Shown here in pieces: positions 1-64,000 of a stretch of DNA of 64,000 nt; position 1 is the stretch's first letter, and every line of letters starts with the position of its first letter. The notes beneath the pieces are model-generated. The model made no database searches. It was not told the DNA's origin and was given only the letters and a program-made list of their open reading frames with translations. Source of the stretch: Sulfurimonas denitrificans DSM 1251 (lineage in GTDB: Bacteria > Campylobacterota > Campylobacteria > Campylobacterales > Sulfurimonadaceae). A program made the position numbers and the translations under genes. The stretch is taken from assembly GCF_000012965.1 (NCBI RefSeq), contig NC_007575.1:1302001-1366000 (forward strand), given 5' to 3'.

Positions 1-231
1 AATCAAATAAAAAAAGAGTGTCCAAATATCACTCTTCGTGGCGTTATGAGTATCGGTGCACATACAGACGATAAAAAAATAATTAAAAAGAGTTTTGATA
101 CAACTTATGGCATTTATAAAGAGCTAGAAGATGCAGATATCTGTTCTATGGGTATGAGTGGGGATTTTGAACTAGCTATCGAGTGCGGCTCAAACATGAT
201 AAGATTAGGTTCTATCATGTTTAATAAGTAA
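1..231 (+). CDS. yggS: PLP homeostasis protein YggS family, C-terminal part
   Basis: The gene is cut by the window start; about 76 C-terminal residues are visible in frame from base 1. The stretch SMGMSGDFELAIECGSNMIR matches the conserved C-terminal signature of the YggS/PROSC family (SMGMSxDxxxAIxxGSTxVRxG), which binds pyridoxal phosphate on a TIM-barrel fold and buffers free PLP rather than catalysing a reaction. The PLP lysine lies upstream of the window. It ends at TAA, 17 bases before the convergent carbonic anhydrase gene. An internal ATG at 46 is not the true start, because the family match continues upstream of it. Confidence 0.88.
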   Translation, partial: NQIKKECPNITLRGVMSIGAHTDDKKIIKKSFDTTYGIYKELEDADICSMGMSGDFELAIECGSNMIRLGSIMFNK

Positions 232-248
232 CTTCTCTTTATAAAAAG

Positions 249-1007
249 TTACTTCATTACCTTTCTAGCATTTAATGGCTGAGTTGGTCTATTGTTCTCA
301 TGTCCAAAAACATCGAAAAACTCTTTTATTTGCTCTTTTGAGAGAGTTGCATAATTTTTCAATACAAACCATCTAACTCCTTCACTGCATGGCGGAGTTG
401 TAAGAGAACCATTAAATCTAAAATATGATTTATCTTTTGGAAGAATTTCGTTTATCATGCTTGATTGAAGTCCACAACCTGCTTTGGCATTAGCGCTATG
501 TGGCATTTTATCCCAAATTTTTCTAAGAATTTCATTCTCTTTTCCTTCCTCAAACATAAGTGCGACAACTGCTAACTCTGCATCTTTTGAAGCATGCACA
601 AAGTGTAGTTCTAGCGGAAAACTTTTCCCCTCAATCATATTTTCACTCGGTGTATGAAAATGAAACTGTTTTAGATTAAATACGGTTCCATCTATCTTTA
701 TACTGCTCCCCTCTTTTACATCAACTTGAATCGTATGTCCATTGTTTACAATTCCAACAGCATCTGTTTTGTAGTTAAACTCTATGTTTTCAAGCCCATT
801 TGTTACAACTACACCATCTTTTGAGATATTTATAGGAGATTGTGAACGTCCATTTTTACATGTACTATATTCAGGAGACAATTCGCCCCAATTTTGTGGA
901 GCCTCGTGACCAGTATATCCCCAGTGGGTAGCTCCTCCAGCTGCAAAAAGAGAACTACTAACTAGCGCAGCAATAGCGTAACTTGATAACATTTTACCTA
1001 ATCTCAT
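249..1007 (-). CDS. alpha-type carbonic anhydrase, secreted
   Basis: The 252-residue product interconverts CO2 and bicarbonate, presumably in the periplasm. A signal peptide covers about residues 1-22 (SSYAIAALVSSSLFAAGGA). The alpha-class signature is complete: zinc ligands H116 and H118 in QFHFHTPSE and H135 in ELHFVH, the proton-shuttle histidine H91 in NNGHT, and the substrate-pocket motif SLTTPPCSEGVRWF. Cys50 and the Cys of PPCSEG are placed to form the disulfide usual in secreted alpha enzymes. A chemolithoautotroph could use it to supply inorganic carbon (inference). It is transcribed divergently from the flavoprotein gene, with tandem palindromes just upstream. Confidence 0.95.
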   Translation of the reverse strand: MRLGKMLSSYAIAALVSSSLFAAGGATHWGYTGHEAPQNWGELSPEYSTCKNGRSQSPINISKDGVVVTNGLENIEFNYKTDAVGIVNNGHTIQVDVKEGSSIKIDGTVFNLKQFHFHTPSENMIEGKSFPLELHFVHASKDAELAVVALMFEEGKENEILRKIWDKMPHSANAKAGCGLQSSMINEILPKDKSYFRFNGSLTTPPCSEGVRWFVLKNYATLSKEQIKEFFDVFGHENNRPTQPLNARKVMK

Positions 1008-1026
1008 ATATAAACCTTTGTGATTA

Positions 1027-1048
1027 TTTTGTCAAAATTTTGTCAAAA
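1027..1048. promoter_or_regulatory. tandem 11-bp palindromes in the carbonic anhydrase upstream region
   Basis: Two perfect copies of TTTTGTCAAAA lie back to back at 1027-1037 and 1038-1048. Each is a palindrome about its central base. On the minus strand each contains TTGACA, a -35 consensus, and a -10-like TACAAT lies just upstream at 1052-1047. The pair begins 20 bases before the carbonic anhydrase start, so it could be an operator or overlapping promoter elements. The regulator is unknown. Confidence 0.4.
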
Positions 1049-1138
1049 GATTGTATCGTATAAAAATTAAATAGAGATTTTTATAGCAACCTGTATGAAA
1101 AATTTGATAAAAAAGTAAAAAATAGAATAAAATAGCGT

Positions 1139-2377
1139 ATGAATAATAAAATATATGACCTTATAGTTGTTGGTGGCGGAGCTGCTGGAATGATAGCAGC
1201 CATAACTGCCTCAAGAGATAAAAAAAGTGTTCTTCTCCTAGAGAAACTCCCACAAATTGGTACAAAATTAAAAGCAACTGGTGGTGGAAGATGTAACCTC
1301 ACAAACACACTTGACAATGAAGAGTTTATGCAGATGTTTGGAAAAAACGGACGCTTTATGCAAGATGCACTTAATCTATTTGACCATAAATCACTTATGA
1401 ATTTTTTTAAAGAGATTGGTGTTGAAACACACGCACCTGATGGCTTTAGAGTTTTTCCTTCTTCACACTCTTCATCTACTATTATTGAAGCGCTTCTTAG
1501 TGAGATGCAAAGAGTTGGGGTTGAGATATTAAAATCCCAAAGAGTTAAAAAACTTCTACATGTAGAAGGAAAAATAGTTGGTGCCTCAAGTGAAACTCAA
1601 ACATTTTATACAAAAAATATCATAGTTGCAACAGGAGGACTTGGATATCCAACACTTGGCGCACAGGGCGATGGATTAGAGATGGCAAAAGAGGTAGGAC
1701 ATTTTATCACAGAGCTACATCCTGCTATGATGCCTCTTCAAACCAGAGAAAAATGGGTTGAGAAGTGTCGTGCCGATACAATCGCTAAAGTTGAACTTAG
1801 AGTAGATATGAAAAAACACTCAAAAATAAAAGCGTTTGGAGATTTAATTTTTACAAAAAATGGCATTAGAGGTCCTGTTGTTCTTGATGCTGCAAGGGAT
1901 TTAACTCCGCTGCTTGATAAGTATGGAGAGGTGCCAATTTTATTAAATCTTACAAAAGGGATGAATGAGGAGCAGCTTTTAAAACATATAAAAAACGAGG
2001 TAGCAAAAAACCAAAGCGCTAGTATCCTTGAACTATTAACCACCCTACTCCCAGCCCCAATATCAACGGAGTTGTGTGAACTCTCTGGCATAAAGACAGA
2101 CTTGACTTATGGGAAAATTTCAGGTGAGTGCAGAGCAAAGCTTATCAAACTTCTAGCATGGACACCGCTGAGTATAGTTGGGCATGAGGGCTTTAAAATG
2201 GCAATGATTACAAGAGGAGGAGTTGACTTAAAAGAGATTGAGCCAAAAACAATGCAGAGCAAAGTTATAGATGGGCTTTACTTTTGTGGAGAGATTATGA
2301 ATCTTGATGGACCATGTGGAGGTTATAACCTACAGTGGAGTTTTTCAAGCGGCTTTTTAGCTGGAAAACTTAAATGA
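1139..2377 (+). CDS. NAD(P)/FAD-dependent oxidoreductase, BaiN/HI0933 (YhiN) family
   Basis: The 412-residue flavoprotein has an N-terminal Rossmann dinucleotide site GGGAAG at residues 12-17, the family signature KLKATGGGRCNLTN near residues 43-56, and the C-terminal FAD-contact motif GLYFCGEIMNLDGPCGGYNLQWSFSSG. These define the HI0933/BaiN family, cytosolic flavoproteins whose physiological substrate is mostly unknown. Length is normal for the family. A -10-like TAAAAT (1128-1133) lies only 5 bases before the ATG and no Shine-Dalgarno sequence is visible, so the mRNA may be leaderless. The 3' end overlaps the convergent ThiE-like gene by 8 bases. Confidence 0.9.
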   Translation: MNNKIYDLIVVGGGAAGMIAAITASRDKKSVLLLEKLPQIGTKLKATGGGRCNLTNTLDNEEFMQMFGKNGRFMQDALNLFDHKSLMNFFKEIGVETHAPDGFRVFPSSHSSSTIIEALLSEMQRVGVEILKSQRVKKLLHVEGKIVGASSETQTFYTKNIIVATGGLGYPTLGAQGDGLEMAKEVGHFITELHPAMMPLQTREKWVEKCRADTIAKVELRVDMKKHSKIKAFGDLIFTKNGIRGPVVLDAARDLTPLLDKYGEVPILLNLTKGMNEEQLLKHIKNEVAKNQSASILELLTTLLPAPISTELCELSGIKTDLTYGKISGECRAKLIKLLAWTPLSIVGHEGFKMAMITRGGVDLKEIEPKTMQSKVIDGLYFCGEIMNLDGPCGGYNLQWSFSSGFLAGKLK

Positions 2378-2921
2378 AATACCTAATTGAAGCAAAACCA
2401 TAAACTTTAGTTTTTGAAATCATCTCTACATGCTCATTAGTGACAATGCCACCAAGTGCAAAAACCTTTATTTTACACTTACTCAAAAGCTCCTCCAAGT
2501 CATTAACTCCTTTTGGCTCTCCTTTATCTGGTGAGGCAAAAATTGGGCTGTATGTAACAGCATCAGCTCCTAATTTTTGAGCTTGTAATACTTCCTCATG
2601 CGAATGAGTACTGATTATCACCTCAAGATTTTTACTCTTTGCTAGCTCTATCTCACAAAATTGCTTTGATGTAAGATGAACTCCGTCTGCTCCAAGAGCC
2701 TTAGCTAGATAAATATCTTGATGTACAAATGATTTAACACCGCCAATTTCTTTACATGTAAGAGTAAAAACAGAGGCTAACTCTTCATAATTAGTAGCTG
2801 TTTTGTCACGAAAAAGTACATATTCTGGCTTCTGTTTTTTTAACTGTTTATACAAAGTTTGGTAAAAAATATCACTATTTTGTGTATAAAACTGTGCTGA
2901 TGTTATAAGATATTTTTGCAT
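2370..2921 (-). CDS. ThiE/TenI-family protein, thiamine phosphate synthase-like
   Basis: The 183-residue product is a short TIM-barrel protein of the ThiE/TenI family. Family landmarks are FRDK (diphosphate region), GADGVHLTSKQ where ThiE usually has GADGVHLGQ, GADAVTYSPIFASPDKGEPKG matching the ThiE phosphate loop, and FALGGI. ThiE joins the hydroxymethylpyrimidine and thiazole phosphates to make thiamine phosphate; TenI relatives are thiazole tautomerases or of unknown role. The HLGQ to HLTS change and the length (ThiE is usually over 200 residues) leave the exact activity open. It stands alone, with no thi genes nearby. Confidence 0.75.
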   Translation of the reverse strand: MQKYLITSAQFYTQNSDIFYQTLYKQLKKQKPEYVLFRDKTATNYEELASVFTLTCKEIGGVKSFVHQDIYLAKALGADGVHLTSKQFCEIELAKSKNLEVIISTHSHEEVLQAQKLGADAVTYSPIFASPDKGEPKGVNDLEELLSKCKIKVFALGGIVTNEHVEMISKTKVYGFASIRYFI

Positions 2922-3096
2922 TTTTGCTACTTTAGTATAAATTTACTATTTTTTTAAAAAATTCATAATAGCCAATTATACCTCGCAGCAATTAACAGAG
3001 CTTTTAGTGACGCCAATATGACATTTTTCATTAGATACTTTTAACATCGTATCGTATAAAATGTCAAACTTTCATTATAGGCAATAGGAGAAAATC

Positions 3097-5193
3097 ATGG
3101 TTGAAAATATTTTAAAAAGAGATGGTACGCATAAAGAATTTTTATCTTTTAAAATTGAAGATGCTATCAAAAAAGCGTTTAAATCTCAAAATATTATCTA
3201 TGATAGTTCAATCTTTTTTAATGTACTTGATGAGCTTAAAAATAAAAGAGTTATCGCAGTTGAAGATATTCAAGATTTAATTGAAAAAGAGCTTTATAAA
3301 TCAAGATATTTTGATGTTATGCGCTCTTTTATGATTTATCGCCACACTCATAAAATGCAAAGAGACAGCCTTCTTAGTGAAGATACAACATATATAAACT
3401 CTACTCAAACTATTGAAGAGTACATACTTGGAACAGACTGGCGTATAAAAGCAAACTCAAACACTGGCTACTCAAATGCAGGACTTGTAAACAACACAGC
3501 AGGTAAAGTAATAGCAAACTACTGGTTGGATAAAATCTACTCAAAAGAAGAAGGCTATGCTCACCGCAATGGTGATTATCACATCCACGATTTAGATTGT
3601 TTAACTGGATATTGTGCTGGTTGGTCTCTGCGTGTTTTGCTTGATGAGGGTTTTAATGGAGTAAGAGGCAGAGTTGAGAGTGACGCTCCAAGACACTTCA
3701 GAGAAGCTTTAGGACAGATGGCAAATTTTTTAGGCATACTTCAAAGTGAATGGGCTGGTGCACAAGCATTTAGCTCATTTGACACGTATTTAGCGCCTTA
3801 TGTATTTAAAGACAAACTGCCATATAATGAAGTAAAAAAAGCTATAAGAAGTTTTATATATAATTTAAATGTACCAGCACGTTGGGGTCAGTCGCCATTT
3901 ACAAACATAACTATCGATTGGACTGTACCTTCTGACTTACAAGACCAGATTCCAACATCTAAACAACTACACCTTTTCAAAGGTATGTTAGATAGTGAAC
4001 TAGAAGAAATGGCATTACAAAGAGGTGTCAAGTCACTTCAAGAGATGACATACAAAAATTTCCAGCCAGAGATGAATCAGATAAATAGAGCTTACTATGA
4101 GATTATGACTGAGGGAGATTTAACTGGGCAACCATTCACATTCCCTATTCCAACTGTTAACATTACGGAGGATTTTGATTGGTATGGAGAAAACACAGAT
4201 GTACTTTTTGAAAATACTGCAAAGATTGGTTCATCATATTTTCAAAACTTCATTGGCTCTCAATACAAAAGAGATGTAAATGGAGATTTAGTGCCAAATG
4301 AAGAGGCTTATAAACCAGGGCATGTAAGAAGTATGTGTTGTAGGCTACAACTAGACTTACGTGAGCTTCTAAAGCGTGGTGGTGGGCTTTTTGGAAGTGC
4401 TGAAATGACTGGAAGTATAGGCGTTGTAACTATAAATATGGCTAGACTTGGCTTTTTATATAAAGGAAGCAAAGAGGCTCTTTATACTCGTCTTGATCAA
4501 TTAATGGAACATGCAAAATCTACTCTTGAGAAAAAAAGAGTTTTTATTCAAGAGATGTATGATAGAGGTCTTTACCCATATACTAAACGTTATCTGCCAG
4601 GATTTAGAAACCACTTCTCAACTATCGGTGTAAATGGTATAAATGAGATGATTAGAAACTTTACAAGTGATGCTTACGATATCAGTGATAAAAGAGGCGA
4701 AGATTTCGCTATTGAGATTTTAGAGTATATTAGAGCTAGAATGGTTGAGTTTCAAGAAGAAACAGGAAACCTTTACAATCTTGAAGCAACTCCTGCTGAG
4801 GGAACAACTTATAGATTTGCAAAAGAGGATAAAAAGCGTTATGGCGACTCAATACTTCAAGCTGGAATGGGTGATAATATCTACTATACAAACTCATCTC
4901 AGATACCAGTTGATTTGACAAACGACCCTTTTGAAGCGTTAACTCTACAAGATGACCTACAGTGCAAATATACAGGCGGAACAGTTCTGCACCTCTATAT
5001 GCAAGAGAAAATCAGCTCAACTGAAGCGTGTAGAAAATTAGTTAAAAATGTAATATCAAATTTTAGGCTTCCTTACATTACGGTAACTCCACTCTTCTCC
5101 GTATGTCCAAAACATGGATATATTGCAGGTGAGCATGAGTATTGTCCAAAATGTGATGAAGAGTTACTTAGCGATGTTACAATCGCATCTTAA
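3097..5193 (+). CDS. nrdD: anaerobic (class III) ribonucleoside-triphosphate reductase, main chain without its glycyl-radical tail
   Basis: The 698-residue product reduces ribonucleoside triphosphates to deoxy forms without oxygen. An ATP-cone allosteric domain (about residues 1-90, beginning VENILKRDGTHKEF) precedes the ten-stranded NrdD barrel, with the active-site pair C414-C415 in RSMCCRLQLDLREL. The C-terminal zinc ribbon is present at residues 670-686 (C670, H673, C683, C686), but the protein stops at residue 698, before the glycyl-radical loop that class III enzymes carry next. That loop is on the next small gene, 14 bases downstream. It has a good Shine-Dalgarno (AGGAG) and a -10-like TATAAA at about 3055-3060. 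Confidence 0.95.
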   Translation: MVENILKRDGTHKEFLSFKIEDAIKKAFKSQNIIYDSSIFFNVLDELKNKRVIAVEDIQDLIEKELYKSRYFDVMRSFMIYRHTHKMQRDSLLSEDTTYINSTQTIEEYILGTDWRIKANSNTGYSNAGLVNNTAGKVIANYWLDKIYSKEEGYAHRNGDYHIHDLDCLTGYCAGWSLRVLLDEGFNGVRGRVESDAPRHFREALGQMANFLGILQSEWAGAQAFSSFDTYLAPYVFKDKLPYNEVKKAIRSFIYNLNVPARWGQSPFTNITIDWTVPSDLQDQIPTSKQLHLFKGMLDSELEEMALQRGVKSLQEMTYKNFQPEMNQINRAYYEIMTEGDLTGQPFTFPIPTVNITEDFDWYGENTDVLFENTAKIGSSYFQNFIGSQYKRDVNGDLVPNEEAYKPGHVRSMCCRLQLDLRELLKRGGGLFGSAEMTGSIGVVTINMARLGFLYKGSKEALYTRLDQLMEHAKSTLEKKRVFIQEMYDRGLYPYTKRYLPGFRNHFSTIGVNGINEMIRNFTSDAYDISDKRGEDFAIEILEYIRARMVEFQEETGNLYNLEATPAEGTTYRFAKEDKKRYGDSILQAGMGDNIYYTNSSQIPVDLTNDPFEALTLQDDLQCKYTGGTVLHLYMQEKISSTEACRKLVKNVISNFRLPYITVTPLFSVCPKHGYIAGEHEYCPKCDEELLSDVTIAS

Positions 5194-5207
5194 AAAGGAG
5201 GTGGAAA

Positions 5208-5360
5208 ATGAGCAAAAATGAAGCTTTAGCTATGTTGAATGAAAAAAGACAAAAGTGTACTGTGTACACAAGAGTTATGGGTTATCACAGACCCGTAGAG
5301 AGTTTTAACGTAGGAAAAACTGGTGAGCACAAACAGAGAAAACAATTCACTGAGTGCTAG
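5208..5360 (+). CDS. separate glycyl-radical tail of class III ribonucleotide reductase (50 aa)
   Basis: A 50-residue gene in a different frame, 14 bases after nrdD, with a very strong Shine-Dalgarno (AAGGAGGTG). Residues 17-40 (CTVYTRVMGYHRPVESFNVG and following) match the C-terminal glycyl-radical segment of class III NrdD, where the radical glycine sits in RxxGY; here it would be Gly25. The sequence ends with basic KQRKQF and Cys. The main chain has the barrel, active-site cysteines and zinc ribbon but no RxxGY loop, so the enzyme seems to need this peptide in trans, analogous to GrcA (YfiD) replacing the damaged tail of pyruvate formate-lyase. The dedicated ribosome site argues against a simple sequencing frameshift. 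Confidence 0.85.
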   Translation: MSKNEALAMLNEKRQKCTVYTRVMGYHRPVESFNVGKTGEHKQRKQFTEC

Positions 5361-6024
5361 TGTAATATATGACTTAACGTCATTCACCCACTTAGATTAC
5401 CCAGACCACCTATCTTGTATAGTGTGGTTTAGTGGGTGCAATATGAGATGTGATTACTGCTACAACAAAGATATAGTTTTTGCCAAAGATGGCAAATACA
5501 GCTATAAAGATATCCTTGACTTTTTAAAAACTAGAGTAAATCTGCTTGAAGCAGTTGTTTTATCTGGCGGCGAAGCCTCTTCTTATAATTTGGTTCCATT
5601 TTGCCTCAAGATAAAAGAACTTGGATTTAAAATAAAGCTCGATACTAACGGCACAAATTTCTTACATGTAGAAGAGTTAATTAAACTTAATCTCTTAGAT
5701 TATGTAGCACTTGATTATAAAGCTCCAATGGCAAAATTTACCCAAATAACTCACTCAAATAAATTTGATGAATTTAGCAAAACTCTTGATTTTTTAATAG
5801 AACAAAATATTGACTTTGAGGCTAGAACAACACTTCATAGTGATTTGTTATCTGAGAGTGATATAAATGAGATTATAAATGATTTAACTAAGCGTGGGTA
5901 TAAAAAAGAGTACTATATTCAAGAGTTTGTAGAGACAGAGTCAAATATAGGCGATTTAAAAAGAGCGAAAAAGAGCTTTGATAAATCTCTTTTACAAAGT
6001 GACCTTAAAATTGTTTTTAGATGA
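5323..6024 (+). CDS. nrdG: anaerobic ribonucleotide reductase activating protein, radical SAM
   Basis: The 233-residue product carries the radical-SAM cluster motif CxxxCxxC at C39, C43 and C46 in SGCNMRCDYCYN, a SAM-binding GGE motif (LSGGEAS) and DTNG, typical of NrdG-type activases that generate the glycyl radical on NrdD. No ATG is available before the conserved YDLTSFTHLDYPDHL block, so the GTG at 5323 is the best start. That start lies inside the 50-residue tail gene (38-base overlap in another frame), so translation of the activase is probably coupled to that of the radical tail. The three genes nrdD, tail and nrdG form one operon. Confidence 0.92.
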   Translation: MSTNRENNSLSASVIYDLTSFTHLDYPDHLSCIVWFSGCNMRCDYCYNKDIVFAKDGKYSYKDILDFLKTRVNLLEAVVLSGGEASSYNLVPFCLKIKELGFKIKLDTNGTNFLHVEELIKLNLLDYVALDYKAPMAKFTQITHSNKFDEFSKTLDFLIEQNIDFEARTTLHSDLLSESDINEIINDLTKRGYKKEYYIQEFVETESNIGDLKRAKKSFDKSLLQSDLKIVFR

Positions 6025-6057
6025 CATATATCAATAGAGTTTATTTTAATTATTTGA

Positions 6058-6063
6058 TAGAAT
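6058..6063 (+). promoter_or_regulatory. -10 promoter element of the siroheme reductase gene
   Basis: TAGAAT is followed by 6 bases and then the ATG at 6070. If transcription begins at the usual distance, the first transcribed base is close to the A of the start codon, giving a leaderless mRNA. No Shine-Dalgarno sequence is present. Confidence 0.4.
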
Positions 6064-6069
6064 ACATCT

Positions 6070-7773
6070 ATGGAAAATAAACTTAATAAAAGAGAGCGAT
6101 ACAAAGCTCAATTAAAGCCGATAGACTATTACAAAGATTTTGAAAATATTGATTTTGAGAGTCTAACAGAGATAGATAGATTTTATCTTCAAGATTTTGG
6201 GATATTTAATACAAATTTCCTTGAAGATGAGTTTACAGTGCGTATTCGCATCCCTGGTGGAAAAATTAGTGCTGAGAATTTTCAAAAAATTGCAGATATT
6301 GTTGATGAGTATAATCTAACTATCATCTTAACTGCAAGAAGCGGTATTCAGCTCCATAACGTAGAAGCAGATAACGTTTTAGAGATACACAAGCGTATAA
6401 ATGCTCTTGGCGTATCTACATGGCAAAGCTTTGGTGATAACGTTAGAAATATCATTACAGACGCATATGATGGCTGTGGTAGCTCATCTGAGATAGAAAC
6501 ATATCCTATAGTTATGGCTATGCATAACTTTATAATAGAAAATCCACGCTATGTTGGAATGTTGCCTCGCCGTATCTCTGTTGGAATTTCAGGCAATCGC
6601 TCAAACGTAAGCTCTTTTTTTGCAAATGATATATATTTTGCACTTGCCAAGAAAAATGGACTCTTTGGCTTTAATGTATATATGGGCGGCAAAAATACTG
6701 AAGTAGCCATAAGTGCTGATATATTTTTACTTGAAGCCGAAGTGTTGGGTTTTTTCAAAGCATTTATTGAATCGTTTTACGTTAATGGCTCTCGCTCTTC
6801 AAGAGCAAAAACTAGAATTTTTCATATGATTGAAGAGATAGGGATGGAAGCACTTAAGGCTTTTATCCAACAAGAGTATAAAAGTGATTTTCAAACTGCG
6901 GGTGAGTTAATATTAGAAAAAACAAAGTTTGAAGCGTTCCATAAGCTTAAAAATGGAAAATATGGATTTTGCTATCAGACAGATTTTTCAAGATTGAAAA
7001 CTGATGAGATAAAAAATATAGCTGCATACGCTACTGTAAACTCTCTTGAGATTCGTCTTGGAATGGATCAAAACATCTATCTTATCGGATTAAATGAGCC
7101 ATCAACTCCACTAAAATCACAAGCACTAAGCAGCACCATTGTTGCATGCGCTGGAAATCTCTGTCCTTACGCTGTTTGGAGCATAAAAGATGAGACTTCA
7201 TATCTGCCTTTAGAGAAGATAAATAAGCATGGTATTCAAGTCGGGTTTTCTGGCTGTGCTAAGGGTTGCGGAAGACACAGACATACCGACATTGGATTAA
7301 TAGGGCTAAAAACAAACAACTTTGGAAATACTGATGGTGGAGCTAGAATTTTCATAGGAGCTAGCCACTCAGATGGAGCTTATGCTGGTCGACAACTCTT
7401 CTCAATGGTACCTTTTATACACTTAGAGAGCGTCATCTCTTTAGCAATTAAGTTTTTTGAACTTAGTACATGTAGTGATTTTGAAGAGTTCGCTACTAAG
7501 GTATTGAACAACTACTCTGAAGAGTTTGTATCTTTATGGTTTTTAGCAAATTTAGAGACAAATAAGTGCATAGAACTACTCAAACAAGACTCTACAACAA
7601 CATATGAGTATGAAAAAGAGTTACTAAAAAAAGAGTTTGGCGAGCTTGATTTTTGGGAGCATGTAGATGAAAATTTTCACGATGCTATAAGCTATCTATC
7701 TAAAGAGTTATGGACTATTGAGGGCGAGGATCCTCACTATAAGCCAAAGATAGAAAGAGTTAATTTTCGTTAA
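6070..7773 (+). CDS. siroheme nitrite/sulfite reductase family protein
   Basis: The 567-residue protein has the two-fold ferredoxin-like plus siroheme/[4Fe-4S] layout of assimilatory nitrite and sulfite reductases, which carry out six-electron reductions in the cytoplasm. Siroheme-anion contacts (RIRIPGGKIS, TARSGIQLHNV, RNIITDAYDGCG) and the second cluster motif FSGCAKGCGRH (C396-x3-C400) are clear. The first cluster motif reads CAGNLC (C360-x4-C365), one residue shorter than the usual C-x5-C. Sequence alone does not decide between nitrite and sulfite. Its 3' end overlaps the convergent response-regulator gene by 14 bases. Confidence 0.85.
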   Translation: MENKLNKRERYKAQLKPIDYYKDFENIDFESLTEIDRFYLQDFGIFNTNFLEDEFTVRIRIPGGKISAENFQKIADIVDEYNLTIILTARSGIQLHNVEADNVLEIHKRINALGVSTWQSFGDNVRNIITDAYDGCGSSSEIETYPIVMAMHNFIIENPRYVGMLPRRISVGISGNRSNVSSFFANDIYFALAKKNGLFGFNVYMGGKNTEVAISADIFLLEAEVLGFFKAFIESFYVNGSRSSRAKTRIFHMIEEIGMEALKAFIQQEYKSDFQTAGELILEKTKFEAFHKLKNGKYGFCYQTDFSRLKTDEIKNIAAYATVNSLEIRLGMDQNIYLIGLNEPSTPLKSQALSSTIVACAGNLCPYAVWSIKDETSYLPLEKINKHGIQVGFSGCAKGCGRHRHTDIGLIGLKTNNFGNTDGGARIFIGASHSDGAYAGRQLFSMVPFIHLESVISLAIKFFELSTCSDFEEFATKVLNNYSEEFVSLWFLANLETNKCIELLKQDSTTTYEYEKELLKKEFGELDFWEHVDENFHDAISYLSKELWTIEGEDPHYKPKIERVNFR

Positions 7774-8443
7774 GAAGAAGTTGATATCCAAAACCTTTTA
7801 TATTTTTTATAAGCATTTTAGAGGTTTTTTCTCTAAAACGCTTGATAAAAGTTCTTAGTCTCTCATCACTCGCATCTCCTCCCCAAAGAGCCTCTTTTAT
7901 AGAGATATCATCGACTGTTCTATTTTTAGAATCTAATAAAAGATATAGAAACTTTATATCATTTTTACTAAGAGCTATATATTTTTCATTTTTATAAAGA
8001 GAACTTGTGTTTTTGTTAAAAATGTAGCAATCACTCAGCTTTAGAATCTTGTTTTCTATTCTTGAAGTTATGCTGCTTATGTACTCTAAAAGCTCCTCTG
8101 CATCAAAAGGCTTTATAAAATACTTTGTTATTCCAACATCTATGGCGCTAAGCAGTTTCTCTTTTTCACTAAAAGCACTTAGTATGATTATAGGAATATT
8201 TGGATTGATACGCTTGAGCTCTTTTGCCATCTTTAGTCCATCAAGGTTTGGCATCATGATATCAGTGATGACGATATCAGGTCTTATTTTTTTAAAAAAC
8301 TCTATCCCCTCAATACCATCTTTTGCAACTGTAAAACTATGAAAATTATCTCCTATCGCCTCTTTTAACAGACGTGCCAGATTCTCTTCATCTTCGACAA
8401 GAATAATTTTTAAATCTTTTAATACTCTATTTTTCATCTTCAT
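7760..8443 (-). CDS. two-component response regulator, OmpR-like
   Basis: The 227-residue product has an N-terminal receiver domain with acidic residues E17/D18 in VEDEEN, phospho-acceptor D61 in VITDIMMPNLDG, and the conserved lysine in KYFIKPF. A C-terminal winged-helix domain of the OmpR/PhoB type (about residues 130-225) ends in KRFREKTSKMLIKNIKGFGYQLL. It is translated from a start lying inside the sensor-kinase gene (17-base overlap), so the two are cotranscribed as a cognate pair. The target genes are not indicated by the sequence. Confidence 0.92.
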   Translation of the reverse strand: MKMKNRVLKDLKIILVEDEENLARLLKEAIGDNFHSFTVAKDGIEGIEFFKKIRPDIVITDIMMPNLDGLKMAKELKRINPNIPIIILSAFSEKEKLLSAIDVGITKYFIKPFDAEELLEYISSITSRIENKILKLSDCYIFNKNTSSLYKNEKYIALSKNDIKFLYLLLDSKNRTVDDISIKEALWGGDASDERLRTFIKRFREKTSKMLIKNIKGFGYQLLLNEN

Positions 8444-9638
8444 CCAATGGAATTTTTATACTAAATATTGTTGTGTGTTTTTTGCTCACTACATCAAGTG
8501 AGGCGCCAAGTCCTTGCTCACAAATCATCCTTGACATAAACAATCCCAGCCCCGTTCCACGGCTTTTATGCTTAGTCGTAAAGTATGGCTCAAATATTTT
8601 TTCTATATTCTCTTTTGCTATTCCGCCTGCATTGTCTTCAAACTCAATAAGAGCAAAATCACTTTTTTTCTTTATACGTATTGAAATCTCTCTAAGAAGA
8701 ATACCATTGTGTATAAAAGCATCTTTTGAGTTGTTTATCAGATTAACTATAACCTGTGTCAACTCATTTGTTATACCAAGTATTTTTATATCTATGAGCT
8801 CTTTTTTAAGACTTATCATCTGCTCACTTAGAACATTTTCTAAAAGTAAAACTGCCTCTGTAATACTATCTTTGATATTAAAATAGTGTAGCTCTTTATC
8901 TGGAGAGAAAAAGTTTGTAAAATCATCAATCGTCTGAGACATATTTTTTATAATATGTTTGCTCTCATTATAAAACTTTGAAGCCTCGGCGCCATTTTCA
9001 TTTTGCATAGCTTTTTTAATGTTAAACATCGCTAAGCTAAGCTCTGTTAGAGGTTGTCTCCACTGATGAGCAATATTTGCTAGCATCTGTCCTAAGCTTG
9101 CATGGCGAGATTGCCAAAACATAACACGTTGTTTCTCTTCATTTTTTTCTATCTCTTCTCTTACACGCTCTTCTAGTGTTTGATTTAGCTCTTTTAACTC
9201 TTTTGTCTGCTCTGCTACTCTCTTCTCAAGGCTTCTGTTTAACTCTTCATACTCTGCTTCTTTTTTAAGAAGTTCCTCTCTTAGAAGAATCTCTTTGGTT
9301 ACATCATAACGTATTGCTACATACTCTGCTATATTTTTATTTTCATCTAAAATTGGAATAATTGTTGTATTTACATAAAAAGTGGAGCCATCTTTTGCTA
9401 GGTTTTTTACCGTATCTTTATATACGCGTTTTTGTGATATTGTTTGCCAAAGGAGCTCAAATTTAAAGGGATGCACATCTGGATGACGAACAATATTGTG
9501 ATTTTTTCCTATCAGTTCTTCTTTTGTATATCCGCTAATTTTGCAAAATTCGCTATTTACGAAAGTGATGATACCATCAACATCCGTTTTAGAGATAATA
9601 TTGCTATTTTCAATAGCTTCTTTGTACTGCTTTAACAT
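8427..9638 (-). CDS. PAS-domain sensor histidine kinase
   Basis: The 403-residue kinase begins with a PAS domain (residues 10-120, including FCKISGYTKEELIGKNHNIVRHPD), then a coiled coil (about 125-170). The H-box is LANIAHQWRQPL with phospho-acceptor H191. The ATPase domain has the N-box NLINNSKDAF, G1 DNAGGI and G2 GTGLGLFMS. There is no transmembrane segment, so it is a cytoplasmic sensor. A PAS domain with HNIVRHPD resembles redox-sensing Aer-type PAS domains (inference). It is the partner of the downstream response regulator. Confidence 0.92.
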   Translation of the reverse strand: MLKQYKEAIENSNIISKTDVDGIITFVNSEFCKISGYTKEELIGKNHNIVRHPDVHPFKFELLWQTISQKRVYKDTVKNLAKDGSTFYVNTTIIPILDENKNIAEYVAIRYDVTKEILLREELLKKEAEYEELNRSLEKRVAEQTKELKELNQTLEERVREEIEKNEEKQRVMFWQSRHASLGQMLANIAHQWRQPLTELSLAMFNIKKAMQNENGAEASKFYNESKHIIKNMSQTIDDFTNFFSPDKELHYFNIKDSITEAVLLLENVLSEQMISLKKELIDIKILGITNELTQVIVNLINNSKDAFIHNGILLREISIRIKKKSDFALIEFEDNAGGIAKENIEKIFEPYFTTKHKSRGTGLGLFMSRMICEQGLGASLDVVSKKHTTIFSIKIPLDEDEK

Positions 9639-9642
9639 GTCG

Positions 9643-12351
9643 TTACTTTAACTCGCTCCACTTATCGCCAATTTTCATACTAGCTTTTAGTGGAATATTT
9701 AAAGGCATGATATTTTGCATGATATTTTTAAATTTTTCGCCCAAAATTTCTGCCTCAGATGTATCTACTTCAAATATAAGCTCATCGTGAATCTGCAGTA
9801 GCATCTTCGCATTTAACTTCTCATCTTCTATGAGTTTATGGATTTTATTCATACTAAGTTTTATAATGTCACTCGCACTTCCTTGGAAGATGCTATTTAC
9901 TGCCTCTCTCTCATAAGCTGCTCTAAACATTGGTGAAGCGCTCTCATAATCAAAATATCTACGTCTCTTTAGTAGCGTCTCAACATATCCAGCCTCTTTT
10001 GAAAAATCTACAATAGAGCGAAAATATGACTTTACACTCGGAAAACTACTAAAATATCTCTCTATAATCTCCTTAGCCTCAGCAGTGGTTATTTTTAAAG
10101 TTTCAGAGAGTTTTTTTTGTCCCATTCCATACAGAAGTCCAAAATTCACTGTTTTAGCCACATTTCTCTTAAGAGGAGCATCTTCTTCTCCAAAAAGGGC
10201 AATTGCCGTTTGCATGTGTATATCTTTATCCTGCATAAATGCTTCAACAAGTACCCTGTCTTGTGTAAAATGAGCTAGAAGCCTAAGCTCAATTTGTGAG
10301 TAGTCTATACCTATGAGTTTTTTACCCTCTGGAGCAACAAAGGCTTCTCTTATCTTTGTACCAAGAGCTGTTCTTGTAGGTATATTTTGAAGATTCGGAT
10401 TTTTAGAGCTCAATCTCCCTGTTGTAGTACCAGTTTGAACAAATGAGGTGTGTATGCGACTCTCTTTATCTTGCTGGCTAAGTTTTAATAGTGGCTCAAT
10501 ATATGTTGAGTAGAGTTTATAAACCTCTCTGTACTCCAAAAGATATGGAATAATCTCATGTTCACCCAAAAGAGAGTTTAAAACTTTTTCATCAGTGGAG
10601 TATCCTGTTTTTGTCTTTTTTGAGGTAGGAAGTCCCAATTGTTCAAAAAGCACATTTCCTAATTGTTGCGTTGAGTTTATATTAAACTCTAAAGATGCCA
10701 ACTCATATATCTTCTTTGTTAATTCACTCAAAGAGTCTTTAGCTTCAGCTAAAAACTGCTCTAAAAATAAGCTATTTAGCTCTATACCATGCATCTCCAT
10801 CTTTAAAAGCGTTTTTATAAAAGGAAATTCAACCTCTTTTGCCTCTTCTATGAGATGCTCTGCTCCTTGATCCTTTAACATCTCTAAGAAAAGATAGTAA
10901 AGTCTTAGCGTTATGTAAGCATCTTCTGCTGCATAATTACATGCTTCTTCAAGCGCTACGCTTGCGAATGTCTCACCTTTTTTTACACTCTCTTTAAACG
11001 TAATCATCTTATGTTCTAAGAGCTTTTCTGAGAGTTTATCAAGCGAGAGAGCACTCTCAGGGTTTATAAGCCAAGCCAAAATCATAGAATCTGCAAATAT
11101 ATCAAGCTCGCCTTCACCCAAAAATCTTATAACAAAATGGAGGTCAAACTTTATATTGTGCCCCACAACCCGAGAGTTAAATATTTTTTTAATAGCAATT
11201 TTTGCATCCTCTTGTGAGATCTGCTCTCCAACTCCAAGATAAAAATGTGCGATTGGAACATAATAAGCTTCATCCTCATTAAAACAGAAACTAAAACCTA
11301 CAAGAGAGTCATTTTCATAATCAAGCCCAGTCGTCTCTGTGTCAAAAGCTACTATCGTATCATCTCGCAGTTCTGATAAAACTCTTTTAAGCTCTTTAGC
11401 ATCATCTATAAGTACTGCTCTAAAATTTACTTTTTTATTGGTTTGAGCCTCCGCTTCAACTTTTTTAACAGCCTCTACATGTACCAAATTCTTAGCGTTG
11501 AGAGCCCTTAAAATGCCATTTTGCTCATATTTTACAAGCTCATCATAGATATTTAAAAAAGGATTTTCTATATCCATTTTAAACTCTTCAAAATCAAAAC
11601 TCTCAAAAACACTGCAACTAAGTGTTACAAGTTTTTTTGACATGTAAGCCTGCTCTTTAAACTCTAAGAGTTTTTTTTGGATTCCAAGCGGTTTTATATT
11701 TTCTATATTTGCATATATATTATCTAGAGTTTCATACTCAATTAAGAGTTTCTCTGCACCTACTTTTCCTATCCCCTTAACTCCAGGAATATTATCCGCA
11801 GAGTCACCCAGTATGGATTGATAATCAATAAACTGCTTTGGGGATATCCCATATTTTTTGAAACATTCATCCTCATCCATAACCTGTTTTTTAATAGCAT
11901 CAACTAAAACGACTCTACCATCATCAATAAGCTGAAAAAGGTCTTTATCATGAGACACCACTCTTACATTGTAGCTCTTCTCTTTTGCAAAGCGAACAAC
12001 GGTTGCTATAACATCATCCGCCTCATAACCATCAAATCCTAATGTTTTATATCCCATTTTATCAATCCACTCTATCGCAATGGGCAGCTGCATACTAAGC
12101 TCTTGTGGCGGTGGTTGTCTATTTGCTTTATAATTTGGATCTATCTCTTTTCTAAAACTATCTCCCTTTGTGTCTATCGCAAATACAATATAATCACTAT
12201 CATGCTGTTTTTGAAGAGTTGAGATAAAATTTGTAAAACCAGTCAAAAGCCCAGTTGGAAAGCCTTGAGAATTTTTCAAATGTTGTGGTAGAGCATAAAA
12301 GCTACGGAAAAAAAAGCCAAATGTATCAATAATAGTTACAGTTTTACTCAT
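9643..12351 (-). CDS. polA: DNA polymerase I
   Basis: The 902-residue enzyme fills repair gaps and removes Okazaki primers. All three domains are present: 5'-3' exonuclease (residues 1 to about 290, with GYEADDVIA and GDSADNIPGVKGIG), 3'-5' proofreading exonuclease (FDTETTGLDY near residue 337, catalytic D and E intact), and polymerase (motif A DYSQIELRLLAH, motif B KRNVAKTVNFGLLYG, motif C LQIHDELIFEV). Length is close to E. coli Pol I. It ends 4 bases before the sensor-kinase gene, which may be read through from it. Confidence 0.97.
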   Translation of the reverse strand: MSKTVTIIDTFGFFFRSFYALPQHLKNSQGFPTGLLTGFTNFISTLQKQHDSDYIVFAIDTKGDSFRKEIDPNYKANRQPPPQELSMQLPIAIEWIDKMGYKTLGFDGYEADDVIATVVRFAKEKSYNVRVVSHDKDLFQLIDDGRVVLVDAIKKQVMDEDECFKKYGISPKQFIDYQSILGDSADNIPGVKGIGKVGAEKLLIEYETLDNIYANIENIKPLGIQKKLLEFKEQAYMSKKLVTLSCSVFESFDFEEFKMDIENPFLNIYDELVKYEQNGILRALNAKNLVHVEAVKKVEAEAQTNKKVNFRAVLIDDAKELKRVLSELRDDTIVAFDTETTGLDYENDSLVGFSFCFNEDEAYYVPIAHFYLGVGEQISQEDAKIAIKKIFNSRVVGHNIKFDLHFVIRFLGEGELDIFADSMILAWLINPESALSLDKLSEKLLEHKMITFKESVKKGETFASVALEEACNYAAEDAYITLRLYYLFLEMLKDQGAEHLIEEAKEVEFPFIKTLLKMEMHGIELNSLFLEQFLAEAKDSLSELTKKIYELASLEFNINSTQQLGNVLFEQLGLPTSKKTKTGYSTDEKVLNSLLGEHEIIPYLLEYREVYKLYSTYIEPLLKLSQQDKESRIHTSFVQTGTTTGRLSSKNPNLQNIPTRTALGTKIREAFVAPEGKKLIGIDYSQIELRLLAHFTQDRVLVEAFMQDKDIHMQTAIALFGEEDAPLKRNVAKTVNFGLLYGMGQKKLSETLKITTAEAKEIIERYFSSFPSVKSYFRSIVDFSKEAGYVETLLKRRRYFDYESASPMFRAAYEREAVNSIFQGSASDIIKLSMNKIHKLIEDEKLNAKMLLQIHDELIFEVDTSEAEILGEKFKNIMQNIMPLNIPLKASMKIGDKWSELK

Positions 12352-12463
12352 ATTAAAATACTTTTGTTAAATTGTTAATGGGAGTCATTTTCTTTATTGT
12401 CATAAAACTTATCAAAGCTCGCACCTCTTTTTTAAAATCATTATAGCCAGTTGTATATTAAAA

Positions 12464-13177
12464 TTATTTGCTATGGCACTCACTAAGCGTTTTATCGGCT
12501 CTTGCTAAATAGTCATAACCATTATAAATCGTATATGCTCCATACAAAACTACAGCAAAAGAGGAGAGGCTTACCATCATATTTCTAAAGCTAGTTGCCC
12601 TTGAGAGAGTTGCTAAAAAACCAAGCCCAAACATAGCAGGAATTGTGCTAAGCCCAAATATCATCATTACAAAAGCACCATAGAGAGGACTAGCAGTGCT
12701 TGCCGCTGTTATTGCGAAAAAATATACAAACCCACACGGTAGAAGACCGTTTAACATCCCAAGAGTAAAAAAACTAAAATTAGATTTTGAATTTAACACT
12801 TTTTTAAATAAATTTTTATATGCGGATGAAGATGAAAATGAGTGTTCTATAAGCGTTAAAAACTTTATTTTACCCATAAGAGATAGCCCTGCTAAGACCA
12901 TAGCAACTCCAGCGACTATAAGAAGTACTCCATTAGCACTGTTACTAAATATAATTACTCCACCTATAGCTCCAAAGATAGCACCAAGAATTGAGTATGT
13001 AAAAACCCTCCCTAAAGAGTAGAGAAGATGAGCAACACTTTGAGAAATTTTTGAGCTCTCTGGTTCAATTTTTATAGAGGAATAAGCCAAGACTATACCG
13101 CCACACATTCCTATACAGTGCCCAAAAGAGCCTAAAAAAGCTATGGTCATTATAGTTATTATGTTTACTGTTTCCAA
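12464..13177 (-). CDS. TauE/SafE-like (COG2836 type) membrane protein, probable metal handling
   Basis: The 237-residue protein has about six transmembrane segments and begins with FLGSFGHCIGMCGGIVLAY, the Cys-containing signature of the COG2836/DsbD_2 group, plus a second half with NGLLPCGFVYFF. Members of this group often sit beside cbb3 oxidase or copper-export genes and are thought to move copper or reducing power across the inner membrane. Here it follows the NosL-like gene by 2 bases, so the two probably work on the same metal. The product name sulfite exporter, often given to this family, is not supported by anything here. Confidence 0.78.
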   Translation of the reverse strand: METVNIITIMTIAFLGSFGHCIGMCGGIVLAYSSIKIEPESSKISQSVAHLLYSLGRVFTYSILGAIFGAIGGVIIFSNSANGVLLIVAGVAMVLAGLSLMGKIKFLTLIEHSFSSSSAYKNLFKKVLNSKSNFSFFTLGMLNGLLPCGFVYFFAITAASTASPLYGAFVMMIFGLSTIPAMFGLGFLATLSRATSFRNMMVSLSSFAVVLYGAYTIYNGYDYLARADKTLSECHSK

Positions 13178-13179
13178 CT

Positions 13180-13689
13180 CTAATTCTCTTTATTTAAAAG
13201 TTTTTTACTGATTGATGGATTGCGCAGAGTCTCTCCTCTTAGCATTCTAAGGCGCATTATATCAAAAGATACAAAGCCCTCACTGTTATTCTCATAAGCA
13301 CCGAAGCCATATCCCATAGCAGTCTCATCTCTTAATGAGTAAAAAGCATCTTTTGCATCAATCCATTTTTTTGTATCTCTGCTAATAACCCAAATTTTAA
13401 CATCATCCTTTATATTTTTATCTTCTAACCATCGAATAAATCCACCATGGTCATGAAAGAACCAACTCTTACCATCTTTACTTATTATCTGCGAAGCATC
13501 TTTTAAATCATCAATAACCATTCCACAATCGCTATCTTGATAGAGCCCTGCTCTCATCTCAATTGGTTTTTGTTCAAAGTTACCCTCTTGAACAACAATC
13601 ATTTTTTTGGAAGTTGCCAGAAATATAAAAGCTCCAACAAGAGATAGAACAAAAAGAGCAAGAAAAAGAAACGGCAATATTTTTTTCAT
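13180..13689 (-). CDS. NosL-like membrane-anchored protein, possible copper chaperone
   Basis: The 169-residue protein has an N-terminal membrane anchor (residues 4-27) and a periplasmic domain. YQDSDCGMVIDDLKDASQII and WFFHDHGGFIRWLEDK resemble the NosL fold, in which a Cys-x-Met pair binds Cu(I), and DETAMGYGFGAYEN resembles the C-terminal NosL block. NosL delivers copper to nitrous oxide reductase; relatives may serve other copper enzymes. No nos genes lie in the window. The match is by motif only, so the function is a proposal. It is the first gene of a two-gene operon with the TauE-like protein. Confidence 0.6.
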   Translation of the reverse strand: MKKILPFLFLALFVLSLVGAFIFLATSKKMIVVQEGNFEQKPIEMRAGLYQDSDCGMVIDDLKDASQIISKDGKSWFFHDHGGFIRWLEDKNIKDDVKIWVISRDTKKWIDAKDAFYSLRDETAMGYGFGAYENNSEGFVSFDIMRLRMLRGETLRNPSISKKLLNKEN

Positions 13690-13733
13690 TTTTTTAAAAC
13701 CTTTAGTATATATGAGTAATCAAATTTAATATG

Positions 13734-13761
13734 TTTTATATTTGGTTTTTCAAATATAAAT
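13734..13761. repeat. 11-6-11 inverted repeat upstream of the NosL-like gene; candidate dif-like or operator site
   Basis: The left arm TTTTATATTTG (13734-13744) and right arm CAAATATAAAT (13751-13761) are complementary at 10 of 11 positions and separated by 6 bases. Two 11-base arms with a 6-base centre is the geometry of Xer recombination (dif) sites, and the only Xer gene in the window lies about 200 bases away. It is also 45 bases upstream of the NosL-like start, so a regulator-binding site is equally possible. The arms are AT-only apart from one base each, which weakens the case. Confidence 0.35.
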
Positions 13762-13874
13762 ATAATAAATATCTACTTTTTTCAAATTTTTTATATATCA
13801 AATATAACAATAATATTTTACACAACTAAGCATTACATTAGTATTAGGCAACTCTTCTTCTCTCATCATAAATT

Positions 13875-13960
13875 AAAAAACAGCTAAAGCGCTTTTTGGC
13901 TCATCTTAGTTTATATAAAGAAGTGATTTTTAAAAAGCTTTAGAGATAAAGCTGTTTTTT
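13875..13960 (-). terminator. long imperfect hairpin downstream of xerH
   Basis: The outer arms AAAAAACAGCT (13875-13885) and AGCTGTTTTTT (13950-13960) pair perfectly, and the inner arms CTAAAGC (13884-13890) and GCTTTAG (13937-13943) pair as well. The right arm overlaps the xerH stop codon. In the minus direction the structure ends in a run of T, so it could terminate xerH transcription, although the loop is long for an intrinsic terminator. Confidence 0.4.
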
Positions 13961-14795
13961 ACTCTACCCATAAGTGCTCTTTTGCCATTGGATGGCAAAC
14001 TTCCAATGTCTCTTTTAAATCCTGCTTTTGTATATGCGTATATATCTGTGTTGTTAGAAGTGAGGAGTGGCCAAGCAACTCTTGCACAACTCTTAAATCT
14101 GCCCCACCAGCGATTAGTGCTGTGGCGTATGAGTGCCTAAGAACATGAGGGGAGACTCCTAAATATTTCTGTGTTATTTTATACGCAGAAATTCGACTTA
14201 ATTTCTCACCTTTGTAGTTAGACCAAACATACTCTTTTGTCTTTTTTAGCTCATTCATATAAGCATCAACAGCCGTCTTGGCTACAAAGGCTATTGGAAC
14301 TATGCGCTCTTTCTCACCTTTTGCATGTCTAATGTGTAACCACTCACCCTCAATGTCTTCTCTTCTTAGCGCCAAACACTCACTTATCCTTGCTCCAGTT
14401 GCATATAAAAAGATTATCATAGCATAGTCTCTAAGTCCCAATACAGAGCTTCTATCAACCTGAGATAAAGCATTTTGTATCTGCTGATATGAAAGAAATT
14501 TTGGAAGAAGTTTTGGAATTTTTGAAAACTTAACTTTTTTCTTTTCATCTACGAACTGATTTTTATAGCAAAAATCAAAAAAAGCATTTACTGAAGATAG
14601 CTTTCTATTTAGTGTTCTCTTATTTTTGTATTCACTCAGAAGATTAAAAAGAGTTTTTGAATCCAGAGAGATTAAGGGTTTATTTAGAGCTAATTCTATC
14701 TGTTTTAAATCACAAGTGTAAGCATCTACACTTTTTCTACTAAGAGCTTTTATAACGCTTATATACTCTATAAAAGCCTCTAATTCGTTTGACAT
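13959..14795 (-). CDS. xerH: tyrosine recombinase XerH
   Basis: The 278-residue recombinase has a core-binding SAM-like domain (residues 1-85) and a catalytic domain with all six signature residues: R136 (ATGARISE), K159, H217 and R220 (HVLRHSYAT), H243 (GHSSL) and nucleophile Y252 (IYTHIQ). Campylobacterota resolve chromosome dimers with one recombinase, XerH, acting at difH, rather than XerC plus XerD. No other recombinase, phage or transposon gene is close by, which favours the housekeeping role over an integrase. It starts 2 bases after the BamB-like gene, in the same operon. Confidence 0.9.
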   Translation of the reverse strand: MSNELEAFIEYISVIKALSRKSVDAYTCDLKQIELALNKPLISLDSKTLFNLLSEYKNKRTLNRKLSSVNAFFDFCYKNQFVDEKKKVKFSKIPKLLPKFLSYQQIQNALSQVDRSSVLGLRDYAMIIFLYATGARISECLALRREDIEGEWLHIRHAKGEKERIVPIAFVAKTAVDAYMNELKKTKEYVWSNYKGEKLSRISAYKITQKYLGVSPHVLRHSYATALIAGGADLRVVQELLGHSSLLTTQIYTHIQKQDLKETLEVCHPMAKEHLWVE

Positions 14796-14797
14796 CT

Positions 14798-15793
14798 CTA
14801 CTCTACTGAAATATACTCATTATGAACAAAAAAGATTTTATTATTTATATAAACATATCCATCTTCAATATCTGTTTCATAGATGCTAGAAGATGATAAA
14901 TCTATTGGCATCTCAATTAGGTACCCCTCTTTTTCTAAAGCGTATAGTTTATTATTGCTTAAAATGAGTCCTAAAAAGTGTGCAAACGGAAACTTAACTC
15001 TTGCATTCTCTTTTAAGTCTGATGTTAAAGATATGATTTCACCCTGCTTTGTAGCGACATAGATATTTTTGTCATCTGCTTCTACGCTTCTTATGTCAAA
15101 TGGCAATCTAATCTCATCTTGAGATAAAGAGAGTATTTTATTGCCTGTTGCTGCAATAATTTTATTGTCCATAAGGTTAAAATAGATTACATTATTAAAA
15201 TGCTCTTCACTGCTCACGATAATTGTTCTTAATCTTTTTTTTGTCTCTGCATTTACAATAACAACTTTTCCATCAAGTGTCGCAAAAATAACAAGTTCAT
15301 CTTTAAAATATGGATTAATTATCTTTGAATTTACAACAATTGGAGGATTTCCCTGCTCTTTTAAAAGCAGAGCTTTACTCTTTAGGGAGTATAGCGCCAT
15401 CTCATTATCTGAAAATATAACGCCTAATGTATCTTTGTGGACAGTAGCAGCAGCAATGGTTTTTTTTAGGTTAAATTTTTCAATATTTTTATCTACAATA
15501 TTTTGAAGAGTTAAGTTTCCATCGATATTTGAGCTTAAAACCCACCCATCACTGTAGCCTAAAAGTTTTTCATCTTTGGCGATAAAGATATCAAGAGTTT
15601 TTCCATCAACCAACACAGCTCTATTTTCTGCTAAAGCAGCATTTTGAGAAATTGCTCCAATCGTAATATCACTACTGCCAGCGTGTTCCCAATCATCAAC
15701 TACATTTACAGGTTTAAAAACCTCTTTTGAGCCACATGCACTAAAGAGGAGAACCACAACTAATGGTAAAAAAAGAGTATATAAAGTTCTCAA
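14798..15793 (-). CDS. lipoprotein with repeat (beta-propeller-like) architecture, BamB-like by position
   Basis: The 331-residue protein has a lipoprotein signal peptide with lipobox LLFSACG (Cys about residue 20). The rest is rich in short beta-strand repeats with alternating hydrophobic and Gly/Asn turns (for example GKVVIVNAETKKRL, NIYVATKQGEIISL), as in PQQ-like propellers. It directly follows a YfgM-like gene, and in E. coli yfgM is followed by bamB, a lipoprotein beta-propeller of the outer-membrane protein assembly machine. I therefore propose a BamB-like role. Sequence identity to BamB looks weak by eye, so this rests on architecture and context. Confidence 0.55.
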   Translation of the reverse strand: MRTLYTLFLPLVVVLLFSACGSKEVFKPVNVVDDWEHAGSSDITIGAISQNAALAENRAVLVDGKTLDIFIAKDEKLLGYSDGWVLSSNIDGNLTLQNIVDKNIEKFNLKKTIAAATVHKDTLGVIFSDNEMALYSLKSKALLLKEQGNPPIVVNSKIINPYFKDELVIFATLDGKVVIVNAETKKRLRTIIVSSEEHFNNVIYFNLMDNKIIAATGNKILSLSQDEIRLPFDIRSVEADDKNIYVATKQGEIISLTSDLKENARVKFPFAHFLGLILSNNKLYALEKEGYLIEMPIDLSSSSIYETDIEDGYVYINNKIFFVHNEYISVE

Positions 15794-15797
15794 AATA

Positions 15798-16385
15798 TTA
15801 CTTTATTCCATAGTGCAAAAGTGATGCAACTAATTTCTCTAATGATGACTCTTTTGATACTTTTTCAAGCATGTTTCTAGCTTCATCAATTTTGTTATTA
15901 TTTAAAAGCATAATTGCCCCTTGTATTAGTGCCAAATCTCTAAAAATCGCATCCTGTTTTGAAGCATATTTCTCAAGCATAGAGTTATCGGTTGCCATTT
16001 CATATTCAGCTAAATCATTAATAATAAGAGCTTTTGTATTTTTTAAACTTTTAAGTTTTTCCATATCTTTATTGGCAATAGCTTGTGAAAAAATCCAAGC
16101 ATCATGTAGATTTGGTGCTAAAGATTTAAGTTCGTTTAATGCTGCTGTATCATTCGAGTTAATCTCAAGTTTGGCAAAGGCAATATTTGCTGCACTGGTT
16201 TTACTTCTTTCATTTGCATCATAGGCAATATTCGCACCTACTACTACAACTATCGCAGCAATCGAGATTATAATTATTTTCTTATATTTTTTAATAAATC
16301 TCTCAGTAACAACCGCTTTTTCAAAAAACTTCTCTTCGGAGTTTAACTCCTCTTTAACCATCTCTATATTATCTCTTAAGCTCAA
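15798..16385 (-). CDS. YfgM-like tetratricopeptide membrane protein
   Basis: The 195-residue protein has a cytoplasmic N-terminus with about 35 charged residues, one transmembrane segment (about 36-54, IIIISIAAIVVVVGANIAY) and a periplasmic helical domain with TPR-like pairs (for example DLALIQGAIMLLNNNKIDEARNMLEKV). This is the layout of YfgM, which associates with the Sec translocon and periplasmic chaperones. It is the first gene of the operon YfgM-like, BamB-like lipoprotein, xerH, with 4 and 2 base gaps. Confidence 0.75.
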   Translation of the reverse strand: MSLRDNIEMVKEELNSEEKFFEKAVVTERFIKKYKKIIIISIAAIVVVVGANIAYDANERSKTSAANIAFAKLEINSNDTAALNELKSLAPNLHDAWIFSQAIANKDMEKLKSLKNTKALIINDLAEYEMATDNSMLEKYASKQDAIFRDLALIQGAIMLLNNNKIDEARNMLEKVSKESSLEKLVASLLHYGIK

Positions 16386-16512
16386 AAATATTCCTTAGTG
16401 TTCTTTATCTCTATCAAAAAGTTTAAAATAGTATCGCATATTTTGTTAAACTTTCATCAAATAGATAGATTTTTTTTGTTACAATCTTATAAATTAATAT
16501 TGGGATAATTAA

Positions 16513-16803
16513 ATGCAAGTAGATGATGTATTATTAAGTAGATTAGAAAAGCTATCTTTTTTAAAAATATCTGAAGACAAAAGAGAGGAGATAGTATCTC
16601 AACTCTCTGAAATTGTAAATTTTGTTGAAAATTTAAGCCTCTTAGATACACAAAATGTTGATGAAAAATTTGCAATGAGCAACGATTCCACCTTCTTAAG
16701 AGAAGACACTGCTTTTTGTGATACATCTATAAATGAGAGCATACTAAAAAATGCGCCTCTGAGCAGTGATAACTTTTTTGTTGTACCAAAAATTATAGAG
16801 TAG
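16513..16803 (+). CDS. gatC: Asp-tRNA(Asn)/Glu-tRNA(Gln) amidotransferase subunit C
   Basis: The 96-residue protein matches GatC throughout: an N-terminal helix (VDDVLLSRLEKLSFLKISEDKREEI), the central block QLSEIVNFVENLSLLDTQNVD, the PxR-like region with FLREDT, and the C-terminal FFVVPKIIE. GatC stabilises the GatA-GatB complex that amidates misacylated Glu-tRNA(Gln) and Asp-tRNA(Asn), used by organisms lacking GlnRS or AsnRS. gatA and gatB are not nearby. The Shine-Dalgarno is a modest GGGA. Confidence 0.92.
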   Translation: MQVDDVLLSRLEKLSFLKISEDKREEIVSQLSEIVNFVENLSLLDTQNVDEKFAMSNDSTFLREDTAFCDTSINESILKNAPLSSDNFFVVPKIIE

Positions 16804-16863
16804 CAATTTTATTAAAAAACATTGTTATTTAAGTGAAAATCTAAAATGTATAGGTCTGTAATA

Positions 16864-17946
16864 ATGACGCAAGAGACAAATCAGCAAATTGATATAAAAG
16901 AATTGCTTAAGAGTGTTTTACATTTTGAATCTTCAGATTTGCACCTTGTTGCTGGCAGTAAGCCTCAAATTAGGATAGATAAGGCTCTAAAACCACTTAA
17001 TCTACACGTTTTGAGCGCAAAAGAGATAGAAGATATGGCTTATGCGCTTATAGAAGATAAGCAAAAAAAGATTTTTGAAGATAAAAATGAGCTTGATTTC
17101 TCATTTGAACTTGAGAATATTGGTCGTTTTCGTGCCAACTACTATCGTACTATTAGAGGGATTGCATGTGCATTTCGCACTATTCCAGTAGATGTACCGC
17201 CTCTTGAAAAATTTAACAATAACCCAATATTTAAAGAACTTATAAAGAGAGAAAGAGGACTTATTTTAGTCACAGGTCCTACTGGCAGTGGTAAATCAAC
17301 TACACTTGCTTCAATGCTTCATGAAATTAATCTCACTGAAAATAAACATATTATTACAATAGAAGATCCAGTTGAGTTTGTTCATACAAATATTAACTCC
17401 ATTTTTTCGCAAAGAGAGATTGGCTCAAACACTAGCTCATTTGCAACAGCTCTTAAATTTGCTCTACGACAAGATCCAGATGTAATACTAGTTGGTGAGA
17501 TGAGAGATAAAGAGACAATTTCTGCAGCCCTTACTGCAGCTGAGACAGGTCACATCGTTTTTGGGACACTCCATACAAACTCTGCACCTTCAACAATAAA
17601 CCGTATTATTGATGTTTTTGATGCCAAAGAACAAGCACAAGTCAGAGCACAACTTGCATCTTCGCTTATATCTGTAATTTCTCAATCTCTTATACCAAGA
17701 GTTAGCGGAGGAATTATAGCTACCCAAGAAATTTTAATAGCAAATACAGCCATTCAAAACTTAATCAGAGAGGATAAGGTTCATCAAATCTACTCTCAAA
17801 TGCAGCTAAATCAAAATGAGACACATATGACTACTCAGACAGATCAGCTAACAACTCTATTGCGTAAAGGAATTATCTCAAAAGAGAGTGCAATAAAAGC
17901 TTCAAACAGACCAGAAGAGCTTATTAGAATCATTCATAACCTTTAG
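16864..17946 (+). CDS. pilT: PilT-type retraction ATPase of type IV pilus
   Basis: About 360 residues from the ATG at 16864 (an in-frame ATG at 16846 adds six residues that do not look conserved). The N-terminal domain (DIKELLKSVLHFESSDLHLVAGSKPQIRI) is typical of PilT. The ATPase core has Walker A GPTGSGKST (about residues 138-146), the Asp box TIEDPVEFVH, Walker B-like DPDVILVGEMRD, and the His box TGHIVFGTLHTNSA. PilT depolymerises type IV pili, powering twitching. No pilus structural genes lie in the window; pilT often stands next to gatC in related genomes (recalled). Confidence 0.92.
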   Translation: MTQETNQQIDIKELLKSVLHFESSDLHLVAGSKPQIRIDKALKPLNLHVLSAKEIEDMAYALIEDKQKKIFEDKNELDFSFELENIGRFRANYYRTIRGIACAFRTIPVDVPPLEKFNNNPIFKELIKRERGLILVTGPTGSGKSTTLASMLHEINLTENKHIITIEDPVEFVHTNINSIFSQREIGSNTSSFATALKFALRQDPDVILVGEMRDKETISAALTAAETGHIVFGTLHTNSAPSTINRIIDVFDAKEQAQVRAQLASSLISVISQSLIPRVSGGIIATQEILIANTAIQNLIREDKVHQIYSQMQLNQNETHMTTQTDQLTTLLRKGIISKESAIKASNRPEELIRIIHNL

Positions 17947-17974
17947 TGATTTTTTAACATCTTATGCAGAGAAG

Positions 17975-18964
17975 TTATTTTTTTCTAAACTTTATCATCT
18001 TAAAACGCTCACCTAAAAAATTTGGCATTATTAAAATTTTAACTTTTTCTAACTCTTGTTTATAGATTTTCTCATCCGTTTTCTCTTTTAAAATTTCTAG
18101 CAGTTCTAATATTCCCATATCAACAAGAGCAACCATTTGTGCTCTTAGTTCTATAAACTCTACTCCTGCTTCTGTAAATGCATCTTTTACATGTTCAAAA
18201 GTTACATCATAAGTTAAATCTGACTTTGCAAATAGCTCATCTCTTTTTATATTTTCATCAAAAAATGGAATCACGTCATGTTTATAGTAAACTCTTATGG
18301 AAAAGTCTGGACGTGCTTGCATCTCTCCATAATCAAAACTTATGAACTCAAATTTATCACAACACTCAGCCATCTCTTTTGCAAACTCTTCATATCCAAT
18401 GGCTATCTCACCTCTATCTTTATGGTATTTTTTAGCTTTTTTACTAACCCAGTCATCATCAATATCAAAAATTATTTCACTCTCATGAACTCTTGCCACT
18501 TTACCCTTGTAATAGAGTTCACAAGCAAATGCATCAAATATCTCATTTGCTATAAAAATGGCATTTTCACACTTTAGCTCTTTGAGCGATTTATAGTGTG
18601 TAAGTTTTATAGCATCACCAAAACTCTCTTGTAGATAGCTCTTTTGAAACTCTTGAAGTGCATCAAATTTCTCTATTATCACAAACTCTAAACTATTTAA
18701 AAGTTCTGGTCGGAGTGTATATATAAACTCAATAATATCAGCCAAAAAGTATCCATGATGTGCGCCAATCTCGCAGACAACACTATCTTTTTTTAAGAAT
18801 CCATCATCAACCAACGAGATAATATGTTTTGCAATTGTTCCTCCAAAAAACTTGCTTGAACTTACAGACGTGTAAAAATCTCCATCTTTTCCAATGCTTT
18901 TATATGTTGCATAGTAGCCATTATCTGCATATAGCCACTCACTCATATATTGGCTAAATCTCAT
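17975..18964 (-). CDS. MidA/NDUFAF7-like SAM-dependent methyltransferase
   Basis: The 329-residue protein starts MRFSQYMSEWLYADNGYYATYKSIGKDGDFYTSVSSSKFFGG when read in pieces, the N-terminal signature of the MidA/NDUFAF7 (PF02636) family, with a Rossmann SAM site VCEIGAHHGYFLADI and NEIFDAFACELYY. In mitochondria NDUFAF7 methylates an arginine of complex I; bacterial targets are mostly unknown. An in-frame ATG at 18979 would add five residues. Either start lies inside the 3' end of the TolC-like gene (11 or 26 base overlap), making this the last gene of an overlapping operon. Confidence 0.8.
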   Translation of the reverse strand: MRFSQYMSEWLYADNGYYATYKSIGKDGDFYTSVSSSKFFGGTIAKHIISLVDDGFLKKDSVVCEIGAHHGYFLADIIEFIYTLRPELLNSLEFVIIEKFDALQEFQKSYLQESFGDAIKLTHYKSLKELKCENAIFIANEIFDAFACELYYKGKVARVHESEIIFDIDDDWVSKKAKKYHKDRGEIAIGYEEFAKEMAECCDKFEFISFDYGEMQARPDFSIRVYYKHDVIPFFDENIKRDELFAKSDLTYDVTFEHVKDAFTEAGVEFIELRAQMVALVDMGILELLEILKEKTDEKIYKQELEKVKILIMPNFLGERFKMIKFRKK

Positions 18965-20177
18965 TTTTATAAATCTCATAAAGTGTTAAAAGTTCAAGTT
19001 GTCTATCTAGTTCATATATCTCAATATCATTTTTTTGTACATGTAGAGAGTTATTTAGAAGCTCTACATCATACTCAGTTTTATAACCAGCCCCATAAAG
19101 TTCCTTAGTCTCTGCTAAGAGTTCCTCATAAAGTTGAGTGTTTTCAACACTTAATATTCTCTTTTTTTTAAGACTCTCTAAATTTTGCATTACTTGTTCA
19201 AAGAGTGCATTTAACTCTTTTTTCTTGTCTAACTCTTCTATTTTTGACACAAGATATTCAACTTTTGCACTCTGTATATCATCAAACATACTTATATTAA
19301 GAGGCATAGAAGCCTTTAAACCATAATTAATATAATCTGTTTCTCTTGATCCAGATAGACTTCCTCCTTGAAATGCAAAGTTTTCACTTCTATCCATGTT
19401 ATATCCAGCATAAATACTGATTTTTGGAAGGTATTTTGAGATAGTTGTACTTTTAAAATATCTATTTTTTTCACTCAAGCTTTGTGATTGTTTGAAAGAG
19501 AGGTTATTTACCATAAATTCTTCTTTTTCTATAATCTCTAAATGTGGTAAAGTTGCCTTCTCATAATCTAAATCACTAATAACGCGGAATTTTGATATAA
19601 GTCTCTCTCTATTTGCTTCTATATCATAAAGAGCTTGAATAGCTATGTTTTTATCTATAATTGCGCTATTTAAAAAACCAGAATCGAGCTGTCCGCTCAA
19701 ATAACTCTCTTTTTTTTGTGCTAAATTTATCTCTGCATTTTTTATCAGTAATTTTTGTTTTTGAATTCTCATTTCACTCTGTTTTATCTGCATTAAGAGC
19801 GAGATTGCATCTTTTATAAGTTTTCTTTTTGCTACATCAACAGAGTATTGTGAGTATAGTCTTGTCGCTTCAGCGTACTTAATTCCAAAATAGATACCAC
19901 CACTTTGAAAAATTGGCTGGTCTATAGTAATAGAAGTTTTTTTTGTAATTGACTCAGTGTCATAAGCTTCGCTAACTCCATAAGAGTAGTTAAGCATAAG
20001 AGGAGATATCCAAGAGTCTCTAAGAACATTGCTACTAGAATCTACCTTGTCTGATTCCAATCTAAAATACTCTTTTTTATTATCAGATATATACTCTTCT
20101 AGGGAATTTTTATCTTGCGCTACTACAAAACTACTACAAAGAGCTAATAGTGCGATTGAGAGATGTAAAGCCTTCAT
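18954..20177 (-). CDS. TolC-family outer membrane channel protein
   Basis: The 407-residue protein has a signal peptide (ALHLSIALLALCSSFVVAQ) and the TolC layout of long alpha-helical barrel segments (for example residues 125-185 and 335-395) with two beta regions. Such proteins form the outer-membrane exit duct of type I secretion or tripartite efflux pumps. The start lies 44 bases inside argD in another frame. An HlyD-like adaptor is encoded by the first gene of the same operon, but no inner-membrane pump gene accompanies them here. Confidence 0.85.
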   Translation of the reverse strand: MKALHLSIALLALCSSFVVAQDKNSLEEYISDNKKEYFRLESDKVDSSSNVLRDSWISPLMLNYSYGVSEAYDTESITKKTSITIDQPIFQSGGIYFGIKYAEATRLYSQYSVDVAKRKLIKDAISLLMQIKQSEMRIQKQKLLIKNAEINLAQKKESYLSGQLDSGFLNSAIIDKNIAIQALYDIEANRERLISKFRVISDLDYEKATLPHLEIIEKEEFMVNNLSFKQSQSLSEKNRYFKSTTISKYLPKISIYAGYNMDRSENFAFQGGSLSGSRETDYINYGLKASMPLNISMFDDIQSAKVEYLVSKIEELDKKKELNALFEQVMQNLESLKKKRILSVENTQLYEELLAETKELYGAGYKTEYDVELLNNSLHVQKNDIEIYELDRQLELLTLYEIYKNEI

Positions 20178-21318
20178 CTATTTCCTCTTTTGTAATTGTC
20201 AAAGCTGGTAGAAGTCTTAAAGTATCACGACCTGCTTTTAGAACTATAACGCCCTCTTCTCTTGCATTTGAGATAATTTTAGTTAAAGTATCACCATCTT
20301 TTACACGCAAACCACACATCATACCAATTCCTACTTTTGATGTAAAAATATCTCTGTGTGCGTTATAAAATTTTTCTAATTCACTATCAAAATAGTCTAT
20401 ACCTTTTTGAAGTTCGCCACTCTCGTTCATCTCATTTAAGATATCTACAACTTCACATGCGGCTGTTGTACTTAAAAAGTTGCCACCAAAAGTTGAACCA
20501 TGATCTCCAGCACCAAATACATCTTTTAGCGTTGTCATAACAACACCAATGGGAACACCGCCACCCAAACCTTTTGCAAGCGTTACTACATCTGGCTTTA
20601 TATCGTAATAGTTAGACGCTAGAAATTTTCCTGTTCTATAAATGCCAGTTTGAACTTCATCAATTATCAGTAGAACATTTTTCTCTTTTAAAAATTTTGC
20701 AAGTTTTTGAACTGAATCTCTATCTAGTGGCTGAACTCCGCCCTCCCCTTGAACAAGCTCTATCATAACTGCACATGTATGATCATCGACTAAGCTTGCA
20801 ACATGATCTATATTATCTGCATAAACAAATCCATCAGGATAAGGTCCAAAATAGTTATGCATTTTCTCTTGTCCAGTAGCTTTGACTGTCGTTATTGTTC
20901 TTCCATGAAATGAGTGTTGAAGAGTTATTACTTTGTATCTTTTTAACTCGCCATCTTTTTCACCAAATTTTCTAGCTATCTTGATAGCTCCTTCATTTGC
21001 CTCAGCTCCGCTGTTTCCAAAGAAACACTTCATATCGTAGCCACTAGCCTCTACAATCTTTTGAGCAGCTTTTGCTTGTGGTGCTATATAGTAAAGATTT
21101 GAGGTGTGTGTTATATTTGAGAGTTGTTTGCAGATTGCATCATTCACTCTTTTATTTGCATGCCCCACACTACAAACTGCAATACCTGAAGCAAAATCTA
21201 TATATTTTTTCCCATTCGCATCGACAACAATTGCATTATTACCACTTACAAACTCAACATCTGCCCTTGCATAAGTTGGCAAAACATACTTTTTATCCAA
21301 ATCTTTTATATTATTCAT
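20134..21318 (-). CDS. argD: acetylornithine aminotransferase
   Basis: The 394-residue class III aminotransferase makes N-acetylornithine in arginine biosynthesis and may also serve lysine synthesis as succinyl-DAP aminotransferase. It shows SGIAVCSVGHAN, the PLP-ring region FFGNSGAEANEGAIKIAR, the Asp of LLIIDEVQTGIYRTGKF and the Schiff-base lysine in TLAKGLGGGVPIG. Its ATG overlaps the stop of the molybdopterin oxidoreductase gene by ATGA (translational coupling). The position between an oxidoreductase and a TolC-like gene is unusual for argD. Confidence 0.92.
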   Translation of the reverse strand: MNNIKDLDKKYVLPTYARADVEFVSGNNAIVVDANGKKYIDFASGIAVCSVGHANKRVNDAICKQLSNITHTSNLYYIAPQAKAAQKIVEASGYDMKCFFGNSGAEANEGAIKIARKFGEKDGELKRYKVITLQHSFHGRTITTVKATGQEKMHNYFGPYPDGFVYADNIDHVASLVDDHTCAVMIELVQGEGGVQPLDRDSVQKLAKFLKEKNVLLIIDEVQTGIYRTGKFLASNYYDIKPDVVTLAKGLGGGVPIGVVMTTLKDVFGAGDHGSTFGGNFLSTTAACEVVDILNEMNESGELQKGIDYFDSELEKFYNAHRDIFTSKVGIGMMCGLRVKDGDTLTKIISNAREEGVIVLKAGRDTLRLLPALTITKEEIDEGFTSLNRTISSL

Positions 21319-23048
21319 CTTCTAATCTCCACCTTATTTTCTTGGAATATTGCGCTTTTTGTACTTAATGCGTGCTTTGAGGATGTTAGATTATTTACAC
21401 CCTTTGTGCCACTATAAATCAAAACGCAATCTGTTCTTAAATCATCATTATGTTTAACTTTTAACTCAACACTTCCGCTCTTTGAGCTAATACAAAGAAC
21501 CTCTTTCTCACTAAAACCTAAAGAGCTATGCAGATATACAGACTCTTCACGATTAAACTGAGAATTTAAACTATTTTGACTCTTACATGTAATGAGGTAC
21601 ATGCCATCTTCTTCATCCACTTTTGAGTCTATCTCATCGAGAAATGCGAACTCTCTATCTTCTGTATCAAAACCGCTCTTGTATGGTATCTCTTCTCTTT
21701 TATCTACATATAAAAACCCATCAATTTTTTTTATAGTAAAATTTTTAAAATGGTTTATATAAAACTCCTCACTCTCAATAGGCAGATCATACTCTTTACA
21801 AAGATAAGCGGCAAGCTCATACTCACTTATCCCAACATCACTATTTGCAACTTTTGGCATAAAAGAGATTCTATTGTGTGAGTAGGATGTCCTTATGTCA
21901 TCTTTATACAAAAAGCTCTTTGCTGGAATAATTAAATCTGCAATTTCACTTGTTTCATTCTCGTAAAGTCCAAAATAGACAACATTTTGACTCTTGCTAA
22001 TTGAATCTCTTACTCTCAGTGAGTCTGGCATTTGAGAGAGCGGATTTGAGCCTTGAATAAAAACCGTCTTAAATAGGCTAAACTCCGTGTTTACCTTTGA
22101 GACTTTTTTTCCGCTCTTTTTGAATGGCATCTCAATGCCTTCTCTTGAAGAGCCAAGATAACTAACACCGCATCCTTCTTTGCCAAATAATCCAAGCATA
22201 ACCGCAAAAGCATCAATCGCTCTCATGATATCAGCGCCATCACTATATTTCTGAATCCCAACACCACACACTATTGCTACTTTTTTATCTTTTACAAGCC
22301 TTAAAACGTCACCCAACTGACCAAGAGAAACATCAATTTGCTCTAGCGTAGCTTTAATTCTAAGGTTTTGAGTTAGTTCATAATAACCTTCATACTCACT
22401 AGCAAATTTATCCAAAAACTCCTCATCACAACCACTCTCTATATGTAAAAAACGACTAAGTAGCATCGCTAAGAATATGTCAGTATGTGGCTTTAACTGG
22501 ATATGCAAATCTGCTACTTTTGCTATTTTAGTTTTTATGGGATCTATAACTATAATAGTTTTATTTTTTATGAGAGGTAATATATGGCTGGATGTTACAT
22601 GTGGATTTCTACCCCAAAATATCACGACATCAGATTTTGCAACCTCATGCAAAGGCATATTTTTATTGCTGCCTCTACCTCTAATAATCCCCTCTTCACC
22701 TGCACCATCACATAAACTTCCATCAGTCAAAGTAGCTCCATAAGAGGAAAAAAAATGCTCAGTCACTTCTTGCATAAGAGCAAAATTGCCACTTCCTCTA
22801 TAATAAAGAACTTCTTCATTTTTAGACGAGTCTATCATCTCTTTTAGCTTCTTTAGTGCTTCATCAATTGTAATCTCAACGCCTTTGTATCTAGGAGTTT
22901 GTATAGTCGGATACTTTTCATAATGATTTAAATGTGAACATAAAAAACCGTTAGTATGTCCACTTTTGAGTCCTTTGATGATTCCATTATCAAATGTTAT
23001 CTCACATGCATCATAACAATCCAACGGGCAAGCTGTGACGTTACTCAT
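21315..23048 (-). CDS. molybdopterin-dependent oxidoreductase, cytoplasmic, short form
   Basis: The 577-residue enzyme opens with a [4Fe-4S] motif, C7-x3-C11-x3-C15 and C37 (ACPLDCYDAC, GFLC), followed by molybdopterin-guanine-dinucleotide binding blocks (DVVIFWGRNPHVTSSH, VVYFGLYENETSEIADLIIPAKSF). The Cys in GSLCDGAGE is placed to bind molybdenum. There is no Tat or Sec signal, so it acts in the cytoplasm; it is shorter than the usual 650-800 residues. The substrate cannot be told from sequence. It overlaps the HlyD-like gene by 8 bases and argD by 4. Confidence 0.85.
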   Translation of the reverse strand: MSNVTACPLDCYDACEITFDNGIIKGLKSGHTNGFLCSHLNHYEKYPTIQTPRYKGVEITIDEALKKLKEMIDSSKNEEVLYYRGSGNFALMQEVTEHFFSSYGATLTDGSLCDGAGEEGIIRGRGSNKNMPLHEVAKSDVVIFWGRNPHVTSSHILPLIKNKTIIVIDPIKTKIAKVADLHIQLKPHTDIFLAMLLSRFLHIESGCDEEFLDKFASEYEGYYELTQNLRIKATLEQIDVSLGQLGDVLRLVKDKKVAIVCGVGIQKYSDGADIMRAIDAFAVMLGLFGKEGCGVSYLGSSREGIEMPFKKSGKKVSKVNTEFSLFKTVFIQGSNPLSQMPDSLRVRDSISKSQNVVYFGLYENETSEIADLIIPAKSFLYKDDIRTSYSHNRISFMPKVANSDVGISEYELAAYLCKEYDLPIESEEFYINHFKNFTIKKIDGFLYVDKREEIPYKSGFDTEDREFAFLDEIDSKVDEEDGMYLITCKSQNSLNSQFNREESVYLHSSLGFSEKEVLCISSKSGSVELKVKHNDDLRTDCVLIYSGTKGVNNLTSSKHALSTKSAIFQENKVEIRR

Positions 23049-23838
23049 CCTTTAACTCAAGTTTTAAGAGCTTGGAGAAGAGTGCTGGAGAGTCTATAAT
23101 TATTTGAGCCATATACTTAGAAATATTTTTACTGTCTGCTATATTTAAAAGTCTTGAAATTTTATAACTGCTCTTTACTCCATCAATATAGAGAACTTTT
23201 TTTTGCGCATTTACAACATCTTCTTCATCTAAATATATTGTCAATTTTGCTTTTGACACATCTGCTACTTTTGCCAAAGGAGTTGAAACACCTACAACCT
23301 GACCACTCTTTACAAGCATCTCATAGAGTACAAAATCTTTTGCAACAAGATTTTTGTCTGATATGGTTCTTTGAAGTTGAGCATCTTTTAATTTCAAATC
23401 TGACATCTGAATTTTTAAGTTTTGTATCTCTTTTTTTGTATTTAGATATAAATTTTCGCTTGTAATCAAATCATAAAATTCTCTATCTTTTTCTACTGAA
23501 GATTTAAATTTAAGTGGCTCAATTTTTTTGTAGTTTTCTCTTTTTTTTGCAAGTAATTCATCAAGATTAAGAAGCACAGCCTCATTTATCTCAATTGTAT
23601 TTTTAATATACATTAATTTTTCACGAACAGCTATTTGCTCTTTTTCATCAAGTTCACTATCTATCTTTATATATTGTTTTTGTGATAATGTCTGACCTAC
23701 AAGAGTTTCGTCTGCACTAATAACCAACCCTGAAACGTTAGAAGAGATATCTCTTATTTCATACGGTTCAACTTTTGCATAATAGACTTTTGCGTCTAAG
23801 TAAGCAAGCAAAAACAGCAACACTGTTAAAAGTTTCAT
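23041..23838 (-). CDS. HlyD-like periplasmic adaptor protein
   Basis: The 265-residue protein has a signal peptide (KLLTVLLFLLAYLDA), a split lipoyl/barrel-sandwich half (EIRDISSNVSGLVISADETLVGQ), a coiled coil (about residues 70-165) and a second lipoyl half (LVKSGQVVGVSTPLAKVADVSKAKLTIYL). This is the membrane-fusion adaptor layout that joins an inner-membrane pump to TolC. It heads the five-gene overlapping operon that ends with the TolC-like and MidA-like genes. It is short for the family and lacks a clear C-terminal membrane-proximal domain. Confidence 0.78.
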   Translation of the reverse strand: MKLLTVLLFLLAYLDAKVYYAKVEPYEIRDISSNVSGLVISADETLVGQTLSQKQYIKIDSELDEKEQIAVREKLMYIKNTIEINEAVLLNLDELLAKKRENYKKIEPLKFKSSVEKDREFYDLITSENLYLNTKKEIQNLKIQMSDLKLKDAQLQRTISDKNLVAKDFVLYEMLVKSGQVVGVSTPLAKVADVSKAKLTIYLDEEDVVNAQKKVLYIDGVKSSYKISRLLNIADSKNISKYMAQIIIDSPALFSKLLKLELKDE

Positions 23839-23962
23839 AGAGCGAGCCTTTCATTGGGTTTGACCCAAATAATAGCAAGTATTTTACCATTTCATTATTA
23901 ACATTCAAGCATTTTTCATCATATTTTTGGTACTATCCTACAATACAAGTCAAGGGGAATAT

Positions 23963-24913
23963 ATGTCTGTTTTAGATAATGTTGATGCAGCCACCAATCT
24001 GGCAAAAAACAATGAAGTTCAACTTTTGGTTTTTAGAGTTGGTGATAAACCTGATTCTACGTACTATGCAATCAACGTATTTAAAACACGTGAAGTAGTA
24101 GAGTCTAAGAATCACTATATAACTCAAATTCCATCATCACACTGGCTCTTAGAAGGCACAATCGTTCTTCGTGGTCTTCAAATACCAATACTTAATCTTC
24201 CACTATGGCTAGGTGTTACACTAACTAAAGAAGAGATAAAAAGATCAAATATATTAGTCTGCGACTTTAATGGAGTGGTTATTGGACTTAGAATTATGTC
24301 TGCATTTAGAGTTATCAAAAAAAATTGGAGTCAAATGCATGCACCTGATAGCTACAGAGTTGGCAATGACAATGTAGTTATCAATGATACGAGGCTTGAA
24401 GATGGAAGTTTATGTCTTGTTCTGGATTATGAAAAACTTTTAGCAGATGTAATCCCGCATGCTATGGTTGATGTAACTGAATCCCCTGTAAACCTTAAAA
24501 GCTTAACTATTCCTATCAAACTAAAGAATGGGACTGTTTTAATTGCTGAAGACTCTAAAACAGCACAGAAGCATCTAAAACAGATTTTTGAAAATGCAAA
24601 TCTCTCTATGAAAATTTTTGATAATGGTAAACTGCTTGTAGATTATGTTGATTCTCTTGAAGAGAATGCGTCAAAAATTCCAGCAATTATTACAGATATA
24701 GAGATGCCAGAGATGTCTGGATTTACTGTTGTAAAACTCTTGAAAAACAACCCACTAACTAGAAATATACCAATAATTGTAAATAGTTCAATGACTGGAC
24801 AAAATAATAAAAGAGAAGCTGAAGTTCTGGGAGCAGATGGTTTTGTAGATAAAACAAAAAGTCAAAATATAATTCCACTTATCGTGGAAATTATGAGTAA
24901 AGATGAAGCATAG
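23963..24913 (+). CDS. cheV: chemotaxis coupling protein CheV
   Basis: About 316 residues from the ATG at 23963, chosen because AAGGGGAA precedes it at the right distance; the in-frame start at 23927 lies upstream of that site. A CheW-like domain (residues about 25-170, with YYAINVFKTREVVE and GTIVLRGLQIPILNL) is followed by a receiver domain (about 190-312) with phospho-acceptor Asp in AIITDIEMPEMSGF, S/T in VNSSM and Lys in FVDKTKS. CheV couples receptors to CheA and can be modulated by phosphorylation. It stands apart from other che genes. Confidence 0.93.
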   Translation: MSVLDNVDAATNLAKNNEVQLLVFRVGDKPDSTYYAINVFKTREVVESKNHYITQIPSSHWLLEGTIVLRGLQIPILNLPLWLGVTLTKEEIKRSNILVCDFNGVVIGLRIMSAFRVIKKNWSQMHAPDSYRVGNDNVVINDTRLEDGSLCLVLDYEKLLADVIPHAMVDVTESPVNLKSLTIPIKLKNGTVLIAEDSKTAQKHLKQIFENANLSMKIFDNGKLLVDYVDSLEENASKIPAIITDIEMPEMSGFTVVKLLKNNPLTRNIPIIVNSSMTGQNNKREAEVLGADGFVDKTKSQNIIPLIVEIMSKDEA

Positions 24914-24918
24914 AAACT

Positions 24919-24943
24919 TGCACTCCTAGAAAAAAGGAGTGTA
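24919..24943. terminator. bidirectional terminator between cheV and oadB
   Basis: The 9-bp stem TGCACTCCT (24919-24927) pairs with AGGAGTGTA (24935-24943) with one G-T wobble, loop of 7 bases. It sits in the 37-base gap between two convergent genes, with T-rich sequence following on the plus strand. Confidence 0.7.
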
Positions 24944-24950
24944 GCTCTAT

Positions 24951-26282
24951 TTATTTAAAGATAGAGATAAGAATACCAGCCGCAACTGCAGAACCTATAA
25001 CACCCGCAACATTCGGACCCATAGCATGCATAAGAAGCATATTTGTTCTGTCATACTCCATACCAACTTTATTTGACACACGAGCAGCCATTGGAACAGC
25101 AGAAACACCAGCTGAACCAATTAGCGGATTAATCTTACTTCCAGGGAAAAGATTCATAATCTTAGCCATAATTACACCTGCCGCCGTTCCAGCAGAAAAT
25201 GCAAGAATTCCAAGAGCTAAAATAGCTAAAGTATCAGCAACCAAAAATTGATCAGCTGCTAATTTTGAACCAACAGCAAGTCCTAAAAATATAGTTACGA
25301 TATTGATAAGAGCATTTTGCATAGTATCTGAGAGTCTATCAACAACACCGCTCTCTTTTAAGAAGTTACCAAACATAAATGCACCAATAAGAGGAGTTGC
25401 ATCTGGAAGAACTAAGATAGCAAGAGCAAGCACCATAATAGGAAAAACAAGTTTTTCTAAACGAGACACATGTCTCATAGTTGTCATTCTAATTCGTCTC
25501 TCAGCGTCAGTAGTCAATGCCTTCATAATCGGAGGCTGAATAATTGGAACCATAGCCATATATGAATATGAAGCTACCGCTATTGCACCTAAAAGTTCAG
25601 GGGCTAGTTGCGTGGCTATAAATATGGATGTAGGACCATCTGCACCACCAATTATAGAAATTGCTGAAGCTTGTTGAAGTGTAAAATCGAAAAATGGTGT
25701 ATATTCAGCAAGAGCAACTGCACCAACCAATGTTCCAAAAATTCCAAACTGTGCAGCACCGCCAAGGAATGCAGTTTTTGGATTTGATAGCAGTGGACCA
25801 AAATCAGTCATAGCACCAACACCCATAAAAATTAAAATTGGAAAGAGTTGATTAGCTAATCCCATATGGTAAATGATACCTAAGAAGCCATCTGGTCCAG
25901 CCATATTTGCCACTGGTATATTTGCCAAAAGTCCACCAAAACCTATCGGAAGAAGTAATAATGGCTCAAATCCTTTAGCAATCGCAAGATAAAAAAGAAG
26001 GAATGTAATTAAAATCATAATTACTCTACCCCAACCCTTATGAAAGTCACTCATCGCTTCGCCATGTGAATTCATTTCATTAGGATTAGGATTTATAATA
26101 GCATTTATGCCAGTTGAAGTTAAAAACCCGCCTATCATTTCAGAAAAAGATTGTGTTTTGTAGCTCTCTTCTTTATGTGTAGATGATGCCTCTAAAGGAG
26201 CTCCAGATGGAGCTTCATCTGCATAAATAGATATGCTAAAGAACATAAAAAGAGTAAGTAATTTTATTATAAAAAATTTCAT
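24951..26282 (-). CDS. oadB: Na+-translocating decarboxylase beta subunit
   Basis: The 443-residue integral membrane protein couples decarboxylation of carboxybiotin to outward Na+ transport. Family motifs are [21 protein letters not shown] (the sodium-site GGADGPT), [13 protein letters not shown] and the C-terminal [23 protein letters not shown]. The N-terminus carries an additional signal-like hydrophobic segment (residues 1-21) and a hydrophilic stretch to about residue 75 before the canonical domain. It is the last gene of the operon oadG-oadA-oadB, 4 bases after oadA. Confidence 0.94.
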
Positions 26283-26286
26283 ACTA

Positions 26287-28098
26287 CTAACCTAATACTG
26301 CTACGACTTGACCTTCAACTACTTTATCATTTGTAGCAACATTAATAGACTTAACAACACCACCTTTTGGTGCTACTATATCTATCTCCATTTTCATAGA
26401 TTCTAAAATTAAAATCACATCACCTTCATTTACACTTTGACCTGGATTAGCAACTATTTTCCATACACTTCCAGGGAGAAGCGCTTTAATGTCAAGTTGA
26501 GTTCCTGAAGTTGTAACAACTTTTGGCTTTGATGGCTCAACGCTCTCGCCATTTACTTCAGTCACTTGAATATTAACATCGCCCTCAGCAACTTGAACAC
26601 TAAACTTTTGACCATCTACTACTACTGTATAATTTCCACTTCCCATACTTGAACTCCCTTGTGATTTATTTTCTTCTTCTTTTTTCATAGTTGATATTTT
26701 ACGAACACTTAACTCGCCATCGCCTTTTAAAAATGCGATACCTTTGTCATGACATGCAGCAGCGATAAAAATATTTTCTTCTGTAATCTCAATATTCTCT
26801 TCTTTTAGTCTATTTATCCAAGTAGCCAAAGATTTGCTCTCATCAGCATTTGCTAAATCTAGGGCTTTCTCTGTTGTTGGGGCTAAACCTAACTTCTCAG
26901 AAGCAATTCTAACAACTTCAGGGTCTGGAGCAACTGGAGTTTTTCCAAAATACCCAAGAACCATTTTTCCATAGCCTGGAGCTATTGCATTCCAAGGACC
27001 TTGCATTACATTGTTAAGTGCTTGTTGAAAATAAAATTGTGAAACTGGGGTAACAGATGTTCCATACCCACCCTTCTCTACAACTTCAGTCATAGCAGCA
27101 ATCACCTCTGGGAACTTATCCATAATGCCATTATCACGCATCATTTGAGTATTTGCAGTAAGTGCACCGCCTGGCATGGGAGAAAATGGAATAATAGGAG
27201 AAACCATTGTAGCCTCAGGAGGCATAAAATAGTCAGATAGGCAGTTTTGAAGCTCTTTTTCGTATGATAAAACCTTACTTATCTCTAATCCACCAAGGTC
27301 ATAGTTCATTCCTTTTGTAGCATGGAGCATTGTAAGTATATCTGGCTGACTAGTTCCACCGCTAACAGGAGCTGCTGCCATATCTATACCATCAACTCCT
27401 GCCTCAAGAGCAGCCATATAAGCAGCCACCGAGACACCAGCTGTCTCATGAGTATGTAGTCTTAAATGTGTTCCCTCAGGAATAAGACGTCTTGCCATTT
27501 GTATAGTTTCAAACACTTTTTGGGGGTTTGATGTTCCAGATGCATCTTTAAAACAGATACTAGTATATGGAATTTCACTATCTAAAATTTCACGAAGAGT
27601 TTTTTCATAAAATTCAACAGTATGTGCGCCAAAGCATCCAGGAGGCAAATCCATCATGGTAACAACTACTTCATGTTTTAGTCCATGATGAGTAATTCTC
27701 TCTCCTGAGTATTTTAAATTTTCCACATCATTTAGTGCATCAAAATTTCTAATTGTTGTTGTACCATGTTTTTTAAACATCTTTGCATGTAAGTCTATAA
27801 GCTCTTTTGAACCTGTATCTAACATAACTGTATTTACACCACGTGCCAATGTTTGAAGGTTGGCATCTGGCCCTACAATCTTACGAAACCTATCCATCAT
27901 CTCAAACGCATCTTCTCTTAGATAGAAGTATAGTGATTGAAATCTAGCGCCACCAGCGAACTCAAAGTGAGTTATTCCAGCAGTCTTTGCCGCTTCTACA
28001 GCTGGAAAAAAATCGTCCATTAATACACGACCACCAAAGACAGATTGGAAACCATCCCTAAATGTCGTATCCATTACATCTATAAATTTCTTAGCCAT
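26287..28098 (-). CDS. oadA: oxaloacetate decarboxylase alpha subunit / pyruvate carboxylase subunit B
   Basis: The 603-residue protein has an N-terminal carboxyltransferase barrel ([15 protein letters not shown], with metal-site residues including HTHETAG) and a C-terminal biotinyl domain with the biotin lysine K569 in ESMKMEI. A flexible linker (about residues 465-480, rich in Ser, Gly and Asn) joins them. The subunit moves CO2 from a keto acid to biotin; paired with oadB and oadG it forms a sodium pump. The same protein can act as pyruvate carboxylase subunit B with a separate biotin carboxylase, which is not in this window. Confidence 0.93.
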
Positions 28099-28106
28099 TA
28101 TATTCC

Positions 28107-28346
28107 TTAACTTTCTCTGTGGTGTTTAATTGCAGCCGTAATGGCCGCAACTACTTTTTGCTGTTGGTTGTTATTTTGAGTATTTTTAGATGAAGAGCCT
28201 TCTATAGGCCTAACTTCAGGGAAAAATTTATTAATCGTTTTTGACATAACACCTATGAAAAATATCATAACTGCAAGAAATAAAAATACAGCTCCCATTC
28301 CAAGACCCATAAATTTAACGCCCTCTAATACAAGGTTGGTTTCCAT
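28107..28346 (-). CDS. oadG: oxaloacetate decarboxylase gamma subunit
   Basis: A 79-residue protein with one N-terminal transmembrane helix (about residues 10-34, VKFMGLGMGAVFLFLAVMIF) and a polar tail containing Gln/Asn-rich sequence and ending KHHRES. OadG anchors the alpha subunit to the membrane and its C-terminal histidines bind zinc; the His-His pair fits. It is the first gene of the oad operon, 8 bases before oadA. Confidence 0.88.
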   Translation of the reverse strand: METNLVLEGVKFMGLGMGAVFLFLAVMIFFIGVMSKTINKFFPEVRPIEGSSSKNTQNNNQQQKVVAAITAAIKHHRES

Positions 28347-28458
28347 GTAATTTCCCTTTTAAACAAGTTTCGCGCCATTGTATAACATCAAAGTTTAAAA
28401 AGAGTTTGCGATTACTTTTTAAATTTGAACAAATAACCAAGTTGTTACTTTTAGATTA

Positions 28459-28464
28459 TATAAT
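28459..28464 (+). promoter_or_regulatory. -10 element for the DUF3817 gene
   Basis: A perfect TATAAT lies 34 bases before the ATG at 28499, in the 152-base divergent region between oadG and the DUF3817 gene. A GGGATAAAG ribosome site follows. No clear -35 is seen, as is usual in Campylobacterota. Confidence 0.55.
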
Positions 28465-28498
28465 CCACAAATCAATAAATTATATACTGGGATAAAGT

Positions 28499-28789
28499 AT
28501 GAAAAATAAGAGTGTTGTTAGATTTGGGCAGATAAATACAATTGAGGGATACTCTTATTTGGTACTTGTGTTTATTGCAATGCCCATGAAGTATATTTTT
28601 GGAATTCCCGTAGCTGTAAAAGTAGTTGGAATGATTCATGGAATACTTTTTATAATATTTTGTCTTCTTTTAATTAAAGCGTGGCAAGAGACAAAATGGT
28701 CCCATAAAGAGAATTTAATATTTTTTATTGCATCTCTTATTCCATTTGGAACATTTTTTACAAAAAATAGAATAAAAACTTATGAATAA
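28499..28789 (+). CDS. DUF3817-like small integral membrane protein
   Basis: A 96-residue protein with three hydrophobic segments (about residues 17-36, 39-60 and 73-90). GQINTIEGYSYLVLVFIAMPMKY and VGMIHGILFIIF match the DUF3817 pattern (GxxEGxSYLxLLxxAMPLKY; GxxHGxLFxxY). No function is established for the family. It reads with the two small membrane genes that follow. Confidence 0.8.
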   Translation: MKNKSVVRFGQINTIEGYSYLVLVFIAMPMKYIFGIPVAVKVVGMIHGILFIIFCLLLIKAWQETKWSHKENLIFFIASLIPFGTFFTKNRIKTYE

Positions 28790-28853
28790 AAAAGTTTTAT
28801 TTAGTTAGAATATTTTTAAATTTTAAAAGCAAAATATATGATTGGAGAAGACT

Positions 28854-29162
28854 ATGATTGCTGGAATGCATGAACAAGATTTTATGGCTTACATGATATT
28901 TGGATTAGTTTTAAATTTTATGTTTTCAATACTCTTTGGGTTATATCTTAGCAAAAACATAGGTATGCAGGAGATGCTTACCTCAAAGGGTGACAAAGAG
29001 CAATCTCTCTTAGTTAGTTTATCTCTTTTTATACCTTTTGCAAAAATGGTCATAACACTCTACAGAGTTGCTATTTTGCAAATTTTCTTTTTAAACAAAG
29101 GTTATTCACACAAAGAGTTTTGGATTTATATTACTTCAAATAACCTAAATAAAGTAGATTAG
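28854..29162 (+). CDS. small membrane protein, unknown
   Basis: About 102 residues from the ATG at 28854, which has GGAG at the right distance; an in-frame TTG at 28842 would add four residues. There are two hydrophobic segments (about residues 10-32 and 54-78). I do not recognise the family. It lies between the DUF3817 gene and another small membrane gene, all on the same strand. Confidence 0.6.
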   Translation: MIAGMHEQDFMAYMIFGLVLNFMFSILFGLYLSKNIGMQEMLTSKGDKEQSLLVSLSLFIPFAKMVITLYRVAILQIFFLNKGYSHKEFWIYITSNNLNKVD

Positions 29163-29168
29163 ATTTTT

Positions 29169-29336
29169 ATGAATGAGCATAAACTAAAAGTAGTTCTTAT
29201 GCTCTTAGTAGGTGTGATATTCTCTTTTATATTTATCATACTTGCCTTTGTCTTACCCACAAAAACAAATGAAATAACAATAATAAAAAAACCATCTAAT
29301 TTATTAGAAGAAGTTTCAAAAGCAATTAGAGATTAA
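29169..29336 (+). CDS. 55-residue single-pass membrane protein, unknown
   Basis: This short gene encodes MNEHKLKVVLMLLVGVIFSF followed by further hydrophobic residues, FVLPTKTNE and a polar tail LLEEVSKAIRD. One transmembrane helix spans about residues 7-29. It begins 6 bases after the previous gene and its stop overlaps the stop of the convergent gene at 29333. No strong Shine-Dalgarno is visible. The open frame, clear topology and packing support it as real. Confidence 0.5.
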   Translation: MNEHKLKVVLMLLVGVIFSFIFIILAFVLPTKTNEITIIKKPSNLLEEVSKAIRD

Positions 29337-29839
29337 AGAGTCTCTTTAATGGCGATAAGTTTTAATGTTTCGTATGCACAAAGAGGATTTAGCTTTGTTG
29401 CAGAAATTTCTAAAGCTTTAGCATAAAGCCTTAAATAATCTAGATTTTCTTCTACTACTATCTTCTCAAGAAATTTTTGAGCATCTTTTATACGTAAATT
29501 TTTTACAACACCTAAATTTTTATGTGCTAAATCTCTAATTTTGGAGTAATTTAAATTTTTTTTATCTACCGAGTCTTTTTTTAATTCATCTATATATTTG
29601 TAAAATAGAATTTTTGATTTTAAAATTTCTACAATATAATCTTCTATAAGCTCAAGGATAATATCCTCCTCTAAAGAGAGTTCTTCAACCGCTTCTTTTA
29701 TCTCATATTTATAGTTTAAAACATCTAAATGTATAAAATTTTTCTCTATAAATATATCTCCATTTTTTATCATAATATCTATTTTATTACGTAAATGAGC
29801 ATTTTGTGGAACTCTTTTTTCGGTAAACTTATAATTCAT
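29333..29839 (-). CDS. hypothetical protein, helical, unknown function
   Basis: A 168-residue, charged, probably all-helical soluble protein (for example EDIILELIEDYIVEILKSKILFYKYIDEL). There is no signal peptide, cysteine motif or recognisable enzymatic signature. It lies downstream of htpG on the same strand, separated by a strong htpG terminator, so it probably has its own promoter. I do not recognise it. Confidence 0.65.
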   Translation of the reverse strand: MNYKFTEKRVPQNAHLRNKIDIMIKNGDIFIEKNFIHLDVLNYKYEIKEAVEELSLEEDIILELIEDYIVEILKSKILFYKYIDELKKDSVDKKNLNYSKIRDLAHKNLGVVKNLRIKDAQKFLEKIVVEENLDYLRLYAKALEISATKLNPLCAYETLKLIAIKETL

Positions 29840-29904
29840 AAAGAGAAAATATCATATTTCATTATTTTGTAGTTTTAAAGGTAGATAAAAAAATGTAAAT
29901 GGGG

Positions 29905-29929
29905 TATGAGTGCTACAAAAGCACTCATA
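29905..29929 (-). terminator. terminator of htpG
   Basis: A perfect 10-bp stem, TATGAGTGCT (29905-29914) with AGCACTCATA (29920-29929), loop of 5 bases, 10 bases after the htpG stop. On the minus strand a run of seven T follows about 13 bases later, so it is a likely but not textbook intrinsic terminator. Confidence 0.7.
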
Positions 29930-29938
29930 TAAAATAAC

Positions 29939-31831
29939 TTATATTGCTTTGGCAATAACTCTGTTTAATCTTAAAACAAATCCAGCTGTATCTTCTAGTT
30001 GAACTCCATCAAAGAGTTTTGCTTGATCTAAAAGCAGGTGAGCTGCATCATTTATTAAGTTTATATCAGCAGAATTTTTTAGTTTTATAATTAGCTCATG
30101 CTTAGGATTTATCTGAAGAATAGGAGCTGGAGCTGGAGTATCACCACTTTGTCCCATCTGCTTCATAATCTGCGCCATCATAAATGCAGGATCTTCTTTG
30201 TCCTCTTTTAATTTGACAGGTGAATCAACTAAATCAAATGTAACTTCAACACTTTTGACACTATCTCCTAAAGACTCTTTTAGCTCTTTTGTAAGTCCTT
30301 CAAACTCTTTTGAACTCTTCTCTTGAGCTTTTTTGTCATTCTCATTTTCTTCAAACTTTACATCGTTTACATGTATTAGTTTATACTCTTTGTACTCTGT
30401 AACCATTGGGAAAATTATTGTGTCTATCTCTTCATTTAAAACTAAAACATTTATACCACGAGATTTAAATCTCTCTAATGCTGGTGAGCTTTTAAGCATT
30501 GAGAGGGAAGTTTTTCCAGTTATATAATAAATCTCTTTTTTTGTCTCATCAACATTTTTTATAAACTCCTCAATCATAATTTTTTCATCAGAGTTTATAG
30601 TGTTGAATTTTAGAAGTTCTAAAATATTCTCACGATTGCCATAGTCACTATATAGTCCCTCTTTTAAAACATTACCAAATTGTGTAAAGAAGTCATCATA
30701 TTTTTTAGCATCTCTCTTTGCCATCTTTGCTAGTTCTGAGAGAACTTTTTTTACAGAAGCATTTTTAATTTTTGCCATAACTGCATTTGATTGTAAAATC
30801 TCACGGGAGACGTTTAGAGGCAAATCTTTTGAGTCAATTACACCACGTAAAAATCTCAAATATGTCGGCATGAGCTCTTTTTCATCATCAGTAATAAACA
30901 CACGATTGATGTAGAGTTTGATACCAGTTTGATAATCAACTCTATACATATCCATAGGTGCTTTAGATGGAATATAAAATAGTGTCGTGTACTCTATAGC
31001 GCCCTCTGCTTTGTTGTGCATCCAAGCGAGTGGTTCTTCTGATGAGTGCGCAATTGAACTATAAAAATCTTTATACTCCTCATCACTTATCTCATTTTTT
31101 GAAATAGTCCAAAGAGCGTTGGCACGATTTATTTGAATATTTTCAACTTCATTTCTTGAAGGCTCTATCTCTTTACCATCTTCATCTTTTTTCGCAGGAA
31201 TAAATTTATCTTTATCCATAAAGATTGCAAAAGGAATGTGGTTTGAGTATTTTTTTATAATACCCTCAATTCTATAACTATCCAAAAACTCACTCTCATC
31301 ATCATTTAGGTGCATAACTATCGTTGTGCCATGAGACTCTCTAGTAGTTTTTTCTATCTCAAATTCACCATCACCCTTGCTAATCCAAAGATATGCTTGT
31401 TCAGTAGCAGCTTTTTTTGTTGTAACTTCAACTTTGTGTGCAACCATAAAAGAAGCATAGAAACCAACTCCAAACTGACCAATAAGATGAGAATCCTTCT
31501 TTTGATCTCCACTTAAATTTTCTAAAAATGCTTTTGTACCAGATTTAGCAATCGTTCCTAGATTGTTCATCAAATCTTCTTCATTCATGCCAATACCGCT
31601 ATCTTTGATAGTTAAAGTTTTAGCTTCTTTATCTGCAATAATATCGATACGAGGAGAAAAATTTACTCCTTTGTACTCATCATTTGTCAATACTAACATA
31701 TTTAACTTATCAAGAGCATCTGACGCATTTGAAACAAGCTCACGAATAAATATCTCTTTATTTGAATATAGCGAGTGAATCATAAGGTTTAGTATCTGAT
31801 TTGCTTCGGTTTGAAATTGATGTTTTGCCAT
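29939..31831 (-). CDS. htpG: HSP90-family chaperone HtpG
   Basis: The 630-residue cytosolic chaperone has the GHKL ATPase N-domain (NKEIFIRELVSNASDALDKL, DSGIGMN, GTIAKSGTKAFL, QFGVGFYASFMVA), the middle domain (RVFITDDEKELMPTYLRFLRGVIDSKDLPLNVSREILQ in segments) and the C-terminal dimer domain. Length matches bacterial HtpG. It refolds client proteins under stress. The upstream region to the universal stress protein gene (31832-32109, divergent) holds no CIRCE-like element that I can see. Confidence 0.97.
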   Translation of the reverse strand: MAKHQFQTEANQILNLMIHSLYSNKEIFIRELVSNASDALDKLNMLVLTNDEYKGVNFSPRIDIIADKEAKTLTIKDSGIGMNEEDLMNNLGTIAKSGTKAFLENLSGDQKKDSHLIGQFGVGFYASFMVAHKVEVTTKKAATEQAYLWISKGDGEFEIEKTTRESHGTTIVMHLNDDESEFLDSYRIEGIIKKYSNHIPFAIFMDKDKFIPAKKDEDGKEIEPSRNEVENIQINRANALWTISKNEISDEEYKDFYSSIAHSSEEPLAWMHNKAEGAIEYTTLFYIPSKAPMDMYRVDYQTGIKLYINRVFITDDEKELMPTYLRFLRGVIDSKDLPLNVSREILQSNAVMAKIKNASVKKVLSELAKMAKRDAKKYDDFFTQFGNVLKEGLYSDYGNRENILELLKFNTINSDEKIMIEEFIKNVDETKKEIYYITGKTSLSMLKSSPALERFKSRGINVLVLNEEIDTIIFPMVTEYKEYKLIHVNDVKFEENENDKKAQEKSSKEFEGLTKELKESLGDSVKSVEVTFDLVDSPVKLKEDKEDPAFMMAQIMKQMGQSGDTPAPAPILQINPKHELIIKLKNSADINLINDAAHLLLDQAKLFDGVQLEDTAGFVLRLNRVIAKAI

Positions 31832-32027
31832 CTTTTAAATCCTTTTAGTTAATAGTTTGAGAAATAGTATCAAAAAAAAGTTAATAAATACAAATCAAAT
31901 CAAGAAACCTTAGTCTATATGACTAAAGAATATTTACTTTATATTAAATAACTTATAATTTTTATTTTTAAATCCTTTTTTATACTCAAATAAAGCCTCT
32001 ATAAGTTCAAAGATAATTTAAATGAGT

Positions 32028-32033
32028 TATAAT
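32028..32033 (+). promoter_or_regulatory. -10 element for the universal stress protein gene
   Basis: A perfect TATAAT, 76 bases before the ATG at 32110, in the 278-base divergent gap after htpG. A second -10-like TATACT lies about 20 bases further on. The gene itself has a good AGGAG ribosome site. The rest of the gap is AT-rich and contains a small hairpin (TTAGTC 31910-31915 with GACTAA 31921-31926). Confidence 0.45.
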
Positions 32034-32109
32034 CACACGATATAGCTTTTATACTGTTTGTATTTAAAGATGGTATGTACGCAAAAGATTATTTAAATTA
32101 GGAGTTATT

Positions 32110-32937
32110 ATGAAAAAATTTACGGTACTTGTCGCGATTGACTTCTCAAAAAGTAGTTATGTTGTTTTAGAGAAAGCACTTAGCTTTACAAATCAAATGG
32201 ATGGTGAATTACATGTAGTGCATGTAGTTGAGAGCTCATTTTTCTCAAAAAAAATAGATTTAGAGAGTACAAAAAATAGTGGATTTTTAAAACTTAGTGA
32301 AAAATTTAGTTCAATAAAAAAAGAGAACTACCACTGTGTAAGTGGCAAGGTGAAAATTGAAGTTGCAAATACAGCAAATATTTTAAATGCTGACATGGTA
32401 ATAATGGGCAATAGTGGTGAAACAAATTTCTTAGATGCTCTTATCATGGGTTCACACACAAAAGAGATTATAAAACATGCTCAAACTCCTATTTTAATAA
32501 TGAAAAAAGAGCATGAGCTAAAGTATGAAAACATCTTAATACTCACAGATATGTCACAAGAGTCTGCAAAAGCGATTAAATATACAGCTAAGCTTTTTGC
32601 CAACGCTTCTATTACTCTGGTAAATCTGTTTTATATGCCTCTTGGCAGTACAATGAGCCTTTATGGAATGGACCCGCAAAGTCTTGCTACTTATCAACAA
32701 AGTATTCAAGAAGAGTCACAAGGAGAGTTAGAATCATTTTTAGATTCTCTGTCTCTACCGCAAGAGATAGACGTCACAGCATCTTCTATTAAAAGCACTC
32801 TAAGTGCTAAAACATTTAATGAAGAGGTTAAAGGAATAAAACACGACATACTTGTAATCCATGCAACACAAAATGTTAGCTTCTTTGCTTTTGATATTTT
32901 AGAGCAATCTTTAACAGATGTATTTGTTGTAAAGTAA
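32110..32937 (+). CDS. tandem-domain universal stress protein
   Basis: The 275-residue protein contains two Usp folds. The first (about 1-135) has VLVAIDFSKSSYVVLEKAL and the nucleotide-loop region ADMVIMGNSGETNFLDALIMGSHTKEIIKHAQTPILIMKK. The second (about 138-275) has NILILTDMSQESAKAIKYTAKLF and KHDILVIHATQ. The first domain has the G-x2-G-x9-G-(S/T)-like ATP motif in relaxed form, the second lacks it. The role in stress survival is by family only. The following small gene may be cotranscribed. Confidence 0.88.
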   Translation: MKKFTVLVAIDFSKSSYVVLEKALSFTNQMDGELHVVHVVESSFFSKKIDLESTKNSGFLKLSEKFSSIKKENYHCVSGKVKIEVANTANILNADMVIMGNSGETNFLDALIMGSHTKEIIKHAQTPILIMKKEHELKYENILILTDMSQESAKAIKYTAKLFANASITLVNLFYMPLGSTMSLYGMDPQSLATYQQSIQEESQGELESFLDSLSLPQEIDVTASSIKSTLSAKTFNEEVKGIKHDILVIHATQNVSFFAFDILEQSLTDVFVVK

Positions 32938-32949
32938 TTTGGTATTTTT

Positions 32950-33273
32950 TTGTTTCAAGAGGATATTGAAGAGCAGATTGTAGAGCAGATAGAGCCTACT
33001 CCTAGGCTCTATCTTAGGAGATGTAAAATTATAGCGCTGATTTTAAAGCTATTTTTACAATACATGACTATTTTTATATCTGTTGTAGTGTGGTATTTTT
33101 ATGACTTTTTCATAGCTCTTCTTGCACTCGTTTTATCATTTATAATCATGGGCATTGTTCGCTCAAAACTGCGAAACAGTGTCATTCCGCTTAAGCAAAG
33201 AGAGCATCAATACAATGATGAAGCAATAGCCACTTGGTATGCAGCTAAGGCTTTATGTTATGGGGAGATTTAA
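32950..33273 (+). CDS. small membrane protein, unknown
   Basis: A 107-residue protein with an acidic N-terminus (FQEDIEEQIVEQIEPTPRLYLRR), two hydrophobic segments (about residues 27-47 and 51-70) and a polar tail. The start is TTG at 32950; no ATG is available before the first membrane segment. It begins 12 bases after the universal stress protein gene and overlaps the convergent beta-CASP gene by 4 bases. No family is recognised. Confidence 0.6.
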   Translation: MFQEDIEEQIVEQIEPTPRLYLRRCKIIALILKLFLQYMTIFISVVVWYFYDFFIALLALVLSFIIMGIVRSKLRNSVIPLKQREHQYNDEAIATWYAAKALCYGEI

Positions 33274-34667
33274 AGATTTATCTTTACTCCATGTTCAACT
33301 ATTTTTGACTCACACCCTAACTCTTTTTTAATCTCTCTTGAGAAAATCTCCATCTTATCTTCTTCACCATGAATTAAAAAGATATTTTTCAACCCCTCAA
33401 TTGGGCGCACCCAATCAATCAACTCTTTTTGGTCTGCGTGAGCTGAAAATCCGTTGATAGTGTAAATTTTTGCTCTTATGGCTATCTCTTCTCCGTAAAT
33501 TTTAACATGTTTATCTCCATCAACAATGCTTCGTCCTAAAGTTCCTCTAACCTGGTATCCGACAAAAATAATTGCATTTTTTGGACTCCATAATCTATGT
33601 TTTAGATGGTGCATAATACGTCCTCCAGTACACATACCACTTCCTGCTATGATAATAGCACGCTCTTTTACCTTGTTTATTGCAATAGATTGATCGCTTG
33701 AGGTGCTTGTTTTAAGCCAATTAAAAGAGAATGGATCGCCTCCTCTGCCTGGTGTATATATTAGTTCATCACTCAAATATACTGGATAACGGTTATAAAG
33801 TTTTGTTGCTTTAATAGCGAGTGGACTATCTAAATAGATTGAGCATTTTGGCAACTCTCCACTATCGTGCATTACATGTAATAGCCAAAGTATCTCTTGC
33901 GTTCTCTCTAGTGCAAACGATGGAATTATTACATTTCCATTTTTTTTGAGTGTAGTGCGAATTGCCTCTTTAAACTCATCTATACTCTCATCAAGAGACT
34001 TATGTTTACGGTCTCCGTATGTTGATTCTATAAAAAGATAATCAGCCTCATCAACACTATCTGGGTTATCAATGATGAGTCTTTGTGGTGAGCCTAAATC
34101 ACCTGAGAAAACCACTCTTTTTGATTTATTTTTTTCTTGATAATCAATCATAACAAAAGCGCTGCCCAAAATATGTCCAGCATTTCTAAAAGATATTTTT
34201 ATATGGTTTTTTAATTTATGCTCTTCAAAATATTCAAGAGTACACCACTTTTTTTCAAAAACATTTTTTACATCATCTTTAGTATATAAAGGCTCTAAAA
34301 TAGTATCTTCTTCACCTCTTCTTCTAGCTTTTCTTCTTAGGGTTTTATACTCCTCTTGAAGTATATTTGCACTATCTAAGAGCATAACTTTTGCAATATC
34401 TTTTGTTGCTTTTGTTGCAATTATTTTGCCTTTAAAACCATCTTTTATGAGTTTTGGAACTCTTCCTATATGGTCAAGGTGTGCATGTGTTAAAACAAGA
34501 TAGTTGATTTTTGACACATCAAACTCAAAATCATCATAATTTTTATTATTATCTCCATTACCTTGAAACATTCCACAATCAATCAAAATATTAATAGAAC
34601 CTATTTTTACATGATGGCAAGAACCAGTAACAGTTCCTGCCGCCCCATATGATGTAACACTTACCAT
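33270..34667 (-). CDS. beta-CASP metallo-beta-lactamase-fold RNA-processing-like protein
   Basis: The 465-residue protein has the metallo-beta-lactamase motifs THAHLDHIGRVPKL (HxHxDH), HILGSAF and SGDLG, followed by a beta-CASP domain and the RNA-specificity motif GFSAHADQKELIDWV. This is the CPSF-100/YsaJ-like group of nucleases found in bacteria and archaea; RNA cleavage is likely but the substrate is unknown. It differs from RNase J, which is longer and has a C-terminal domain. A strong AAGGAGAG ribosome site supports the start. Confidence 0.9.
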   Translation of the reverse strand: MVSVTSYGAAGTVTGSCHHVKIGSINILIDCGMFQGNGDNNKNYDDFEFDVSKINYLVLTHAHLDHIGRVPKLIKDGFKGKIIATKATKDIAKVMLLDSANILQEEYKTLRRKARRRGEEDTILEPLYTKDDVKNVFEKKWCTLEYFEEHKLKNHIKISFRNAGHILGSAFVMIDYQEKNKSKRVVFSGDLGSPQRLIIDNPDSVDEADYLFIESTYGDRKHKSLDESIDEFKEAIRTTLKKNGNVIIPSFALERTQEILWLLHVMHDSGELPKCSIYLDSPLAIKATKLYNRYPVYLSDELIYTPGRGGDPFSFNWLKTSTSSDQSIAINKVKERAIIIAGSGMCTGGRIMHHLKHRLWSPKNAIIFVGYQVRGTLGRSIVDGDKHVKIYGEEIAIRAKIYTINGFSAHADQKELIDWVRPIEGLKNIFLIHGEEDKMEIFSREIKKELGCESKIVEHGVKINL

Positions 34668-34830
34668 TTAAACTCTCCTTTTTGCCAAAGCAAATACTTT
34701 TTTTATTATATTTAAACTTAGTGTAATTATTGTGAAAAACTAAAAAGAAGTTAGATTGAGCATTTTCAATAAGTCATTATTAACAATAATAGAGATACTA
34801 TTTGCCTTAAATTTTTTTCTTTAAAAGCCC

Positions 34831-34836
34831 TATAAT
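34831..34836 (+). promoter_or_regulatory. -10 element for the ABC-F gene
   Basis: A perfect TATAAT ends 19 bases before the ATG at 34856, so the mRNA leader would be only about 12-13 bases and would keep at most part of the GGAG at 34839-34842. This suggests a near-leaderless message. Confidence 0.5.
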
Positions 34837-34855
34837 TTGGAGTTAATATATATAC

Positions 34856-36796
34856 ATGGCATTAATAGACCTACTAAACATATCAAAACATTATGAAGCT
34901 CAAAAAATTTTAATAGATATAAATTTTCATGTTGACGAAGGCGAGAGAATCGTCATAATCGGTAAAAATGGAAGTGGAAAATCTACCCTTATGAAGATAG
35001 TAAATGGGACACTAGAGCAAGATAGCGGTGAGCGTATTTGCAGACAAAATTTAGAGATAAAAATGTTAGATCAAAGACCAGAATTTAAAGATGGTGCTAC
35101 TGTAAGAGAGGCTGTTGAAGACGGACTAAGTGAGCTTAACATTGCAAAAGAGAGATATGAAAAACTCTCACATCTCCTAGCAGATGATTTTCAAAACAGA
35201 GCTTTTATAGATGAACATGAGATGCTCTCTCGCTATATTGAGCATCATAACGCTTGGAATTTAGATGATAAGATTGACCGCATAATAGAGCATTTTGATC
35301 TCAAGCAGTATGAAGAAAAACCAGTTGCTATGCTTAGCGGAGGGGAACAAAGAAGAGTGGCACTTGCTTCACTGCTTCTACAAAAACCAGATATTTTACT
35401 TCTTGATGAGCCTACCAACCACCTTGATGTTTACATGGTAGAGTTCTTAGAAGAGTTACTTTTAAGAGAGAAGTTTACTCTTGTTTTTATATCTCATGAT
35501 AGATATTTTATAGATAGAGTGGCTACTAAAAGCGTTGAAGTTGAAGATTGCTCCATCAGAGAGTATAGCGGAGGATACAGCAACTACTTAAGCCAAAAAG
35601 AGGAGTATATGCGAACTCTTGAGAAGCAACATGAAACTCTTTTAACTATACTAAAGAGAGAAAACGAGTGGTTTTCTCGTGGTGTAAAGGCAAGACTAAA
35701 GAGAAATGAAGGGCGCAAAGAGAGACTTATGTCTCTTAGAGAAGATGCAAAAACAAATCCCTCTAAAATCAAAAAAATGACGCTAGAGCTCGAGCGTGAA
35801 GCCAAACATTTCAATCGTGACAAAAGTGTAAATAAGCAAAAAATGCTCTTTGAAGTAGAAAATCTTGGCTTAACCATAGGAGATAAAGAGCTATTTAAAA
35901 ACTTTACAACTAGAATACTTCAAAAAGATACAATTGCCATAGTTGGACCAAACGGAAGTGGTAAATCAACTCTGCTAAAAGCTCTTCTTGGGCGTATAGA
36001 GCCAACAGAGGGGAAGATAAAAAGAGGCGAATTTAAGATAGGCTATTTTGATCAACACCGTGAGATGTTAGATGATAATCTAAATCTTATGGAGACTTTT
36101 TGTCCACATGGAGGGGATAGAGTAAGTGTTCGTGGGCGAGATATGCATGTTTATGGCTACTTAAAAAACTTCCTCTTTCCTAGAGAGTTTTTAGATAAAA
36201 AAATAGGAATACTTAGTGGCGGTGAGAAAAACCGCATCGCCTTGGCACTACTTTTTACAAAAAATGTAGATATTTTAATTCTCGATGAGCCAACAAATGA
36301 TTTGGATATTCCAACAATAAATATTTTAGAAGAGCAGTTAATCAACTTTAGCGGAGCTGTAATTATAGTTAGCCATGATAGATATTTCGTAGATAAAATT
36401 GCTAAAAAGCTCTTTATTTTTAAAGATGATAAGAGCATAGAAGAGAGTTATCAAAGTTACACAGAGTATTTGGAGTTTGAGAGAGAGCTAAGAGAACTTA
36501 ATGCACTTGCAAAAGAGAGTCAAAAAACAGAACTAAAGCCTAGAGAAAATAAAACTAGAGAGTTGAAACTCACATTTAAAGAGAAGATTGCACTAGAGAA
36601 ACTTCCGCTAGAGATAGATGATATTGAGATAAAAATTGAAGAGAAAAACAGCTGCTTGGCAAATCCTACATGTTATGAGAAGATAGGAATTACAAAACTG
36701 GCACTTGAACTAGAAGAGCTCAAAAGGTTATATGAAGCTAAAGTTGAAGAGTTACTTAATATAGAAGAAAAAGCAGAAGAGATAAATAATAGCTAG
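34856..36796 (+). CDS. ABC-F family ATPase (Uup-like)
   Basis: The 646-residue soluble protein has two ABC domains: Walker A GKNGSGKST, signature LSGGEQRRVALA, Walker B ILLLDEPTNHLD; and GPNGSGKST, LSGGEKNRIALA, ILILDEPTNDLD. A linker of about 80 residues (DDE-type interdomain helix pair, YLSQKEEYMRTLEKQHETLL) and a C-terminal coiled coil (about 565-646) follow. There are no membrane segments. Such proteins act on ribosomes to rescue or modulate translation; the C-terminal coiled coil is typical of Uup. It is followed by a bidirectional terminator. Confidence 0.93.
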   Translation: MALIDLLNISKHYEAQKILIDINFHVDEGERIVIIGKNGSGKSTLMKIVNGTLEQDSGERICRQNLEIKMLDQRPEFKDGATVREAVEDGLSELNIAKERYEKLSHLLADDFQNRAFIDEHEMLSRYIEHHNAWNLDDKIDRIIEHFDLKQYEEKPVAMLSGGEQRRVALASLLLQKPDILLLDEPTNHLDVYMVEFLEELLLREKFTLVFISHDRYFIDRVATKSVEVEDCSIREYSGGYSNYLSQKEEYMRTLEKQHETLLTILKRENEWFSRGVKARLKRNEGRKERLMSLREDAKTNPSKIKKMTLELEREAKHFNRDKSVNKQKMLFEVENLGLTIGDKELFKNFTTRILQKDTIAIVGPNGSGKSTLLKALLGRIEPTEGKIKRGEFKIGYFDQHREMLDDNLNLMETFCPHGGDRVSVRGRDMHVYGYLKNFLFPREFLDKKIGILSGGEKNRIALALLFTKNVDILILDEPTNDLDIPTINILEEQLINFSGAVIIVSHDRYFVDKIAKKLFIFKDDKSIEESYQSYTEYLEFERELRELNALAKESQKTELKPRENKTRELKLTFKEKIALEKLPLEIDDIEIKIEEKNSCLANPTCYEKIGITKLALELEELKRLYEAKVEELLNIEEKAEEINNS

Positions 36797-36811
36797 TGCA
36801 AATACGCACTA
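36794..36811. terminator. bidirectional terminator between the ABC-F and DAHP synthase genes
   Basis: TAGTGC (36794-36799) pairs with GCACTA (36806-36811) around a 6-base loop, located exactly between two convergent stop codons and including the ABC-F stop. The stem is short, so strength is uncertain. Confidence 0.5.
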
Positions 36812-36812
36812 A

Positions 36813-38162
36813 CTACTTTTGAGCTTCTCTTAGAGTATCCGCTATTAAAAATGCTAACTCTAAAGCTTGATCAGCATTTAATCTTGGGTCACAGTGAGTG
36901 TGGTAACGAGAGCTTAAATCTTCTTCAGTTACTACAAAAGAGCCGCCAATACACTCTGTCACATTTTTACCTGTCATCTCTAAATGAACGCCGCCTGCGA
37001 ATGTCCCCTCAGATTTGTGAACTTGAAAAAATTGTTTCATCTCGGTTAAAATAGAGTCAACTGGACGAGTTTTAAAGTTGTTTGATGATTTTACTGTATT
37101 TCCATGCATAGGATCACAGCTCCAAAGAACTTTTCTACCCTCACGCTCTATTGCACGAATAAGTTTTGGCATACCATCTGCTACTTTATCAGCACCCATT
37201 CTAACAATGATATTTAAACGCCCAGCTTCATTTTGAGGATTTAAAACATCACAAAGTCTAAGCAAATCTTCTGGGTCCATCGATGGTCCAGCCTTAACTC
37301 CAATAGGGTTGTTAATGCCTCTCATGTACTCTACATGTGCTCCATCTAATTGGCGAGTTCTATCACCTATCCATAACATGTGAGCAGATGTGTCATACCA
37401 CTCATTTGTAATTGAATCTTTTCTTGTAAATGCCTCTTCATAAGGAAGCAATAACGCTTCATGCGAAGTATAAAAATCTGTCTCTCTTAGAGTTCTATGA
37501 GTTTTTGATGTAATTCCACATGCTTCCATAAACTTTAGAGACTTTCCAATCTCCTCTGCTAAATCTTCATATTTTTTACTTATCTCACTCTGGTTTGTAA
37601 AATCAAGATTCCATTTATGCACTACATGTAAATCTGCAAGTCCACCAGATGCAAAAGCACGAAGAAGATTTAAAGTCGCAGCTGACTGATTATAGGCTTT
37701 TATCATTCTTTGTGGATCTGGCACACGCATCTCTTTAGTAAAATCAACACCATTAATAATATCACCACGATAAGCATCAAGTGTAATGCCATCAATTGTT
37801 TCAGTATCGCTTGAACGAGGCTTTGCAAATTGTCCACCAAGACGACCAACTTTTACAACAGGAACTCCGCCAGCATAAGTCATAACTACTGCCATTTGAA
37901 GGATTGCTTTAAATGTATCACGGATATTGTGTGCGTGAAACTCACTAAAACTCTCAGCACAATCTCCACCTTGAAGTAAAAAACCCCTCCCCTCAGAAGC
38001 ATTTGCAAGTTGAGCTTTAAGTGAACGTGCTTCACCTGCAAAAACAAGTGGAGGATAGTTTCTCAGCTCCTCTAACACTCTATTTAATTCATCTTGATTT
38101 GGATATGTAGGCTGCTGCACAATAGGTTTTTGTCTCCAACTTGATGCGCTCCAATTACTCAT
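36813..38162 (-). CDS. type II 3-deoxy-7-phosphoheptulonate (DAHP) synthase
   Basis: The 449-residue enzyme condenses phosphoenolpyruvate and erythrose 4-phosphate, the first step of aromatic amino acid synthesis. Plant-type (class II) signatures are clear: [18 protein letters not shown] at the N-terminus, [79 protein letters not shown] and [17 protein letters not shown]. Length is normal. No other shikimate gene adjoins it, though trpE and aroE lie about 7 kb away. Confidence 0.96.
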
Positions 38163-38326
38163 GGTAATACCTTTTTTATAATCTTTTATCTATTTTTGAA
38201 ATTTTACATTACACTACCTAAAATAGCACTGATTAGTTAAGTTTAAAAATTAAAAACCAAAAAAAAAGCTACATTTTATTCTTAGAGATGTATAATGCAA
38301 CATATTTTTCAGTGGACTATACTATT

Positions 38327-39244
38327 ATGCAAAAAAGCGATTTAAAAGCACTTGTTGAGCAAATTTATGAAAATCTTCTAGAGCGTATTGACGGCGAAGA
38401 AGAGGCATCAAAAGAGCAAGTTGTAAGCTATTTAAGAGATGCAATTGATATAGTTACAAACATTAACGATAGAGATTTAGACACTATAGAACATGCTAAA
38501 GAGAGTTTTAAAAATTCCTACAAAGAGATTGTCAAAGAGAGTTTGAACTCATATAAAAATACAAATGATAAGTTTGGAGAGTTGACGAAACTTAACAAAG
38601 ATACTATAGAAAAATGCAATGAACAACATATTGATTTAAATGCATTATCTGAAAAATTTAATGATATCCATACTCACATGAGTGATGAAGTGAGAAAAGC
38701 AAATCTAGTAATCACAGAGCTACATCAAAAGGTTAAAATTCTTGAAGAGACTTCAAATCTCGACCCTCTAACTAAAGTATTTAACAGAAGATCTCTTAGC
38801 TCTTATCTTCAAGAAGTTTGTTCAAATAAGAGTCTGCCTTATGATGATTTACATGTAATGATGCTTGATATAGATAATTTTAAAAGCATTAATGATAAAT
38901 ATGGTCATATAGCTGGAGATAAAATTCTTATTTTTATATCAAATATACTCAGAAAAACTCTCAGAGATGGTGATAAAATCTTTAGATATGGTGGAGAAGA
39001 GTTTACTATTGTTATAAACAGAAACAGTGATGATCAGTGTGAACAAATAGCAAATAGGCTTCTACATCTTATAAGCTCAAACAATCTCATCTACATGGGT
39101 GAGCGAATCTCTGTAACAGCTAGCATTGGAGTTACAAAATTAAAAGAGCATGATACTCCAGACTCTCTTCTCTCAAGGGCAGACAAAGCGTTATATGTTT
39201 CAAAAAAAAGTGGAAAAAATATGGTTTCTAAGGACTGCAATTAA
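38327..39244 (+). CDS. diguanylate cyclase (GGDEF protein)
   Basis: About 305 residues. The ATG at 38327 is preferred, since the in-frame ATG at 38288 directly precedes a TATAAT (38291-38296) that looks like the promoter -10. The N-terminal half is helical and may sense a signal or dimerise. The C-terminal GGDEF domain (about residues 140-305) has DPLTKVFNRRSL, active site RYGGEEF and the inhibitory I-site RDGD five residues upstream, so it should make cyclic di-GMP and be product-inhibited. There is no EAL domain or membrane anchor. Confidence 0.92.
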   Translation: MQKSDLKALVEQIYENLLERIDGEEEASKEQVVSYLRDAIDIVTNINDRDLDTIEHAKESFKNSYKEIVKESLNSYKNTNDKFGELTKLNKDTIEKCNEQHIDLNALSEKFNDIHTHMSDEVRKANLVITELHQKVKILEETSNLDPLTKVFNRRSLSSYLQEVCSNKSLPYDDLHVMMLDIDNFKSINDKYGHIAGDKILIFISNILRKTLRDGDKIFRYGGEEFTIVINRNSDDQCEQIANRLLHLISSNNLIYMGERISVTASIGVTKLKEHDTPDSLLSRADKALYVSKKSGKNMVSKDCN

Positions 39245-39894
39245 TGGCGTTTAGTTATTTTGATATTATTGTCTCGATTTTAGTTCTTTTTTTAGGACTT
39301 AAAGGAATTTTAAACGGTTTTTTTAAAGAAATTTTTGGTCTAATTGGTATCATAGGTGGTATTTTTATAGCATCTAGAGTCGGAGATAGTGTAGGTAAGC
39401 TTATTAATGATTCAGTATTAAAATTTCAAAATGATGCTGCGGTAAGCTTTACTGGTTTCTTGGTTACTCTTGCTCTGTTTTGGCTCTTTATGATAGGAAT
39501 TGGAGTTGTTTTTAAAAAATTAAGCTCTCTTAGCGGTCTTGGAATTTTTGATAAAATCTTTGGTTTTTTAATTAGTGCAGGAAAGTTTTTCCTTATAGCA
39601 TCTGTTATTTTATACTCTACATACAACATAAAAGCGATGCGTGCCAATCTTGATTCGATGATGAAAAACAGTATTCTCTTTCCTATTTTAGTTGAAACAG
39701 GCAGTTTTATTATGAAATTAGACCCTATAGAGATATCTGATGAGATAAATGCCACTATTGGAAAAGGCGCACAAATCATAGAAGATGAAGTTGGAAAAAA
39801 AATAGAAGAAAACAGTTTAAAAATAGTCGAAGATACAAAGAAAAAACTGGATATGAGTGTTGAAGATAATTTATCAAGCAAAGGAGATAAATAA
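39244..39894 (+). CDS. cvpA: CvpA family membrane protein
   Basis: The 216-residue protein has four hydrophobic segments (about residues 5-25, 30-48, 65-88 and 104-124) with the family pattern FDIIVSILVLFLGLKGILNGFFKEIFGLIG, then a charged C-terminal tail. CvpA is linked to envelope homeostasis and colicin V production in E. coli; its biochemical role is unclear. The start overlaps the stop of the diguanylate cyclase gene by 1 base. It leads the conserved series cvpA-fur-lysS-glyA. Confidence 0.88.
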   Translation: MAFSYFDIIVSILVLFLGLKGILNGFFKEIFGLIGIIGGIFIASRVGDSVGKLINDSVLKFQNDAAVSFTGFLVTLALFWLFMIGIGVVFKKLSSLSGLGIFDKIFGFLISAGKFFLIASVILYSTYNIKAMRANLDSMMKNSILFPILVETGSFIMKLDPIEISDEINATIGKGAQIIEDEVGKKIEENSLKIVEDTKKKLDMSVEDNLSSKGDK

Positions 39895-39895
39895 C

Positions 39896-40372
39896 ATGTC
39901 CGAAATAACTACTGATTTTAATGATAAAACAGTTGCCTATAAGCAGTTGTTAGAAGATTTTAAACAACTTCTGAAAAAAAATAGTTTAAAATTCACTATT
40001 CAAAGAGAAGTTATTTTAGAGACTCTTTATAATTCAGATGAGCATTTAACTCCAGAGGCTCTACATAACCTTATTCAAGAAAAATTTCCAGATTTAAACA
40101 CTGGAATTGCTACAGTTTATAGAACATTATCCCTTTTAGAAGAGTCTGAGATGGTCACTTCTCTCTCATTTGGTGCACAAGGCAAAAAGTATGAACTTGG
40201 GGCAAAACACCACCATGATCATTTTATCTGTACAAATTGTGGAGATATTACAGAGTTTGTAGATGAGCAGATAGAAGAGAGACAACACAAAATTGCGAAA
40301 GAGTTGGGTTTCGAAATGAAAGATCACTCTATGCAAATCTACGGTATATGTAAAAACTGCCAAAAAAAATAG
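39896..40372 (+). CDS. fur: ferric uptake regulator Fur
   Basis: 158 residues from the ATG at 39896, preceded by AAGGAG; the frame is open upstream to 39857 but no better site exists there. The N-terminal winged helix ([44 protein letters not shown]) and the C-terminal metal domain ([27 protein letters not shown] with two CxxC pairs) are typical Fur. In C. jejuni the gene directly before lysS is fur (recalled), which supports Fur rather than PerR or Zur. Confidence 0.9.
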
Positions 40373-40392
40373 AAAATATAAAGGAAAGATTA

Positions 40393-41907
40393 TTGGTTTT
40401 TGATAATAAATTTATTCAACAGAGAATTGAAAAAGTAGAAATTTTAAAAAAAGCGGGGATAAACCCTTATGCAAACGAATCAAAAAGAAATGCAACTATT
40501 GAGAAATTTTTAAATGTAAATTCGGATGTGATTAATAAAGAGAACAAAAGAGATGAGAAGAGACGCTACACTTTAAGTGGACGTATAAAACTCTTTAGAA
40601 TTATGGGAAAAGCAAGTTTTATACAAATTGAAGATGAGAGTAATGTACTTCAAGTGTATGTTGCAAGAGACCATATAGGTGAAGAGTTTTACAATGAAAC
40701 TTTCAAAAAAAACATAGAAACAGGTGACATTGTAGAAGTTAGCGGATACCCTTTTGTAACTGGACAAGGAGAGCTCTCTCTTCATGCTGATAACCTTAAA
40801 CTACTTACAAAAGCGATATCTCCTCTTCCTGAGAAGTTTCATGGCATAACTGACAAAGAGACAAGATATAGAAAAAGATACCTTGACCTTATTATGAATG
40901 CTGATGTTCGCAAAACATTTAAAGTTAGATCTAAAGTAATATCTTTAACTCGTCGCTTTTTTGAAGACAAAGGCTTTTTAGAGGTTGAAACTCCTATGAT
41001 GCACCCAATTGCAGGTGGTGCAAATGCTAAGCCATTTGTTACTCATCATAACGCTTTGGGAATTGATAGATACCTAAGAATAGCTCCTGAACTCTACCTA
41101 AAGAGACTTATAGTAGGCGGTTTTGAAGCTGTTTTTGAGATAAATCGTAACTTTAGAAATGAGGGAATGGATGCTACACATAATCCTGAATTTACCTCTA
41201 TTGAGTTTTATTGGGCATATAAAACATATAAAGATTTGATTGAAATCACAAAAGAGTATTTTAGATATCTTTTTGATCATCTAAACCTTCCAACTTCTCT
41301 TCCTTATGGAGATATGGAAGTTGATTTTAACAAATTTAGTGAAGTGCCGCTAATAGAATCTTTATATACTATAGGCGCTGTTCCAAAAGAGATAGTAAAT
41401 GATAAAGATAAAATTATCTTATTTTTAAAAGAGAAAAATATCCAAGTAAAAAACAATCTAAGCTTAGGTCAACTTCAAGGGGAGTTATTTGATGAGTTTG
41501 TTGAAGACAAGCTGATAAACCCTACTTTTATAACTGAATACCCAGTAGAAATATCGCCTCTTGCTAGAAGGAGTGATAAAAATCCCGAAGTAACTGAGAG
41601 ATTTGAGCTATTTATTGCTGGGCGTGAGATTGCAAATGCATTTAGTGAGTTAAATGACCCTGTTGATCAATACAATAGATTTAAAACTCAAGTTGAATCA
41701 AAAGAGAGCGGAGATGATGAAGCCCATGCAATGGATTTGGACTTTGTAGAGGCTCTAAGCTATGGAATGGCACCAACTGCTGGTCAAGGTATAGGAATAG
41801 ACAGACTTGTTATGTTGCTAACAAATGAGCACTCAATAAGAGATGTTCTGCTCTTTCCAGCTATGAAACCGATACATACAGATGAAAAACAAGAAGAAAA
41901 GGAATAA
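40393..41907 (+). CDS. lysS: lysyl-tRNA synthetase, class II
   Basis: The 504-residue synthetase charges tRNA(Lys). It has an OB-fold anticodon domain ([25 protein letters not shown]), motif 1 region [21 protein letters not shown], motif 2 [25 protein letters not shown] with [14 protein letters not shown], and motif 3 [13 protein letters not shown]. The start is TTG, preceded by AAGGAAAGA. The gene lies 20 bases after fur and 2 bases before glyA, in the order conserved in Campylobacterota. Confidence 0.96.
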
Positions 41908-41909
41908 AT

Positions 41910-43157
41910 ATGAGTTTTTTAAAAGAGTTTGATAAAGATATATTTGATTTATGCGAAAAAGAGTTAGAGAGACAGAGTAACCATTTAGAGATGATTGCTA
42001 GCGAGAACTTTACACTTCCTGCAGTTATGGAAGCGATGGGAAGTGTATTTACAAATAAGTATGCTGAGGGCTATCCTGCAAAGCGTTATTATGGCGGCTG
42101 TGAATATGCTGATGGTGTTGAGCAGTTAGCTATTGATAGAGCTTGCAAACTCTTTGGTTGTAATTATGCAAATGTTCAACCACACTCAGGAAGTCAAGCA
42201 AATGCAGCTGTATATGCGGCTCTTCTAAAGGCTGGTGATAAGCTCTTAGGTATGGATTTAAGTCATGGCGGACATTTGACTCATGGTAGTAAGCCGAGTT
42301 TTTCAGGTCAGAACTATTCAAGCTTTACTTATGGGGTGGAACTAGATGGAAGAATGAACTATGATAAAATCTTAGAGATTGCAAAAGCAGTTCAGCCAAA
42401 AATCATAGTTTGTGGTGCCAGTGCTTATGCAAGAGAGATAGACTTTAAAAAGTTTAGAGAGATTGCTGATGCTGTTGGTGCTATTATGTTTGCTGATATT
42501 GCCCATGTTGCTGGTTTAGTTGTAGCAGGTGAGCATATGAGTCCATTTCCTCACGCTCATGTTGTAACAACTACTACTCATAAAACTCTTGCGGGTCCTC
42601 GTGGCGGTATGATTATGACAAATGACGAAGATATAGCAAAGAAGATAAACTCTGCAATTTTCCCAGGTATTCAAGGTGGTCCACTTGTACATGTAATAGC
42701 AGCAAAAGCTGTTGGGTTTAAATACAACTTATCTGCTGAGTGGAAAGATTATGCTGTGCAAGTAAAAGCAAATGCAAAAATCTTAGGTGAAGTACTTGTA
42801 AAAAGAGGTTATGATTTAGTAAGTGGCGGAACAGATAACCATTTAGTTCTACTCTCGTTTTTAAATCGTGATTTCTCTGGCAAAGATGCAGATATTGCTC
42901 TTGGAAATGCAGGTATAACAGTAAATAAAAACACTGTTCCCGGAGAGACAAGAAGCCCTTTTGTTACAAGTGGGATTCGCATTGGAAGTCCAGCACTTAC
43001 AAGCAGAGGCATGAAAGAGAGAGAGTTTGAGTTTATTGCTAACAAAATTGCCGATGTTTTAGATGATATCAATAACACAAAGCTTCAAGAATCTGTTAAA
43101 AAAGAGCTCAAAGAGCTAGCACAAAAATTTGTAATTTACAATCAATCAACATATTAA
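41910..43157 (+). CDS. glyA: serine hydroxymethyltransferase
   Basis: The 415-residue PLP enzyme converts serine and tetrahydrofolate to glycine and methylene-tetrahydrofolate. Signatures include [58 protein letters not shown] and the Schiff-base lysine in [15 protein letters not shown]. Length is standard. It is tightly coupled to lysS upstream and followed 9 bases later by the DUF1882 gene. Confidence 0.97.
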
Positions 43158-43166
43158 AGGATACAA

Positions 43167-43709
43167 ATGACAGCATCTGATTTAAATCTTATAAAAATGT
43201 CAACGGATCACTACTGGATAAAAAGAGATTCAGTAGTAGATAAGATTATCTTTAAAGGTAGAACATTTTATAATAAATTTGAAAAAGTAAATGCCATTTT
43301 GTCACAAGCTGTTATAAATCAGCATATAAAAGGCGAAATAACCGTAGCACATTCGCTAATAAACAAACATGGTAAAGTAGAAAATATTGTAATTGATTAT
43401 AACGGGAATGATCCAGAGCGCTTTTATCATAAGACTCAACTTCTGCTTCGAGAAGAGGGTTTTATAAATTTTACTGCTTACAAAACAAGAACTGAGGGAC
43501 ATCTTCATGTATATATTCATAAAGGTCATACTACCCTTCAAGAAGCTATTCAGCTAGGAAAAATGATAAGTATGAAATTAGCAGCAAAACAGCCAAAACA
43601 GTGGAGAATGTTTCCAAATGCTGATATGCCAGATGATTATAACATTTTAACACTTCCAATGGAAGTTTACTCTAAAGAGCGTGGTGCCTCTTGGTCAAAA
43701 CACATGTAG
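43167..43709 (+). CDS. DUF1882 domain protein
   Basis: A 180-residue soluble protein with no signal peptide. MSTDHYWIKRDSVVDKIIFKGRTFYNKFEKV and the C-terminal PNADMPDDYNILTLPMEVYSKERGASWSKHM correspond to the DUF1882 protein that follows glyA in Campylobacterota (Cj0403 position, recalled). Function is unknown. Position in a translation and one-carbon operon does not define it. Confidence 0.85.
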   Translation: MTASDLNLIKMSTDHYWIKRDSVVDKIIFKGRTFYNKFEKVNAILSQAVINQHIKGEITVAHSLINKHGKVENIVIDYNGNDPERFYHKTQLLLREEGFINFTAYKTRTEGHLHVYIHKGHTTLQEAIQLGKMISMKLAAKQPKQWRMFPNADMPDDYNILTLPMEVYSKERGASWSKHM

Positions 43710-43780
43710 CATCTATTGAAAAAGCACATGTAAACAACTTTTAGGTATTATTATAGATAAAGAAGATTGAAGGAGACGTT

Positions 43781-44464
43781 ATGGAAGAAAAAAATGAACT
43801 AAATGATATTATCTTAAATAAAAACAGTTCGTCTGCTGGAAATAAGAGAGTTATTCTAGCTGTTGCTACACTTGGTATTGTACTTATTGTAGTCGTTATG
43901 CTTATGAATAGTATAACATCTAGTAGTACTGATAACCTGCCACAAGCAATTCTCCCTCCTGAGCCACAAAGAGAGATAAAGAGTGTAGCAGATGAACCTC
44001 TTTTTGAAGATGTCACTGTCGTTCAAGAAGCAGGTAAAGAGAATATATCTTTAGATGAAATTGCACAAAAACTTAAAGAAGAGAGCACAAAAGAGACTCC
44101 AAAATTACAATCTAAAGCAGAAGAAACCAAACAAGAAGATGTAGTTGAGAGCAAAAAAACTGAGAGCAAAAAGTTAGAACCTAAAAAAACAGTAACAAAA
44201 GAGCCGAAGCCTAAGCCTCAAATTGCAGCTTCTGGAGGATTGTATATTCAAGTTGGTTCTTTTTCAAGATATGAGCCAAATAAGAAATTTTTAGACTCTA
44301 TAACAAAGCTTGGATATGAGTATAAATTTCATAAAGTAACAAACAATGCCACTCCTTTAAATAAAGTTCTAGTTGGTCCTTTTGCTACTGAGAGTGAGGC
44401 TAGAAAAGCACTCAAAGAGTTAAGGTCTTCTGTTGAATCAGGTGCTTTTTTAACAAAAATATAA
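43781..44464 (+). CDS. SPOR-domain membrane protein
   Basis: The 227-residue protein has a short cytoplasmic tail, one transmembrane segment (about residues 24-44, RVILAVATLGIVLIVVVMLM), a Lys/Glu-rich linker with repeats of ESKK and EPKK (about 105-145) and a C-terminal SPOR domain (about 150-227, GGLYIQVGSFSRYEPNKKFLDSI). SPOR domains bind denuded peptidoglycan glycans at the division site, so a role in septation is likely. It is followed by an intrinsic terminator. Confidence 0.9.
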   Translation: MEEKNELNDIILNKNSSSAGNKRVILAVATLGIVLIVVVMLMNSITSSSTDNLPQAILPPEPQREIKSVADEPLFEDVTVVQEAGKENISLDEIAQKLKEESTKETPKLQSKAEETKQEDVVESKKTESKKLEPKKTVTKEPKPKPQIAASGGLYIQVGSFSRYEPNKKFLDSITKLGYEYKFHKVTNNATPLNKVLVGPFATESEARKALKELRSSVESGAFLTKI

Positions 44465-44472
44465 TGTAACTA

Positions 44473-44496
44473 TGCTCCTACGGGGGCAACTTTTTT
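44473..44496 (+). terminator. intrinsic terminator between the SPOR gene and trpE
   Basis: TGCTCC (44473-44478) pairs with GGGGCA (44483-44488) with one G-T wobble around the tetraloop TACG, followed by a run of six T at 44491-44496. This is a compact textbook terminator. It lies only 13 bases before the trpE start, so trpE either needs its own promoter within the SPOR gene or depends on read-through. Confidence 0.75.
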
Positions 44497-44509
44497 ATAA
44501 GGTACTCCT

Positions 44510-45913
44510 TTGATTTATTCAAAACAATTTTTTCAAGATCAATTAGCTCCAATTGCAGTTTATGCAAAATTAAAAACTATATTTAAAGATGAGATATCTT
44601 TTCTCTTTGAGAGTGCTGGCCAGAGTGATGGCAACTACAGTTTTATCTGTATGGGTGCTAGAGAGAGCATCAAATATATGGATGGTAAAACTATCTACTC
44701 CGATGCCAACGGCTTATCTCACTATAGTGATGAGTCACCGTTTACTTTTCTAAAAAATTACTATAAAGATATAGACATCTCAATCTATAAAAAAGCCTCA
44801 AGTGAACTTAAAGTCGGTTATGTAGATGGTTTTATAGGCTACATTGGTTATGACATGGTAAAAGTTTTTGAGCCTAAATTACACTCAAAGATGGATACTT
44901 TAAAAGATGAACTAAATACTCCAGACCTTGATCTCATACTTCCAAAGATGATTTTAGTCTATTCTCATAAAAACCATCAATTAACACTCATTAGCACACT
45001 AAAAGAGATGAGCGACAAGTTTGATATGATTGAGAGTGAACTAAAAGAGTCTTATAAATATATAGATATGGTCAAAAATATAGGAAACGATAAAGGTAGT
45101 TTTGCTCACACCAAAGAGCAGTTCTTCAAAATGGTTGATGACTCTAAAGAGATGATAAGAAGTGGTGATGTTTTTCAAATTCTTATGACAAACCGCTTTA
45201 CAAGGAATATAAAAGTAGATCCATTTAGTTTTTACAGAATCCTAAGAACTAAAAATCCATCTCCATATATGTTTTTAATGGAGTACAAAGATTTTAATAT
45301 AGTAGGAAGTTCCCCTGAAGTCATGGTAAGGCTCACTAATGGCGAACTTCTTCTTCGCCCAATAGCTGGAACAAGGAAAAGAGGCTCTACAAAGCAAAGA
45401 GACAAAGAGCTAGAAGCTGAACTACTAACAGACCCAAAAGAGTTAGCAGAGCATCTAATGCTTATAGATTTAGGTAGAAATGATGTAAGCAGAGTTGCAA
45501 AGACTGGAAGTGTGAGAGTTGAAGATATGATGCATATAGAGAGATTTTCACATGTTATGCACATAGTCTCAGATGTTACAGCTACTCTTGCTGATAATAA
45601 AGACATGTTTGACTTGTTTATGGCAACTTTTACAGCAGGAACAATGACAGGAGCTCCAAAAATTCGTGCAATGGAACTTATAGCAGAGTTTGAAGGGCTA
45701 AAACGTGGCTTTTATAGTGGAAGTGTTGGCTACTTTGGTTTTGATGGAAATATGGATAGTGCGATAACTATAAGAACAGCAATGGTTAAAGATGATAAAG
45801 TCATTCTACAAGCTGGAGCTGGAGTTGTTGCAGATAGTCAAAATGAGCTTGAATACCTAGAAGTCAAAAATAAACTCGGAGCATTAGTTGCTTCGCTTGA
45901 AGATTTAGACTAA
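44510..45913 (+). CDS. trpE: anthranilate synthase component I
   Basis: The 467-residue chorismate-utilising enzyme has the C-terminal catalytic block typical of TrpE/PabB: SGDVFQILMTNRF, NPSPYMFLMEYKDFNIVGSSPEVMVRL, RPIAGTRKRG, DLGRNDVSRV, HIVSDVTATL, GTMTGAPKIRAMELI and GYFGFDGNMDSAITIRTAM. The N-terminal half is the regulatory region. TrpE fits better than PabB by the FQILMTNRF and RPIAGTRKRG context, but PabB is not fully excluded. The start is TTG with AAGG seven bases before it. No other trp genes are near. Confidence 0.88.
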   Translation: MIYSKQFFQDQLAPIAVYAKLKTIFKDEISFLFESAGQSDGNYSFICMGARESIKYMDGKTIYSDANGLSHYSDESPFTFLKNYYKDIDISIYKKASSELKVGYVDGFIGYIGYDMVKVFEPKLHSKMDTLKDELNTPDLDLILPKMILVYSHKNHQLTLISTLKEMSDKFDMIESELKESYKYIDMVKNIGNDKGSFAHTKEQFFKMVDDSKEMIRSGDVFQILMTNRFTRNIKVDPFSFYRILRTKNPSPYMFLMEYKDFNIVGSSPEVMVRLTNGELLLRPIAGTRKRGSTKQRDKELEAELLTDPKELAEHLMLIDLGRNDVSRVAKTGSVRVEDMMHIERFSHVMHIVSDVTATLADNKDMFDLFMATFTAGTMTGAPKIRAMELIAEFEGLKRGFYSGSVGYFGFDGNMDSAITIRTAMVKDDKVILQAGAGVVADSQNELEYLEVKNKLGALVASLEDLD

Positions 45914-45958
45914 AATTTATAATTTTTCTCGGCGAAGCAGTAGCTTTAGTGAGAGGAA

Positions 45959-45985
45959 TTTTTGCTGGGCTTTGCTCAGGAAAAA
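45959..45985. repeat. hairpin immediately upstream of the aroE ribosome site
   Basis: TTTTT (45959-45963), CTGGGC (45965-45970), loop TTT, GCTCAG (45974-45979) and AAAAA (45981-45985) form a nested stem with one wobble and one mismatch. The right arm ends directly at AGGAG, the aroE Shine-Dalgarno. It may terminate trpE transcription or restrain aroE translation. Confidence 0.4.
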
Positions 45986-45995
45986 GGAGAAATTT

Positions 45996-46787
45996 ATGAA
46001 ACTTTTTGCCATATTTGGCGACCCTGTTGCACACTCTCGCTCTCCGCTTATGCACAACAGCGTATTTAAAAATCTAAACTACAAAGCTTGTTACACCAGA
46101 ATTCATCTGCAAGATGGCTCAAAATTGAAAGAGACTTTTTTATCACTCAAGCTCTCAGGTGCAAATATCACAGTTCCTCACAAAGAGGCTGCGTATGCAG
46201 CTTGTGATGAAGTAAGAGGCTTTGCAAAAAAGGTTGGAGTAGTAAACACCATCGTAAACGAAAACGGTCGTCTTATAGGCTACAACACGGATGCTGATGG
46301 GTTTATGTTTGCTATTAAAGAGTTTGGGGATGTAAAAAACATCTTAATCCTTGGAGCTGGTGGAACTGCAAAGGCGTTAGCCTCAAAGTTTATAGACTCT
46401 GGCATAAAAGTAAGCGTTATGAACAGAAGTGATTCAAGGCTCTCTTACTTTAAAGAACTTGGTTGTGAGTGCTTTAACTGGGATAATTTTGAGATAAAAA
46501 AATATGATTTGGTACTAAACTCAACAAGTGCTGGACTAAAAGATAAAGAATTCCCCGCTCCACTTGCTTTAATTGAGCAGATACTAAATAACACCTCTTT
46601 TGTAGCAGAAGTGATTTATGGAAAAATCACACCTTTTTTAAAGCTGGCAAAAGAGAAAAACATCACATGTAAAGATGGTGCTGACATGTTACTCGCTCAA
46701 GGCATTTTAGCAAATGAACTCTTTGTAAACAGTGAGCTAAAGAGCGATGATATAGAGCACTACATGTCAAAGAGTTTTACTCTTTAG
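45996..46787 (+). CDS. aroE: shikimate dehydrogenase
   Basis: The 263-residue enzyme reduces 3-dehydroshikimate to shikimate with NADPH. The start at 45996 has AAGGAG at the right distance and gives the canonical N-terminus KLFAIFGDPVAHSRSPLMHN. Other signatures are GANITVPHK with the catalytic lysine, GYNTDADGF, the dinucleotide loop ILGAGGTAKALASKF, NSTSAGL and DGADMLLAQG. Its stop overlaps the convergent aldo/keto reductase gene by 4 bases. Confidence 0.96.
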   Translation: MKLFAIFGDPVAHSRSPLMHNSVFKNLNYKACYTRIHLQDGSKLKETFLSLKLSGANITVPHKEAAYAACDEVRGFAKKVGVVNTIVNENGRLIGYNTDADGFMFAIKEFGDVKNILILGAGGTAKALASKFIDSGIKVSVMNRSDSRLSYFKELGCECFNWDNFEIKKYDLVLNSTSAGLKDKEFPAPLALIEQILNNTSFVAEVIYGKITPFLKLAKEKNITCKDGADMLLAQGILANELFVNSELKSDDIEHYMSKSFTL

Positions 46788-47803
46788 CCCATTGGGTACA
46801 TAATCTCTTTTTGAATTGCTTTTATCTCTGCCATTATCTCTTCACTTAGCGTAACATCTAACGCTCCAAGCGATTCATCCATCTGCTCTATATTTCTAGC
46901 ACCTATGATAGTTGAAGCTACAAATGAAAACTGTTTTGAATAGGCAACAGCTAAAGTTACTGGTGAAATTTGAAATTTTTTTGCTATATTTAAGTATAGT
47001 GCAGTAGATTTTAATGATTTCTCATTTAAAAATCTCTCCGCTTGAGAGTTTAATCTTATATTTTTACTAATCATATAATCCGTGTATCTTGCGTTTTGTG
47101 GATAATCTTTACTATTGTACTTGCCACTTAATACTCCTCCAGCAATTGGCGAATAAGCCAAGAGAGAGATGTTCTCTTTTGTGCATAAAGTGGAGAGTTC
47201 ATCCAAAAAACGTGGATTGTTTAGCGAGAAATTATTTTGGATAGATTCAAATCTAGCAATACCTAATCTCTTTGAGGTCTCATTTGCTTTACAAAGCCCA
47301 TAAGCTGACTCATTTGAAGTTCCTAAATATCTAACCTTTCCCTCTTTTACAAGCTCATCAAAGGCTACTAGAGACTCTTCAATAGGTACAACTGTATCTG
47401 GCCAGTGCATCTGGTATAGATCTATATAATCAGTTCCTAACCTCTTAAGGCTTCCCTCTATCGCTTTTTTTATATGAAATCTGTCTATAGCTGTATATCC
47501 ATGGCGAATTAGTGGAACAAACCAACCGTTTGCAGCCCCTGCTACTTTTGAAGCTATGATAATACTATCTCGAGGTTTGCTCTTTAACCATTTTCCTATA
47601 ATTGTCTCACTCTTGCCTGCATCTTCGGCTCTTGGTGGAACTGGATAGATTTCAGCCGTATCGAAAAAATTGACCCCTCTATCATAAGCTTTATCCATAA
47701 TCTTAAAAGATTCTGCTTCGCTACTCCAAGAGCCAAAACTCATAGTTCCTAAGCAGATAGGTGTAACTCTAAGACCAGTTTTTCCTATGTATCTGTACTC
47801 CAT
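46784..47803 (-). CDS. aldo/keto reductase (Tas-like)
   Basis: The 339-residue TIM-barrel oxidoreductase has the catalytic tetrad region: Asp in NFFDTAEIYP, Tyr in AEIYPVPPRAED, Lys in IIIASKVAG and His in DLYQMHWPD. The NADPH site includes LLAYSPIAGGVLSGKY and IIGARNIEQMDESLGAL. The subgroup with NGWFVPLIRHGYT and YPVPPRAEDAGKSE resembles E. coli Tas. The physiological substrate is unknown. Confidence 0.92.
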   Translation of the reverse strand: MEYRYIGKTGLRVTPICLGTMSFGSWSSEAESFKIMDKAYDRGVNFFDTAEIYPVPPRAEDAGKSETIIGKWLKSKPRDSIIIASKVAGAANGWFVPLIRHGYTAIDRFHIKKAIEGSLKRLGTDYIDLYQMHWPDTVVPIEESLVAFDELVKEGKVRYLGTSNESAYGLCKANETSKRLGIARFESIQNNFSLNNPRFLDELSTLCTKENISLLAYSPIAGGVLSGKYNSKDYPQNARYTDYMISKNIRLNSQAERFLNEKSLKSTALYLNIAKKFQISPVTLAVAYSKQFSFVASTIIGARNIEQMDESLGALDVTLSEEIMAEIKAIQKEIMYPMG

Positions 47804-47826
47804 CTTTTAACTCCGTTTTGGTTATA

Positions 47827-50496
47827 TTATGAGTCATTAGCCTTTTTATAAGAGCTTTTCTCAATTAGTCTAAGAATTATAGCAGAGAGGTATGGGATAC
47901 TCTGAATTAATATAGTTGCAGAAAATATATAAACTTCTACAATCCTTTGATGATTTGTCATAATCAATGCTACAAATGAACCAATTAAGAGTGTTGCTAA
48001 GATAATCTCATTTTTTACAGGACTGCTAATACTTCTTTTACTATTGCCACCTTTTTCCGTTCTCTTAAATGGAAGTCTATCTTTTACAAATCCATCATAA
48101 ACGGCTTTAAAAATTGTCAGTTGCAGACTCATTGCAGCAATTGCACTAAGTAAAGAGTGATAGAAATTTGCGCCAACTCTTGTTCTATAAAGTACAAAAG
48201 AGTGAATAACATTTACTATAAATGCTGTAATAATTGGCACAGTCAGCGCAATAGTAGGAATAGTAACGCCTACAAATATAATTACAGGAACCCAAATAAT
48301 ATTCAGTATTGAAGTGACTGTTCCTAATGCATCTGAGAGCCAAAAAAACCACCCTGTAATAAAGTGATGCTTTTGAGAGCGTGTCAATGTTTTTGATGAT
48401 GGTTTAAAATGTTCCCAATGTTTTTTCAAAATTTGAACAGCACCATAAGCCCAGCGATGTCTCTGATTTTTAAACGCTTCTATCGTATCAGGAAGCAATC
48501 CATGTCCATATCTACGATTTGTGTAGTGCCCTATATATCCAGCTTCAAATAGTCTAAGACCTAGCTCGCTATCTTCAACTATAGTATCAGTATTCCACTG
48601 CCCTACTTCATCAAAAGCACTCTTGCGTACCATTATCATAGTTCCATGTGCTACTATGGCATTTTCTTCATTACGTTCAACCATTCCTATGTCAAAAAAT
48701 CCTGCATATTCTGCGTTCATAGCTCTCTTTAGAAGTGATTCATTTCCATCTCTATGATCTTGCGGAGCTTGAACAAGTGCCACTTTTGCATCATCAAAAA
48801 TAGGAACTAAATCGATAAGCCAGTTTGGTTTTATAACATAGTCAGCGTCTATAACTGCCAATATTTCACATGTAGGATTTGTAAATTCTAGCGCTCTATT
48901 TAGAGCTCCTGCTTTAAAGCCAGTGCACTCTATATCAAGATAAACAAATCTTTCACCAAGCTCTTCACACAGCTCTTTAATAGGTGTTTTGTAAAAATCC
49001 TCTGGAGTGTTATTTATAATAACTAAAACTTCAAAATTTGTATATCTTAGATTTGCAAGAGCTTCTAGAGTCTCTTTTAAAACAGCTGGCTGTTCTTTAT
49101 ATGCAGGTACATGTATGCTTACAAAAGGAACATGATCTGATTTTAAATCAAGAGGTATAAGCCTCTCAGGAGGTCTTCCAATTGTACACTTAAAGAGTTC
49201 ATTTGCCTTTGCCAAAGTTATCATAGTAAGAGGCACCATTAAAATAGTACCCATTCCCCACATAACCCATGTTCCAAAATTCATGTAATGTACAAACGGA
49301 TAGACAGCTGACATTACAATACCAAAAGAGATACCTTGCGCTGCTAAACCATAAGTCATAGCATGTAAAAAGTTTATATTTTGATTTCTTAATCCAAAGA
49401 ACGTTAGTATCGCACCAATAATAGCAGCCGCAACCATCTGCATAAACCAAAATGGCTCTACCAAAACTTCGCCTTGAAGCTCAAATTTTAGATGACGATT
49501 TGCATCAAAAATACCCCAATATTGTCCAACACTTCCCTCATCAACACCTTTCCAAGGCTGATCAAATGCCTCTAGAAGGTTATAACTAAAACCCTCTTTT
49601 TTTGCAAGCCCTAAGAATTTTCTAATAACCATTGCCTGATTTTGAGGACTTGCTACTGAAGCTTGATTATTATACCCTCTACTAGGCCATCCGAACTCTC
49701 CTACTATTATAGGTTTTGTTGGGTGTACATCTCTTATTTTTTGATATTTTTCATTAAAGAATGACTCAAAATCCTCAGCTTTAATTTTCTCCCAATATGG
49801 AAGTATATGTATATTTATAATATCAACTTCATCGGCTAAATATGGGTATAATAACCACATGTTCCAAATTTCAGCTGTTGTTACTAAAATAGTGTGCTTC
49901 TCTTCTTTAGCAGCATTCGCTTTTGCTTCTTTGAGTTTTTTAGCTCTTACTTTTTTATTTTTCTCTTTTGCAATCTCTTCTTGAATTGCTTTTTCTCTAT
50001 CCTCTTTTTCTACTTTTTGTATAATATCTATAAACTCTCTAAAATCTTTTATATGAACAATTAACTCATCTGGATCTAAATCATCGCGTAAAAGAACCTC
50101 ATTCCCAACAATTACAGATATAAGATTTTGATGATACTCCGCTATAAGACTCTTTGCTAAAGCTATCTCTTTTTCATTATCCTCAACAACTCCTGAGAGC
50201 CAAAGACCCATGTGCGCTTTCATACCAAGAGCACTTAAGTGTGGCATAACTTTTTGCGAATCATCAGCAGAGTATAAACGCACAGTATTTGTGAACTTTT
50301 TTAAAAGGGTTAAATCTCTAATAACCTCTTCATCACTAAGCATCTCTTTCTCATTACCTTTTTGATAAGGAGCGTAAGAGAGAGACTCTATAATGTCATC
50401 GGCATCAGGAGGAGTTATGAATTTTTTATCGTTATTTAGCCATAAAAAAACTTGTAAAAGTGAAGCGAGCAGTAACGAAACTAATATATATTTCAA
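47827..50496 (-). CDS. GH17-GT2 fusion, probable membrane beta-glucan synthase
   Basis: The 889-residue protein starts with a membrane anchor (residues 2-20) and a GH17-like glucanase domain (about 45-345) with acid/base motif VIVGNEVLL and nucleophile motif VGEFGWPSRG. A Lys/Glu-rich coiled insertion occupies about residues 158-200. Transmembrane segments follow (about 352-440), then a processive GT2 domain (about 460-720) with DADYV, TIVEDSELG and QRHRWAYG, then about five more membrane helices. GT2 enzymes with this layout make beta-1,3 or mixed beta-glucans. The polymer and its role (capsule, osmoregulated glucan, biofilm) are not shown by the sequence. Confidence 0.88.
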   Translation of the reverse strand: MKYILVSLLLASLLQVFLWLNNDKKFITPPDADDIIESLSYAPYQKGNEKEMLSDEEVIRDLTLLKKFTNTVRLYSADDSQKVMPHLSALGMKAHMGLWLSGVVEDNEKEIALAKSLIAEYHQNLISVIVGNEVLLRDDLDPDELIVHIKDFREFIDIIQKVEKEDREKAIQEEIAKEKNKKVRAKKLKEAKANAAKEEKHTILVTTAEIWNMWLLYPYLADEVDIINIHILPYWEKIKAEDFESFFNEKYQKIRDVHPTKPIIVGEFGWPSRGYNNQASVASPQNQAMVIRKFLGLAKKEGFSYNLLEAFDQPWKGVDEGSVGQYWGIFDANRHLKFELQGEVLVEPFWFMQMVAAAIIGAILTFFGLRNQNINFLHAMTYGLAAQGISFGIVMSAVYPFVHYMNFGTWVMWGMGTILMVPLTMITLAKANELFKCTIGRPPERLIPLDLKSDHVPFVSIHVPAYKEQPAVLKETLEALANLRYTNFEVLVIINNTPEDFYKTPIKELCEELGERFVYLDIECTGFKAGALNRALEFTNPTCEILAVIDADYVIKPNWLIDLVPIFDDAKVALVQAPQDHRDGNESLLKRAMNAEYAGFFDIGMVERNEENAIVAHGTMIMVRKSAFDEVGQWNTDTIVEDSELGLRLFEAGYIGHYTNRRYGHGLLPDTIEAFKNQRHRWAYGAVQILKKHWEHFKPSSKTLTRSQKHHFITGWFFWLSDALGTVTSILNIIWVPVIIFVGVTIPTIALTVPIITAFIVNVIHSFVLYRTRVGANFYHSLLSAIAAMSLQLTIFKAVYDGFVKDRLPFKRTEKGGNSKRSISSPVKNEIILATLLIGSFVALIMTNHQRIVEVYIFSATILIQSIPYLSAIILRLIEKSSYKKANDS

Positions 50497-50559
50497 TGTA
50501 CTTCCTAGGAAAATTTATCGAATTGTACATCAAAAATTTAAAAAGTTATATACAAATTT

Positions 50560-53046
50560 TTAAATACCAAAAAGAAGAATTAAAACAGGTAAAAGTAGCA
50601 AATCTGCAACAATTGCCATAAACATAGCAATCATAGTTAAAAGCCCAAAATAGATGGTTGGAAAGAAGTTAGAAAATAGTAAAACAGAAAAACCAACTAT
50701 GATTATAGTTGATGTATAAAACATAGCACTTCCTATACTTTTGTGTGCACTAAACATGGATGAAATTGCATCTTTTAATTCACGATAAAGTAAAGAGTAG
50801 CGATAAATATAGTGTATAGTATCATCAACCGCAATTCCCATGCTGATTGCTGCGATTGTTATCGTCATCATATCCAGAGGAATATTCATCCATCCCATAA
50901 AGCCAAAAACAACACCTACTGGAACTATGTTTGCAATCATGGCAATTAAAGCCACTTTAAAACTTCTAAAGAGGATTAAAAACATAAAAAAAAGAATAAC
51001 AACAACAACACCTATAGTTTTAATCTGCGAATAGTAGAGTGATTGTAACATGCTGTTATACATAACTAAAAGATTAGATACTTTATGCTCTTCAAACTCT
51101 TTATTTAACATATTATTTAAGTCAAAATCTATCTTTTTTATAAGCTTATCACGTTTTAACTCTGGCATTGAGTCGATAATTCTTGTACTTATTCTTGCTT
51201 GATTATTCTCTATATCTACATACGGCGATAAGATTATCTTTTTATATTCTGGAGGTAATTTTTTGTACATAAGAGCCAGAGTTAATCCATCAGCTTCTTT
51301 ATTGTTGTTAAGCACTTTTAAAACCTCTCCTGCTGTTGATAAAGAGAGCACTTTTCCAACAGCCTCAAGAGATTCAAGATACTCATGTACCTCTTTTATC
51401 TTTCTCATTTTATTTTGTGTAAACCAGTATTGCTCTTTATCACCCTCTTGCTCTTTAAACTCATCAGAAAATGAGTCTAACTCAGCATCTTCATCAGAAC
51501 TTACAACTTTTATATCTTTAATGCCATCATTTCCCTCTTTAAATGTTAAGATAATATCAAGGGGTGTTGTTCCGCCGAGTTTTTTATCAATAAGTGCCAT
51601 ACCTTGATATATCTGCGTATCTTTTTTAAAATAGTCAATAAAACTATTCTCAACTCTAAGTTTTGTGGCACCAGAGATAGAAAAAAGTATTACTAAAATA
51701 GTTATAGCTATGATACTCTTCTTATAACTATATGCGATTTGAGCAATTTTAGAGGTAAAGGGAAGCTCCTCTTCTGTTTGTTCTTTAGGCTCTTTTTTAT
51801 TTAAGAAGAGTAGTGTAATTGGAAAGAGAATATATGTAATTATAAGTGAGACAACTATTCCGCCACTCATCATCCAGCCAAAGTTTATTACTGGTAAAAT
51901 ACCACTAAATACCAAAGAGCTAAACCCAGCAATTGTAGTTAGAACAACAAAAAGAGATGGTTTTCCCATTGAAAGAACGCTTTGTATTGCTAAGTTCTCT
52001 TGTGACTCATTTGGCGTCTCTAAAAGCAACTCTTTGTATCGAACTACCAAGTGAACAACCAAAGACATATTCATAATAAGTTGGAGCGAAATAAAATTAG
52101 ATGAGACCACTGTAATTTCTAACCCAAAGAGCCCAAGAAATCCACTTGTTACGATAAGCGAAACTGTACAAATTAAGAGTGAGATTGCAACCCATTTAAC
52201 CTCTCTTAGTAAAATATATAAAATAATTATCAGTAATAAAACAATTATAAATCCAAACGTTTTTAGGTCATATTTTACAAACTCTACCATGTCATCAGCT
52301 ATCATCTCAATTCCGCCTAAATGAAGCTTTACTTTTGGATGATTTTTTTCAAAATTTACTATAATTGCTCTTAAGTCAGCTATTGTTTTATGGTTTTCTT
52401 CTCTTAAAATATCTCTATACTTTTTAAACTCTAAAGCAATGTTTTTATATGCTATCTTCTCTTCATCACTTAGATTTTTCTCTTTTTTTAATTTAATATA
52501 TTTTTCTCTTTGATTTATAAGTGAAAAATAATTCTCATCTCTCTTGAGATTTATCATCAGTGCCGTAGTTGTAAAATCTTCACTAACTAGATTTTTTTTA
52601 TATACTGCACTTGTTAAAAATTCTTCTCTAACCAGCTCTTTATCTACACCCTTTGATTCAAGCGTTGGAATATCTTTTAAGAGCTCTTTTAGAGGAATTG
52701 GTGGAGATTGTAAAAGCGGTACATTTACTATAGAATTTATAGATTCAACAATATTTAGAGTTTTTATATCTGTACTTAACTCTTTTATATTCTCTATGTT
52801 CTCTTGACTTAATAAATCATCTTGCGTTGTGTATGTAATAACCAAGGAACTTGATGTCTCAAAACGCCTTGCCACATCCCTTGAGAACTCCAAATCTTTA
52901 TCATCTTCAAGAAGAAGAGTTTCTGCACTTGCATCTATCTCAAGTCTCATGGCAAAGAGTGCCATAACGACTACAAAAACAGCCATGAGCAATAAAATTA
53001 TTTTTGGATATTTTAGTAGATAGTTTTTATATAAATTATACAGCAT
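50560..53046 (-). CDS. RND/MMPL-family transporter, probable lipid exporter of the Mla-type operon
   Basis: The 828-residue membrane protein has the RND-like layout: transmembrane helix 1 (about residues 12-32), a large periplasmic loop, a five-helix bundle (about 260-420), a second loop, and a second helix set (about 690-828) with GMAVDDTIHYIYRY. MMPL/HpnN-type members move lipids or hydrophobic molecules. It is the third gene after mlaA and mlaC, so it probably energises phospholipid movement between the inner and outer membranes. The direction of transport is not known. Confidence 0.85.
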   Translation of the reverse strand: MLYNLYKNYLLKYPKIILLLMAVFVVVMALFAMRLEIDASAETLLLEDDKDLEFSRDVARRFETSSSLVITYTTQDDLLSQENIENIKELSTDIKTLNIVESINSIVNVPLLQSPPIPLKELLKDIPTLESKGVDKELVREEFLTSAVYKKNLVSEDFTTTALMINLKRDENYFSLINQREKYIKLKKEKNLSDEEKIAYKNIALEFKKYRDILREENHKTIADLRAIIVNFEKNHPKVKLHLGGIEMIADDMVEFVKYDLKTFGFIIVLLLIIILYILLREVKWVAISLLICTVSLIVTSGFLGLFGLEITVVSSNFISLQLIMNMSLVVHLVVRYKELLLETPNESQENLAIQSVLSMGKPSLFVVLTTIAGFSSLVFSGILPVINFGWMMSGGIVVSLIITYILFPITLLFLNKKEPKEQTEEELPFTSKIAQIAYSYKKSIIAITILVILFSISGATKLRVENSFIDYFKKDTQIYQGMALIDKKLGGTTPLDIILTFKEGNDGIKDIKVVSSDEDAELDSFSDEFKEQEGDKEQYWFTQNKMRKIKEVHEYLESLEAVGKVLSLSTAGEVLKVLNNNKEADGLTLALMYKKLPPEYKKIILSPYVDIENNQARISTRIIDSMPELKRDKLIKKIDFDLNNMLNKEFEEHKVSNLLVMYNSMLQSLYYSQIKTIGVVVVILFFMFLILFRSFKVALIAMIANIVPVGVVFGFMGWMNIPLDMMTITIAAISMGIAVDDTIHYIYRYSLLYRELKDAISSMFSAHKSIGSAMFYTSTIIIVGFSVLLFSNFFPTIYFGLLTMIAMFMAIVADLLLLPVLILLFGI

Positions 53047-53052
53047 CTGTTT

Positions 53053-53655
53053 TTATGATTGCTTTGCCAAAGCATCCATAAGCGCCGTTATACTCTTTGT
53101 CTGTAAAAATTCTCTAAATTGAGCTATATCTGTTTTTAAAATGCTAACGCCAAGTATCTCTACATCATAAACCAACCAACTATCTTTAGCAGCAATTGGA
53201 GTTTTTGGTTTATGAAATTTATAAACAATTTCAAGTTTATCTTGTTTGCTTATAAGATCGGTTGCTAGCGCTATTCTATCTGGTTTTGGCTGCTCAATCT
53301 GCTTAACTTCAACCTTTTCATCTTTGTAGGCATCTATTTTTGATGAGTAAGACTGCTTCATCCTCTGAACATAAAGCTTTATAAACCTATCTTGATCCTC
53401 AAGAGAGAGTTCTTTCCATCTGTTCCCAAGACTAAGTTTTGCCATAAGTTCAAAATCAAACATTGGAGTTAATGTTTTTACAATATTTGCATTTCTCTCA
53501 TCTTTTGAGATTTTTTTGTCTTCTACTATTAAAATAACTTCATCTATTTTGTTTAAAAAATGTTTTTTTAACTCCGCTTGTTCATCTGCAACCAAACTTT
53601 GTCCAAATGCAAACATCACCAAGAATGCAAAAAAAACCCTGCTTATATTTCTCAA
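53053..53655 (-). CDS. mlaC: MlaC-family periplasmic phospholipid carrier
   Basis: The 200-residue protein has a signal peptide (residues 1-23, ending SLVADE) and the MlaC/Ttg2D signature MFDFELMAKLSLGNRWKELSLEDQDRFIKLYVQRMKQSY, taken in pieces, and DSWLVYDVEILGVSILK. MlaC ferries phospholipids across the periplasm between MlaA at the outer membrane and an inner-membrane pump. Here the pump is RND-type rather than MlaFEDB. It lies 2 bases after mlaA and 6 before the transporter gene. Confidence 0.92.
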   Translation of the reverse strand: MRNISRVFFAFLVMFAFGQSLVADEQAELKKHFLNKIDEVILIVEDKKISKDERNANIVKTLTPMFDFELMAKLSLGNRWKELSLEDQDRFIKLYVQRMKQSYSSKIDAYKDEKVEVKQIEQPKPDRIALATDLISKQDKLEIVYKFHKPKTPIAAKDSWLVYDVEILGVSILKTDIAQFREFLQTKSITALMDALAKQS

Positions 53656-53657
53656 TT

Positions 53658-54437
53658 CTACTCCTCAATCAATTTATTTCTACGTTGTTCATAAATATCC
53701 CTTAGATATGGATAAAGATCAACTGCATCTTCTCTCATCTTCTCATATTTCTCTTTGTTTAGAGATATAAGATTTACATACTCAATAAATTTTACACTAA
53801 AATACTCTGCTGGAGTATCAGTGAGGGTCCAGTAACCTCTCTTGTCATAATCAATAAATGTAAAGAATGAATCAGGATACATACCCGCTAAATCTCTTAA
53901 ATTTGAAGGCCCAAGAAGAGGCAATACTATATGAGGTCCACTACCAACTCCATAAAAACCAAGTGTCTGCCCAAAATCTTCTTTATGTACTTCAATTTCA
54001 AAATAGTTTTTTGCTGGATCGTACAATCCAACAATACCAACTGTTGTATTTATAATAAATCTGCTTCCCTCTTGTAGTGCATACTGAAATTTGCCTTGCA
54101 ATATATTATTTACAAAACTAACTGGAATATATATATTGTTAAAAAAATTATCTACACTTCTGCGAATCTCTACATGTAGTATATTTGAGTATCCAGTAGC
54201 GACAGGTCTTAAGAAGTACTCATAAGCACCATCATTAAAAGATGTCATAACCCTGTTGTAGCCACTTAGTGGGTCACAAACTTTTTTCACTTCCATCTCA
54301 TTGCTAAATGAATCAAGAAATTCATCATCTTGACTCTGCTCAACAGCTACCTCTTTAGGCTCCACAATGCCCTTTGAACTACATCCGCTTAATCCTATCA
54401 AAATAGTTAGACTAAACAGCATAAAGAGTACTCTCAT
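53658..54437 (-). CDS. mlaA: MlaA (VacJ) outer membrane lipoprotein
   Basis: The 259-residue lipoprotein has lipobox LIGLSGCSSKG (Cys about residue 19) and the MlaA signature CDPLSGYNRVMTSFNDGAYEYFLRPVATGYSNI, read in segments, then NNFFNNIYIPVSFVNNILQGKF-like text, FIINTTVGIVGLYDPA, EDFGQTLGFYGVGSGPHIVLPLLGPSNLRDLAG. MlaA removes mislocalised phospholipids from the outer leaflet. The recR gene precedes it by 1 base on the same strand. Confidence 0.94.
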   Translation of the reverse strand: MRVLFMLFSLTILIGLSGCSSKGIVEPKEVAVEQSQDDEFLDSFSNEMEVKKVCDPLSGYNRVMTSFNDGAYEYFLRPVATGYSNILHVEIRRSVDNFFNNIYIPVSFVNNILQGKFQYALQEGSRFIINTTVGIVGLYDPAKNYFEIEVHKEDFGQTLGFYGVGSGPHIVLPLLGPSNLRDLAGMYPDSFFTFIDYDKRGYWTLTDTPAEYFSVKFIEYVNLISLNKEKYEKMREDAVDLYPYLRDIYEQRRNKLIEE

Positions 54438-54438
54438 A

Positions 54439-55008
54439 TTATACCTTCACTCTGTCTATTAATGCTCTACTTAAAGATAATAAATCAATATTTTCTAAGC
54501 TTACTCCAGTTGGTACTCCTTGAGCAATTTTTGAAAAGTTTATAGTAAAATCACTTAATTTATCTTCAATATATAGTATAACAGCATCATTTGCAATAGA
54601 TGGCGTTAATGCAAAAACAATCTCCTCAACGCCATTTTTAACTAAACTCTCTAAACCAGAAAGGTTAAAGTTTTCAAGTGAATCCAAAACAAAATACCTT
54701 CCATCAAAAAGTCTGTTTTCTTCTAAAAGAAGAATGTCTTTTGCATTTTCAACAATACAAAGAAGTGTCTCATCCCTGCTCTCATCACAACATATAAAGC
54801 AGAGTTCATCCTCACTCATGCCACCACACGCTGCGCACTGTTTAATGCTTCCTAGTGCTTCTTCTATAGCATGGGCTATCTTTATACCAACAAAACTATT
54901 TTTCATAACAATATGATAAGCTAGTCTTATTGCTGATTTTTTGCCAATTGTTGGAAGCTCTTGAAATGCTTCAACTAGTTTATTGAACTTCTCTAAAGAT
55001 TCACTCAT
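54439..55008 (-). CDS. recR: recombination mediator RecR
   Basis: The 189-residue protein has the RecR N-terminal helix-hairpin-helix LPTIGKKSAIRLAYHIV, a Cys4 zinc finger (QCAACGGMSEDELCFICCDESRD), and the Toprim domain (LCIVENAKDILLLEENRLFDGRYFVL). RecR loads RecA on single-stranded gaps with RecO. It is slightly shorter than the usual 198-200 residues. It is the first or second gene of the run mltA-recR-mlaA-mlaC-RND, with gaps of 4, 1, 2 and 6 bases. Confidence 0.95.
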   Translation of the reverse strand: MSESLEKFNKLVEAFQELPTIGKKSAIRLAYHIVMKNSFVGIKIAHAIEEALGSIKQCAACGGMSEDELCFICCDESRDETLLCIVENAKDILLLEENRLFDGRYFVLDSLENFNLSGLESLVKNGVEEIVFALTPSIANDAVILYIEDKLSDFTINFSKIAQGVPTGVSLENIDLLSLSRALIDRVKV

Positions 55009-55012
55009 AATA

Positions 55013-56173
55013 TTAAGACTCTTTTTTTGGCAACAATATCCACAACTTTAGAGGTGCTTTTAACTTTCCAGCACTTTGTCCAGCCTCATCTCCATAACCA
55101 AAAAACAGATCAGCTCTAACACTCCCTTTTATGGCCCCGCCTGTATCTTGAGCTATTACAATTCTATTTAAATCTCTCTCTTTTGTATCTGCGCTCATAT
55201 AGAGCATACTACCAAGAGGCAGATAACTTTGGTCAACTGCAACAGAACGTTTTGGAGTCAAAACAATACCTAGTGCACCAGATGCTGGTTTTGCTCTTTT
55301 TTTGAAAAAAACTTTAGAATCATTATGATGAAGAAGCTCATCTACACGTGATGGGTTTTTATCGCACCAATTTTTAATACCACTCATAGAAGCCTCGGCA
55401 TAACTCATCTCACCTGCATTTATAAGATATTTTCCAATAGAACTATATTTGTGTCCGTTTAAATTATCAAAACCGACATAGATAACCTCGCCGCTATCCA
55501 ATAAAACTCTTCCTGAACCTTGCACTTCTAAGAAGAATAAATCTATTCTAGAATCTACATAACAGACAATATCTGCATCAATTTTTCGATTACTTAACTC
55601 TTTTCTTGAGTAGTATGGAACTACCTTGTTTCCCTCTTTACGTCCTCTTAATCTATAATTTTTCAGCTCTGGATACTGTTGTGTAAAATTAACAACTAAA
55701 AGATCTCTTGGAGTTGAATAAACTGGATAGATATATGGCTCTTTTTTACTCAAAGATCCTCTTAAGAGAGGTTCATAATATCCTGTTAAGAGCCCATCAC
55801 CGTCTCTGTTTGTCATATCAACTTGGTATGGTGAAAATTTTTCTATAAAAAAACTTTTTGCATCATTTACTCTACTTGCTTCTTGGCATAACTCTTTATA
55901 AAGTGATTTTGTTTTTATTGTGTTACAACTATTTACAAAAGAGTTTAGAGCATCTATGTAATCTTCACTCTCCCAATCTGGAAGCTCTTCAAAACTGCTT
56001 TTTATAAACTCAGTATTTGGCATAGTTTCAAATGTTATTTTCTCAGGCTTTGCTTTAACTACTCCTGTAATTATAGGGTCTTCTATAATAGGTTTGGAAA
56101 TAGGCATTGTTGGTTCTTTAGAACATCCTAGAAATAGTAAAATCGTAATTAAGTAGAGTATATTTTTTTTCAT
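55013..56173 (-). CDS. mltA: membrane-bound lytic murein transglycosylase A
   Basis: The 386-residue lipoprotein (lipobox ILLFLGCSKEP, Cys about residue 17) has the MltA barrel signatures LTGYYEPLLRGS, YPVYSTPRDL, YSRKELSNRKID, FLEVQGSGRVLLDSGEVIYVGFDNLNGHKY in pieces, and the C-terminal 3D domain with IAQDTGGAIKGSVRADLFFGYGDEAG, containing the catalytic Asp. MltA cleaves glycan strands to 1,6-anhydro products at the outer membrane. It precedes recR by 4 bases. Confidence 0.95.
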   Translation of the reverse strand: MKKNILYLITILLFLGCSKEPTMPISKPIIEDPIITGVVKAKPEKITFETMPNTEFIKSSFEELPDWESEDYIDALNSFVNSCNTIKTKSLYKELCQEASRVNDAKSFFIEKFSPYQVDMTNRDGDGLLTGYYEPLLRGSLSKKEPYIYPVYSTPRDLLVVNFTQQYPELKNYRLRGRKEGNKVVPYYSRKELSNRKIDADIVCYVDSRIDLFFLEVQGSGRVLLDSGEVIYVGFDNLNGHKYSSIGKYLINAGEMSYAEASMSGIKNWCDKNPSRVDELLHHNDSKVFFKKRAKPASGALGIVLTPKRSVAVDQSYLPLGSMLYMSADTKERDLNRIVIAQDTGGAIKGSVRADLFFGYGDEAGQSAGKLKAPLKLWILLPKKES

Positions 56174-56272
56174 AAGTGCAATTATACCAAATCACTCTAA
56201 GTATATGAACATTAAATATTTAACGATATAATTGCCAAAAAATTCTAAAGAGTTGGGGTATTAATTACAATT

Positions 56273-57394
56273 ATGAAAGATTTAAGCTATTACGAAATTT
56301 TAGAAATCTCACAAGATGCAGATCAAACAACAATAAAAAAAGCTTATAGAAAAATGGCAAAAATATATCATCCTGATAAAAATCCAGGGGATAATGAAGC
56401 TGAACACAAGTTTAAACTATGCAATGAAGCCTATCAATGCTTAAGCGATGATAAACAAAAAAGCATCTATGACAGATATGGCAAAGAGGGTCTATCTGGA
56501 ATGAGTGGTCGTGGCCGCTCATCTGGTGGATTTGATGATTTAGGCTCTATTTTTGAAGAGATGTTTAGTGGTTTTGGTGGCTCATCACGTCGTCGTCAAA
56601 ACCCTGCAGAGATGGAAAAATATAATCTTGACATGAACGTAGATATGAAAATTAGCTTTAATGAGGCAATTTTTGGGTGTGAAAAGGATATAGAGTATAA
56701 ATATAAAAACTCTTGTAAAAGTTGTAGTGGCACAGGTGCAAAAGATGGCAAACTCTCTACATGTACTGGGTGCAGAGGACAAGGTCAAGTCTTTATGAAG
56801 CAAGGTTTTATGACATTTTCTCAAACCTGTCCAACATGCCAAGGAACAGGTTCAGCACCCTCAGCTCCATGTGATAGCTGTAGTGCAAAAGGCTACCTTG
56901 AAGAGAAAGGAGATGTCACTATAAAAATTCCAAAAGGGATTGATAATGGTAACCGCCTAAGAGTCTCTGGAAAAGGAAATATCGGTAAGAGAGGCACTAG
57001 GGGTGATTTATATGTAACTTTTAGTGTTAAGGCTGATAAACACTTTCAGAGAGAGGGTAATGATGTCTATATAGCAATTCCTGTCTTTTTCACTCAAGCA
57101 GTAGCTGGAGATACACTAAATATCCCATCTCTAACTGGTGAGCTAGAGTTAAAACTAGATATTGGAACTAAAGATAAGCAGCACTTTACGTTTAAAGGTG
57201 AAGGTGTAGATGATGTTCATGGTCATGGCAAGGGAAATCTGATTGCTCAAGTAAATATAACTTATCCTAAAAAATTAAGTGATGAACAGCGTGCACTGCT
57301 AAGTAAACTCCAAGAGTCTTTTGGTATAGAATCAAAACCACATGAGAGTGTATTGGATTCGGCAATTGATAAGATGAAAAACTGGTTTAAATAG
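56273..57394 (+). CDS. dnaJ: chaperone DnaJ
   Basis: The 373-residue Hsp40 has a J domain (residues 3-70, HPD in KIYHPDKNPG), a Gly/Phe region (about 75-110), a zinc domain with four CxxCxGxG-type repeats (CKSCSGTG, CTGCRGQG, CPTCQGTG, CDSCSAKG), and C-terminal substrate-binding domains ending in the usual dimer region. In the last repeat the final Gly pattern is relaxed. It stimulates DnaK ATPase. No dnaK or grpE adjoins it. There is no obvious Shine-Dalgarno. Confidence 0.97.
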   Translation: MKDLSYYEILEISQDADQTTIKKAYRKMAKIYHPDKNPGDNEAEHKFKLCNEAYQCLSDDKQKSIYDRYGKEGLSGMSGRGRSSGGFDDLGSIFEEMFSGFGGSSRRRQNPAEMEKYNLDMNVDMKISFNEAIFGCEKDIEYKYKNSCKSCSGTGAKDGKLSTCTGCRGQGQVFMKQGFMTFSQTCPTCQGTGSAPSAPCDSCSAKGYLEEKGDVTIKIPKGIDNGNRLRVSGKGNIGKRGTRGDLYVTFSVKADKHFQREGNDVYIAIPVFFTQAVAGDTLNIPSLTGELELKLDIGTKDKQHFTFKGEGVDDVHGHGKGNLIAQVNITYPKKLSDEQRALLSKLQESFGIESKPHESVLDSAIDKMKNWFK

Positions 57395-57406
57395 ATTTAA
57401 ATATTA

Positions 57407-57438
57407 GAGAGAGCTTGCCATATACTTCATGCTCTCTC
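57407..57438 (+). terminator. hairpin downstream of dnaJ
   Basis: GAGAGAGC (57407-57414) pairs perfectly with GCTCTCTC (57431-57438) around a 16-base loop, 13 bases after the dnaJ stop. Only four T follow, after AAAA, so termination strength is uncertain. Confidence 0.5.
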
Positions 57439-57497
57439 ATAAAAACTTTTCGAGTTCAAAACTATATGTAAACTACATAAACAAAAAATTGCGACAC

Positions 57498-57656
57498 TTT
57501 TATTGCTAAGTTTTATATAATCTCAAAAAGATTCTATTATATGTCATGTCGTAAAAAAACTATACAAATCACTCTAACTTGTCAATTATAATCAAACTCT
57601 AAATATAGTTATGAAGCACTTAGCAATAAAATAGATAATCTTACGATTCTATTTTT
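57498..57656 (+). other. intergenic region with a 13-bp inverted repeat, promoter-like and terminator-like signals; candidate small RNA
   Basis: TTTTATTGCTAAG (57498-57510) recurs inverted as CTTAGCAATAAAA (57619-57631), 108 bases apart. Inside lie a TATAAT (57516-57521) and, at the end, a hairpin (ATAG and AATC in 57631-57640 pairing with GATT and CTAT, 57645-57652) followed by five T. Together these could mark a short plus-strand transcript of about 130 bases between dnaJ and the convergent rhodanese gene. There is no open reading frame of note. It may also be only AT-rich spacer. Confidence 0.3.
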
Positions 57657-57663
57657 CATCTGC

Positions 57664-58143
57664 TTACTTTGTTGTTAATGCAGTCACACCAAAACCTGTT
57701 TTTACGCTATAACCAGCCTTTGCCCAGTCCTGAATCCCGCCTTTGAGATTTTTAGCATTTTTATACCCCATTCTTTTGAGTGTTTGTGCCGCCAATGCAC
57801 CACGTCCGCCGTTTCTGCAATATGTAACAATCGTGTTGTTTTTATCTTGAATTTTACTTAGCACTTCCCACTCTAAATTACCACGAGTAATTGAAACAGT
57901 ATTAACAGAAACAAAATCATCAAAAAGATACCCTTCTGCTCTTTGCTCAGACTCTCTTACATCCAGAATAACAACACTCTCTTCATTCTCAAACATACTT
58001 TTGAGCTCTAGGGGAGTTATTTCTCTAGCCTCTTTTTTTGCTTCATTTATAAGCGCCATTTTTGCATCTTCCTCTGCAAAAAGAGATGAAGACGCAAAAA
58101 GTAATCCTGCGCAAAAGAGACAATTTGCTATAGTTTTTTTCAT
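57664..58143 (-). CDS. periplasmic rhodanese-domain protein
   Basis: 159 residues from the ATG at 58143 (an in-frame ATG at 58182 adds 13 charged residues that would spoil the signal peptide). The signal peptide is KKTIANCLFCAGLLFASSSLFA. The rhodanese domain (about 30-150) has SVVILDVRESEQRAEGY and the active-site loop TYCRNGGRGALAAQTLKRMGY with a catalytic Cys. Single-domain rhodaneses bind or transfer sulfane sulfur. The ArsR-type gene is divergent, with an inverted repeat between, so regulation by it is likely. Confidence 0.88.
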   Translation of the reverse strand: MKKTIANCLFCAGLLFASSSLFAEEDAKMALINEAKKEAREITPLELKSMFENEESVVILDVRESEQRAEGYLFDDFVSVNTVSITRGNLEWEVLSKIQDKNNTIVTYCRNGGRGALAAQTLKRMGYKNAKNLKGGIQDWAKAGYSVKTGFGVTALTTK

Positions 58144-58171
58144 TTTTTTCCTTTCTAAAAATCCATTTGCA

Positions 58172-58193
58172 TATTTAGGCATTTAACTAAATA
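58172..58193. promoter_or_regulatory. inverted repeat between the rhodanese and ArsR genes; candidate operator
   Basis: TATTTAG (58172-58178) and CTAAATA (58187-58193) form a perfect 7-8-7 inverted repeat in the 96-base gap between the two divergent genes. Dimeric ArsR-type repressors bind such repeats, often in their own promoters. Confidence 0.5.
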
Positions 58194-58239
58194 CGTTTTG
58201 TATGGTATAATTATTTCAACTCTTTGTCAAGGAAAAGAA

Positions 58240-58614
58240 ATGTTGGATATGCAACAAAAAATAAAAATTTTTAAAGCTCTTGGTAATGAAACACGTTTTT
58301 TGATTTTTAAAAATGTCTTTACGGGAGGTTATGTTTGCTCTATTGATGATAAAAATGCCAAAATAGAAGCAAATCCACATGCTACATGTGTAACAACTAT
58401 AGCTAAACATTTTGATTTTTCCATGCCTACAATCTCTAAACATCTACAGCTGCTTCGTGAGGCAAATGTTATAAAAATGCAAAAAAAAGCAAATAAGATA
58501 TATATTGAGCCAAATATAGAGACTATTAGGGAGCTTGGTGGTTGTTTTACAAAGTTGGTTGAAAATTTTGAAACAGACAGAGAACTCTTCTTTGATGATA
58601 TTGTTTTAAAATAG
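58240..58614 (+). CDS. ArsR-family transcriptional regulator
   Basis: 124 residues from the ATG at 58240, which has AAGGAAAAG before it. The winged helix has IFKALGNETRFLIFKNVF, the recognition helix FSMPTISKHLQLLREANVI and the wing KMQKKANKIYIE. Three cysteines (in GGYVCSID, HATCVTTI and GGCFTK) could bind metal or sense sulfane sulfur by disulfide or persulfide formation, as in BigR/SqrR, but the spacing does not exactly match a class I recall. The divergent rhodanese gene favours sulfur sensing (inference). Confidence 0.85.
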   Translation: MLDMQQKIKIFKALGNETRFLIFKNVFTGGYVCSIDDKNAKIEANPHATCVTTIAKHFDFSMPTISKHLQLLREANVIKMQKKANKIYIEPNIETIRELGGCFTKLVENFETDRELFFDDIVLK

Positions 58615-58658
58615 GCTTTGTGATAAACTTTTATATTTTAACAAAAGAGAAATTTTAA

Positions 58659-59249
58659 ATGAACAAAGAACATCTTACGAACAAACTATCTTCTTTAGCA
58701 CTCTCGATGTTTAGAAAAGATTTCTTTGGCATTTTTCATGGCTCTATATCTGCTAAGACTGAATCCAATCGCTTTATCATAAATACAAAAGAGGCTATTT
58801 TTGATGCACTTGACAACTCTTCACTTATAGAGCTTTACTACAAAAAGGATTATCGCTGGAATCAAGCAAGCATTGACTCCAATATACATCATAGTATCTA
58901 TTCACAGATATCTGATGCAAAATTTATCTGCTTTAGCATGCCGCCATTTACAACCGCTTACTCATTAGACCACAATGTAATAATTCCACGAGACTATTTT
59001 GGATACAGTGAAATAGGCTCAATTGATATATTTGATCCTAGAAATTTTGATGATTGGTATGAGCGCGCAAGTAGCGAAATTGCTTACTATTTTCAAAGTA
59101 AAAAGAGCGACATAATGGTTATTCGTGGTTATGGAGTTTATACCTACAATAGAGATATCCATGAGATGGCAAAAAAAATTGCAATCCTAGAGAAAAGTTG
59201 CAGACTTCTTCTCTTAGACAATGCACAAAAAGACTCATCTTTTGATTAA
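58659..59249 (+). CDS. class II aldolase/adducin-like protein lacking the metal ligands
   Basis: The 196-residue protein follows the class II aldolase fold: FFGIFHGSISAK near the start, IHHSIYSQISDAKFICFSMPPFTTAYSLDH where active members have xHxHPP, PRDYFGYSEIGS, and MVIRGYGVYTYNRDIHEMAKKIAILEKSC where active members have GHG. The three zinc histidines are replaced (HxH by FSM, GHG by GYG), so aldolase chemistry is unlikely; it may be a binding or structural relative. It overlaps the convergent bioA gene by 4 bases. Confidence 0.75.
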   Translation: MNKEHLTNKLSSLALSMFRKDFFGIFHGSISAKTESNRFIINTKEAIFDALDNSSLIELYYKKDYRWNQASIDSNIHHSIYSQISDAKFICFSMPPFTTAYSLDHNVIIPRDYFGYSEIGSIDIFDPRNFDDWYERASSEIAYYFQSKKSDIMVIRGYGVYTYNRDIHEMAKKIAILEKSCRLLLLDNAQKDSSFD

Positions 59250-60544
59250 GAGAGCTCTTTTATAGCCTCGTATGCAACTTGCATCATCTTTTTTATCTCA
59301 TCATTTGTAATAATATAAGGCGGCATAAAATAGACTACATGTCCAAGAGGGCGCAGCAGCACACCATTTTTTAAACCATATTCATAGACTTTAAGACCTA
59401 TTCTATCTTTTGAATCATATCCTTTAAGTTCAACTGCGCAAACCATTCCTGTTTGTCTGATTGATAAAACATTTTTTAGCGTTTTAAATTTTAAAAGTTC
59501 CTCTGCCATATAGTTTGCTATCTCTTGATTTTTTTCTATAATATTTTCATTTTCAAAAATATCCAAAGTTGCATTTGCAGCTGCACATGCAAGTGCATTT
59601 CCTGTATAACTGTGAGAGTGCAAGAAGGCTCTGTTTTCGCTATAATCACAATAAAAAGAGGTATAAATCTCATCTGTTGTTAGTACAACAGATAGCGGGA
59701 GATAGCCACCTGTAAGCCCTTTTGATAAAATGAGAAAATCAGGTGTTATGTTAGCGCTCTTACATGCAAACATATCTCCACTTCTTCCAAAACCAACCAT
59801 CACTTCATCGGTTATAAGATGTATATCATATCTATTGCAGATTTCTCGTACTAAAATTAAAAACTCTTTATGGTACATGTGCATATATCCAGCACCTTGT
59901 ATCAGCGGTTCTAGTATTATTGCACTAATCTCTTTAGCTCTTTTTTCACATAATTTTTCAAACTCGCATGCGGCTTCTCTTGCAGCTTCTATACTCATAT
60001 CTTTTGGTACGGGGGTTTGGATACTTTGGATTAAGAGCGGTTTATATGTATCTTTATAGAGCTTGACATCTCCAACACTAAGAGCGCCAATTGTCTCTCC
60101 ATGATAAGAGTTAGTTAATGAGACAAAAATATTTTTCTCTTTTTGATTATTTTTATGCGTATGAAAACTCATCTTTAGAGCAACTTCAACTCCACTTGAG
60201 CCATTATCTGCATAAAAACATTTTTCAAGTCCATCTGGAGTGAGTTTAACTAATCTCTCAGAGAGTCTAACAACTTGCTCATGTGTAAATCCAGCCAATA
60301 TTACGTGCTCTAATGTGTCTAATTGCTCTTTTATCTTCTCATTTATATAACTGTTAGTATGTCCAAAAATATTAACCCACCAGCTACTAATAGCATCTAT
60401 GTAAAGATTGCCATCAAAATCTTCTAAATAAACTCCATAAGCTTTTTTTATAGGAATAAGAGGAAGTGTTTCATGGTCTTTCATTTGAGTACAAGGATGC
60501 CATAAAACAGCCAAATCTCTCTTTTTTAACTCTTCATTATTCAT
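59246..60544 (-). CDS. bioA: adenosylmethionine-8-amino-7-oxononanoate aminotransferase
   Basis: The 432-residue class III aminotransferase makes 7,8-diaminopelargonate in biotin synthesis. BioA-specific text includes LWHPCTQMKDHETLPLIPI, DAISSWWVNIFGH, and the PLP features YADNGSSGVEVALKMSFH, LITDEVMVGFGRSG, and Schiff-base lysine in LILSKGLTGGYLPLS. Its product feeds the biotin needed by OadA (about 31 kb away). It overlaps the preceding hypothetical gene by 4 bases (ATGA-type). Confidence 0.94.
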   Translation of the reverse strand: MNNEELKKRDLAVLWHPCTQMKDHETLPLIPIKKAYGVYLEDFDGNLYIDAISSWWVNIFGHTNSYINEKIKEQLDTLEHVILAGFTHEQVVRLSERLVKLTPDGLEKCFYADNGSSGVEVALKMSFHTHKNNQKEKNIFVSLTNSYHGETIGALSVGDVKLYKDTYKPLLIQSIQTPVPKDMSIEAAREAACEFEKLCEKRAKEISAIILEPLIQGAGYMHMYHKEFLILVREICNRYDIHLITDEVMVGFGRSGDMFACKSANITPDFLILSKGLTGGYLPLSVVLTTDEIYTSFYCDYSENRAFLHSHSYTGNALACAAANATLDIFENENIIEKNQEIANYMAEELLKFKTLKNVLSIRQTGMVCAVELKGYDSKDRIGLKVYEYGLKNGVLLRPLGHVVYFMPPYIITNDEIKKMMQVAYEAIKELS

Positions 60545-60888
60545 TTTGAAGAGGCTGCTTTATACTCATCTGTAACACTCAAGTCAACACATGTAAGCAA
60601 GCCATATAAATCTATTTCTAAGCCACTAACATCAAATAACTCTTCGCCCTCTTCACCTAAAAAGATAAATTTTTCATATTTATGATTTGATTTATCAATA
60701 TATTTTGAATAAACGACATAGTGAGCATCTTTGATTTCACTAATTTTAGAACATAAATCAATATATTTCTTACATGTTTTATCAATATTTTTAAGCTCTA
60801 AGATATCAGACTGAATAGTGTTTAAAAGCACTTCTGGCAATTTTGGAAGCTTTTCTTTAATATTTAAATATTTCTCAACATCTCTCAT
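60541..60888 (-). CDS. hypothetical protein
   Basis: 115 residues from the ATG at 60888, which follows an AAAAGGA ribosome site and a -10-like TATACT on the minus strand (60908-60903). It appears soluble, with a helical N-half (KLPEVLLNTIQSDILELKNIDKTCKKYIDLCSKI) and a beta-rich C-half. Its stop overlaps the bioA start, so it is cotranscribed with bioA. No family is recognised and no function is proposed. Confidence 0.65.
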   Translation of the reverse strand: MRDVEKYLNIKEKLPKLPEVLLNTIQSDILELKNIDKTCKKYIDLCSKISEIKDAHYVVYSKYIDKSNHKYEKFIFLGEEGEELFDVSGLEIDLYGLLTCVDLSVTDEYKAASSK

Positions 60889-61054
60889 CAAAAATCCTTT
60901 TTAGTATAAGTTATATGATTCTACAATTTTTTCATTTACTCTCATCTTAAGTTTATAAACCAACTATTTTATAGTGGCATAACTGCTCTTTATCAAGGTT
61001 TAATACGAATTTACCTAAAATTACAGAAATATCACGCACAAGGCTCTAAACTCA

Positions 61055-62518
61055 ATGATTACATGGATGCAAAGACATAAAAAATATCTAATTATTACTA
61101 TCTGGATTTCTACAATAGCTTTTGTTGGAGCTGGATTTGTGGGTTGGGGACAGTATAGTTATGGAGATAAAGCAGGTGCTGTAGCAAAAGTAGGAAGTGT
61201 AGAGATTACAATGGGAGAGCTTCAAAAAAGCTACTCAAATATTTATGCTCAGTATTCACAGATGTTCAAAGGTGAATTTGATGAAGAAAAAGCAAAAAGT
61301 TTTGGCTTACAATCTCAAGCTTTAAACTTCTTAACACAACAAGCACTTGTTTTAAATCTTGCAAAATCCTATAACCTTGAAGTTAGTGATGAAGAGTTGT
61401 TAAAAGAGATAACATCTAAAGATTATTTTTTTAAAGATGGCGTTTTTGACAAAGATGTTTACAAAGATGTTCTTTCAAAAAACAATATTAAAACAAAAGA
61501 GTATGAAGCTGATATTAAAAAAGAGCTTTTGATTAGAAAAACTCTCTCCCTCCTCAAAATTCAAACAAAAGAGAGTGAACAAAAAATTATAGATACTGCA
61601 TTTAGTATTGCTGATAAAATCGACTATAAAGTTTTAAATGCTAACCAAATTATTCTTGATACATCAAATGAATCATTGAAATCGTTTTGGGAGAAGATAC
61701 AAAATAACTTTATGAGTGAAGTTAGTTACGATATAAAATATATAAAACATGATAAAAAATCTAATGAGTATAACGATGCAGCACTGAATGAATATTATAG
61801 TGAAAACAAAATTTCTCTAAAAGATGGTGAAGGGAAAATCATACCTTTTGAAGATGCTAAAGAGAAAATAAAGTATGAACTAGATGCTAAAGAGTCTAAA
61901 AAAGAGGCTCTAAAAAAATACGTTTCTTATAAAAAAGGAGAAATTGAACCTTCAGAGATACAAACTGCAACTATTTCCGCTTCAAACAACAGTTTTGGTA
62001 CTGAAGCTTTTGAGGCTATATCAAAGCTAACATCCACCTCTCCTTTTTCAAAACCAATCATGGTTGAAGATAACTACTTCATCTTTGAGTTAGTAACTAC
62101 AAACCCTGCAAAACCTAAGAGTTATGAAGAAGCTAAGAGTGAAGTATTGCCTATTTATGAGAGTGAACAAAAGAAAATAAAACTCGAAGAGTTAGCAAAA
62201 AAATCTTTTGCTACATTTAATGGAAAAATAACCGATTATATAACAGCGAATGATTCTTCATTACTAACAGATTTAACTAAAGATGAAGCTGACGAGTTTT
62301 TGTCAATTCTATTTACCTCGCAAGATAGAAGAGGATATGTAAATTTAGAGAGTGGAACTGTTGTTATGTATAACGTTTTGGAACAAAAGTTGCTAAGCAA
62401 TACTAACACTGATCCAAACAATTCAATCAGTAGATTGAAGAGTACTATGTTTAATGAAGGTTTAGTAAAAAATCTTCAAAGCAAGTACAAAACTGAGATT
62501 TTTATCAAAGGAATATAA
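61055..62518 (+). CDS. PpiD/SurA-N-like periplasmic chaperone
   Basis: The 487-residue protein has an N-terminal membrane anchor (about residues 10-30) preceded by WMQRHKKY, the PpiD-style start, and a SurA-N-type chaperone domain (about 40-180, AKVGSVEITMGELQKSYSNI). I cannot find the parvulin active-site pattern of the PPIC domain in the middle region, so peptidyl-prolyl isomerase activity is doubtful. It lies 1 base before ftsA, the order found in C. jejuni (recalled). ATG at 61055 or 61067 could be the start. Confidence 0.82.
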   Translation: MITWMQRHKKYLIITIWISTIAFVGAGFVGWGQYSYGDKAGAVAKVGSVEITMGELQKSYSNIYAQYSQMFKGEFDEEKAKSFGLQSQALNFLTQQALVLNLAKSYNLEVSDEELLKEITSKDYFFKDGVFDKDVYKDVLSKNNIKTKEYEADIKKELLIRKTLSLLKIQTKESEQKIIDTAFSIADKIDYKVLNANQIILDTSNESLKSFWEKIQNNFMSEVSYDIKYIKHDKKSNEYNDAALNEYYSENKISLKDGEGKIIPFEDAKEKIKYELDAKESKKEALKKYVSYKKGEIEPSEIQTATISASNNSFGTEAFEAISKLTSTSPFSKPIMVEDNYFIFELVTTNPAKPKSYEEAKSEVLPIYESEQKKIKLEELAKKSFATFNGKITDYITANDSSLLTDLTKDEADEFLSILFTSQDRRGYVNLESGTVVMYNVLEQKLLSNTNTDPNNSISRLKSTMFNEGLVKNLQSKYKTEIFIKGI

Positions 62519-62519
62519 G

Positions 62520-63881
62520 TTGAGCAGAACTGTTTTAGCCATAGATATAGGTTCAACAAAAATATGCGCAATTATTGCTGAAATTGGCAGTGATAAATCA
62601 ATATCTATAACAGGAGCTGGTGTTTGTAAAGCACAGGGTCTTAAAAGAGGAAGTATAACAAATATAGAACTTGCCTCAAAATCTATAAGAACTGCATTAA
62701 ACGATGCAAAAAGGGTATCTGGAACAGAAGTTAAAAATGCTATAGTTTCTATCTCTGGTGCTTATACTAAAAGTTTGAATTCAAGCGGAATAGTTAACAT
62801 TCAAAACAAAGAAGTTAGTTTTAAAGAGATAGAAAGAGTTATGCAGGCTTCTCTTTATAATGCAAACATACCAAACGAATACGAAGTTCTTCATGCGCTT
62901 CCTTATAACTTCAAAGTCGATGATCAAGACTATATAGAAGATCCACTAGGTATGAATGCTTCAAGGCTTGAAGTTGATACACACATTGTAACAACTCAAA
63001 AATCGAATCTTAACAACCTTAGAAAAGCTGTTCGTGGAGCTGGTGTTGAAGTTGATAATATAGTTTTAGCTGGGTACGCATCTTCTATTGCTACACTAAA
63101 TAGTGATGAAAAAGAGCTAGGTGTTGCTCTTATCGATATGGGCGGAAATACAAGTAATATAGTAATACATTCAGGAAATTCAATAAGATACAACGATTTC
63201 TTAGGTGTTGGTTCAAGTCATGTAACAAGTGATTTATCTATGGCTCTTCACACTCCACTAAATGTTGCTGAGAGTGTAAAACTTACATACGGATCACTTT
63301 TAGCGCCAAGCAATGATTTGATAGAGCTTCCAATTATTGGTAACGAGAGTGCAACACATGAAGTATCGCTTGAAGTGGTGCATAATGTTATCTATGCGAG
63401 AGTGGAAGAGACGCTTATGATATTGGCTCAGTTTATTGAAAACAGTGGTCTAAAAGATAAAATGGGTGCGGGTGTAGTCTTGACTGGCGGCTTTTCTCAA
63501 ATGGAAGGCATAAGAGAGTTGGCAATTGCTACTTTTGGCTCAGTTCCAGTTCGTCTTGCAAAACCAAAAGAGATGCATGGACTCTTTGACAACCTTCGTT
63601 CACCTGAATACTCAAGTGCTATAGGTCTTGTTATCTATGCCGCTTCTGCATACACTCTTTACGAAATAGATGTAAATAGAAGAGTAAGGCACTCAAATGA
63701 GGTATTTGAAGAGCAACAGCCTAGTATCAACTTAAGAGAAGATACTCAAATTCCAACTCCACCCTTTGAACAAGACAAACAAGCGCCTATGATGATTAAT
63801 ATAGGGCTGAAAAAAGAGAAGAAAAAAGATGAAGCAGGGGCGTTTAGCAAATTTTGGAACTGGGCAACCCAGTTATTTTAA
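62520..63881 (+). CDS. ftsA: cell division protein FtsA
   Basis: The 453-residue actin-like protein links FtsZ to the membrane. It has the phosphate-1 motif LAIDIGSTKICAIIAEI, the SHS2/1C domain, phosphate-2 VALIDMGGNTSNIVI, the adenosine motif GAGVVLTGGFSQMEG, and the C-terminal amphipathic membrane helix FSKFWNWATQLF. The start is TTG with AAAGGA upstream. It lies 1 base after the ppiD-like gene and 10 bases before ftsZ. Confidence 0.97.
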   Translation: MSRTVLAIDIGSTKICAIIAEIGSDKSISITGAGVCKAQGLKRGSITNIELASKSIRTALNDAKRVSGTEVKNAIVSISGAYTKSLNSSGIVNIQNKEVSFKEIERVMQASLYNANIPNEYEVLHALPYNFKVDDQDYIEDPLGMNASRLEVDTHIVTTQKSNLNNLRKAVRGAGVEVDNIVLAGYASSIATLNSDEKELGVALIDMGGNTSNIVIHSGNSIRYNDFLGVGSSHVTSDLSMALHTPLNVAESVKLTYGSLLAPSNDLIELPIIGNESATHEVSLEVVHNVIYARVEETLMILAQFIENSGLKDKMGAGVVLTGGFSQMEGIRELAIATFGSVPVRLAKPKEMHGLFDNLRSPEYSSAIGLVIYAASAYTLYEIDVNRRVRHSNEVFEEQQPSINLREDTQIPTPPFEQDKQAPMMINIGLKKEKKKDEAGAFSKFWNWATQLF

Positions 63882-63891
63882 GGAGAAGATT

Positions 63892-64000
63892 ATGGAACCA
63901 TTTTTAATTGAAGAAGCATGTAAAATTAGTGGCGCAAGAATTGTAGCGGTTGGTGTAGGCGGCGGTGGCGGAAACATGATTAGCCATATGATCAACAATG
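63892..64000 (+). CDS. ftsZ: cell division protein FtsZ, N-terminal part
   Basis: The gene runs off the window end; 36 residues are visible. It has a strong AAGGAG ribosome site and continues GARIVAVGVGGGGGNMISHM, the first nucleotide-binding segment of FtsZ (usually GVGGxGxN; here GVGGGGGN). FtsZ polymerises with GTP to form the division ring. It follows ftsA in the same operon. Confidence 0.94.
   Translation, partial: MEPFLIEEACKISGARIVAVGVGGGGGNMISHMINN

Follow-up and report, generated by a model that had tools for sequence, protein, structure and literature searches.

How can a class III ribonucleotide reductase (RNR), the oxygen-sensitive enzyme of anaerobic DNA-precursor synthesis, function when its large subunit, NrdD, ends before the glycyl-radical loop? 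The question is raised by a locus of Sulfurimonas denitrificans DSM 1251, analysed within a window of 64,000 nucleotides (NC_007575.1, positions 1,302,001 to 1,366,000), in which nrdD is followed by a gene of 50 codons, called the tail below, and by nrdG. The features are listed here by position in the window.

3097..5193, + strand: nrdD, class III RNR large subunit without the glycyl-radical loop (698-aa ORF).
3106..3354, + strand: ATP-cone, NrdD residues 4-86 (Pfam PF03477, E 7e-17).
4333..4344, + strand: finger-loop MCCR, residues 413-416, double-cysteine type (read from the sequence).
5104..5154, + strand: zinc ribbon C670-x2-H673-x9-C683-x2-C686, the last NrdD domain (read from the sequence).
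5195..5201, + strand: Shine-Dalgarno sequence AAGGAGG, 6 nt upstream of the tail ATG at 5208.
5208..5360, + strand: stand-alone glycyl-radical domain gene (tail), 50 aa (ORF; NRDD match; separate ORF kept in relatives).
5271..5285, + strand: RVMGY radical loop, Gly25 codon at 5280-5282.
5323..6024, + strand: nrdG, NrdG2-type radical-SAM activase (GTG start; TIGR02495 182 bits, cut-off 131).

The TAA stop codon of NrdD occupies 5191-5193, and the chain ends after the zinc ribbon (residues 670-686) without an RxxGY loop, as a first-pass annotation of the locus had stated. Its description of a 50-residue gene with its own ribosome site also holds at 5195-5360: the tail is read in a frame different from that of NrdD, and RVMGYHRP forms its residues 22-29, with Gly25 inside. 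The tail gene and nrdG overlap by 38 nt, and the CNMRCDYC motif of NrdG2 lies at 5437-5460.

The Pfam NRDD profile (PF13597, curated cut-off 26.2 bits) is divided cleanly between the two chains. Positions 2-529 match NrdD (E 5e-159, 531 bits) and positions 530-562 of 562, absent from NrdD, match the tail (E 1.2e-7, 31.3 bits); the cut at 529|530 agrees with the earlier claim that the split falls exactly at the domain boundary. Against NCBIfam, NrdD scores 1089 bits with NF006126 and 411 bits with TIGR02487 (cut-off 326), while the tail matches two NrdD models and nothing else at E 0.001. At this threshold no other Pfam family matches the tail, and the tail alone has no match among PDB sequences. 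The possibility that a second full-length nrdD is encoded elsewhere was raised by the first-pass annotation; in the entire genome, a single contig of 2.2 Mb, only NrdD and the tail match NRDD. M413, C414, C415 and R416 of the finger loop and C670, H673, C683 and C686 of the zinc ribbon are invariant across 43 aligned NrdD rows, an alignment from which 15 tail-only rows were left out, since their low identities suggested bad placement.

The locus very probably encodes an obligate two-polypeptide class III RNR, in which the 50-aa tail would act in trans as the radical subunit, receiving its radical through NrdG and docking into NrdD. The genes are separate and conserved, the tail lies close to nrdG, and both copies unlinked from nrdD and fused relatives exist. 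The glycyl radical, the docking and the order of activation and binding are inferred by analogy with fused NrdD and pyruvate formate-lyase (PFL). NrdD would contribute the ATP-cone, the barrel, the finger-loop cysteines and the zinc ribbon. NrdG2 from the same gene cluster would abstract hydrogen from Gly25 of the tail, using SAM. The charged loop could then sit in the NrdD barrel beside the finger loop and start catalysis, a role that the C-terminal loop plays in fused enzymes.

The tail is present in 185 of 397 Campylobacterota genomes, including that of the window, and a further NRDD match accompanies it in 184 of the 185. An unbroken NrdD of another type (profile positions 1-562) is found in 18 genomes of the phylum, none of which carries the tail. 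An NrdD end lies upstream of the tail in all 29 loci inspected (the window's included), and an NrdG-type cysteine motif lies downstream in 28 of them. Seven genomes, all of one genus, have the tail next to an NrdG-like ORF, with nrdD at least 58 kb away or at the other end of the contig. In one further genome (G394) the tail and an NrdG-like ORF were seen and NrdD was not, perhaps because of an assembly gap. Since the split recurs in many genomes, a sequencing error is rejected, and resequencing into one continuous frame, named earlier as a possible refutation, is countered in the same way.

The split is not limited to Campylobacterota. The best 80 named loci belong mostly to Campylobacterota, Bacteroidota and Pseudomonadota, and at 79 of them the tail occupies a short separate frame; 7 of these 79 showed no NrdG motif downstream. 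The nrdD-tail-nrdG set is also present on pHG1 of Cupriavidus necator H16, where the small gene encodes 66 aa. In C. metallidurans, whose genome paper gives nrdDG as Rmet_5137 and Rmet_5139, tail matches occur in the megaplasmid, with NrdD in the same stretch. This spread beyond the phylum, like the lone phage copies described below, had not been foreseen by the first-pass annotation.

A single NrdD chain produced by programmed frameshifting or stop read-through, with the short ORF merely its second half, is highly improbable. The short distance between the two ORFs in the window would suit it, as would the many relatives in which they overlap or share a frame interrupted by a stop. Against it, the NrdD-tail spacing at 74 of the best 80 named loci spans -47 to +852 nt, with each of the three frame relations represented, a ribosome-site-like motif precedes the tail's own start in 45 of 79 (a count made without a shuffled control), and some genomes have the tail at a great distance from nrdD. 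A programmed frameshift is rejected on these varied frames and distances. Together with one-chain relatives and the lack of another nrdD in the genome, they argue for the radical subunit in trans that had been predicted.

It is scarcely credible that the split reflects decay, with a relic tail and an NrdD that is either inactive or able to do without a radical glycine. A class I/II-type large chain is also encoded in the S. denitrificans genome, and therefore the loss of class III could be tolerated; evidence in favour of decay was not found beyond this. Against it stand the recurrent nrdD-tail-nrdG order, persistence in three phyla, and nrdDG of C. necator H16, which is split there and was reported essential for complete denitrification (PMC2864759, citing Siedow 1999). 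The tail itself is under strong purifying selection on the radical domain (dN/dS median 0.051, maximum 0.21; 29 tails give 406 pairs, of which the 132 with dS 0.1-1.5 were used). The radical Gly stands in all 111 distinct cellular and all 58 distinct viral tail fragments recovered with a motif that fixes the residues flanking the Gly, leaves the Gly itself free and failed to catch 3 of 80 viral loci.

In the NrdD tree, a quick one with SH-aLRT as its only support and long outgroup branches, the set containing nearly all split rows has a support of 81. The tree was built without L108, and its 'split' label takes in L090 and rows whose tail lies outside the fetched stretch (e.g., L147-L149). Fused L037 stands beside split L043 (SH-aLRT 99), and fused L035 and L036 stand inside a split set (98 and 99). 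Because they nest within the split group, the few fused genes look like re-fusions. The tail tree, with about 50 columns, is a rough guide and was made without 18 near-duplicate viral loci, L001-L002 and L032-L051.

A structure was modelled for the read-through chain of one relative (L052), in which a six-residue linker forces NrdD and the tail close together. Its mean pLDDT is 74.6, falling below 50 at residues 729-754, and it is thus weak in the radical loop. Among the 21 class III structures listed, the alignment range, which records only the first and last aligned residues, reaches the tail in 13 and ends at model residues 731-741 (the Gly being 729); in 1hk8, for example, model 132-731 is aligned on chain 35-580. 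The range ends before the tail, at model 664-688, in the other 8.

Copies of the tail also occur in phages, and 47 of the 50 phage records searched carry it without NrdD (the 80 viral loci were classified by tblastn). In known phage records the window tail gave two partial matches with less than 60% identity, and a search of such records with a viral tail variant gave no match. Positions 110-157 of 179 of PHROG 4132 are matched by the window tail (E 4.6e-9) and by a prophage tail (4.1e-12). Phages may thus carry the subunit of about 50 residues alone, to be charged by host NrdG, so that host anaerobic dNTP synthesis would be kept up or restarted during infection; a widespread class III RNR lineage with an exchangeable radical subunit would then be a spare-part system beyond PFL. 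The chances of this proposal appear evenly balanced. The carried piece might, as a suggestion, keep the host enzyme charged.

The lone phage tails could instead be a decoy for NrdG or NrdD directed against the host enzyme, or neutral cargo, rather than a means of dNTP feeding; this is rather unlikely. Among the 58 ORFs flanking viral tails the commonest named families are lysis functions (endolysin, peptidoglycan hydrolase, holin), which fits a decoy or cargo. On the other side, the radical Gly is retained in viral tails, and the flanking ORFs include one ThyX thymidylate synthase and cytidyltransferase families. Split NrdD is present in all six bacterial genomes fetched with extra tail copies, which is a weak argument because nearly every tail-bearing genome has a split NrdD.

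The cause of the split could be protection from oxygen by a replaceable part: O2 would cut at the radical Gly, and the cell would give up 50 residues without losing the large subunit, replacement thus perhaps costing 50 residues instead of 700. This explanation is conceivable, though held tentatively. Oxygen cleavage at the glycyl radical and the rescue of PFL by YfiD/Y06I have been described (PMC8683613). In 80 genomes hand-picked from a list of 121, haem-copper oxidase (PF00115) is encoded in 35 of 39 with split NrdD against 29 of 41 with other NrdD, a comparison confounded by phylogeny. The same direction is observed in Bacteroidota (8/8 against 4/12) and Pseudomonadota (15/16 against 10/14), but it is reversed in Campylobacterota (12/15 against 15/15). 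The result for oxygen lifestyle as a clean cause is therefore mixed, and a neutral fission of the gene, later inherited and transferred, would explain the split just as well.

The proposed two-polypeptide enzyme shares with canonical class III RNR (NrdD/NrdG of E. coli, T4, Thermotoga maritima and Prevotella copri) the ATP-cone, the NRDD domain, the finger-loop Cys, the zinc ribbon, RxxGY and the adjoining radical-SAM activase. The double-Cys MCCR type belongs to the Thermotoga side of the class III tree (PMC9669993). The glycyl-radical domain of class III RNR is placed at the NrdD C-terminus in published accounts (PMC9669993, PMC9531940, PMC4493059), and in the canonical enzyme the radical loop is this C-terminus (PMC4493059), whereas here it is a separate gene. 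Split NrdDs look truncated in annotation, and the tail is easily overlooked; RefSeq calls the small protein anaerobic ribonucleoside-triphosphate reductase in some records. NrdJa/NrdJb belongs to a different class, the class II RNRs, which use no glycyl radical. In Pseudomonas aeruginosa its chain is likewise divided between two polypeptides (PMC4520616). Phage nrdD can also exist in several pieces, but through introns, inteins or fragmentation in individual phages, and the passages on these breaks make no mention of a conserved radical-domain gene (PMC3653736). In the open-access literature searched, a split with a stand-alone tail was not found described; Siedow 1999 or the Neisseria bacilliformis NrdD paper could contain it. 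PHROG 4132 is listed without function, and its match to the tail suggests a class III RNR radical domain; the lone phage tails would amount to a metabolic helper gene of very small size, giving this family a function.

The closest likeness is to GrcA/YfiD of E. coli and Y06I of phage T4, small autonomous glycyl-radical proteins that likewise work in trans together with a large enzyme, Y06I being phage-borne (PMC8683613). They are spare parts of PFL, whereas the window tail is of the NRDD type and not of the PFL-type glycyl radical family. The comparison with GrcA drawn earlier fits in mechanism but not in role: GrcA is a back-up for an enzyme that is already complete, while the tail would be an obligate subunit, because its partner NrdD lacks a radical loop. 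GrcA/YfiD and Y06I are the only two validated PFL spare parts, others being possible, and the same source asks about spare parts for glycyl radical enzymes other than PFL (PMC8683613), a question on which the split NrdD bears. A natural radical site on a separate subunit would offer a direct system for studying how a glycyl radical is installed, moved and replaced.

The three genes and the site between the first two of them are all on the forward strand.

Features of the gene trio
3097-5193, + strand, NrdD, open reading frame (ORF) of 698 aa
5195-5201, + strand, sequence AAGGAGG, 3' of NrdD
5208-5360, + strand, tail, ORF of 50 aa with the radical loop RVMGY and Gly25
5323-6024, + strand, NrdG, ORF of the NrdG2 type

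The Pfam profile NRDD (PF13597, 562 positions) is divided between two ORFs, as the first-pass annotation had proposed for the enzyme: positions 2-529 match NrdD, and positions 530-562, up to the profile end, match the 50-aa ORF. In the NrdD sequence the last cysteine of the zinc ribbon lies 12 residues before the C-terminus, and the finger loop reads MCCR, which the consulted part of PMC9669993 assigns to the double-cysteine class. The sequence features of a class III ribonucleotide reductase are present here, except a radical loop on the NrdD chain. A profile search of the whole genome (one contig, 2.2 Mb) yielded no further NRDD match. The same genome encodes one class I/II-type large chain outside the window (G000:C1:2191554-2193212); thus, NrdD is not the sole ribonucleotide reductase there.

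Among 60 Campylobacterota genomes, 29, including that of the window, were matched by the 50-aa tail; the open frames that hold these matches are all 50-102 aa long. The end of NrdD is found directly upstream in all 29 loci (distance from NrdD stop to tail start -46 to +111 nt), and an NrdG-type cysteine motif downstream in 28, the exception being L005. In a wider sample of the phylum (397 genomes, completeness at least 90%), NRDD was present in 207 genomes and the tail in 185, in open frames of 51-90 aa among the matches listed. Comparison of the genome lists gave 22 genomes with NRDD and no tail. Eighteen of them have an unbroken match to positions 1-562 (four were inspected, L032-L034 and L038); in G395 NrdD is located at a contig end, and G372, G171 and G271 give weaker, presumably partial, matches. 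Genome G394 contains the tail and an NrdG-like ORF, and NrdD was not found in it. Fused NrdD of the window's type occurs in three phylum genomes (L035, L036 and L037). The L036 protein of ~893 aa is ~150 residues above the expected length and possibly carries an insert.

The arrangement is also found beyond the phylum. A genome-collection scan gave at least 587 relatives; in the best 80 loci, 79 tails occupy short separate frames, and in the 80th (L090) the tail lies in a long open frame with its own Met, NrdD being upstream. This set includes Sulfurimonas, Sulfurospirillum, Nautiliaceae, Arcobacteraceae and Campylobacter concisus, as well as Flavobacterium, other Bacteroidota, Pseudomonas indica and proteobacterial MAGs. 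NRDD was detected in 21 of 296 Bacteroidota genomes (20 above the cut-off), eight of which have NrdD with a separate tail. In Pseudomonadota it was detected in 66 of 397 genomes (65 above the cut-off); a separate tail was counted in 16, ten of which were inspected, G919 with two in-frame stops comes in addition, and most remaining matches are unbroken across 1-562. A plasmid of Cupriavidus necator H16 carries the trio (676-aa NrdD, 66-aa tail, NrdG), which is also present in plasmid records of Sulfuricurvum kujiense and Bradyrhizobium; the tail is annotated there as anaerobic ribonucleoside triphosphate reductase.

A tree of 80 NrdD cores, tail removed, was built by a quick method with SH-aLRT support. 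Nearly all split NrdDs of Pseudomonadota, Bacteroidota and Campylobacterota fall in one set (81). Fused L035 and L036 are nested in a split set (98 and 99), and fused L037 pairs with split L043 (99). Four changes of state are required by this tree, whose weak points are long outgroup branches, the poorly placed fused L239 and the split L242 outside the main set. The simplest reading would be an old split, followed later by a few re-fusions.

Frameshifting as a general mechanism is ruled out by the varied gaps and frames and by tails distant from nrdD. Measured in 74 of the 80 named loci, the gap ranges from -47 to +852 nt with a median of -4, and the three relative frames were seen 41, 20 and 13 times. 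Seven genomes, all from a single genus (G127, G216, G240, G247, G259, G306, G408), have their nearest tail at least 58 kb from nrdD by coordinates; in G306 and G247 the two genes lie at opposite contig ends, ~70 and ~130 kb apart if the contigs are circular. No tail was present in the four nrdD regions inspected in this genus (L048, L147-L149). The fetched tail adjoins a putative NrdG ORF, identified by eye, in all seven genomes, which links the tail to its activase. In G996 the tail is ~9.5 kb from nrdD. As to individual spacers, nrdD and tail are 852 nt apart in L058, a 160-aa ORF (2383-2865) separates them in L156, and Sulfurimonas-group loci L017, L020 and L062 have spacers of 78-98 nt and a similar extra NrdD C-terminus.

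Tails also occur alone. A viral scan gave 97 relatives; in the 80 retained, open frames shorter than 160 aa hold 75 tails. NRDD was searched along the full length of 50 of these 80 viral records, near-duplicates and some others being left out, and matched 49; NrdD is present in two (G1149, G1181), and 47 have the tail without NrdD (G1164 with a further weak fragment), though records may be fragments. The terminase family phrog_2 matches 17 of the 50, some through stop codons, and also 11 of 14 control genomes; being common there too, it marks phage or prophage alike. Some of the larger ORFs in 27 viral loci (94 in total) match terminase, portal, head, structural tail, endolysin and integrase families, among the 25 listed of 227. 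In a bulk count of 58 tail-flanking ORFs, taken from 32 viral loci and 3 bacterial ones, Pfam gave nine matches to peptidoglycan hydrolases and two to holins, among the 25 listed of 34 families. Counted likewise in bulk, not by locus, the named genes beside lone phage tails most commonly encode lysis functions: endolysins, peptidoglycan hydrolases and holins. Some viral tails (L211, L217, L224) bear a Cys-rich N-terminal extension, which might be a small metal-binding module replacing the zinc ribbon. The tail itself matches PHROG 4132 (unknown function).

More than one tail is present in 17 of the 185 tail-bearing phylum genomes; the extra copies of six were fetched.

Extra lone tails away from nrdD and nrdG in bacterial genomes
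L138:2858-3034
L139:2957-3145
L145:3066-3242
L150:2843-3016
L151:3063-3221
L153
L154:2945-3109

A holin adjoins the extra tail in L138, and an integrase is near that in L154; the other neighbours tested gave PHROG matches of unknown function or none. The viral tail of L170 is identical to one in L153 across the aligned part.

In fused class III enzymes, according to the consulted part of PMC4493059, the radical resides on a C-terminal loop, which reaches into the barrel and contacts the finger loop. In the split enzyme this loop would be delivered on its own chain. The read-through NrdD and tail of relative L052 were modelled as one chain (mean pLDDT 74.6, pTM 0.69, radical loop below 50). In VIA-align of this model, 13 of 21 class III rows have ranges that extend into the tail, and 8 stop earlier. 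Residues 132-731 align with chain 35-580 of 1hk8 (Z 23.2, 3.2 A over 456 residues), and residues 113-737 with 72-752 of pyruvate formate-lyase (PFL) 1cm5 (Z 14.0), both reaching the tail. These alignments are consistent with the predicted docking of the tail into NrdD and do not prove it. The consulted part of PMC2864759, citing Siedow 1999, describes H16 NrdDG as essential for complete denitrification; since the H16 genes are split, this indirectly supports a functional split enzyme in vivo.

No description of the split NrdD-tail arrangement was found in the open-access literature searched, where most subscription papers are missing. Validated glycyl-radical spare parts are those of PFL only, and others may exist, as stated in the consulted part of PMC8683613. 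By profile the tail is not of the GrcA family, but by analogy it would operate like GrcA.
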